Assembly: GCA_011056835.1 (NCBI GenBank)
Contig: DSDU01000168.1
Span: 1 to 36,755, forward strand
Reading direction: 5' to 3'
DNA: 36,755 nucleotides
Source: Deltaproteobacteria bacterium
Lineage (GTDB): Bacteria > Desulfobacterota > Syntrophia > Syntrophales > UBA6807
Below, in pieces: positions 1 to 36,755 of this stretch. The translations under genes and the position numbers were made by a program. The notes beneath the pieces are model-generated. The model was not told the DNA's origin and ran no database searches. It saw only the letters and a program-made list of their open reading frames with translations. Position 1 is the first letter of the stretch, and the number at the start of each line of letters is the position of its first letter.

Positions 1-361
1 AACGGCGGCGGGAAGAATGAGGCCGCTGACCTGGATAATCTTTGTCGCGATAATATTCGATAAAAGAATTGATGAAACGAAAAGATACTTTATAAATTGT
101 AATGGGGGATTATTCCCATAATAGTTTCCGGCAGTAATCATTTGATTTCAACCCCAGGATGATGGTAATTGAGGTACATGGTTATCATTATGGAGCCTGA
201 TGTGTCAATGGGATTCTACCGGTGACATGATTACAGGCAGGTCGCTGCGATTCCATATATGGGTGATCCGTATTTTTCTTTCTTGACACGGAGAGACCGC
301 TATGGTACGCGGCTAGTCACTTTTCACTAAGGTTCATTAAAAATTTACACTTCAGGGCGAT

Positions 362-1021
362 ATGAGCAATCACGATTTCGAAGAACGGAGTCAGTTCCTG
401 TCGGTTGCGGGAGCGTGTATACGAAAAGAATTGTACAGGGAGGCCGAACTGCTGGCAGAGAAGAGACTTGCCAGGGACAGCGGCGACATGAGCGCTGTTT
501 TCATTCAGGCAATCTGTCTGATCGGCAGGGGACGAGTAAGTGAAGCGAACAAAGTCCTTGGATCTGTCGAAAATATGGTTTCTCAATGGTCGAGGTTGTA
601 TGATCTCCTTGGCGATACGTATCGCAAGAGGAACCTCACACCCGAAGCGGCACGGGCGTGCCGGAAGGCGCTTATTCTCAAGTCCGTCGTGGATGACCCT
701 GGAAGGGTGCCGATAGAACGGAAAGACTATTATGCCTATGAATCCGAACAGGAAAGCGCCGGCGAGCTCGGTAAAATATCATCAGACTTTCATACCCTTA
801 CACTTGCCGATCTCTATGTCAAGCAGGGTCACCTTGAAATGGCCCGGGCCGTCTTGAAAAGTATAACGGTGCGGGAGCCCGACAATGTGGGAGCACGGGA
901 ACGACTTGGATATGTGGAAACGGTCTTGAGCGGTAAGAAAAAGCGCTCCGACACAGCAATCATCACAGAGTTACGTCGATGGATGAAAAACCTTGATAGC
1001 AGGATGCCTTCCCGGGGATAG
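362..1021 (+). CDS. tetratricopeptide-repeat protein
   Basis: 219-aa ORF with TPR-like helical repeats (LYDLLGDTYRKRNLTPEAARACRKAL; LADLYVKQGHLEMARAVLKSITVREPDN). Confidence 0.7.
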   Translation: MSNHDFEERSQFLSVAGACIRKELYREAELLAEKRLARDSGDMSAVFIQAICLIGRGRVSEANKVLGSVENMVSQWSRLYDLLGDTYRKRNLTPEAARACRKALILKSVVDDPGRVPIERKDYYAYESEQESAGELGKISSDFHTLTLADLYVKQGHLEMARAVLKSITVREPDNVGARERLGYVETVLSGKKKRSDTAIITELRRWMKNLDSRMPSRG

Positions 1022-1271
1022 TCGCTCAGATGACGCAACGTTGTTGATCGGTGCCTTCATGAAGGGGGAACATGTCATCGCAGCGTCGGGAATTTCGGAA
1101 GACGCTAACGGTCATAACGATGATGCGGGAAGGGATTTATCGGTGTGGGCCTGAAGGGTGAGTCGGGATTGTTTTGAGCAACCTGCAGACGTATCAAAAA
1201 GTGGAAGAGACTGAGAGAGAGAGTGAACTTAAGCAACAAACTGTAAACAGGCCATTAAAAAGTTCCACTAT

Positions 1272-1396
1272 GAGACTGTTCAAAGATATCCGTATGCAGG
1301 GCACCCGAAATCTTGAGAAGTCAGTAATTCTTATAGGTATGTCGCAGTGATGGAGGATAATAAAAACACCGCGGATGGGCGTTTTTCAACAGCCTC
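1272..1396. repeat. imperfect palindromic intergenic repeat (dispersed-repeat type)
   Basis: Ends GAGACTGTT...AACAGCCTC are 8/9 inverted; internal CGCGGATGGGCGTTTTTCAACAGCCT resembles an intergenic palindrome I recall from deltaproteobacterial genomes (not verified). Confidence 0.5.
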
Positions 1397-1491
1397 TCAA
1401 GGTTTAATGAAAGTTCACCGAATATATGGATACCGAATAAGGAAAGCATTCAAAGTTGTATCAAATTGTTTTTGTGGGAGTTACACGAAGC

Positions 1492-1890
1492 ATGGCAGGA
1501 TTCACCGACGACCTTCTGTTCAGTAGGGAGCACACCTGGGTACGAATCGATGGTAACATAGCGACAATAGGGATAACCGACTATGCTCAGGAAGCTTTGG
1601 GCGAGATCTTTTCCGTCGATCTTCCGAATATGGATACGTATGTCGAACAGGATGAACCGTTCGGCACCATTGAAGCAAAAAAGACCGTGGCGGAGCTGAT
1701 TTCCCCCATCAGTGGGGACATTATCAGTGTCAACGAAGATCTTTCCGATGATGTGGGGATTATCAACAGCGATCCCTATAATACGGGGTGGATGATCGTC
1801 GTTGCGATGAGCGACAGCAGTGAGCTTGATGACCTCCTCGATGCCGATGAATACGGCGACTTTGTTGAGGAGGACGAGAAGGGGCGGTAA
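1492..1890 (+). CDS. gcvH: glycine cleavage system H-like lipoyl carrier protein
   Basis: SREHTWVRIDGNIATIGITDYAQEALGEI; lipoyl-lysine region FGTIEAKKTVAELISPISG; start taken at internal ATG (MAGFTDD). Confidence 0.9.
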   Translation: MAGFTDDLLFSREHTWVRIDGNIATIGITDYAQEALGEIFSVDLPNMDTYVEQDEPFGTIEAKKTVAELISPISGDIISVNEDLSDDVGIINSDPYNTGWMIVVAMSDSSELDDLLDADEYGDFVEEDEKGR

Positions 1891-1896
1891 GCCAGT

Positions 1897-2736
1897 GTGA
1901 ATGAATGGAGATGCCTTCCTTTCAATCGATATGACGCAGCGGAAAATATGGCTATGGACGAAGCCATCCTGCGGGAAAACCAGCGGCGGGGGAGTGACGC
2001 CCGCCCCACACTTCGTTTCTACGGATGGACAAAGCCTACAATATCACTTGGCTATTTTCAGGATGTTGCCGCGGAAGTCAATATCGGATTCTGCAGACGA
2101 AACAATATACCCATCATACGACGTCCTACGGGGGGCAAGGCCGTCCTTCATCATGATGACCTGACCTATTCAGTCATCGCACTGGAGGATAATCACCTCT
2201 TTCCGGCTGGGCTTCTCGGAACATACAAAGTCATAAGCCGCTGCATTGCTGCGGGACTGGAAAAACTCGGCGTGCGGGCTGATATTTTGCAGGAAGGCAG
2301 GGAATCCGAATCTGCCGAGTTAAGCGCATTCTGTTTTTCCGTGCCCTCTCAGTATGAGCTTCTTGTGGAGAAACGAAAAATATGCGGAAGTGCCCAGATA
2401 AGATCAAGGGGTGTGTTTCTTCAGCATGGTTCTCTTCTCATGAATTTTGATCCGGTTCAGACCTGTAGAGCTCTCGTTACATCGGATGGACCTGTTTCAG
2501 AAGAAGCGTCAAAGCTTCAACAACGGGTAACATCTTTTTATGAATACGCGGACAGGAGGTATGCATATGAGGATGTTTGCGGTATTCTCAAGCGCGCTTT
2601 TGAAGAATCTCTCGGTATCAGGCTGGTCGATGGAGTTTTGACAGAGGAAGAGGAAACGGTGAAAGAGCGATTATTGGAATATAAGTACCGTGACAGTCGG
2701 TGGAACATGGAAGGAAAACGACCATATGAATATTGA
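1897..2736 (+). CDS. lipoate-protein ligase A / LipM-like octanoyltransferase family
   Basis: RRPTGGKAVLHHDDLTYSV and SAFCFSVPSQYELLVEKRKICGSAQIRSRGVFLQHGSLL (LipM-like Cys context). Confidence 0.82.
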   Translation: MNEWRCLPFNRYDAAENMAMDEAILRENQRRGSDARPTLRFYGWTKPTISLGYFQDVAAEVNIGFCRRNNIPIIRRPTGGKAVLHHDDLTYSVIALEDNHLFPAGLLGTYKVISRCIAAGLEKLGVRADILQEGRESESAELSAFCFSVPSQYELLVEKRKICGSAQIRSRGVFLQHGSLLMNFDPVQTCRALVTSDGPVSEEASKLQQRVTSFYEYADRRYAYEDVCGILKRAFEESLGIRLVDGVLTEEEETVKERLLEYKYRDSRWNMEGKRPYEY

Positions 2737-3793
2737 AAAGCTTATCAAGAATGAAATTTTGCAGCAAGAAGCCTACTTTATCGAAGATTCGCCGTGCCGG
2801 ATAAAACTCGATGCAAATGAGAATCCTTACTCCCTGTCTGAAAATCTGCAAGAAGAAATGGTCAAGTCTTTGAAAGCCATAGCTCTCAATAGATACCCGG
2901 ATCCGGGTTCACGGGAATTGAGACGACGGCTTGCAGTGAATCTCGAAGTCGACGAGGAGATGCTTCTTCTCGGAAACGGTTCCGATGAGCTTATTCACCT
3001 GTTGTTGCTTGCGTTTCGTTCCAATCCGGCAGGGGGCATCGTTATCCCCGTGCCCACGTTTGCCATGTATAAGATCGGTGCGATTAATGCCGGACATAAA
3101 ATCATTGAGGTTCCCCTGGATCGTGATTTTGATCTGGATATCAATGAAATGATCACTGCTATGTCACGGTTCGACCCTGATCTTGTTTTTCTGAGCTATC
3201 CGAATAATCCCACGGGTAATCTCTTCGACCGTGACAAAATTGTGGAGATTGTATCCCGGTCGCGTGGTCTTGTCGTTGTCGATGAAGCGTACTATCCTTT
3301 CTGTGGTACATCTTGTTTGCCGGATCTCCGAAGTTGGAAGAATCTCGTTATTCTCAGGACCCTATCGAAAGTGGGCTTTGCCGCAATCCGACTAGGAATT
3401 CTGGTTGCCCAACCCCCCATCGTGCGGGAATTGAATAAAGTAAGACTTCCCTATAATGTTAATGCTCTGACACAGGAGGTCGGTTCTTTTTTCCTGGAAC
3501 ATGAATCGGTGTTTCATGATCAGGTTCTTAAGGTTATAGACAATAGGCAGATGCTTTTTGAAGCACTGAAAGGATTAGAAGGCATTACACCCTATCGTTC
3601 AGACGCAAATTTCATTCTTTTTAGTTGTACTTCAGAAAAAAATAGGATATATAGCGAACTTCTAAGCAGGGGTATCATGATCAAGAATTTTTCATCGTCG
3701 GGTCCGTTAGGATTGTGCCTGCGTGTAACCGTCGGTCGCGAGGAAGAAAATAAGGAGTTTTTGAGAGTATTGCGGGAAATACTCCATCAGTGA
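2726..3793 (+). CDS. hisC: histidinol-phosphate aminotransferase
   Basis: LDANENPYSL, SYPNNPTGNLF, VVDEAYYPF, PLP-lysine motif TLSKVGFAAIRLG; start inferred at ATG overlapping the upstream stop. Confidence 0.88.
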   Translation: MNIEKLIKNEILQQEAYFIEDSPCRIKLDANENPYSLSENLQEEMVKSLKAIALNRYPDPGSRELRRRLAVNLEVDEEMLLLGNGSDELIHLLLLAFRSNPAGGIVIPVPTFAMYKIGAINAGHKIIEVPLDRDFDLDINEMITAMSRFDPDLVFLSYPNNPTGNLFDRDKIVEIVSRSRGLVVVDEAYYPFCGTSCLPDLRSWKNLVILRTLSKVGFAAIRLGILVAQPPIVRELNKVRLPYNVNALTQEVGSFFLEHESVFHDQVLKVIDNRQMLFEALKGLEGITPYRSDANFILFSCTSEKNRIYSELLSRGIMIKNFSSSGPLGLCLRVTVGREEENKEFLRVLREILHQ

Positions 3794-3819
3794 GGAGAGT
3801 GATATAAAAGAGTGAACAA

Positions 3820-3867
3820 GGGGTAGGCCGTCACATGAATCGTGTGATTTGGTGTACCCTTTTTTTG
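3820..3867 (+). terminator. putative Rho-independent terminator after hisC
   Basis: GGGTA...TACCC with inner TCACATGAATCGTGTGA, followed by T7. Confidence 0.5.
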
Positions 3868-3869
3868 TG

Positions 3870-3896
3870 TTGACAGTGCGCCGCATTATGTATTAT
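3870..3896 (+). promoter_or_regulatory. sigma70-like promoter for rpsU
   Basis: TTGACA at 3870-3875 with TATTAT at 3891-3896 (15-nt spacer, short). Confidence 0.5.
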
Positions 3897-3954
3897 ATGC
3901 AGCGCCTTTGTTTATAATGATTACAAGAAAATACAGTGAAAGGAAGGGATTTTT

Positions 3955-4146
3955 TTGGAAGTACGGGTAATTGATAATGATGTCGAAAAAGCGTTGAAGA
4001 TTCTCAAGAACAAACTGTCGAAGAACGGATTGTTCAAGGAGTTAAAGTTACGGAGGGCCTACGAGAAGCCGTCGGTGAAGAAGAAACGAAAGGCCTTGGA
4101 AGCCAGAAGACGCATGGCGAAGGCAAAAAGACGCAGGCGTTTTTAA
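3955..4146 (+). CDS. rpsU: 30S ribosomal protein S21
   Basis: 63-aa basic protein EVRVIDNDVEKALKILKNKLSKNGLFKELKLRRAYEKPSVKKKRK; TTG start with upstream AAGGAAGG. Confidence 0.93.
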   Translation: MEVRVIDNDVEKALKILKNKLSKNGLFKELKLRRAYEKPSVKKKRKALEARRRMAKAKRRRRF

Positions 4147-4248
4147 GGCTCATTCCATGGCGCGATTTCTCTCAGCAATAGCCGGCTTCTTCCATGAACG
4201 GTCGGCGATGCGATGCAGTGTCTGATAAAAAGGAAGCGTGATATTTCC

Positions 4249-4902
4249 ATGGATGAAAAGCAATATCTGGTTGACGCCCTCAACAAGGAAGAATCGTGGC
4301 GTGTGTTCCGGATCATGGCTGAGTTTGTCGAGGCCATTGAAGAACTTTCCGACATAACTCATGCCGTCAGTATATTCGGTTCCGCCAGGGTTTCTCCAGG
4401 GGATGGGTATTATCAAAAGACTGAAAATCTGGCTCGTCTCCTTGCCGAAAGCGGATTCAATGTGATCACCGGCGGCGGCCCCGGTATTATGGAGGCTGCC
4501 AATAAGGGGGCCGCCGAAGGCGGCGGGAAATCGGTGGGAATGAATATCCGTCTTCCCTTTGAACAGAAACCCAATCCGTACGCAAATATAAGCATCGACT
4601 ATAAGTATTTTTTTATTCGAAAGGTCATGTTCGTAAAATATGCCATGGCATATGTTATCCTTCCCGGTGGGTTCGGAACAATGGATGAACTCTTTGAAGC
4701 CTTGACCTTGATCCAGACAAAAAGGATTCGAAGCTTTCCCGTCATTCTTATGGGAAGCGAGTATTGGGGAGGGCTGATCAGCTGGCTGAAGGACACCATG
4801 CTGGGTAACGGCATGATATCCCCCGAAGACATGGATCTTTTCTCCGTCATTGACGATCCTCAGGCTATTGTCAGGCACATACGGAAATATGTCATACTCT
4901 GA
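4249..4902 (+). CDS. LOG family (TIGR00730-type) protein
   Basis: VSIFGSARV, VITGGGPGIMEAANKGA, ILPGGFGTMDELFEALTLIQT. Confidence 0.9.
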   Translation: MDEKQYLVDALNKEESWRVFRIMAEFVEAIEELSDITHAVSIFGSARVSPGDGYYQKTENLARLLAESGFNVITGGGPGIMEAANKGAAEGGGKSVGMNIRLPFEQKPNPYANISIDYKYFFIRKVMFVKYAMAYVILPGGFGTMDELFEALTLIQTKRIRSFPVILMGSEYWGGLISWLKDTMLGNGMISPEDMDLFSVIDDPQAIVRHIRKYVIL

Positions 4903-5012
4903 GGGATGATTCGTCCTTTCTTCATTTAATCATATTCATATGAACAAATTCACGACAGTGATTTTTCGCCCCCATGACGACATCGCGATATGTCGTATCG
5001 AGGTCCTGCATC

Positions 5013-6440
5013 ATGGAGCATAACGGGCAACGAGAAGGGCAGACGCTGCTGTCCGTTCTTGATGATATCAAAAACGGCCGCTGCGTTTCATGCTACCTTT
5101 TATATGGAGATGAGGAATTCAGGATCAAGGAGGCGCTTAACCGGATTATCGACGCTCTTCTTCCCTCCGAGAACAGAGATTTCAATCTGTTCTTGTTGGA
5201 TGGGGATCGCACCGATTTTGATGCAATTTGCGAGTCCGTTATGACGCCGCCGTTGCTTCCGGGGAGAAAAGTCATTGCGGTCACCAATTCACCGCTCTTC
5301 GCTTCGCAGGCATCCCTGCCGGATATTGTGAAGAGTATCATCAGTTCCATTGATAAGGATCCGGCGAAAGCGGTCAAAGCATTCGGCGTTATGCTTCATA
5401 TGACGGGGTGGACGCTGGAAGAACTCCAGGGTGACGGGTGGCAGCGTATTCCCGATGATGTGTGGAATGATGCAATGGGAACGGAAGCGGATGTGGGCAG
5501 GGAAAAATGGCTTCCGAAGGTTTTGGAGATCGCAGGCCGGACAGGCGTTGATATCAGGCCCGCACGGAATGAAGCGGCACTTTTCGAGCAGATTCTTACC
5601 AAAGGGTTTCCCGATGGCAACTACCTGATTCTTACCACAGCCTTTGTCGATAAAAGAAAAAAAATATTCAAAATGCTTGCCGAACACGGTGTTTGTCTCT
5701 CCTTTTCAAAAGCGAGGGGTGAAGATGAGCTGAAACGATTGTTTCTTCAAACGGCGCGGGATATTCTGGATAAAAGCGGAAAGAAACTGACGACCAAAGC
5801 GATTACCGCACTGGGAAACAGGACCGGTTTTGATTTGAGGGAAACCATGGGAGCCGTGGAAGCCTTGATTACTCATGCAGGCGATGCAGTGACGATTGAT
5901 GAAGACGATGTGGAAAATCTTATTGAAAAAACGAAAGAAGATTCAATTTTTGACTTAACCGCCGCCCTGGCAAACCGAAATGTTCAAAAGGCCCTGAAAA
6001 CATATCGAGACCTTGTTAATCACGGCGTGCATCATCTTGTTGTTCTGATGATGATCGGCAGAGAAATTAGAATGTTGCTGCAGGCGAAACTTCTCTTCCG
6101 CACCGGCCTTCTCACTTCGTTCACGCCTCACATGACATTCAGCCAGTTTCGACATTCCGTACTTTCTCACCTTCAACAGGTGAATGATCAGGAAGGAGTA
6201 AAAAAACGGTCGATTCTCGGCCAGCATCCTTATGCGATGTATAATGTGTTCAAGCACGCCGGCAACTTTTCCTATGATGAACTAACCACATATATGGACA
6301 GCATCGGCGCTCTTGATATCGCCCTTAAGACGACCGGTAAAAATCCTGATCTTCTGATCGAACGATTGCTGATAGAAATGTGCCGGCCTACAACGGTCAG
6401 TGGCGACGGGGTCCGGCAGAGCTCGGGGATTGACGGTTGA
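5013..6440 (+). CDS. holA: DNA polymerase III delta subunit (clamp loader) with internal insertion
   Basis: YLLYGDEEFRIKEALNRI; LILTTAFVDKRKKIFKMLAEHG; C-terminal helical domain VNHGVHHLVVLMMIGREIRMLLQAK. Confidence 0.85.
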   Translation: MEHNGQREGQTLLSVLDDIKNGRCVSCYLLYGDEEFRIKEALNRIIDALLPSENRDFNLFLLDGDRTDFDAICESVMTPPLLPGRKVIAVTNSPLFASQASLPDIVKSIISSIDKDPAKAVKAFGVMLHMTGWTLEELQGDGWQRIPDDVWNDAMGTEADVGREKWLPKVLEIAGRTGVDIRPARNEAALFEQILTKGFPDGNYLILTTAFVDKRKKIFKMLAEHGVCLSFSKARGEDELKRLFLQTARDILDKSGKKLTTKAITALGNRTGFDLRETMGAVEALITHAGDAVTIDEDDVENLIEKTKEDSIFDLTAALANRNVQKALKTYRDLVNHGVHHLVVLMMIGREIRMLLQAKLLFRTGLLTSFTPHMTFSQFRHSVLSHLQQVNDQEGVKKRSILGQHPYAMYNVFKHAGNFSYDELTTYMDSIGALDIALKTTGKNPDLLIERLLIEMCRPTTVSGDGVRQSSGIDG

Positions 6441-6487
6441 GTGATGTCTTCAAAGCCGATCGCTGTAAGTCCTGCTGCTTCCGGTCG

Positions 6488-7012
6488 TCATATTTTCTTG
6501 AGACGCGCCATCACCCGCCTTTTTTTCTTCGGTAATCGTTTTGACGGTCCCTTCCGCTTGCCGGTGAGTCGCGAGTGTTCATCATCATATTCGTGCGGCT
6601 CTTCGGCAAAGGCCGAAGATTCCCGGTCGGACAGGGTTATCCTCGATTCAAATTCAGGTGACGGGATTGCCGTGCCGCCGTTTCTGGTGGCTGCATCGGC
6701 GACACTTCGGTCCGACGTGACGACAATAACAGAGGATCGACCCTTCCTTACCATGCGTTTGATCACCTCATCGGCCTGCTCGCCTTTCTTGGAATAAATG
6801 ACCGTAATGCCCTTATCGTTATATCGTTCTTCCTTGGGTGATCCGCCGATCCAACCATCGAAAACAACAGTGATGGTGTGACCCCTTTCCTTTTTAAAGC
6901 GGGAGAGGCGACGTATTAATTCGTGACGTCCTTCCTCAAGGCCCCGGCTTTCAAACTGCCACAGAGAAGGCGATTGTCTGATGAGGTTGTATCCGTCAAT
7001 AATAATATGCAT
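6488..7012 (-). CDS. NYN domain (YacP-like) protein
   Basis: MHIIIDGYNLIRQ start, VVFDGW, VIYSKKGEQADEVIKRMV, VVTSDRSVADAA. Confidence 0.88.
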   Translation of the reverse strand: MHIIIDGYNLIRQSPSLWQFESRGLEEGRHELIRRLSRFKKERGHTITVVFDGWIGGSPKEERYNDKGITVIYSKKGEQADEVIKRMVRKGRSSVIVVTSDRSVADAATRNGGTAIPSPEFESRITLSDRESSAFAEEPHEYDDEHSRLTGKRKGPSKRLPKKKRRVMARLKKI

Positions 7013-7287
7013 GGACTGCCTTATATGTTTCTATCATGACTCTGTTTAATGGGTGCGCATAAAATAATTTTTCGCACGGTCCATATGAGGGATGGCGGCG
7101 CCGCGTGCGGCGGTATAACTGCCTGTAATGTTTTCGGAGATACTTATTCCCGACACGGCTCCCGTGATTGTTACAAACTTCATATTGATAAATCAAGCCT
7201 CTTTCGATATTATAACCATGTTTTCCGATGTATTTACGAAAATCCCGGCGGTTGCGGCCGTCTTGCGGAAAAGAGGGAGGATATTCC

Positions 7288-8322
7288 ATGTTCCCGGAAG
7301 GTCTCAGTAACCAGGTAAAGCTGGAGAAATTGTATGAACTGGTGAGTAGAAAACGGAAAATTCTCATTCTTACTCACAACAATCCCGATCCCGATTCTCT
7401 CGCATCGGCATGTGCATTGAAGTACATTTTGCGGATTCGGTGTCACGTCGATTCGATCATTTCTTATGGAGGCATTGTGGGGAGAGCGGAAAACAGGGCC
7501 ATGGTCAAACGCCTCAGGCTGGACATCAAGCCCATATCTGATGTTACCATCAAGAATTTCAGTGTCATCGCGCTGGTTGATTGTCAGCCGGGCGCCGGGA
7601 ATACCATCCTGCCGAAATCCATTCTGCCGACAATCGTCATCGATCACCATCGTCCCATTCGGGCAAAATCAAAGAAGGTTCCCTTTGCCGATATCAGGAC
7701 CGACTACGGCAGCACATCCACGATCTTAACGGAATATCTGAAAGAATCGGGAATTCCGAACATCAACAGAAACGTGGCGACGGCCCTTCTCTACGGTATC
7801 AAGTCAGACACCCGTGATCTTGGAAGGGGAACGGGTTCGAAAGACATGGATGCGGTTCTCTATCTCTACCCGCGGGTGCGGTTTAAAATACTGTCGAAAA
7901 TCGAGAATCCCGACCTTCCGCGAAGCCACTTCAAAATCTTTGAAAAAACGATACGATCAGCCATGATTTACCGGGACGTCGTTATATCCATTGTCGATCC
8001 TCTCGATACACCGGACACCCTTGCAGAAATGGCCGATTTGCTCATCCGCCTCGAGGGTGTCAAGTGGTCGCTGTGCCTCGGCGTCTATGATGGAAATGTT
8101 TATTTTTCCGTCAGGACGACACTCATGAAAAACGGAGCCGATAGAATCGTTCAGAATATGGTCAAGAGAATCGGCTCTGCGGGAGGACACGATATGATTG
8201 CGGCAGGAAAGATAGAATGCGATCTCGTCAGTAAGAATGATTGTGACGGCGCCATTCAAACACTCATCGCCCGATTCCTTAAAGGCGTGAAACGTACCGG
8301 GGTTGAGGGGAAGCCCTTGTGA
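7288..8322 (+). CDS. DHH/DHHA1 family phosphoesterase (NrnA-like)
   Basis: THNNPDPDSLASACAL, VDCQPGAGN, IVIDHHRP, GSTSTILTEYL, GSAGGHDMIAAGKI; ATG after AGGGAGG. Confidence 0.85.
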   Translation: MFPEGLSNQVKLEKLYELVSRKRKILILTHNNPDPDSLASACALKYILRIRCHVDSIISYGGIVGRAENRAMVKRLRLDIKPISDVTIKNFSVIALVDCQPGAGNTILPKSILPTIVIDHHRPIRAKSKKVPFADIRTDYGSTSTILTEYLKESGIPNINRNVATALLYGIKSDTRDLGRGTGSKDMDAVLYLYPRVRFKILSKIENPDLPRSHFKIFEKTIRSAMIYRDVVISIVDPLDTPDTLAEMADLLIRLEGVKWSLCLGVYDGNVYFSVRTTLMKNGADRIVQNMVKRIGSAGGHDMIAAGKIECDLVSKNDCDGAIQTLIARFLKGVKRTGVEGKPL

Positions 8323-8418
8323 CAGTCCATAATGCCGGCGGGTGACATGAACGGCAAACGGTGCGGCGGTTATTATGATGAAAGGCCCGATACTGCCATT
8401 CATCGGTTTGTCGGCGAA

Positions 8419-9078
8419 TTATTTTTTCTCCAGAATTTTTTTCATTTCACCGATACTGGTGACGTAATCTCCACTCCCGAATATTGCTGAACCGGCTACA
8501 AAAATATCCGCGCCGGCATCTCTGAACAATGCTATATTATCAAGCTTTATGCCGCCATCGACTTCGAGACGGACATGGGGGGCCCGTGTATCGATCATCT
8601 TTCTCGCTTTTTCAATCTTGGGGATGACCTTATCGATGCATTTCTGCCCGCCGAATCCGGGATTAACCGACATGATCATGATAGAGTCGATGTATTCGAT
8701 GATTTCGTCTATCATGCACAGCGGTGTCGCCGGATTCAGTGAGACGCCTGCCTGTATTCCTTTTTCCTTTATCGATTCAATTGCCCGGTGGAGGTGCGTT
8801 TCCGCTTCACAGTGGATGGTTATAATATCACTTCCCGCATCGACAAAGTCCTGAATAAACCGTTCCGGATTTTCAATCATGAGATGAACGTCGAAGGGAA
8901 GCCGGGTAACCTTCCGGATCGAAGCGATGACGGGGGGACCGAATGTCAGGTTGGGCACAAAGTGACCGTCCATGACGTCGATATGAATGAGATCCGCCCC
9001 GGCTTCTTCCACGTTCTGAATTTCTTCTCCCAGTTTACTGAAATCAGCCGACAATATCGACGGGGCTATTTGCTTCAT
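8419..9078 (-). CDS. rpe: ribulose-phosphate 3-epimerase
   Basis: IAPSILSADFSKLGEEI, HIDVMDGHFVPNLTFGPPVI, MSVNPGFGGQKCI, LEVDGGI. Confidence 0.95.
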   Translation of the reverse strand: MKQIAPSILSADFSKLGEEIQNVEEAGADLIHIDVMDGHFVPNLTFGPPVIASIRKVTRLPFDVHLMIENPERFIQDFVDAGSDIITIHCEAETHLHRAIESIKEKGIQAGVSLNPATPLCMIDEIIEYIDSIMIMSVNPGFGGQKCIDKVIPKIEKARKMIDTRAPHVRLEVDGGIKLDNIALFRDAGADIFVAGSAIFGSGDYVTSIGEMKKILEKK

Positions 9079-9093
9079 GATGTTGTTGTCCTC

Positions 9094-9837
9094 TCAGAAT
9101 TTCATGATCAGAGAATGCACGACTCCCGTGTCCACTTCCCTGATGGTGAGTCTCAGTTCGTGTGCCTTGTTTGATTCACCCGGGAAAAATATGAAACCAT
9201 GGGCCACTTCGTTCGGGCGTATGGCCCGCCGCTCGAGAGTGCGTGTCTGCAGGTCCTCCCTGATTTCACTCTGTATGCTTCGATCCGTCAGTCCTCTCGT
9301 CCCGCCCATGGTTATTCCCGCCGCGGCTCCCACAGCGGCTCCTTTCATGGCGGCATCACCCACGTTCTGTCCCGTTACGATGCCGATGGCAGCACCGATA
9401 ATCGCTCCCGCGGTACCCGCGAGCAACCCTGACTTCGCCCCTTCGGGGGCGACTTCTCCCAGTTCCGTCTTTTTTGATATGCGGTCATAGGCAAGTCCTG
9501 CATCCAGAATCGGCCAGAGGTTGCTGTCAGTGTCGACGAGAAACGTTGATGAAGAAATGATCTCGAGGTCATGTGTTCCTACGTTGTCAAAAATTACCTG
9601 AACGGGAAGGACACCGGCATCGAGTATATCGAAGCCGAAAGCCGCCTGTGCCTCTTTCGGATCATCATATGCCTTCGCTGCAATATCTGCTCCCGCCGCT
9701 TCGACGGTATTCTCGTACGCGGACGGAAGCTTGAATGGGACAACCTTTCTTTCATATCGAGCGCATGACACGAGAAAAATCAAGATAAACACCATTACAC
9801 CGGCAACAGTTTCCCGTATGGCCATTCGCTGTCTCAT
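9094..9837 (-). CDS. glycine-zipper lipoprotein
   Basis: N-terminal hydrophobic segment with lipobox-like FLVSC; glycine zipper GLLAGTAGAIIGAAIGIVTGQNVGDAAMKGAAVGAAAG. Confidence 0.65.
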   Translation of the reverse strand: MRQRMAIRETVAGVMVFILIFLVSCARYERKVVPFKLPSAYENTVEAAGADIAAKAYDDPKEAQAAFGFDILDAGVLPVQVIFDNVGTHDLEIISSSTFLVDTDSNLWPILDAGLAYDRISKKTELGEVAPEGAKSGLLAGTAGAIIGAAIGIVTGQNVGDAAMKGAAVGAAAGITMGGTRGLTDRSIQSEIREDLQTRTLERRAIRPNEVAHGFIFFPGESNKAHELRLTIREVDTGVVHSLIMKF

Positions 9838-9874
9838 TGGTTTATTCCTTTCATGTTAAATCTGCATGACACAG

Positions 9875-9901
9875 TTTATAAAAAGATCCGCGACGTGTCA
9901 A
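9875..9901 (-). promoter_or_regulatory. putative sigma70-like promoter for the lipoprotein gene
   Basis: Minus-strand TTGACA (9901-9896), 15-nt spacer, TATAAA (9880-9875). Confidence 0.4.
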
Positions 9902-10131
9902 CGGGAATGAGAAACGGTAGCACGTTGATACGAAAAACCGGGGCGATGCGGATACGGTCACGGTGTTTCCATTGTTTGGTACGTTGAAAACTTCCTCCAG
10001 GCAGTTCCTGAACTCAAACGTCGGGTTCATACAGTCGGAATTGAAGATTTTTCACTTCACTGAGATTGATTCGAAAAATGCTCAATGATGACCCGCTCAC
10101 ATGACTATTCCTTTGGGCGACAGCCCGTTTA

Positions 10132-10896
10132 TCAATCAGACACGGTGATTCCTCTGTCACGTAAGTAGCGTTTCACCTCTGCAATAGTGATTTCTCTGAA
10201 ATGAAAAATCGATGCCGCCAGCAATGCCGACGCCTTTCCCGTGACGACCCCGTCATAAAGGTGCTTGAGCGTTCCCGCCCCACCCGAGGCGATAACGGGC
10301 AAACCGGAAGCCGCCGCAACACGACTGGTTAAAACCAGGTCATAGCCGTCTTTGGTGCCGTCCGTATCGATGCTGGTGGGAAGGATTTCGCCTGCCCCGA
10401 GATCGGCAACCTGCTTTGCCCATGCGATTGCATCCACGCCGGTCGGTTTTTGCCCCCCGTTGATGTATAGTTCATACCCCGATGGAAGCGCTCCCGTCGC
10501 CTTTCCGTCGATGGCGACGATGACGGCCTCACTGCCGAATGCCCGCGCCGCCTCCCGGATGAGCTCGGGGTTGTGAACCGCCGCCGTGTTGATGGAAACC
10601 TTGCTGACGCCCGCGGCCATAAGTTTCTCTATATCCGAGAGTTCGGCAATTCCCCCGCCGACGATAAGTGGTATCGAAATGGCTGAACTTACCTTTTTTA
10701 CCAGTTCCACCATAGTCTTCCGTCCCTCGACGGTTGCGGTGATGTCGAGAAATGCAAGTTCATCGGCACCCTCTTCGTCGTAAAAGACGGCGTTTTCCAC
10801 GGGGTCACCCGCCACTCTGAGATCAACAAAATGGACGCCTTTCACGACCTTTCCCTCTTTAATGTCAAGGCAGGGGATGATTTTGACTGGATTCAT
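10132..10896 (-). CDS. hisF: imidazole glycerol phosphate synthase subunit HisF
   Basis: [57 protein letters not shown]. Confidence 0.95.
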
Positions 10897-10979
10897 GGCG
10901 CTGCTTCCTTTCATCGTTTATAGTGAGGAGTCCTTTTACTACATGCGATCGACCGGTGTCAACGGTTTGAAAATCATTC

Positions 10980-11008
10980 TTGACAGGGGTTGAAAAGACC
11001 ACTATTGT
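10980..11008 (+). promoter_or_regulatory. sigma70-like promoter for waaA
   Basis: TTGACA-N17-TATTGT, 40 nt upstream of the ATG. Confidence 0.7.
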
Positions 11009-11047
11009 CACCGGGCGAGGTGGGGAACATTCCTGAAAGGTACCATC

Positions 11048-12379
11048 ATGTCATATACGGGAATATACAACATCATATTGTTTGCGGCGGCCGTTGTTCT
11101 TCTGCCTTACTATGGTTTCAAGATGATCGTAACGGGGAAGTACAGAAAAAGCCTCGGCGCGAAACTGGGAATGATATCATACGACGTTTTTGCCGATATG
11201 AAAGGCGCCCCCCGAATCTGGGTTCATGCCGTTTCGGTGGGAGAAGTGACCGCTGCGGCGCCGATTATCGCTTCCCTCAGAGACATGTTCCCCCAGGCCT
11301 GTATCGTTCTCTCAACGAGTACGGAAACGGGGCAGGACATGGCCCGGCGAATGGTGTCGGGCGTGACCGCATATATGTATTTTCCCATTGATATCCCATG
11401 GGTGGTGAGCAAGGTCGTCAACCGTGTGAAACCGGATATCTTTATTCCTGTTGAAACGGAACTGTGGCCGAATTTCCTTCGTATCTGTCATGAAAGGGAC
11501 ATTGGAATCGTAATGGCCAATGGAAGAATATCACCCCGTTCATATGCACGGTACTCAAAAACCCGGTATTTCTGGAGAAAGATGATGACGCTGATTGACG
11601 CGGCGGGTATGATATCTCCTGTCGACGCCGATCGAATACGGGACATCGGTCTGGAACCGTCAAAAATCACCGTCATGGGCAATGCCAAGTATGACGGCCT
11701 TGCAGCTCGCACCAACGGGGCGCTCCACCGAGACAGCGCCGACAGGCTGGCCATTCACGAGGGATCGCCTGTGTTCGTTGCGGGAAGCACCCACGAAGGG
11801 GAAGAAACAATCATCCTCGATGTCTACGGGAAACTTCTGAAAGCCTGGCCCGATTGCTTGCTGATCATAGTGCCCCGGCATATCGAGCGACGGGGTGATG
11901 TGCTGTCCCTGGTAAAAAGAACAGGGTCCAACGATTGCATCACCATGACGGAAATCAACGGAGGGAAACGGCGGACGACGGAACGGGTCATTGTCGTCGA
12001 CGTGATCGGCGAACTCTTTAAGATATACAGCCTGGCGACAGTCGTTTTCTGCGGCGGGAGCCTCGTTCCCCGGGGCGGACAGAATATTCTCGAAGCGGCT
12101 GCATGGGGCAAGGTAGTCCTGTACGGTCCCTTCATGGAAGACTTTACCGATGAAAAGCGACTTCTCGAAGCGGCGGGCGCCGGAATCACCGTTCGTAATG
12201 AAACGGAACTCATGCATGCGATCACAAGACTGCTGGAGAACCCCGATGATCTTGCTTCAAGAGGAGAGGCGGGGCGAGCCGTTGTCATGTCAAATCGGGG
12301 AGCCTCCCGGCGCTACGCTGAACTGATCGCATCACGACTGAAGATACACGACAAGGTCGAAGGCATTGGAATCGGGTGA
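11048..12379 (+). CDS. waaA: 3-deoxy-D-manno-octulosonic acid transferase
   Basis: RIWVHAVSVGEVTAAAPII, LSTSTETGQDMA, PVETELWPNFLR, VFVAGSTHEGEE, FCGGSLVPRGGQNILEAAAWG. Confidence 0.92.
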   Translation: MSYTGIYNIILFAAAVVLLPYYGFKMIVTGKYRKSLGAKLGMISYDVFADMKGAPRIWVHAVSVGEVTAAAPIIASLRDMFPQACIVLSTSTETGQDMARRMVSGVTAYMYFPIDIPWVVSKVVNRVKPDIFIPVETELWPNFLRICHERDIGIVMANGRISPRSYARYSKTRYFWRKMMTLIDAAGMISPVDADRIRDIGLEPSKITVMGNAKYDGLAARTNGALHRDSADRLAIHEGSPVFVAGSTHEGEETIILDVYGKLLKAWPDCLLIIVPRHIERRGDVLSLVKRTGSNDCITMTEINGGKRRTTERVIVVDVIGELFKIYSLATVVFCGGSLVPRGGQNILEAAAWGKVVLYGPFMEDFTDEKRLLEAAGAGITVRNETELMHAITRLLENPDDLASRGEAGRAVVMSNRGASRRYAELIASRLKIHDKVEGIGIG

Positions 12380-12519
12380 TAGTGTGTCCGGTGCAGGGTG
12401 TGGGAACCGAATCCCGATACCTGAAAAATAAAACAAGAACCACGCATTCACCGTTTCCGAACGATCATACCTCGACGATGATTTACGATTTGCGTTCGTT
12501 GGTTCCGATGTCGTTACAG

Positions 12520-13419
12520 TTACCCCTCCGCCCGTCGCACATATTCGTCCCACCGGCGGTCCACCCATGCCTGCAGGGTGTTCAGCTGTTCGATGCTCAT
12601 TTTTTTGAAACGACCCTGCCGTTCCACATAATGAATGATCGGCTGTCGCTTGCCCCTGCCTGCCAGGGTTTTACTCCGTCCGGTAAGCCGGAGCCGTCCG
12701 TCTTCGATTTCGTAGAGGATTACCATCCCTGTTTCGACGGCGAGCTTGCCGATTCTGATCGTATCCTTGGTGGGATACATCCAGCCGGGTGGGCAGGGCG
12801 AATAAATGTGCATGTACCGGGTGCCCTTGATCCGCTTGGCCTTCACAAACTTTTCATAGAGATCGATTGGATAGGCGGGACATGTCGTTGCCAGGTACGG
12901 CAGGTCGTGTGCCTCCATGATCCTGACAAAATCCTTTTTCTGGTCCTGCTTGGTATTAATCGGCGTCGTCGTCGTTATGGCGCCCAGGGGTGTCGCGCTG
13001 GAACGCTGCGTCCCCGTGTTCATATATCCTTCATTATCATAGCAGATGAATATGAAATCGGTATTCCGTTCGGCGGCGCCACTGAGAGACTGGATGCCCA
13101 TGTCATAGGTTGAACCGTCTCCCGCCATGGCCACGACAGTGATATCCGACTTATTGAGAGCGGTCAATCCTGCGGCGATTCCCGATGCGGAGGCGGCGGT
13201 GCTGGCAAACGTCGTGTTCAGGCAGGGTACAGTCACCGGGGTGATCGGATATAATCCGTGAAGAACGCAGAGACAGCTTGCCGGTATGGTGAGAATGGTG
13301 TTTTCCCGCAGCGCCTTCAACAGGTAGCGATAAGCGAGCGTGAGGCCGCACCCTTGACAGGCCCTGCTTCCCGGCAGGATATATTCTTTATCGTTGATCT
13401 TGAATATGTTCTCTTGCAT
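12520..13419 (-). CDS. 2-oxoacid:ferredoxin oxidoreductase beta subunit (TPP-binding)
   Basis: GSRACQGCGLTLAYR, AMAGDGSTYDMGIQSLSGAAERN, YDNEGYMNTGTQRSSATP. Confidence 0.92.
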   Translation of the reverse strand: MQENIFKINDKEYILPGSRACQGCGLTLAYRYLLKALRENTILTIPASCLCVLHGLYPITPVTVPCLNTTFASTAASASGIAAGLTALNKSDITVVAMAGDGSTYDMGIQSLSGAAERNTDFIFICYDNEGYMNTGTQRSSATPLGAITTTTPINTKQDQKKDFVRIMEAHDLPYLATTCPAYPIDLYEKFVKAKRIKGTRYMHIYSPCPPGWMYPTKDTIRIGKLAVETGMVILYEIEDGRLRLTGRSKTLAGRGKRQPIIHYVERQGRFKKMSIEQLNTLQAWVDRRWDEYVRRAEG

Positions 13420-13423
13420 CGTC

Positions 13424-14632
13424 TCACCCCGTGTAGCAGTTAAGCCATCTTGTTTCATTCTTCATCGTCCGAACGTCCAGCATTGCCAGGGCGTTCCTGC
13501 CCGCTTCCGCCAGTTCCCGCGGTTTTACGTCCCTGCCCCCCAGCCCGGCCACATAGTTATGGACGGGGGCATGTATGCCCGTTCCGTAAAAGGCCGCCTT
13601 GAGATCGGAACAGAGCGCCCCTTCGTACCCGTAGCTGATAGCCTTTTCAAAGGTCAGAATGGCCTGAGCCCTTTCGAATGCCTGGATAACGTCGTCTGTC
13701 GGGAACGGTCGAAACACCCGAATCCCCACAACCCCGGCCTTGATCCCCTCGTTTCTCAGCATATCCGCTGCAGCGATTGCCTCGGCGGCGATCGATCCCA
13801 TGCCCGTCATGACCAGTTCGGCATCATCGGTCATATAGGTCCAGATCAATCCGCCGTGATCCCGTCCAAAGGACGATGCGAATGCGGCGTTCGTCTCGGT
13901 AATGACGGCTCTGGCTTTTTCGAAGGCGGCCTGCAGTTTGTACCTCATTTCCATGTAACCGTCGCAGAGGACTCCCTCAGGATTTTCCCGTCTTCCCGGG
14001 AACAGAACCGAATTGATTGTCCGCGGGTCTTCCGGTGAAAGGATTGTATGGGGTTTGTAGGGAGGAAGAAACTTCAGTACCTGTTCATGGTCCGGAATAT
14101 CGACCGGCATCATGGTATGGGAGAGCACGAAACCGTCGTAGCAGACCATGACGGGGATATACACCTGTTCGGCTATTCTGTACGCCTGGATAATCGTGTC
14201 GATAATTTCCTGGTTATCCCGACAGTACATCTGTATCCAGCCCGTGTCCCGCTGTGCGACGGAATCCTGCTGATCGTTGAAGATCGACCACGGCGCGCCC
14301 ACTCCCCTGTTGACACAGCACATGACAATCGGCAGCCTTGATCCCGCCGCCCAGTGGAGCTGTTCGTGCATGTAGAGGAGGCCGTTGGAACTCGTCGCGG
14401 TGAAGACACGTGCGCCCACCGTTGATGCGGAAATGCAGACGGTCAGCGCGGAATGTTCTCCTTCGACCCGGACATACTCCGCTTTCAGTTCTCCCCCTTC
14501 CACATACCGGGAAAGGATTTCCGCCAGAGAAGATTGGGGGGTTATGGGATACGCCGCCACGACCCTTGGATCGCAGAGCTTTACGCCCACCGCTGCCGCC
14601 TCGTTACCGGTTATAATCTGAACGTTACTCAT
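13424..14632 (-). CDS. 2-oxoacid:ferredoxin oxidoreductase alpha subunit
   Basis: ITGNEAAAVGVKLCDPRVVAAYPITPQSSLAEIL, EGEHSALTVCISASTVGARVFTATSSNGLLYMHEQLHWAAG, GVRVFRPFP. Confidence 0.92.
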   Translation of the reverse strand: MSNVQIITGNEAAAVGVKLCDPRVVAAYPITPQSSLAEILSRYVEGGELKAEYVRVEGEHSALTVCISASTVGARVFTATSSNGLLYMHEQLHWAAGSRLPIVMCCVNRGVGAPWSIFNDQQDSVAQRDTGWIQMYCRDNQEIIDTIIQAYRIAEQVYIPVMVCYDGFVLSHTMMPVDIPDHEQVLKFLPPYKPHTILSPEDPRTINSVLFPGRRENPEGVLCDGYMEMRYKLQAAFEKARAVITETNAAFASSFGRDHGGLIWTYMTDDAELVMTGMGSIAAEAIAAADMLRNEGIKAGVVGIRVFRPFPTDDVIQAFERAQAILTFEKAISYGYEGALCSDLKAAFYGTGIHAPVHNYVAGLGGRDVKPRELAEAGRNALAMLDVRTMKNETRWLNCYTG

Positions 14633-14918
14633 CGGCGTCCTCCTCCCGTACCATCCTGATTGCGTTGGGAGGACATTCTTCGGCACAGATTCCGCACCCC
14701 TTGCAGTAATCCATGTCGATGTGGACGGGAATCGACATGGCCACTACTCCTTCGGGGCAGTAGAGCCAGCAGAGGAAACAAGCAGCTTTTCCTTTTGTTG
14801 CGGGAATGCATTTGGTATGGTCGATCACCGGCCGTACATCCCGCCAGTCCCCCGTTCTTCCCCCCTCGCCCACCGAGGGTTTGCACAGGGCTGAAATGTT
14901 CATGTCTTTGTTATCCAT
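14625..14918 (-). CDS. 2-oxoacid:ferredoxin oxidoreductase delta subunit (4Fe-4S)
   Basis: Second motif DYCKGCGICAEECPPNAI is canonical; first motif CIPATKGKAACFLCWLYCP is atypical; overlaps the alpha-subunit start. Confidence 0.85.
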   Translation of the reverse strand: MDNKDMNISALCKPSVGEGGRTGDWRDVRPVIDHTKCIPATKGKAACFLCWLYCPEGVVAMSIPVHIDMDYCKGCGICAEECPPNAIRMVREEDADE

Positions 14919-14925
14919 GTTATGC

Positions 14926-15501
14926 TTAATCCCTTTCGTGTTTCGGTGTGATAACGGTCACGTCGAACGCTGCTGATACGGCGGAGAAATTGGCGGCGGC
15001 CCTGTCGGCGGGCATTTTTTTCTTCAATCCCTTTTCAACGCAATTCAGTGAAACAAGCCCCGTCGCCCTGGCGAATGCCCCCAGCATGGGTGTATTCATG
15101 ACGGGCGCGCCTGCCACCATGAGACGCTGTTTCCGTGCTATTCCCGACGCATCGACCGTAGCGACGGTAAAACAGCCGTCGATTGACAGGTCATCGGCGC
15201 TGTGCGGCGTGTTGATGATGATCGTTCCACCGTTTTTCAGCCGTCCGAAGATATCCACAATCGTCATGACCGTCGGATCCAGAACAACGGCGATGTCCGC
15301 CTGTTCGATCTGAGAAACGGTCCTGATCGGTGCGTCGGAGATTCTTGTTGAAGCCGTCAGCGGAGCCCCCCGCCGCTCCGGTCCGAATGTGGGGGCTGAC
15401 GTGACGCCGCCGAATCCCTGGAGGTATGCCGACTCAGCGAGAATCTGCGCCGCCAGGACGACCCCCTGCCCTCCTCTTCCGTGCCATATCACTTCGTGCA
15501 T
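14926..15501 (-). CDS. 2-oxoacid:ferredoxin oxidoreductase gamma subunit
   Basis: MHEVIWHGRGGQGVVLAAQILAESAYLQGFGGVTSAPTFGPERRGAPLTASTRISD. Confidence 0.92.
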   Translation of the reverse strand: MHEVIWHGRGGQGVVLAAQILAESAYLQGFGGVTSAPTFGPERRGAPLTASTRISDAPIRTVSQIEQADIAVVLDPTVMTIVDIFGRLKNGGTIIINTPHSADDLSIDGCFTVATVDASGIARKQRLMVAGAPVMNTPMLGAFARATGLVSLNCVEKGLKKKMPADRAAANFSAVSAAFDVTVITPKHERD

Positions 15502-15540
15502 AGTCGTAATCCTTTGGTGTATATTTCATGCGATAGATAC

Positions 15541-15572
15541 AAAAAAAGGCCATGAGCTTTTCACCCATGGCC
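15541..15572 (-). terminator. Rho-independent terminator in the 5' leader of the oxidoreductase operon (attenuator candidate)
   Basis: Minus strand GGCCATGGGTGAAAAGCTCATGGCC followed by T7, about 40 nt upstream of the gamma-subunit ATG and on the same strand. Confidence 0.8.
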
Positions 15573-15598
15573 TCGTCAGGAACTTTCCGGTTAAATGA

Positions 15599-15709
15599 TC
15601 ATTCCCTCGATATGGCAGGCCACGGGCATACGCCCAAAAGAAGAGCGAGGCTTAACAAGCTCATTAAACCGTTCAAGCGCTGATTGTCTCTTCTCGTGGC
15701 TCTGTTCAT
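15599..15709 (-). CDS. 36-aa leucine-rich leader peptide (MNRATRRDNQRLNGLMSLLSLALLLGVCPWPAISRE)
   Basis: ATG preceded by AGAAGGTG at suitable spacing; 8 Leu in 36 residues, 7 within residues 15-25; stop 27 nt before the terminator hairpin; absent from the supplied ORF track because it is short. Confidence 0.6.
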   Translation of the reverse strand: MNRATRRDNQRLNGLMSLLSLALLLGVCPWPAISRE

Positions 15710-15745
15710 ATGGTGAATGACACCTTCTTTTTAAGGATGTAATGA

Positions 15746-15774
15746 ACGATATATGAAATAGACGGCAAAGTCAA
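15746..15774 (-). promoter_or_regulatory. sigma70-like promoter for the leader and 2-oxoacid oxidoreductase operon
   Basis: Minus strand TTGACT-N17-TATCGT, upstream of the leader peptide SD. Confidence 0.5.
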
Positions 15775-15833
15775 TGAAAAATTTGAAGTGATAACGGTGA
15801 TTGACGGAGAGGTGCTTATCTGTTAGATACTTT

Positions 15834-15885
15834 AAAGGCTAAAGGCTAAAGGCTAAAGGCTAAAGGCTCGGGGCGACCGGCTTCG
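15834..15885 (+). repeat. 7-bp tandem array A1 (GGCTAAA units decaying to GGCTCGG GGCGACC GGCTTCG)
   Basis: AAAGGCT x5 perfect copies (15834-15868), then three further in-phase GGCNNNN units. Confidence 0.95.
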
Positions 15886-15954
15886 TCACGTGTATTGCGG
15901 CGCTGAAGCCCCGGTGATAATCCGATCATAACACTATCAAGGGGGATATAGATC

Positions 15955-16746
15955 ATGGACTTGGGGTTACAGGGGAAAGTGGCTCTCGTTGCAGGCGGGA
16001 GCATGGGGTTGGGCAAGGCGGTTGCAACGGAGTTCGCCCGGGAAGGGGCGCGGGTGGCGATCTGCGCCCTTGATGACCCCGAACTTCCGAAGGCGGCCGA
16101 TGATATCAGGAACACAACAGGCGGGGATGTCTTTGCCGTTCCCGCCGATCTGACCGATATGGATGAGGCCCGGAATTTCGTCAAAAAGTCGGTGGAGCAT
16201 TTCGGGACGGTTGATGTCCTCGTCAATAATGCAGGCGGTCCCCCGTCGGTTCCGCTCATGGAGATCGGCGACGACCTCTGGCATTTCGGCTTCAAGCTCA
16301 ATCTCATGAGCACCATTGCCATGACGACGGCGGCTGTGCCCATCATGAAGGAAAAGAAGTGGGGTCGGATCATCAATATGACGTCTATTTCGGTCAAGCA
16401 GCCCATTGACGGCCTCATTCTGTCCAATACGATCCGTTCCGGTGTCATCGGTTTTGCCAAAACGCTCTCAACGGAACTGGCGCCGTATAACGTTACCGTG
16501 AACAGTGTCTGTCCGGGATATACCTTGACCGACCGGGTGAGAAATCTCTCGAAGGTCGTGGCGGAACGGGAGAACACGACCCCCGACGCAATCGTGAAAC
16601 GATGGGAATCAACCATCCCGATGGGGCGCCTGGGAACCCCTGAGGAATTTGCAGCCCTGGTGGCTTTTCTTGCCTCGGAGCGGTCGGGATACATCACCGG
16701 CGCCGCCATTCAGATCGACGGCGGGTGGTATAAGGGAGTAATGTAA
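15955..16746 (+). CDS. short-chain dehydrogenase/reductase (3-oxoacyl-ACP reductase-like)
   Basis: GKVALVAGGSMGLGKAVATEFAREGARVAIC, DVLVNNAGGP; 263 aa; Rossmann TGxxxGxG-like motif; active-site Tyr of YxxxK not obvious (SNTIRSGVIGFAKTL). Confidence 0.85.
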   Translation: MDLGLQGKVALVAGGSMGLGKAVATEFAREGARVAICALDDPELPKAADDIRNTTGGDVFAVPADLTDMDEARNFVKKSVEHFGTVDVLVNNAGGPPSVPLMEIGDDLWHFGFKLNLMSTIAMTTAAVPIMKEKKWGRIINMTSISVKQPIDGLILSNTIRSGVIGFAKTLSTELAPYNVTVNSVCPGYTLTDRVRNLSKVVAERENTTPDAIVKRWESTIPMGRLGTPEEFAALVAFLASERSGYITGAAIQIDGGWYKGVM

Positions 16747-16750
16747 AACA

Positions 16751-16785
16751 GGCTCAGGGCCCGGGGCACAAGGCACAAGGGCACG
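16751..16785 (+). repeat. 7-bp tandem array A2 (degenerate)
   Basis: GGCTCAG GGCCCGG GGCACAA GGCACAA GGGCACG, exact 7-nt phase, directly after the SDR stop. Confidence 0.8.
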
Positions 16786-16911
16786 ACGCGGGAAATGAAG
16801 ATCGGGAAAGAGAAAACGAAAAGAGCAACAGGCACATAAAGAAACGTGCTTCGAGCACCGTGAATCGTCGAGAGCCGGAAAGACACGGCCCCTCGTTTTG
16901 TGCCGATTTCC

Positions 16912-16939
16912 TTATGCCTTCCGCCATGCGCCTTTCGCC
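16912..16939 (-). repeat. 7-bp tandem array A3 overlapping the hflX 3' end
   Basis: TTATGCC TTCCGCC ATGCGCC TTTCGCC on the + strand, 7-nt phase, inverted relative to A2. Confidence 0.65.
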
Positions 16940-18615
16940 GGTATTTTTCCCATGACCGCCCCTTCAATCTTTTCGAGAAGGGGGGGGAACGTTTCCGGTT
17001 TCATGGCGGAAATGGGGAGCGCGTCGAAGCGCCTGCTCAGGTTGCCCAGAACAGTCTTGTCGGGAAACAGGTCTTCCTTGTTGAAGACGCGAATGCTTTT
17101 CTTATGGGACAGGCCCAGGTCGTCCAGGATCGTTTCCACGGCAGTGATCTGCTCTTCGAAATCGGGATTGCTCACGTCGATGACGTGAAGCAGGAGATCC
17201 GCTTCGTTGAGTTCCTCAAGGGTGGCACGGAATGCCGCGACGAGTTCCTTCGGGAGATGCCGTATGAACCCGACCGTGTCGGTGATGACGGCTTCCGTGT
17301 CCCGGGGAAAGCGGAGTCGCGAACTTTTCGGGTCGAGCGTGGCGAAGAGGAGATCCTCGACGAGGACATTGCTCTGTGTGAGCGCGTTCAGCAGTGTCGA
17401 CTTTCCCGCATTGGTATACCCCACGATTGATATGACGGGGAGATACATGCGTTGCCGCCTGCCACGCCGCTGTGCCCGTCCTTTCCTGATCGCAGCAAGT
17501 TCTTTTTCGAGACGGTCGATTCGTTCCCGGACCCGCCTCCGGTCGATTTCCAGTTTCATTTCGCCCGGTCCCCGTCCGCCGATACCTCCGGCGAGTCTCG
17601 ACAGGGCGGAATCCCGTTTGACGAGACGGGGGAGGCGGTACTTGAGCTGGGCCAGTTCAACCTGGATTTTCCCTTCCCTGCTGTGAGCCCGCTGGGCGAA
17701 GATATCGAGAATGAGCTGGGTCCGGTCGATGACCTTCAGATCGGTAAAATCCGTAATGGATCGACTCTGAGCGGGACTGAGTTCATGGTCGAAAATGAGC
17801 AGATTCGCACCGATCTGGAGGGCTCGAATGACGATATCCGACAGCTTTCCCCGCCCGATGACGAATTTCGGGTCGATCTGCCGGCGGTACTGCATGGCGG
17901 AGTCGAAAACCTCGACGCCGCAGGATCGGGCGAGTTCTTTCAGTTCGCCGAGTGAACGTTCGCCGTCGAAGAGGGGGTCCGTTTCCACCCTGACGAGAAT
18001 GGCCCGATCGATCCGGTCGACACGCCTGGTTGTCTGCTGCCGGGCAAGTTCCTCTTCAAGCGCCTGGATGAAATCAAGAAAGTTCATGTCCAGATCCCCC
18101 GGTCGAACGGGGTCAAGGAGCAGCCAGTAGTTCCCCTCCGGATTTTCAGGGATCACATGAGCGGCGTAAACGAGGCCGGGGATGCCCTTTTCGCCGACCT
18201 CGACGGCGGCGATGAAGTCGAGACGAAGCAGAGCCAGGTCGGTCAGGTCGTCCCGGGTAAGCGGCTCGCCGTTCAGGTGCGTGTGGATCAGCCGGAGGCC
18301 TTTGAGACGGGTTGAGGCGGCGCGGAAGCCGTCGAGGCCCGGAATGACGATTTCCCTGTGGTTGCCCACGATAACAAAGGCAATGTCTCCCCGCCTTCCG
18401 ACGAGTACCCCGATCTGGCGGTTGATCCGGTGGGAGAGTTCCGTCAGATTCCGGGCGAATTCATGGGTGAGGACGCGATCCGGCGGAATGCTCCTGCGAT
18501 AGAGCCGTTCGATGTTTGTGATGTCTTCCGACCTGAGGCCGGAAGTGTTGCCGAAGATTTTGTTTATGGCAATCTCCTGTTTCAGGCTGAGGGCGAAGGT
18601 CGATGACAGGCTCAA
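16912..18615 (-). CDS. hflX: GTPase HflX
   Basis: VSIVGYTNAGKSTLLNALT, LFATLDPKSS, ITDTVGFIRHLPKELVAAFRATLEE, GGRGPGEMKLE; start uncertain (TTG within repeat array; no nearby ATG). Confidence 0.93.
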   Translation of the reverse strand: MSLSSTFALSLKQEIAINKIFGNTSGLRSEDITNIERLYRRSIPPDRVLTHEFARNLTELSHRINRQIGVLVGRRGDIAFVIVGNHREIVIPGLDGFRAASTRLKGLRLIHTHLNGEPLTRDDLTDLALLRLDFIAAVEVGEKGIPGLVYAAHVIPENPEGNYWLLLDPVRPGDLDMNFLDFIQALEEELARQQTTRRVDRIDRAILVRVETDPLFDGERSLGELKELARSCGVEVFDSAMQYRRQIDPKFVIGRGKLSDIVIRALQIGANLLIFDHELSPAQSRSITDFTDLKVIDRTQLILDIFAQRAHSREGKIQVELAQLKYRLPRLVKRDSALSRLAGGIGGRGPGEMKLEIDRRRVRERIDRLEKELAAIRKGRAQRRGRRQRMYLPVISIVGYTNAGKSTLLNALTQSNVLVEDLLFATLDPKSSRLRFPRDTEAVITDTVGFIRHLPKELVAAFRATLEELNEADLLLHVIDVSNPDFEEQITAVETILDDLGLSHKKSIRVFNKEDLFPDKTVLGNLSRRFDALPISAMKPETFPPLLEKIEGAVMGKIPAKGAWRKA

Positions 18616-18643
18616 GGCGAAGGGCTAAAGGCTAAAGGAAGAG
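18585..18643 (+). repeat. 7-bp tandem array A4 (overlaps hflX 5' end)
   Basis: GGCTGAG GGCGAAG GTCGATG ACA GGCTCAA GGCGAAG GGCTAAA GGCTAAA GG. Confidence 0.85.
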
Positions 18644-18648
18644 GATAA

Positions 18649-19020
18649 TTATGATTCTTTCGATCGTGCCGCAATGAGTATCGCAAGCATTTTTGATATT
18701 TCAATACAACGGGATTCGATTTCTCTATACGTATCGTCGTCAAAATAACCTATTTCCAGTGCTATCATCGCCTGTGTCAACACTTCGGCAGATGAACCTT
18801 TAGCCATGTAAAAGTATCGTATCGCCTGTTTATCCGTATTCAGTTCATCTCCCTCGGCGATATTGCTCGGTATGGATACGGCTGCACGACGCAGTTGGTC
18901 CCGCAATCCGTAGTCTTTTGTAAACTTGCCTTTACCGGTCATATTATAAATAGCGATGGCGAGTTCTTTCCCCTTTTGCCAGACCTTGAGACTTCGGAAA
19001 CCCTTCCCTGTTATATCCAT
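18649..19020 (-). CDS. four-helix bundle protein (S23 / rRNA intervening-sequence protein family)
   Basis: FRSLKVWQKGKELAIAIYNMTGKGKFTKDYGLRDQLRRAAVSIPSNIAEGDEL...RYFYMAKGSSAEVLTQ is typical of the TIGR02436-type family. Confidence 0.92.
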   Translation of the reverse strand: MDITGKGFRSLKVWQKGKELAIAIYNMTGKGKFTKDYGLRDQLRRAAVSIPSNIAEGDELNTDKQAIRYFYMAKGSSAEVLTQAMIALEIGYFDDDTYREIESRCIEISKMLAILIAARSKES

Positions 19021-19025
19021 GCACG

Positions 19026-19060
19026 CTATGCCCTGAGCCTTATGCCTTACGCCTTGAGCC
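19026..19060 (-). repeat. 7-bp tandem array A5 between fmdB-like stop and S23-family start
   Basis: CTATGCC CTGAGCC TTATGCC TTACGCC TTGAGCC on the + strand, five in-phase units. Confidence 0.9.
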
Positions 19061-19261
19061 TTACTTAAACTTATGCGGACTGACCTTTCGCTCCATGTCG
19101 TCGAGGAACTGGGACCAGAGATTCGTTCTGAAGGCGGTTACCAGCTTCCTGCATTTTTTCCCCTTGCATTCGGGGCACTCGATAGTAATCTTCTCATCGA
19201 TTTTATGGAATACTTCAAATTCGTGGGAGCATTGTTCGCACCCGTACTGATATAACGGCAT
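19061..19261 (-). CDS. FmdB-family zinc ribbon protein
   Basis: MPLYQYGCEQCSHEFEVFHKIDEKITIECPECKGKKCRKLV. Confidence 0.9.
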   Translation of the reverse strand: MPLYQYGCEQCSHEFEVFHKIDEKITIECPECKGKKCRKLVTAFRTNLWSQFLDDMERKVSPHKFK

Positions 19262-19510
19262 ATCTTCACTCCATTGTGTTGTAATATTGGATTATAATAT
19301 TTGTTTATCGCATATTCAACGATTAAATCGCCCGCCGTACTGCGGCAATCGGATTGCACATGAGGAGTCTGCTTTACCATGCCGTGGGTGGTCGGTCAAG
19401 GAATTCAGAGAAACTCGATACAAGGCGTGTCTGCTGTAATACAATCAGCATGCGCTCAGTCGCTGAGCCGCGGCGGTGGTCTCTGTCCGGTGATGCATGT
19501 ATGGTTTTTT

Positions 19511-19537
19511 CTCTGAGACCTCTGGGTACTCTGTGGT
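19511..19537. repeat. 9-bp triplicated motif CTCTGNGNN
   Basis: CTCTGAGAC CTCTGGGTA CTCTGTGGT in perfect 9-nt phase. Confidence 0.6.
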
Positions 19538-19622
19538 AATTTTTTCATGTACTACTGTGTGCCGAAGTGTGCTGCGCCGAATACACGTATTATTGCGAAG
19601 AGGTATATGGCTGTGCCTCATA

Positions 19623-19655
19623 AAAAACCCCGGGGAATTTCTTCCCCGGGGTTTT
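19623..19655 (-). terminator. Rho-independent terminator of the porin-like gene
   Basis: AAAACCCCGGGGAAGAAATTCCCCGGGGTTTTTT on the minus strand. Confidence 0.88.
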
Positions 19656-19683
19656 GATGATCATCGTCAGGTTCGGCGGAACC

Positions 19684-20946
19684 TTAGAAGTTCATCTGGA
19701 GTTTGTGCATGATCAGCCATGCGTCGTCAACCTTGTTGGCTGAATCGCCGCCCTGGAACCAGTCGCCGGTCTTGAAGTAACCGAAGCCGATCCAGTATTC
19801 CAGGTTATCGAAGATCTTGTAGGTCGCTTCGAGGTCGAACTCCCATCCCATATCTTCATCCACGCGGCGTGCGGTGTAGTCCGCCCAGGCATAGGTGAGG
19901 GAGGCATGGAGGTTCAGCTTTTCCATGGGGCTGAAGCCGGCGAAGATCTGGGCCAGCGAGCCGTTGGCGATGCCGGTGCCGGTCTGGTAGCCGGTCACGT
20001 AGCCGAGACCCGTCGTATTGTCATTCCACAGAAGGACGCAGGGGTTGTAGTCGCTGCCGGGGTATCCGAGCTCGATGTCCCTCGTCTTGGGGTCGTCGCC
20101 CTCTCTGAAGGCATACTGGGCGCCCACGTAGGCCGGTCCCATGTTGAACTTGCCGTAGAGGTACCAGGCCTTGCCCTTCCAGTCGTAATCTTTTCCGACG
20201 TCGACGTCGGTCTTGCCGCCGTAGTAAAGGAATTCACCTTCCAGGTAGAGGGGGCCGAAGGTGGCCTTGAAGTAGGGAACGGGAACCCAGTTGGTCGTCT
20301 TCTGGTTGGGATTCTCTTTGTTGATCAGGTAGTAGAAGAGCAGACCGGCCTGGCCGCCGTCCCACTTGTAGATGCCGGCCACGGCGTAGGCGTCGTAGTC
20401 CTCGTCCACGTGACTAGTGCTGGGATCTCCGTCATTCTCATTGAACTTTTCCCAGAGGGCCAGGGCGATCCACGGACCGAAGACGCCGGTGTATTTGACT
20501 CTCGCGCGGCCGTCAGCTTCGGTATCGCCGAAGATCGTTCCCCACACGCCGCCCTGCTGGTAACCCACGTCGAATTTACCGATGTCGGTCTTGGCGGTGA
20601 TGTAGGCCCGGTGCCAGTAGATGTTGTCCTGCGCATAACCCTGGGTACCGGAACTAACATTGATGCGCTCCCAGTCGCCCCAGACGCGGTCCATGGCATG
20701 GAACCGGCTCGTCACGGAGAGGCCCTCCGCCACGTTGAAGACCATCTGGATCCTGAGCCGCTGGTCGTAATAGGCCCTGTTTCGCGACAGGGGCTGATTC
20801 ATCTTGTCATCCGCCGCGGCTTCGTTGTCGTACCAGAAGCCTCTGAGGCGGTAGTACCCGCTGAAGTCTGCATCCACCGCAAAGGCCGGCGCCGTAAAGG
20901 CAAACACGAGGCCCAGTGCGAGCAGCGCTACTAACAGTTTTCTCAT
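19684..20946 (-). CDS. outer-membrane porin-like beta-barrel protein
   Basis: Signal peptide MRKLLVALLALGLVFAFTAPAFA, aromatic-rich alternating strands, C-terminal aromatic (LQMNF). Confidence 0.8.
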   Translation of the reverse strand: MRKLLVALLALGLVFAFTAPAFAVDADFSGYYRLRGFWYDNEAAADDKMNQPLSRNRAYYDQRLRIQMVFNVAEGLSVTSRFHAMDRVWGDWERINVSSGTQGYAQDNIYWHRAYITAKTDIGKFDVGYQQGGVWGTIFGDTEADGRARVKYTGVFGPWIALALWEKFNENDGDPSTSHVDEDYDAYAVAGIYKWDGGQAGLLFYYLINKENPNQKTTNWVPVPYFKATFGPLYLEGEFLYYGGKTDVDVGKDYDWKGKAWYLYGKFNMGPAYVGAQYAFREGDDPKTRDIELGYPGSDYNPCVLLWNDNTTGLGYVTGYQTGTGIANGSLAQIFAGFSPMEKLNLHASLTYAWADYTARRVDEDMGWEFDLEATYKIFDNLEYWIGFGYFKTGDWFQGGDSANKVDDAWLIMHKLQMNF

Positions 20947-20989
20947 ATCATTCTCCTCCAAAAGTGTTTTAGCTTAAACTGTGTTATGT

Positions 20990-21013
20990 CTCCCCGCTGC
21001 AAGTTTCGGGGAG
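20990..21013 (-). other. stem-loop in porin 5' UTR
   Basis: CTCCCCG...CGGGGAG, 7-bp stem. Confidence 0.45.
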
Positions 21014-21172
21014 CTTTTCTCTCCAACCGTTGTACAAGCGTTTCGCCTCCCCCGGCCATCGACCGATCGCCGGCGGGGCGCCTCTGTTCCCGTCCCCCGC
21101 GTCACCCCCTTTCGCCGCTCTTTCTTTCATAGAGCATAGTCGGAGCACACCACCCCGTTTACATTTTTGATA

Positions 21173-21201
21173 CTGGTACCACCGTAACCCGGTGATGTCA
21201 A
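21173..21201 (-). promoter_or_regulatory. possible porin promoter
   Basis: Minus strand TTGACA-N17-TACCAG; weak -10. Confidence 0.35.
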
Positions 21202-21222
21202 GCCTTTTTTCACCGTCGGTAC

Positions 21223-22932
21223 TTAATTCAGCTTCAAATCGTAGGCCACCAGGACGCTCCGGGGCCTGGTCATCCCCGTGCCCAGCACGAGGGCGAGCAC
21301 CAGCTCCTTGTTGCCGTCATTATCCACGTCCTTGAACTGATAATCGGCGACATAGCCCTGGATGGGACGGGTCTTCCAGTTCTGCACGAATCCGAGGCCG
21401 TCGAACTCCAGGTTATAGATCTCGCTTTTGGTAAAAGTGCTGACGTTTCTGAACAGACGTCCCGTGGCGGACAGATTTTTCACGATGATGATCTCTTTTT
21501 TTCCGTCCCCGGTGGTGTCGCAGGTGAGGATCCTCACGTTGATAAAGGTCTTTCCCTCCTCGTCGGACCAGGTTGACGATCCGGCGCCCCCGGGCTTCCT
21601 GAAGTCGATGCTGTTGCTGCTTCCCCCGAAGACCTCGTCGCTCTTCCAGATCAGTTCGTCGCTTCCGCCGAGGATTTCGATCCTGCTGAGGGGTTTTTCC
21701 GTTTTTTCGAAGATCTTCAGGCGGTCATAGGTATCGAGGGCGATGACCACGTCTTTTCCCCCCAGTCCGACACTGTCGATGGTGAGGCCGTACACGGAGA
21801 GACCCTCCGGGATGGGCATCCGGTTCCCCCGGACATACTTCCCGTCGCTCCATCGTATCTCGTGGATCGCGTTTTCGAAGACGCTGTTGATTCCCCGGGT
21901 CTGTCCGATCAGGAGCGGTCCCTCCCCGGTCGGTATGACCCGCAGAAACCATGGAAGTCCGGAGGCGACGGCGACATAGTTCTCCCCGTCGAATTCAAGG
22001 ACAAACGATGATACTCTGTTATTCACAAAGGCGGTCACGATGATTTCGTCGATGCCGTTGTTGTTGACGTCAGCCACATCGACGGCGATGTTGTTGTCGT
22101 AGGACCTGCCCGATCGCTTGTGAAGCAGTTGCAGCGACGTTCCTTCCTTCTTATAAATCATGACATCGGTTCCGTCGATGACAACGATTTCGTTGGTGCC
22201 GTCTCCGTTGACATCTCCGATATCCATCCCCTTGAATTCCACGGGATAGCGCTGGGTCATCCAGAAGTCTTTCCGGTCAAGGGGGCGTGCGGCGTTGATG
22301 AAATCGGGATTGATCACCGCCGTCAGGGTTCCCTGAGGCGTTTTCAACGCTTCCACCGCCGGGACTCCCGCCGACACGGTCGGCTGTCCTCCCGCGGGCT
22401 GCGTCTGCGCCGGGACGATCGCGGGCTCCGCCGGGGGAGGAATGTACGTGGAGGGAACATGTCCCAGGAGGTGATGCTGGATCTTTCCGGCGAAGGTATC
22501 CATCCTGGGGATGATCTCGTCGAGTCCCCGGCACTGTTCGAAGATGCCCACCGGCGATGTGGCGGCTCCCACATCAAAGAGCTTCCCGTCCAGGCTGACG
22601 CTGTTTCCGATTTTGGTGATGCTTCCCCACACGACGTAATCGGCATTGAGCGACTGCCCGATACCATGCATATCCGCCGCCGTCAGGTCTTTTTTGCCTG
22701 ATTGCTTCATTGATTCAATAACGGCATTCTTGCCGATCACCGCCGTCTGGCCGCCGGCGGCAAGCCTCGATATAAGCATGTCCCAGACGCCGTTTCGCAC
22801 GTAGTCGATATTTTCGGAGCTGTGAATCGAAAAGGGAAGAACGGCGATGGTTTTGACGTCCTTTGCCCATGCCGGGCCCGCAATGAAAAGAACCACGGCG
22901 ACGCACAGGGAAAAGACGAATTTTTTTCTCAT
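21223..22932 (-). CDS. secreted FG-GAP/VCBS-repeat protein with TolB-N/FlgO-like N-terminal domain
   Basis: Signal peptide MRKKFVFSLCVAVVLFIAGPAWA; KTIAVLPFSIHSSENIDYVRNGVWDMLISRL; Ca-loop-like DIGDVNGDGTNEIVVIDG, DVADVNNNGIDEIIVTA, FKDVDNDGNKELVLAL. Confidence 0.75.
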   Translation of the reverse strand: MRKKFVFSLCVAVVLFIAGPAWAKDVKTIAVLPFSIHSSENIDYVRNGVWDMLISRLAAGGQTAVIGKNAVIESMKQSGKKDLTAADMHGIGQSLNADYVVWGSITKIGNSVSLDGKLFDVGAATSPVGIFEQCRGLDEIIPRMDTFAGKIQHHLLGHVPSTYIPPPAEPAIVPAQTQPAGGQPTVSAGVPAVEALKTPQGTLTAVINPDFINAARPLDRKDFWMTQRYPVEFKGMDIGDVNGDGTNEIVVIDGTDVMIYKKEGTSLQLLHKRSGRSYDNNIAVDVADVNNNGIDEIIVTAFVNNRVSSFVLEFDGENYVAVASGLPWFLRVIPTGEGPLLIGQTRGINSVFENAIHEIRWSDGKYVRGNRMPIPEGLSVYGLTIDSVGLGGKDVVIALDTYDRLKIFEKTEKPLSRIEILGGSDELIWKSDEVFGGSSNSIDFRKPGGAGSSTWSDEEGKTFINVRILTCDTTGDGKKEIIIVKNLSATGRLFRNVSTFTKSEIYNLEFDGLGFVQNWKTRPIQGYVADYQFKDVDNDGNKELVLALVLGTGMTRPRSVLVAYDLKLN

Positions 22933-23179
22933 GGATCTATCTCCTTTGCTCTGGTGCCGTGACGGACACCTTGTGCTGTGAAAATGAATGTTGAACTTTA
23001 ATTGATGAGCGCCGGGCATGTCAAGGAAATTCGCCGCCGCCTGACGCCTCAGGAATTATGGAGACGGTGAAGGACGGGGGGTCAGGGCGAAAGGATATCT
23101 GCATTTCATGCCCCGAAGGCGCTTCCGGCGGAGCAGGAAAGGGCATGGTCCGCCGGGGCGGACAGGATAACTTTTTTCC

Positions 23180-23208
23180 TTGACATGGGCACCGTGCTAA
23201 TTTATACT
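23180..23208 (+). promoter_or_regulatory. sigma70-like promoter of acs
   Basis: TTGACA-N17-TATACT (11/12 match to consensus). Confidence 0.8.
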
Positions 23209-23314
23209 CGCTCGAATTTAAAAAAGGATATCTGTGTCTTGTATAGGAATAGGAAGAGACAAGTGGGTCTCACTAAAGATAACGTGATAAAGCAGAAATG
23301 GAGGTAGTGAGAAG

Positions 23315-25285
23315 ATGGCAGAAGAGAAGGTTCAACTAAAGGATGTCTATCCGGTACCTGACCGGATTAAAAAGATGGCCTGGATCAGCGGCAAGGAAGC
23401 ATACGAAGCGATTTACAAGCGATCCATCGAAGAGCCCGAGGCATTCTGGGCGGAAATCGCCGATGAGTATGTGGAATGGTTCAAGAAATGGGACAAAGTG
23501 GAGGATTACAACTTCGATATGAGAAAAGGTCCCATCTACGTTAAATACTTCGACGGCGGGAAGCTCAATGTGTCCTATAACTGTCTGGATAAACATCTGA
23601 AGACAAGGGGTGACAAGGTCGCCATCCAGTGGGAAGGGAACGAGCCCGGTGAGGAAAAGGCGTATACGTATAAGGCGCTGCACCAAGAAGTCTGCAAGTT
23701 TGCCAATGTCCTGAAGGCCAACGGTATCAAGAAGGGCGACAGGGTATGCCTGTATCTCCCCATGATTCCCGAACTGGCCATTGCCATGCTGGCATGTACC
23801 CGCATCGGCGCAGTCCATACAATCGTTTTCGGCGGTTTCAGTTCCGATGCCCTTCGTGACCGGATTCAGGACAGCGCATCCAAGCTGCTCGTCGTGTGCG
23901 ACGGCACCTTCCGCGGTTCCAAGGCGGTGCCCCAGAAGGCGAATGCAGACGACGCAGTCAAAGTCTGTCCCTCCATCGAAAAAGTTATCGTCGTCGAGCG
24001 TGTCGGCGACAAGATCAAATGCGATTGGGAGAAGGGCAGAGATCTCTGGTGGCACGATGAAATGGCAAAAGTCGGCGCCGACTGCGAACCCGAGTGGATG
24101 GATGCGGAAGATCCCCTCTTTACCCTGTATACCTCCGGTTCGACGGGAAAACCGAAGGGTGTCCTGCACACCACCGGCGGCTATCTTGTCTATGTTGCCT
24201 ATACGCACAAGATGATCTTCGACTATCATGACGAAGACATCTACTGGTGCACCGCCGATATCGGCTGGGTAACCGGTCACAGCTATATCGTGTACGGTCC
24301 CCTCTGCAACGGCGCCACATCGGTCATGTTTGAAGGTGTGCCCAATTATCCCGATATCAGCCGGTTCTGGAAAATCGTGGAAAAATACAAAGTAAATATT
24401 TTCTACACCGCCCCCACGGCAATCCGTGCCATCGCCAAAGAAGGCGACGACTGGGTCAAGAAGGCGGATATTTCATCACTGAGAATCCTCGGCACCGTCG
24501 GCGAGCCCATCAATCCCGAGGCGTGGAACTGGTACTACAACCTGATCGGCCGCGGCGAGTGTCCCATCGTCGATACATGGTGGCAGACCGAAACAGGCGG
24601 CATCCTGATCACACCGCTTCCCGGCGCCACGGCGATTAAACCGGGTATGGCAACGGTTCCGTTCCCCGGTGTCTGGCCGGTGCTGCTCGATGACGAAGGC
24701 AAGGAGATCGATGAAACGGTGGCCTCCGGAGCCCTCTGCATGAAGAAACCTTGGCCGGGTATCATGAGGGGCGTCTATGGCGATCCCACCAGATTCCAGG
24801 AAACATACTTCGAACAGTTCCCCGGCTACTATGTCGCCGGTGACGGTGCGAGACGTGATGCCGACGGTTACTACCAGATTACCGGTCGTATCGACGATGT
24901 CATCAATGTGTCGGGACACCGAATGGGAACGGCGGAAGTGGAGAGCGCCCTCGTTGCCCATGCATCCGTTGCGGAGGCGGCGGTTGTCGGCTATCCCCAT
25001 GAAGTGAAGGGCCAGTCGATCTATGCCTATGTGACGCTCAAGGCGGGTGTGGAAAAAACGGACGCCCTGAAGAAGGAACTGGTTGCCCACGTACGACGTG
25101 AGATCGGACCGATCGCGACGCCGGAAAAGATTCAGTGGGCCGACGGTCTTCCCAAGACCAGGAGCGGCAAGATCATGAGAAGAATTCTGAAGAAGGTGGC
25201 GGCGAACGATCTCGGCGATCTCGGCGATACGACCACCCTGGCGGATCCGTCAGTTGTCGATGATATCGTAAACAACAGACTGTAG
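23315..25285 (+). CDS. acs: acetyl-CoA synthetase (AMP-forming)
   Basis: [86 protein letters not shown]. Confidence 0.95.
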
Positions 25286-25296
25286 TATTCGTGTGT

Positions 25297-25330
25297 GGCC
25301 CTCCGCCCGTGGCGGGGGGCCATGACCTTT
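25297..25330 (+). terminator. possible terminator after acs
   Basis: GGCCCTCCGCCcgtGGCGGGGGGCC hairpin followed by a weak T tract. Confidence 0.45.
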
Positions 25331-25416
25331 TAATAATACAAAAACTATAACGATGAGCGGGCCGGCGCAGCGAAATGGAGCGGCGGATGGGCGTTCATCT
25401 GTGAAAGGAGGTCATT

Positions 25417-26187
25417 GTGAACATAGTAGCATGTGTAAAACAGGTCCCCGATACGGAAGCCTTGATCAAGGTAAAAGCGGACGGATCAGGTATTGAAGAA
25501 GGGGGAATCAAATGGGTCATGAGTCCCTATGATGAATTTGGTGTGGAAGAGGCCCTCAAGACGAAGGAGAAGTTCGGTGGTGAGGTGACCATCGTATCGA
25601 TCGGACCCGCCAGAACGATGGAAACGGTCAGGACGGCTCTTGCCATGGGTGCCGAAAAGGGAATTCATATCGATGATCCCGCATTGTACAACGCCGATGC
25701 TTATGCGACGGCGAGCGCCCTTGCCGCGGCGATCAAAGGTATACCCCATGACATTATCTTCTGCGGCATGAGGGCGATTGACGACGATTCCGGACAGGTC
25801 GGTTCAATCCTGGCGGAACTGCTCGGACTGCCCTCAGTGACGGTTATCACCAAACTGGATATAGAAGGTTCCACGGCAAAAGCGATTAAGCCGATCGAAG
25901 GCGCCCAGCTTCTCATCGAAACGTCCCTCCCCTGTGTCATTACGGCACAGAAGGGTTTGAATGAGCCCCGCTATGCATCGCTGCCCGGTATCATGAAAGC
26001 CAAAAAGAAACCGGTCGAGGTGAAGAAAGCCGCCGATCTCGGTCTGACTGTCGAGCAGAAATCAACGGTAGCAAAAATGTCACCGCCTCCTGCCAGACCT
26101 CCTGGAAAGATCATCCAAGGGGATGATCCGGCTGCCAAGGCTGCTGAGGTGATCAGACTTCTCAGAGAAGAAGCCAAGGTTATTTAA
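25417..26187 (+). CDS. etfB: electron transfer flavoprotein beta subunit
   Basis: NIVACVKQVPDTEALIKV, MSPYDEFGVEEAL, DDDSGQVGSILAELLGLPSVT; GTG start after AAAGGAGGT. Confidence 0.93.
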   Translation: MNIVACVKQVPDTEALIKVKADGSGIEEGGIKWVMSPYDEFGVEEALKTKEKFGGEVTIVSIGPARTMETVRTALAMGAEKGIHIDDPALYNADAYATASALAAAIKGIPHDIIFCGMRAIDDDSGQVGSILAELLGLPSVTVITKLDIEGSTAKAIKPIEGAQLLIETSLPCVITAQKGLNEPRYASLPGIMKAKKKPVEVKKAADLGLTVEQKSTVAKMSPPPARPPGKIIQGDDPAAKAAEVIRLLREEAKVI

Positions 26188-26214
26188 CTTGAGGAAGAAT
26201 GGAGGAAAAAAACA

Positions 26215-27189
26215 ATGGCAAAAGGTGTATGGATAGTAGCAGAACAGAGGGATGGAGCCCTTCGAAAAATAAGTTTCGAGATTGCCAGTACCGCCAGAAA
26301 GCTCGCTGATGAGCTGGGCGATGAAGTATGCGCAGTTCTCTTGGGATCCGGTGTGGAAGCCATGGCCGCTGAACTGGCGAAGTACGGCGTCGATAAAGTA
26401 TTCGTGGCGGATGATGCCGCATTGGAACCCTATACGACCGACGCCCATGCGGCGGCCGTTGCAAAGGTTGTCAAGGAAAACGATCCCGCGATCCTGTTAC
26501 TGGGCGCATCGGTTCAGGGGAAAGATCTTTCATCACGGCTGGTGGGCAAGCTCGCCACGGGGATGGCTTCAGACTGTACGGATATAAAAATAGAAGGCGG
26601 CAAGCTTCTGGCGACACGGCCCATGTATTCCGGTAAGACCTTCGGAGACATTGTCGTTTCAGGAACTCCCCAGATGGCGTCACTGCGGCCCAATGTATTC
26701 CCCGCCGTGGAAAATGCGAAGGCCGGCGAAGTCGTGAAATTCGACGCGGGCCTTGACGCCGGCGCGCTGAAAACAAAAGTTCTGGAAGTCCAGAAGGATG
26801 CGAGCGGCAAGATCGACCTGACGGAAGCCGATGTCATCGTATCGGGCGGCCGAGGCATGAAAGGTCCCGAGGGATACAGCGTGCTTGAGGAACTGGCAGG
26901 TCTCCTCGGCGGCACCGTCGGCGCTTCGAGAGCGGCAGTGGATGCCGGCTGGAGACCCCAGTCGGATCAGGTCGGACAGACCGGCAAGGTCGTGTCCCCC
27001 AATCTGTATATCGCCTGCGGTATCTCCGGAGCGATTCAGCATCTCGCCGGTATGAGTTCATCGAAATACATCGTGGCGATCAACAAAGATCCTGAAGCCC
27101 CGATTTTCGCCCGGGCGGATTACGGCATTGTCGACGATCTCTTCAAGGTTGTTCCCGAACTGACGGCGGCAGCAAAGAAGATACTGTAA
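26215..27189 (+). CDS. etfA: electron transfer flavoprotein alpha subunit
   Basis: GVWIVAEQRDGAL; VSGGRGMKGPEGYSVLEELAGLLGGTVGASRAAVDAGW; YIACGISGAIQHLAGMSSSKYIVAINKDPEAPIF. Confidence 0.95.
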   Translation: MAKGVWIVAEQRDGALRKISFEIASTARKLADELGDEVCAVLLGSGVEAMAAELAKYGVDKVFVADDAALEPYTTDAHAAAVAKVVKENDPAILLLGASVQGKDLSSRLVGKLATGMASDCTDIKIEGGKLLATRPMYSGKTFGDIVVSGTPQMASLRPNVFPAVENAKAGEVVKFDAGLDAGALKTKVLEVQKDASGKIDLTEADVIVSGGRGMKGPEGYSVLEELAGLLGGTVGASRAAVDAGWRPQSDQVGQTGKVVSPNLYIACGISGAIQHLAGMSSSKYIVAINKDPEAPIFARADYGIVDDLFKVVPELTAAAKKIL

Positions 27190-27205
27190 CAAAACGAGGA
27201 AGAAT

Positions 27206-27238
27206 CGGGGGTGGATGTCAATCCGCCCCTGACTTTTT
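27206..27238 (+). terminator. possible internal terminator between etfA and the Etf:quinone oxidoreductase-like gene
   Basis: GGGGGTGGATgtcaATCCGCCCC followed by TGACTTTTT. Confidence 0.5.
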
Positions 27239-27290
27239 CTGCATACATCATTCTGTGTGAATAAAAAATTTTTGTGAGTTTGGAGGCATT

Positions 27291-29426
27291 ATGGCACACG
27301 GAGCTCAACATGTTTATACGGTAGGACACGAAGGAAGAGAGGTTTTCTGGAATGCCCCGTACGAGCTGATTCTATTTGCCTTCACCGCGGTTGCACTGGC
27401 CATATTTGCCTATGGTCTTTTCAGGCGGTGGCAGCTGTGGAAGGCCCTCGGCAAACCCGAGGATAGAATGGATAATACGGGAGAACGGGTAAAATCTCTC
27501 ATTGTCAATGGACTTTTCCAGGTTAAAACATTTCGGGACGTCTATCCCGGCGTCATGCATGCGTTGATTTTCTTTGGATTTTTTGTCTTAATATGGGGCG
27601 CCGCCATCGACGCGACACAATTCCACATCGGACTGCCCTTTTTTCATGGTCCATTTTATCTCTGGTTCTCCCTCATTATGGAAATATTCGGACTGGCCGT
27701 TTTGCTTGGAATCGTTATTGCGATGTACCGCCGGTACATTGAAAAGCCGGACCGTCTCGGTTACCGTGGGACCCCCGACAACCGGGCGGACGACGCGATC
27801 GTGCTGGTGGGAATCGGAGCTATCATCGTTACCGGATTTATCATTGAGGCATTGCGGCTCCACGTGAACGTCAATGTGGACGGTTTCACATGGGGTGCGT
27901 GGTCGTTTGTGGGTTACGGTCTGTCGAAGACGCTGACCGGTGTCGGCTACGATACGGCGCGGATACTCCACAAGTGGATGTGGTGGATCCACACGTTCAT
28001 CGCGCTCGGTCTGATTGCCTATATTCCGTGGTCGCGACTGCTGCATATCATCACGTCGGCGGCGAACCAGTATATGATTTCGCTGAAGCCGAAGGGATAT
28101 CTCGAGCCGATCGCCGATTTTGAAAATGCCGAGTCGTTCGGTGTGGGTCAGCTCGAAGATTTCACGTGGAAACAGATATTTGATTCCGACGCCTGTACGA
28201 GGTGCGGGCGATGCCAGGACGGCTGTCCGGCATATCTGACGGGCAAGCCGCTTTCACCGAAGAAAGTGATTCAGGATCTGAAGACATACTGGCTGGAGCG
28301 GGCGCCTGTTGTTCTGGCGGCGAAAAAAGCGGCCGCTGAAGGTGAAGACCCTGTTATTCCCGAACCAGAGAAAATGATGGTCGGCGAGGTGATTGATCTC
28401 CACGAACTGTGGGCATGCACCAACTGCATGTACTGCATGGAGCATTGTCCCGTTTGTATCGAGCACATACCGAAGATCATCGGCATGAGACAATATAAGG
28501 TCCTGATGGAAGCCGATTTTGCTCCCGAATTGCAGTTGACGTATAGAAATATGGAAAATAACTCCAATCCGTGGGGTATCGGCGCTCATTTACGACAGGA
28601 TTGGGCTGCCGGAGTGGGCGTCAAAACACTGGCCGAGGATTCCGACGTGGAATATCTTTTCTATGTCGGATGTTCGGGATCATTTGACGACAGAGGTAAA
28701 AAGGTCGCCATCGCCCTTGCAAAAATATTAAAAGAAGCCGGTGTAAGATTCGGCGTCCTCGGAGCGGAGGAGGGATGCTGCGGTGATTCCGCCATGAGAG
28801 GCGGTAATGAGTATCTCTATCAGATAATGGCCCAGACAAATATCGAAGTCATGAACGGCTATGGTGTGAAGAAGATCATCACCATGTGCCCCCATGGGTA
28901 CAATGCGATCAAGAAGGATTACCCCCATTTCGGAGGCAATTTCGAGGTTTATCATCACACCGAGATCCTGGCGGATCTTATTGCACAGGGGAAGATCCGG
29001 TTGAAACAATCCGTCCAGGGAACCTTTACCTATCATGATTCATGTTTCCTCGGCAGATACAATGATATCTACGATCAGCCGCGGAATGCATTGAAAGCCG
29101 TGCCGGGCTTGAATCTCGTAGAGATGAGCAGCAATCACGCGAAAAGCTTCTGCTGCGGCGCCGGCGGTGCGCGGATGTGGATGGAAGAAGATATCGGCGA
29201 GCGCATCAATGATGTGCGGGCGGATCAGGCGATCGCAGCCAATGCGAGCACCATCGCGGTCGGGTGTCCCTTCTGTCTCACCATGATGGCAGACGGTATC
29301 AAGGATCGAGGCAAGGAAGAGACAATGGAAGCGCTCGATATCGCCGAGATAATCTGGGATGCCATGGGGCTGGAGGAGGCTACGGCTTCTGCTGAAGAGG
29401 CGCCGAAGGAAGCGGCAGCCGAATAA
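27291..29426 (+). CDS. membrane-bound HdrD/CCG-domain Fe-S oxidoreductase (putative Etf:(mena)quinone oxidoreductase)
   Basis: N-terminal NarI-like transmembrane segment; CTRCGRCQDGCP and CTNCMYCMEHCP; CCG-domain motifs EEGCCGDSAMR and KSFCCGAGGARMWMEE; downstream of etfBA. Confidence 0.88.
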   Translation: MAHGAQHVYTVGHEGREVFWNAPYELILFAFTAVALAIFAYGLFRRWQLWKALGKPEDRMDNTGERVKSLIVNGLFQVKTFRDVYPGVMHALIFFGFFVLIWGAAIDATQFHIGLPFFHGPFYLWFSLIMEIFGLAVLLGIVIAMYRRYIEKPDRLGYRGTPDNRADDAIVLVGIGAIIVTGFIIEALRLHVNVNVDGFTWGAWSFVGYGLSKTLTGVGYDTARILHKWMWWIHTFIALGLIAYIPWSRLLHIITSAANQYMISLKPKGYLEPIADFENAESFGVGQLEDFTWKQIFDSDACTRCGRCQDGCPAYLTGKPLSPKKVIQDLKTYWLERAPVVLAAKKAAAEGEDPVIPEPEKMMVGEVIDLHELWACTNCMYCMEHCPVCIEHIPKIIGMRQYKVLMEADFAPELQLTYRNMENNSNPWGIGAHLRQDWAAGVGVKTLAEDSDVEYLFYVGCSGSFDDRGKKVAIALAKILKEAGVRFGVLGAEEGCCGDSAMRGGNEYLYQIMAQTNIEVMNGYGVKKIITMCPHGYNAIKKDYPHFGGNFEVYHHTEILADLIAQGKIRLKQSVQGTFTYHDSCFLGRYNDIYDQPRNALKAVPGLNLVEMSSNHAKSFCCGAGGARMWMEEDIGERINDVRADQAIAANASTIAVGCPFCLTMMADGIKDRGKEETMEALDIAEIIWDAMGLEEATASAEEAPKEAAAE

Positions 29427-29453
29427 CCGAGTCACATGATATGTAGATTGTTT

Positions 29454-29489
29454 AGCCCCTGACCTTATATGCGGTCAGGGGCTTTTTTT
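29454..29489 (+). terminator. Rho-independent terminator T1
   Basis: AGCCCCTGACCttatatgcGGTCAGGGGCTTTTTTT. Confidence 0.92.
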
Positions 29490-29570
29490 ATGGTGTTTTT
29501 CATAAAAATCTATTACATAGTAACGAAAGAGTGCTTTTGATGTTACAATTATACGGAAAGGAGAGGAAGA

Positions 29571-31283
29571 ATGACCGGTGATACCCCCTATCTGACAAAA
29601 CCCTGGCTGAAATCGTATGCCCCCTTCGCTCGTGAGCACATCGATTACGAGGAGGTCTGTCTCCCCGAAATTCTCGACCGCACCGCCGCTGAGTTTCCCA
29701 ATACTCCCGCCCTTGTTTTTCAGGGGTATACGGTACGGTACCGGGAATTAAAGGACATGGTTGATCGTTTTGCTACCTGCCTCGTCGATTTCGGTGTCCG
29801 AAAGGGCGATGCCGTCGCCATACTGCTTCCCAATCTGATCCCCTGTGTCGTCGCCTATTACGCAATTTTGAAGCTCGGCGCCGTTGCTGTTATGAACAAT
29901 CCCCTCTACACCGATACGGAGCTGGATCATCAATTCAACGATTCGGGATCAAAGGTACTCGTCTGCCTTGATCTCCTGGCAAATCGGATGATAGACCTTC
30001 GTCCGAAAACGCAGATCAGGCAGATCGTGTACACATCGATCGGCGATTATCTGCCCTTCCCGAAAAATCTGCTCTTTCCACTGGTGGCGAAGAAGAAAAA
30101 AATGGCCGCCGATGTGAAATCCGCGCCTGATGTCTATAAATGGAAGGACTGCCTTGCCGCTCATTCCCCCGCCCCTCCGGCGGTTAAGATCACCTTTGAT
30201 GACGTCGCCCAGTATCAATACACCGGTGGAACAACCGGCGTATCAAAGGGAGTCCAGCTCACTCACGGCAATCTCAGCAAGCAGGTCCAGCAGTTGAATG
30301 AATGGTTTCCCAATGATGTGCTGAAACGGGGAGATGAAATCGTTCTTGGAGCTTTGCCGTTTTTTCATGTGTTCGGCCTCTCCACCGCCATGAATCTTGC
30401 CGTTTACATGGGGTGGACCGACGTATTGATTCCGCGACCGCAGCCGGAGCCGCTTCTTGAGGCCATCAGGAAGTTCAGGCCGACATTCGCACCGCTGGTC
30501 CCGACCATGTACATCGGCATGCTCAATCATCCCGACCTGCAGAAAACGGACGTTACCTGCATGAAGGGCGCCTTTTCAGGAAGCGCACCGCTCCCGGTCG
30601 AGGTCATCAACGAATTTGAAGCAAAGACGGGCGCCATCATTGTTGAGGGGTACGGTCTTACCGAAACGACGCCGGTCACTCACGTCAATCCCTTCGGCGG
30701 CGGCGTCCGCAAGGTCGGAAGCATCGGCGTTCCCATATCCGACACGATCTGCCGCATCGTCGATCTCGAGGAGGGGACACGTGACATGCCCGTGGGAGAA
30801 CCGGGAGAACTCATTATTCAGGGACCGCAGGTGATGAAGGGGTATCGGAATATGCCCGACGAAACGGCCAATACCATTAGAAACGGCTGGTGTTTCACCG
30901 GGGATATCGCCACGATGGACGACGACGGGTATTTCTATATCGTTGACCGGAAGAAAGATATGATCATTTCCGGCGGATTCAATATCTACCCCCGGGACAT
31001 CGATGAAATATTCTACGAGCACCCCAAGGTTCAGGAAGCCTGCGCCATCGGAATCCCCGATCCGAAGCGGGGCGAGAACGTCAAGGTTTTCGTGGTGCTC
31101 AAAGCGGGCGAAACAGCCACGCAGGAGGAGATGATAGAGTTCTGCAAAACGAAGCTGGCTCCCTATAAACTGCCCTCGGAAATAGAGTTTCGTGAAGAAC
31201 TTCCCAAGTCGAATGTCGGCAAAATCCTGCGGAAGGAACTGAGGCAGGAAGAACTGGAAAAGAGAAAAAGCGCCGGTTCGTAA
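29571..31283 (+). CDS. long-chain fatty acid/acyl-CoA ligase (AMP-forming), copy 1
   Basis: YQYTGGTTGVSKGVQLTH, EGYGLTETTPVTHVNP, GWCFTGDIATMDDDGYFYIVDRKKDMIISGGFNIYPRDIDEIFYEHP, GKILRKELR. Confidence 0.93.
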   Translation: MTGDTPYLTKPWLKSYAPFAREHIDYEEVCLPEILDRTAAEFPNTPALVFQGYTVRYRELKDMVDRFATCLVDFGVRKGDAVAILLPNLIPCVVAYYAILKLGAVAVMNNPLYTDTELDHQFNDSGSKVLVCLDLLANRMIDLRPKTQIRQIVYTSIGDYLPFPKNLLFPLVAKKKKMAADVKSAPDVYKWKDCLAAHSPAPPAVKITFDDVAQYQYTGGTTGVSKGVQLTHGNLSKQVQQLNEWFPNDVLKRGDEIVLGALPFFHVFGLSTAMNLAVYMGWTDVLIPRPQPEPLLEAIRKFRPTFAPLVPTMYIGMLNHPDLQKTDVTCMKGAFSGSAPLPVEVINEFEAKTGAIIVEGYGLTETTPVTHVNPFGGGVRKVGSIGVPISDTICRIVDLEEGTRDMPVGEPGELIIQGPQVMKGYRNMPDETANTIRNGWCFTGDIATMDDDGYFYIVDRKKDMIISGGFNIYPRDIDEIFYEHPKVQEACAIGIPDPKRGENVKVFVVLKAGETATQEEMIEFCKTKLAPYKLPSEIEFREELPKSNVGKILRKELRQEELEKRKSAGS

Positions 31284-31308
31284 GTTCATGTTGGTGTTAT
31301 GATCAGCA

Positions 31309-31345
31309 ACGCCCCTGACCAACCCGTATCGGTCAGGGGCTTTTT
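31309..31345 (+). terminator. Rho-independent terminator T2
   Basis: GCCCCTGACCaacccgtatcGGTCAGGGGCTTTTT, same stem as T1. Confidence 0.9.
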
Positions 31346-31531
31346 GATATGGCATTTTTATGAGATATCTTTTAAACTGACAGCATGATTCGTGGGTGGG
31401 GCCATGGATCGTCTGCGGATAAACGGAGTGATTGAAATATCGTGAAGCGGGGCGTGGTTCAGGAATGTGCGCATTCCGTTCGTTGGCCGGACCGGGAAAC
31501 TAACCTTACATTACGGAAGAAAGGAAGGGTG

Positions 31532-33238
31532 ATGGGAATGGCGGGAGAATCGGTATATCACACCAAACCGTGGCTGCGGTCCTATGAACCGGGAGTTGCG
31601 GAGCATATTGATTATGAGGACATCACGATGCCACATGTCCTGAGGCGGACAGTGCAACAATTTCCCCGTAATACGGCATTGATCTTTCAGGGATATAGAA
31701 TGAACTTCACCGAATTGGATGAAATGGTCGATCGCATGGCTTCCTGCCTTGCGGCGCTTGGAGTTACCAAAGGTGATGCCGTCGCCATACTGCTGCCCAA
31801 TCTGATTCCCTGTGTCGTCGCCTATTATGCAGTGTTGAGACTGGGGGGCATCGTTGTCCTGAATAATCCCCTCTATTCCGACAGAGAGCTGGAGCATCAG
31901 TTCAATGATTCCAGGTCAAAAGTCCTGATTACGCTCGATCTTCTCGCCAATCGAATGATTGCCCTCAGGCCGAAAACGCTGATCAGGCAGATCATTTATA
32001 CATCCATCGGCGATTATCTTCCCTTTCCGAAAAATCTGCTCTTTCCTCTGGTGGCGAAGAAGAAAAAGATGGCCGCCGATGTGAAATCCGCGCCTGATGT
32101 CTATAAATGGAAAGACTGCATCGCCCGGTACGATCCCGCGCCGCCGTCGGTGACGATTGCCATGGATGACGTGGCTACCTATCAGTATACGGGCGGGACC
32201 ACCGGTGTTTCAAAGGGTGTCATGCTTACCCATGCCAATTTGAGCAGGCAGTGTCAGCAGGCGGAAGCATGGTTTCCCCGTTTTAGAAAAGGAGAGGAGA
32301 TCATTCTGGGGGCGTTGCCGTTCTTTCACTCTTTCGGAATGACGACGGCGATGAATTTCGGGGTTTACATGGGGTGGGCAGATGTTCTGATTCCGCGGCC
32401 CCAGCCGGAGCAGTTGCTGGAAGCGATACGAAAATTCAGGCCGACATTCGCCCCGCTGGTCCCGACCATGTACATCGGCATGCTCAATCATCCAGACCTG
32501 AAAAAGACCGATTTAACCTGCCTCAAGGGGTGCTTTTCCGGAAGCGCACCGCTCCCGGTTGAGGTCATCAATGAATTTGAAGCAAAGACGGGCGCCGTCA
32601 TCGTCGAAGGTTTCGGCATGACGGAAACGACGCCGGTCACTCACATCAATCCCTTTGCCGGAGGTGCTCGAAAGGTCGGCAGTGTCGGTGTTCCCGTTTC
32701 GGATACGGAGGCACGCATCGTTGATCTTGATCAGGGAGTCACCGATTTGCCGGTGGGACAGCCGGGGGAGCTCATCGTGCGGGGCCCGCAAGTCATGAAG
32801 GGATACTGGAACAAACCGGAGGAGACAGCGAACACCCTTCGCGACGGCTGGTGTTTCACCGGGGATATCGCCACGATGGACGACGACGGGTATTTCTATA
32901 TCGTCGACCGGAAGAAAGATATGATCATTTCCGGCGGATTCAATATCTACCCCCGGGACATTGATGAAATATTCTACGAGCACCCCAAGGTTCAGGAAGC
33001 CTGCGCCATCGGAATCCCCGATCCGAAGCGGGGCGAGAACGTCAAGGTTTTCGTGGTGCTCAAGGCGGGCGAAACAGCCACGCAGGAGGAGATGATAGAG
33101 TTCTGCAAAACGAAGCTCGCCACCTATAAACTGCCCTCGGAAATAGAATTTCGTGAAGAACTTCCCAAGAGCACCGTCGGCAAGATCCTACGCAAGGAGC
33201 TCCGCATGGAGGAACTCGAAAAAAGAAAGAAGGCATGA
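31532..33238 (+). CDS. long-chain fatty acid/acyl-CoA ligase (AMP-forming), copy 2
   Basis: Paralogue of the preceding gene; YQYTGGTTGVSKGVMLTH, EGFGMTETTPVTHINP; ATG after AAGGAAGGG. Confidence 0.93.
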   Translation: MGMAGESVYHTKPWLRSYEPGVAEHIDYEDITMPHVLRRTVQQFPRNTALIFQGYRMNFTELDEMVDRMASCLAALGVTKGDAVAILLPNLIPCVVAYYAVLRLGGIVVLNNPLYSDRELEHQFNDSRSKVLITLDLLANRMIALRPKTLIRQIIYTSIGDYLPFPKNLLFPLVAKKKKMAADVKSAPDVYKWKDCIARYDPAPPSVTIAMDDVATYQYTGGTTGVSKGVMLTHANLSRQCQQAEAWFPRFRKGEEIILGALPFFHSFGMTTAMNFGVYMGWADVLIPRPQPEQLLEAIRKFRPTFAPLVPTMYIGMLNHPDLKKTDLTCLKGCFSGSAPLPVEVINEFEAKTGAVIVEGFGMTETTPVTHINPFAGGARKVGSVGVPVSDTEARIVDLDQGVTDLPVGQPGELIVRGPQVMKGYWNKPEETANTLRDGWCFTGDIATMDDDGYFYIVDRKKDMIISGGFNIYPRDIDEIFYEHPKVQEACAIGIPDPKRGENVKVFVVLKAGETATQEEMIEFCKTKLATYKLPSEIEFREELPKSTVGKILRKELRMEELEKRKKA

Positions 33239-33263
33239 CCTTTTCTCACAAGTGGAGGTTGGT

Positions 33264-34043
33264 ATGATCGGTTTTCAGGAGATAAACGGAGTAAAAATTG
33301 CGTACCGAGTGAATGATGATGGTCTGAGTGATGACCGGAGAAGTATCGTCCTTATTCATGGCTCCGGCTGCGACCACACGCTGTGGAACCATCAATTCGG
33401 CGCACTGGAAGGAGATTTCAATACGGTCGGCGTCGATCTTCCCGGTCATGGCCGGTCCGAAGGCGCCGGTGAACAGGAGGTGGACAAGTATGTTGAATGG
33501 GTGAGGAACATCATCGAAGCTCTTGCCTTGAAGAAGCCCGTTCTCACCGGTCATTCTCTCGGCGCCGCCATCAGCCTTACCTTTGCCATTAAATATGGAG
33601 AGATGCTCTCAGGAATCATTCCCGTGGGCGGTGGCGTTACCATGCCCGTTAACGAGGCGATCCTCAATGGTATACGGAATGATCCCGCTGCAACCCTGGG
33701 CTTCATTGCCAAATTTTCGGTGACGAAGGAGAACCGCGAACGATTCATGCAACCGCTCATTGACGGTATGATGAAGGTCCGGCCGGAAACGATATACGGG
33801 GATTTTCTTTCCTGTGACCGGCTTGATATCACGGAAGACATACAGAAGATAACCGTACCGACCCTTCTGATCTGCGGAGAGGACGATAAGATGACGCCTC
33901 CCGCACTCTCCCGGTACATGGTAGAGCAGATTCCCGGAGCCGAACTGGCGGTGATTGAAGGAGCGGGCCATTTCGTCATGCAGGAAAACGCCGTGGCATT
34001 CAATAATGTCCTGAGAGAATTTATTAAGCGGATTCCCACGTGA
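33264..34043 (+). CDS. alpha/beta hydrolase
   Basis: IVLIHGSGCDHTLWNHQ, VDLPGHGRSEG, VLTGHSLGAAIS (nucleophile elbow), LLICGEDDKMTPP, IEGAGHFVMQENA. Confidence 0.92.
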   Translation: MIGFQEINGVKIAYRVNDDGLSDDRRSIVLIHGSGCDHTLWNHQFGALEGDFNTVGVDLPGHGRSEGAGEQEVDKYVEWVRNIIEALALKKPVLTGHSLGAAISLTFAIKYGEMLSGIIPVGGGVTMPVNEAILNGIRNDPAATLGFIAKFSVTKENRERFMQPLIDGMMKVRPETIYGDFLSCDRLDITEDIQKITVPTLLICGEDDKMTPPALSRYMVEQIPGAELAVIEGAGHFVMQENAVAFNNVLREFIKRIPT

Positions 34044-34065
34044 GAATCTACAGACGATATGAGTT

Positions 34066-34521
34066 ATGGCGAAGATATTGGTAGTGTATCATTCACAGAC
34101 GGGAAATACTGAAAAAATGGCCAGGGCGGTTGCGGAAGGAGCCGCCGGCTTTGAAAATACCGAGTTGACGATGAAGCGGGCTTTCGAAGCAACCCTTGAG
34201 GACCTCCTGGCCTGTGACGGAATCGCCATCGGCACGCCTGAAAACTTCGGCTATATGTCGGGGGCAATGAAGGATTTCTTCGATCGCACCTTTTACCCTG
34301 CACAGGGTAAGATTTTTAAGAAGCCCTATGTCATATTTATCAGTGCCGGCAATGACGGAACGGGGGCAGAGAACAGTGTCGACCGGATTGCCCGGGGGTA
34401 TCCGCTGAAACGGGTCTACCAGGCGGTTATTGCAAAAGGGGAAGTAACCGACGAAATTCTCGACCGGTGCCGGGAACTGGGGCAGACCCTGGCCGGTGGC
34501 TGTGAGCTGGGAATCTATTAA
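34066..34521 (+). CDS. flavodoxin family protein
   Basis: KILVVYHSQTGNTEKMARAVAEGA, DGIAIGTPENFGYMSGAMKDFFDRTF. Confidence 0.88.
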   Translation: MAKILVVYHSQTGNTEKMARAVAEGAAGFENTELTMKRAFEATLEDLLACDGIAIGTPENFGYMSGAMKDFFDRTFYPAQGKIFKKPYVIFISAGNDGTGAENSVDRIARGYPLKRVYQAVIAKGEVTDEILDRCRELGQTLAGGCELGIY

Positions 34522-36239
34522 AGGTTAATTGTTATTATCGAATCGAGATAATCGTCGGGTTTCTCGTAACCGAGAAGCATAAGAATCGTGGCGGCTACGT
34601 TTGCAAGGCCCGGTTCCGTGACATTCTGATTGATTTCATATCGTTCCGTGTCGGGTCCGCGGATGATAAAGGGAACGGGATTAAGTGTATGGCTGGTCAT
34701 CGGCTTGAATTCGCCGCCGGCTCCCTGAACTGGTTTGCCGGTTTTTTTATCGACTTCGATCATCTGTTCACAGTTGCCGTGATCGGCGGTGATGACGATG
34801 GTGCCGCCGCATTCGTCAATTGCTGAGATGAGGCTGCCGATAGCCTCGTCAACGGCCTTCACGGCGTCAACCGCTGCGTGAAGCGATCCCGTGTGTCCCA
34901 CCATGTCTCCGTTTGCAAAGTTCAGCCGGAGAAATTTATATCTGCCTGATTGAAGGGCTTCAATCGCCCTGTCGGCTATTTCCCGCGCCTTCATCCTCGG
35001 CGCCTGATCGAACGGCACATGATCCGATTCGATTTCTTCCCAGTCTTCAAGGGATTCATCGAACTTTGCCGAGTCATTGCCATTCCAGAAATAGGTGACA
35101 TGGCCGAATTTCTGGGTCTCGCTCAGGGCGTACTGGGTTACCCTGTTCGCGGCGAGGTATTCCGATACGGTCCGATTGATCGCCGGCGGTGATACGAGAT
35201 AGTTCGGCGGCAGATGGGTGTCCGAATCGTACTCGAGCATGCCCGCATAAATGACCCGGGGCCGGACGGAGCGCTCAAATCCCGTAAAGTCATCTTCCAC
35301 AAAGGCCCTGCTGATTTCCAGCGCCCGGTCGCCCCGGTAATTGAAGAGAACAACGCCGTGACCGTCATGGATACGGGCAAGAGGGTCGGCCGGATTGTCA
35401 GGATCATGAACAACCCAATGTTGAATATATTGGTCGTCGACTTTCTGTATTTCTCTGAGTTTCCTGATGGCGGTAAGGCTGTCGGGGTATCTGGGGCCTT
35501 CGCCGAGAACGTGGGCGTTGTATCCCCGTTCGACAATGCTCCAGTCGGCTTCGTATCGGTCCATGGTCGTCACCATTCGTCCGCCGCCTGATGCTATATA
35601 ATATCGACGGGTTAGCCCTACCCTGCTTGCCTGGACCCGCAGCGACCAGAGATAATCCTCGAGTTCTCCGAAATAGCGAAGCGCACTCAGCGGAGGGACA
35701 TCTCGACCGTCCATGAGCCCATGAATGTACACCTCTTCGACACCGCTTCGATCGCAGGCTCCCACCAGCGCGAAAAGGTGAGAAATATTGCTGTGAACGT
35801 TTCCATCAGAAATCAATCCGATAAAGTGTATCGGCGTTTTTTCAGAAAGGGCGTTCCGAATAAGTTTCTTCCATATGTCGGATTCAAAGATTCTGCCGCT
35901 TTCTATGGCATTCTCCACGAGACTGGCTCCCTGGGAGAAGATGCGGCCGGCTCCGAAGGCATTGTGGCCGACTTCGCTGTTCCCTTGATCGTCATCTGAG
36001 GGCATACCGACTGCCGTGCCGTGTGCCTTGAGCCGTGCGACAATCTTTTCGTTTTCCAGGAGGTTGCAGAGATTCTGCGGCTGCGCAATGTCGACGGCGT
36101 TGCCGGGATACCCCTCGCCGCTTCCACGGTACAGGCCGATACCGTCCATTATAACCAGGAGAAGCGGTCCCTGAATACCCTCATAGTGTGGGAGTTTTTT
36201 AAGCGTCAAGTCCATGAATTTGATCTCTTCGGGTCTCAC
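34518..36239 (-). CDS. gpmI: 2,3-bisphosphoglycerate-independent phosphoglycerate mutase (plant/nematode-type)
   Basis: LLVIMDGIGLY, DQGNSEVGHNAFGAGRIFSQGASLVENAIESGRIFE, IASGGGRMVTTMDRYEADWSIVERGYNAHVLGEG, IVITADHGNCEQM; start GTG 36239 or ATG 36215. Confidence 0.92.
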   Translation of the reverse strand: MRPEEIKFMDLTLKKLPHYEGIQGPLLLVIMDGIGLYRGSGEGYPGNAVDIAQPQNLCNLLENEKIVARLKAHGTAVGMPSDDDQGNSEVGHNAFGAGRIFSQGASLVENAIESGRIFESDIWKKLIRNALSEKTPIHFIGLISDGNVHSNISHLFALVGACDRSGVEEVYIHGLMDGRDVPPLSALRYFGELEDYLWSLRVQASRVGLTRRYYIASGGGRMVTTMDRYEADWSIVERGYNAHVLGEGPRYPDSLTAIRKLREIQKVDDQYIQHWVVHDPDNPADPLARIHDGHGVVLFNYRGDRALEISRAFVEDDFTGFERSVRPRVIYAGMLEYDSDTHLPPNYLVSPPAINRTVSEYLAANRVTQYALSETQKFGHVTYFWNGNDSAKFDESLEDWEEIESDHVPFDQAPRMKAREIADRAIEALQSGRYKFLRLNFANGDMVGHTGSLHAAVDAVKAVDEAIGSLISAIDECGGTIVITADHGNCEQMIEVDKKTGKPVQGAGGEFKPMTSHTLNPVPFIIRGPDTERYEINQNVTEPGLANVAATILMLLGYEKPDDYLDSIITINL

Positions 36240-36631
36240 TTTCCGGAGCTTGCTTCGAGTTATTCCTGTAACAGCCCGAAGGTGTGAATTATCAGGGCAA
36301 GCCGGACAATGACACAGGATTATGCCCCGTAACGTGCCGCGGGGCGGTGCGTTTTCTTCCGGTTCAGGCTTACACAGGCATTATGCATTGACAGTAACTG
36401 TATAGCAGAAAGGATCTGCCGTCGCAAGATCATTCATGAATATTGTCTTGTCGCCTCCATTGATTCTCACAGGCTCCATGGCGCTGATTGATATGTTGAC
36501 GGTTTGCTCCCGGTACCACGAGAACCCGTCCTTTGCTCCGGCCTTGAACCCTTCGCCTGCTCCTCTTTCATGATGACCGTTCAAAAGAAAGGGAACGGCG
36601 GATTTTGAACGATCCCGCACCGTGCTCCAAT

Positions 36632-36662
36632 AAAAAAGGCCGGAGCGTGAGAGCTCCGGCCT
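36632..36662 (-). terminator. Rho-independent terminator of the downstream acyl-CoA dehydrogenase
   Basis: Minus strand AGGCCGGAGCtctcacGCTCCGGCCTTTTTT. Confidence 0.9.
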
Positions 36663-36685
36663 CGGGTACCCGTGTTGTGGTGTGA

Positions 36686-36755
36686 CTATCTCTGGCCCAT
36701 CAGCTTCCGGGCGATGACCATCCGCTGAATTTCATTGGTGCCTTCATAGATCTGG
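36686..36755 (-). CDS. acyl-CoA dehydrogenase, C-terminal fragment (runs off window)
   Basis: Minus strand translates to QIYEGTNEIQRMVIARKLMGQR*, the hallmark acyl-CoA dehydrogenase C-terminus. Confidence 0.9.
   Translation of the reverse strand, partial: QIYEGTNEIQRMVIARKLMGQR

Follow-up and report, generated by a model that had tools for sequence, protein, structure and literature searches.

We analyzed a stretch of 36,755 nucleotides (the window) from a deltaproteobacterium of the order Syntrophales. The DNA between an SDR gene (15955-16746, plus strand) and the divergent four-gene operon of a 2-oxoacid:ferredoxin oxidoreductase (OFOR, minus strand) holds a leader that, judging from its sequence, is almost certainly a leucine-responsive, ribosome-mediated transcription attenuator. 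Because the same leader also precedes leuA in relatives while the window's own genome has no leuA, the OFOR probably produces leucine via an alternative route that fixes CO2. On balance, we favor the whole reading, in which the attenuator would control an OFOR that supplies leucine, most likely through 2-oxoisocaproate made from isovaleryl-CoA; here we infer the response in vivo and the direction of the enzyme.

Anatomy of the leader and its competing hairpins

An earlier note on this DNA had listed a set of leader elements upstream of the OFOR operon, and all of them are present on the minus strand at the positions it gave, base for base (Table 1). It had called the arrangement a translational attenuator. 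The architecture of ribosome-mediated attenuation stands, but the word "translational" does not, since what was described is ribosome-mediated attenuation of transcription.

Table 1. Features of the leader and of the OFOR operon in the window
Feature	Position	Strand	Basis or remark
Sigma-70-type promoter TTGACT-N17-TATCGT	15746..15774	-	9/12 consensus match
Shine-Dalgarno-like AGAAGGTG for leader ORF	15721..15728	-	sequence; spacing 11 nt, rather long
Leader ORF, 36 codons, MNRATRRDNQRLNGLMSLLSLALLLGVCPWPAISRE	15599..15709	-	8 Leu codons at positions 12-25; Leu-rich homologues in relatives
Region 1 GCCACGAGAAGAG	15688..15700	-	partner of region 2 when free of ribosome
Region 2: CTCTTCT (15645-15639), CCCGTGGCC (15626-15618), TCGAGGGAA (15610-15602)	15602..15645	-	
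Region 3: TTCCTGACGA (15582-15573) + GGCCATGGG (15572-15564)	15564..15582	-	
Intrinsic terminator, 12-bp stem + T7	15541..15574 (stem 15574-15546)	-	40 nt upstream of gamma ATG
OFOR gamma (PorC/KorC family)	14926..15501	-	TIGR02175 179.7 bits, cut-off 81
OFOR delta (ferredoxin-type)	14625..14918	-	TIGR02179 88.7 bits, cut-off 60
OFOR alpha	13424..14686	-	POR_N + PFOR_II; start probably MSNVQ at 14632
OFOR beta (TPP)	12520..13458	-	NF008818 372.9 bits, cut-off 405; PorB 337

The leader ORF appears to be translatable, with a start, a ribosome-binding site, and a stop that all lie upstream of the terminator, and it is conserved in homologues. Leucine is encoded at codons 12, 15, 18, 19, 21, 23, 24, and 25 (TTG, TTA, TTG, TTA, CTC, CTT, CTT, and TTG, respectively). 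The probability of at least eight leucines in codons 11-25 by chance is 8.5e-6, and when the intergenic DNA was dinucleotide-shuffled 1000 times, 3 of the shuffles held an equally leucine-rich short ORF. CTG and CTC dominate leucine usage in the window's genes; CTG, the second most common leucine codon there, is absent from the leader ORF (p=0.02).

A 240-nt fold gave z=-3.9. The energy of the 1:2 structure (fold of 15618-15712) was -31.2 kcal/mol (z -2.4), that of the 2:3 structure (fold of 15563-15634) was -28.3 kcal/mol, and that of 3:4 alone was -22.1 kcal/mol. By folding, 1:2 and 2:3 are mutually exclusive, as are 2:3 and 3:4. Region 2, the 5' strand of the antiterminator, lies within the last codons of the leader ORF, and region 3 has a double role, serving both as the 3' strand of the antiterminator and as the 5' arm of the terminator. 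The 2:3 pairing is present as the earlier note had proposed, but the 9 bp given there are too few, as TCGAGGGAA additionally pairs with TTCCTGACGA. Its 1:2 pairing fared less well: the structure folds at -31 kcal/mol and the family mean over 29 leaders is z=-1.4, but in the window's leader alone region 1 does not exceed shuffled versions of itself (z=-0.7, p=0.24). Because 1:2 is not significant in this single leader, the sequence fixes the order of events only in part.

When Leu-tRNA is ample, a ribosome would reach the stop codon of the upstream ORF (uORF) and mask region 2, and 3:4 pairing would then end transcription. When leucyl-tRNA is scarce, the ribosome would stall at the leucine codons and mask region 1, 2:3 would form in place of the terminator, and the gamma-delta-alpha-beta operon would be transcribed. 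With no translation, region 2 would be kept in 1:2, making termination the default.

Heptamer arrays (TAAAGGC, AGGCTAA, or GCCTTAAGCCTTAC) occur in the window at 15833-15868, 18608-18638, and 19037-19064; in several relatives (L012, L030, L031, L033, and L044), the leaders are immediately preceded by similar arrays of a degenerate NNNNGCC unit. The SDR-family dehydrogenase that diverges from the leader is kept in G005 too (L018).

The leader family and its targets in Syntrophales

Homologous leaders were collected starting from a DNA search of 60 relatives, which returned the leaders of orthologous gamma genes plus many terminator-only matches. On inspection, the loci with terminator matches were found to have the same architecture preceding leuA (2-isopropylmalate synthase) in other families of Syntrophales. 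A coincidence confined to the terminator was ruled out by these homologous leaders. Across the order, the recurring leader comprises a TTGACA promoter, a leucine-rich uORF, an antiterminator, and a GGCCATGGG terminator. We derived the structure from an alignment of 29 leaders (17 from OFOR operons and 12 from leuA), whose conserved blocks are the leucine-coding CTCGCTCTT, an CCCGTCGTTTTTAGGA strand that runs up to the stop codon of the uORF, the TCCTAAAGGCCATGGG with which this strand pairs, and CCATGGCCTTTTT. For leaders from the family to which the window belongs, the strand is CCCGTGGCC...TCGAGGGAA and its counterpart TTCCTGACGAGGCCATGGG, so the antiterminator exceeds the length first noted.

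Conservation of the uORF and its leucine codons in orthologous leaders, which the earlier note had set as a test of its proposal, was found: nearly all homologous uORFs contain 6-15 leucines. Of 126 homologous leaders, 124 have a TTGAC -35 box ahead of the uORF, versus 18.6 expected from shuffles, with a preferred spacing of 17, which agrees with a predicted start upstream of the uORF, another point of that note.

Within the 29 leaders, the antiterminator helix is 92.4% paired, versus 38-56% for slid versions, and double changes affect 6 of its pairs (22 cells; 0 of 500 shuffles); for the terminator, 98.6% of cells are paired. Strong covariation of the terminator is also seen in 98 leaders kept out of the derivation, with 68 double-changed cells (0 of 500 shuffles). 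In a MAFFT alignment of these held-out leaders, the antiterminator is 86% paired, a level reached by 0 of 500 shuffles, and its double changes show no excess over shuffles, the inner arm apparently being misplaced. Because this result was ambiguous for the antiterminator, we used an alignment-free test, in which the variable 13-nt arm was paired with its own region 2 versus the arms of other leaders. Compared with non-cognate duplexes, the cognate 2:3 duplex was better in 100 of 120 leaders (p=2.6e-12); with each distinct arm entered once, it was better in 62 of 80 cases (p=4e-7). Both p-values are optimistic, since related sequences are not independent. The stem covariation looked for by the earlier note is thus seen in the 2:3 and 3:4 helices, which co-vary or co-evolve.

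A covariance model built on the antiterminator matched in 134 of the 155 genomes of Syntrophales. We retrieved 100 matches, 98 of which had a downstream gene within range. The next gene was leuA for 63 and the orthologous OFOR gamma gene for 35, with no third target among the 98 classified leaders; 17 genomes have both leuA and OFOR leaders. Some of the weakest matches, outside the 100 retrieved, were considered as further targets and not counted: lysine-codon leaders preceding dapA were found in G153 and G154, and aromatic-codon leaders preceding DAHP-synthase-like genes in G070, G102, and G013. Among named genomes, 51 of the 67 gamma loci searched, almost all from Syntrophaceae, Syntrophales, or unclassified deltaproteobacterial MAGs, carry the leader at E<1e-5.

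The earlier note's reading of the leader as an attenuator of the trp/leu/ilv type is supported by the conserved uORF and leucine codons, the co-evolution of 2:3 and 3:4, and the promoter, and we take it as the almost certain mechanism. Another translation-dependent mode (e.g., Rho-dependent or purely translational), with an incidental terminator, would fit the lack of significance of 1:2 in the window's leader alone. It is very unlikely, since conservation in the leader is highest in the terminator (T-run included) and the pairings that compete with it, and since across the family the final codons of the uORF contain the antiterminator strand. Promoter-like and terminator-like sites taken singly are close to chance level in the stretch, as would be expected if coincidental pairings linked a chance short ORF to a commonplace intergenic terminator; yet conservation throughout the order, with leuA and the OFOR as the sole classified targets, refutes this account, whose probability we regard as negligible.

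Some relatives depart from the common plan. The promoter is kept and the leucine run or the whole uORF deleted before the OFOR at L019/L230 (GWC2_56_13), L266 (UBA7544), L218, L232, L236, and L244, and these deletions look like natural losses of leucine control. The OFOR itself is kept with the leader deleted or trimmed at L218, L232, L236, L244, and L230, and it occurs without the leader at L256 and L258. A divergent OFOR leader with few leucine codons is found at L262, L263, L264, and L265 (delta proteobacterium MLS_D among them), where an almost invariant GGCCCACATAGGGGG(G)CCTCGTC block and GATGAGGCC precede the terminator; this leader could be a derived version with other control logic.

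Weaker covariance-model matches elsewhere in the phylum revealed other amino-acid leaders. At L326:253-402 (G397) and L334:254-356 (G436), Tyr/Phe-codon leaders (GYGYYYSRLYRCACP; AYCFFIFYQ) with GGCC(A/G)TGGG terminators stand directly before indolepyruvate:ferredoxin oxidoreductase alpha genes (TIGR03336, ~390 bits, partial genes), an arrangement that would amount to aromatic-amino-acid attenuation of a second OFOR type, with matching amino-acid control. Lysine-rich leader peptides (DKKKGKKQEVKKTG, KKMVGKKQGIKRLG) followed by a terminator and then dapA occur at L318, L320, and L324 in the same phylum and at L304 and L306 in the same order, the dapA after the L318 leader scoring above the TIGR00674 cut-off; these look like ribosome-mediated lysine attenuation. 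At L037, L038, and L040 (G058, G050, and G023), a run of tyrosine codons (TATTATTATTAC...) and a terminator precede a gene of the tryptophanase/tyrosine phenol-lyase family. Phe/Tyr/Trp-rich leaders (L325, L331; L327, L330; L310, L311, L315; L328, L333) precede genes for 2-amino-3,7-dideoxy-D-threo-hept-6-ulosonate synthase, DAHP synthase, and a PLP aminotransferase. In family f40 (L287, L317, L319, and L322), a leucine-rich leader (LLSLLLGLVLKGCPLPERS) and an antiterminator-like repeat are followed by a FabK/nitronate-monooxygenase-like gene, and L321 and L323 have an isoleucine-rich leader, MKKILSGIIIRIAIIMGILGISPTLPGA, with a terminator.

Leucine synthesis and the role of the OFOR

The operon has the four-subunit composition gamma-delta-alpha-beta, with POR, ferredoxin, POR_N, and TPP domains, all Pfam domains above cut-off. 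The nearest solved structures for alpha are 9bt4 (POR alpha) and 5c4i (oxalate oxidoreductase alpha), and alpha keeps the YPITP threonine and an arginine aligned with those of solved PFOR relatives, residues with a role in substrate-carboxylate binding in PFOR structures. The best model for alpha is archaeal pyruvate synthase PorA and that for beta is the branched-chain (VOR) beta subfamily, each below its cut-off. Scores fell short of the pyruvate synthase equivalog cut-offs (PorA 443/550, PorB 337/405, and PorC 152/270 bits) and of those for VOR (alpha 368/646, equivalog; beta 373/405, subfamily).

A TIGR00973 profile search found no LeuA in the window's own genome (G000, 99% complete). The sole match, a 249-bit protein, is the citramalate synthase CimA (TIGR00977 741.8 bits, cut-off 450), whose gene lies within a cimA-leuC-leuD-leuB operon. 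A hidden second isopropylmalate synthase was rejected, as the four HMGL-like matches in this genome comprise CimA, a pair of proteins resembling HMG-CoA lyase, and a fragment scoring below cut-off. We also rejected a drift of CimA toward isopropylmalate synthase, its TIGR00973 score staying at ~220-270 bits whether or not a genome has LeuA. By its gene content, the organism can presumably make isoleucine by the citramalate route, and leuCDB would be retained because this route serves isoleucine; leucine appears to be without a known entry step. In a separate OFOR operon on contig C22, beta scores 422 bits versus the PorB equivalog cut-off of 405, so a pyruvate synthase is probably present apart from the window's OFOR.

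Across 155 genomes, the OFOR is found in 29 of 42 that lack LeuA versus 51 of 113 with LeuA (p=0.011, phylogeny ignored), G042 and G144 being counted from their leader loci. For genomes at least 90% complete, the counts are 19/24 and 39/84, respectively (p=0.005, phylogeny again ignored). The association is clustered by family; eleven families include genomes that have the OFOR and no LeuA, and in several of these families other members do have LeuA. Since a 100% complete genome in 5 contigs (G028) likewise has the OFOR, the leader, and CimA and no LeuA, an assembly gap alone does not account for the absence of LeuA. Neither LeuA nor the OFOR is found in five near-complete genomes; thus, loss of LeuA does not require the OFOR.

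Since attenuation would activate the operon under leucine shortage, the enzyme is expected to increase the supply of leucine; with LeuA absent, carboxylation of isovaleryl-CoA is the simplest reaction. The OFOR would act in leucine supply by converting isovaleryl-CoA, CO2, and reduced ferredoxin to 2-oxoisocaproate, which transamination would turn into leucine. It would replace LeuA in genomes such as the window's own and supplement it elsewhere. The near-exclusive leucine codons favor a leucine-specific product. The earlier note's suggestion of a branched-chain 2-oxoacid enzyme working in the biosynthetic direction is strengthened by the sharing of the leader with leuA in relatives and by the absence of LeuA from the window's own genome; the substrate is the part that we infer.

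A role in making a leucine precursor (2-oxoisovalerate from isobutyryl-CoA, or pyruvate from acetyl-CoA), with leucine serving merely as a gauge for an otherwise intact attenuator, is possible though doubtful. The top models, archaeal PorA for alpha and VOR beta for beta, would suit it despite lying under their cut-offs, and it would be sensible in the 51 of 155 genomes that have LeuA and OFOR together. It leaves the retention of the OFOR in LeuA-less genomes unexplained, however, and a PorB-equivalog beta is encoded by a different operon in the window's own genome. Moreover, the leaders carry almost only leucine codons, whereas such precursors would serve valine and isoleucine too. OFORs of this family often run oxidatively, and a hint of acyl-CoA catabolism comes from contigs C116 and C114, with their carboxyltransferase and HMG-CoA-lyase-like genes, so the enzyme might instead oxidize 2-oxoacids during amino-acid catabolism, with leucine control for some other purpose. 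This is improbable: activation upon leucine shortage has the wrong sign for a catabolic enzyme, and the co-target of the leader is leuA.

Whether the leucine-supply reading extends to the order as a whole is, to us, an even question. In that case, Syntrophales would have repeatedly replaced the LeuA entry step by a dedicated ferredoxin-dependent 2-oxoisocaproate synthase sharing the leuA attenuator, the attenuator would mark this OFOR clade as CO2-fixing and leucine-biosynthetic, and the aromatic leaders before indolepyruvate:ferredoxin oxidoreductase genes would be a possible parallel. For an OFOR clade with a substrate that homology fails to resolve, the leader provides a hint of function from sequence. 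It further points to a leucine source for LeuA-less syntrophs, namely isovalerate (a branched fatty acid common in anaerobic digesters), CO2, and low-potential electrons, and would extend amino-acid attenuation to a ferredoxin-dependent carboxylating enzyme.

Comparison with known systems

Neither the window nor ten related loci gave an Rfam covariance-model match at gathering score to leu_leader, T-box, riboswitch, or any other family, and identity with a T-box, riboswitch, or other Rfam family was dropped because Rfam had no match. The earlier note knew of no described attenuator of this kind. We likewise found no precedent in Rfam or in an incomplete full-text literature for a leucine attenuator of an OFOR or for attenuation of leuA in Deltaproteobacteria. 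The mechanism is classical; what is apparently new is the attenuator family in Syntrophales, its OFOR target, and the implied route to leucine.

The enterobacterial leuABCD leader (leuL) and the ilvB and ilvGMEDA leaders have a leucine-codon uORF, mutually exclusive 1:2, 2:3, and 3:4 hairpins, and a T-run terminator. The window's leader resembles them in architecture and in its predicted attenuation of transcription, and its relatives precede leuA. It differs from the enterobacterial leu_leader in having its own CTCGCTCTT / CCCGTCGTTTTTAGG / GGCCATGGG motifs, an OFOR target besides leuA, and no Rfam match. The leucine-rich ilv attenuator of Staphylococcus aureus reportedly combines a branched-chain codon uORF with an antiterminator and a terminator. 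These elements are also found in the ilvB uORF motif of Corynebacterium (PMC11109978). Unlike the window's leader, these two target acetolactate synthase or an ilv operon, and they belong to other phyla and differ in sequence.

The window's OFOR is like archaeal VOR and POR in its gamma-delta-alpha-beta subunits, its POR_N and TPP domains, and its solved relatives 9bt4 and 5c4i; unlike them, it scores under all substrate-specific cut-offs and is predicted to be under leucine attenuation. Rumen bacteria form leucine from isovalerate by reductive carboxylation. Unlike the route of methanogens and rumen bacteria, that of Syntrophales is proposed on the basis of the attenuator together with the loss of LeuA. 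In its proposed reaction and physiological logic, it is like the reductive carboxylation of isovalerate by which leucine synthesis has been established in methanogens (PMC10658910).
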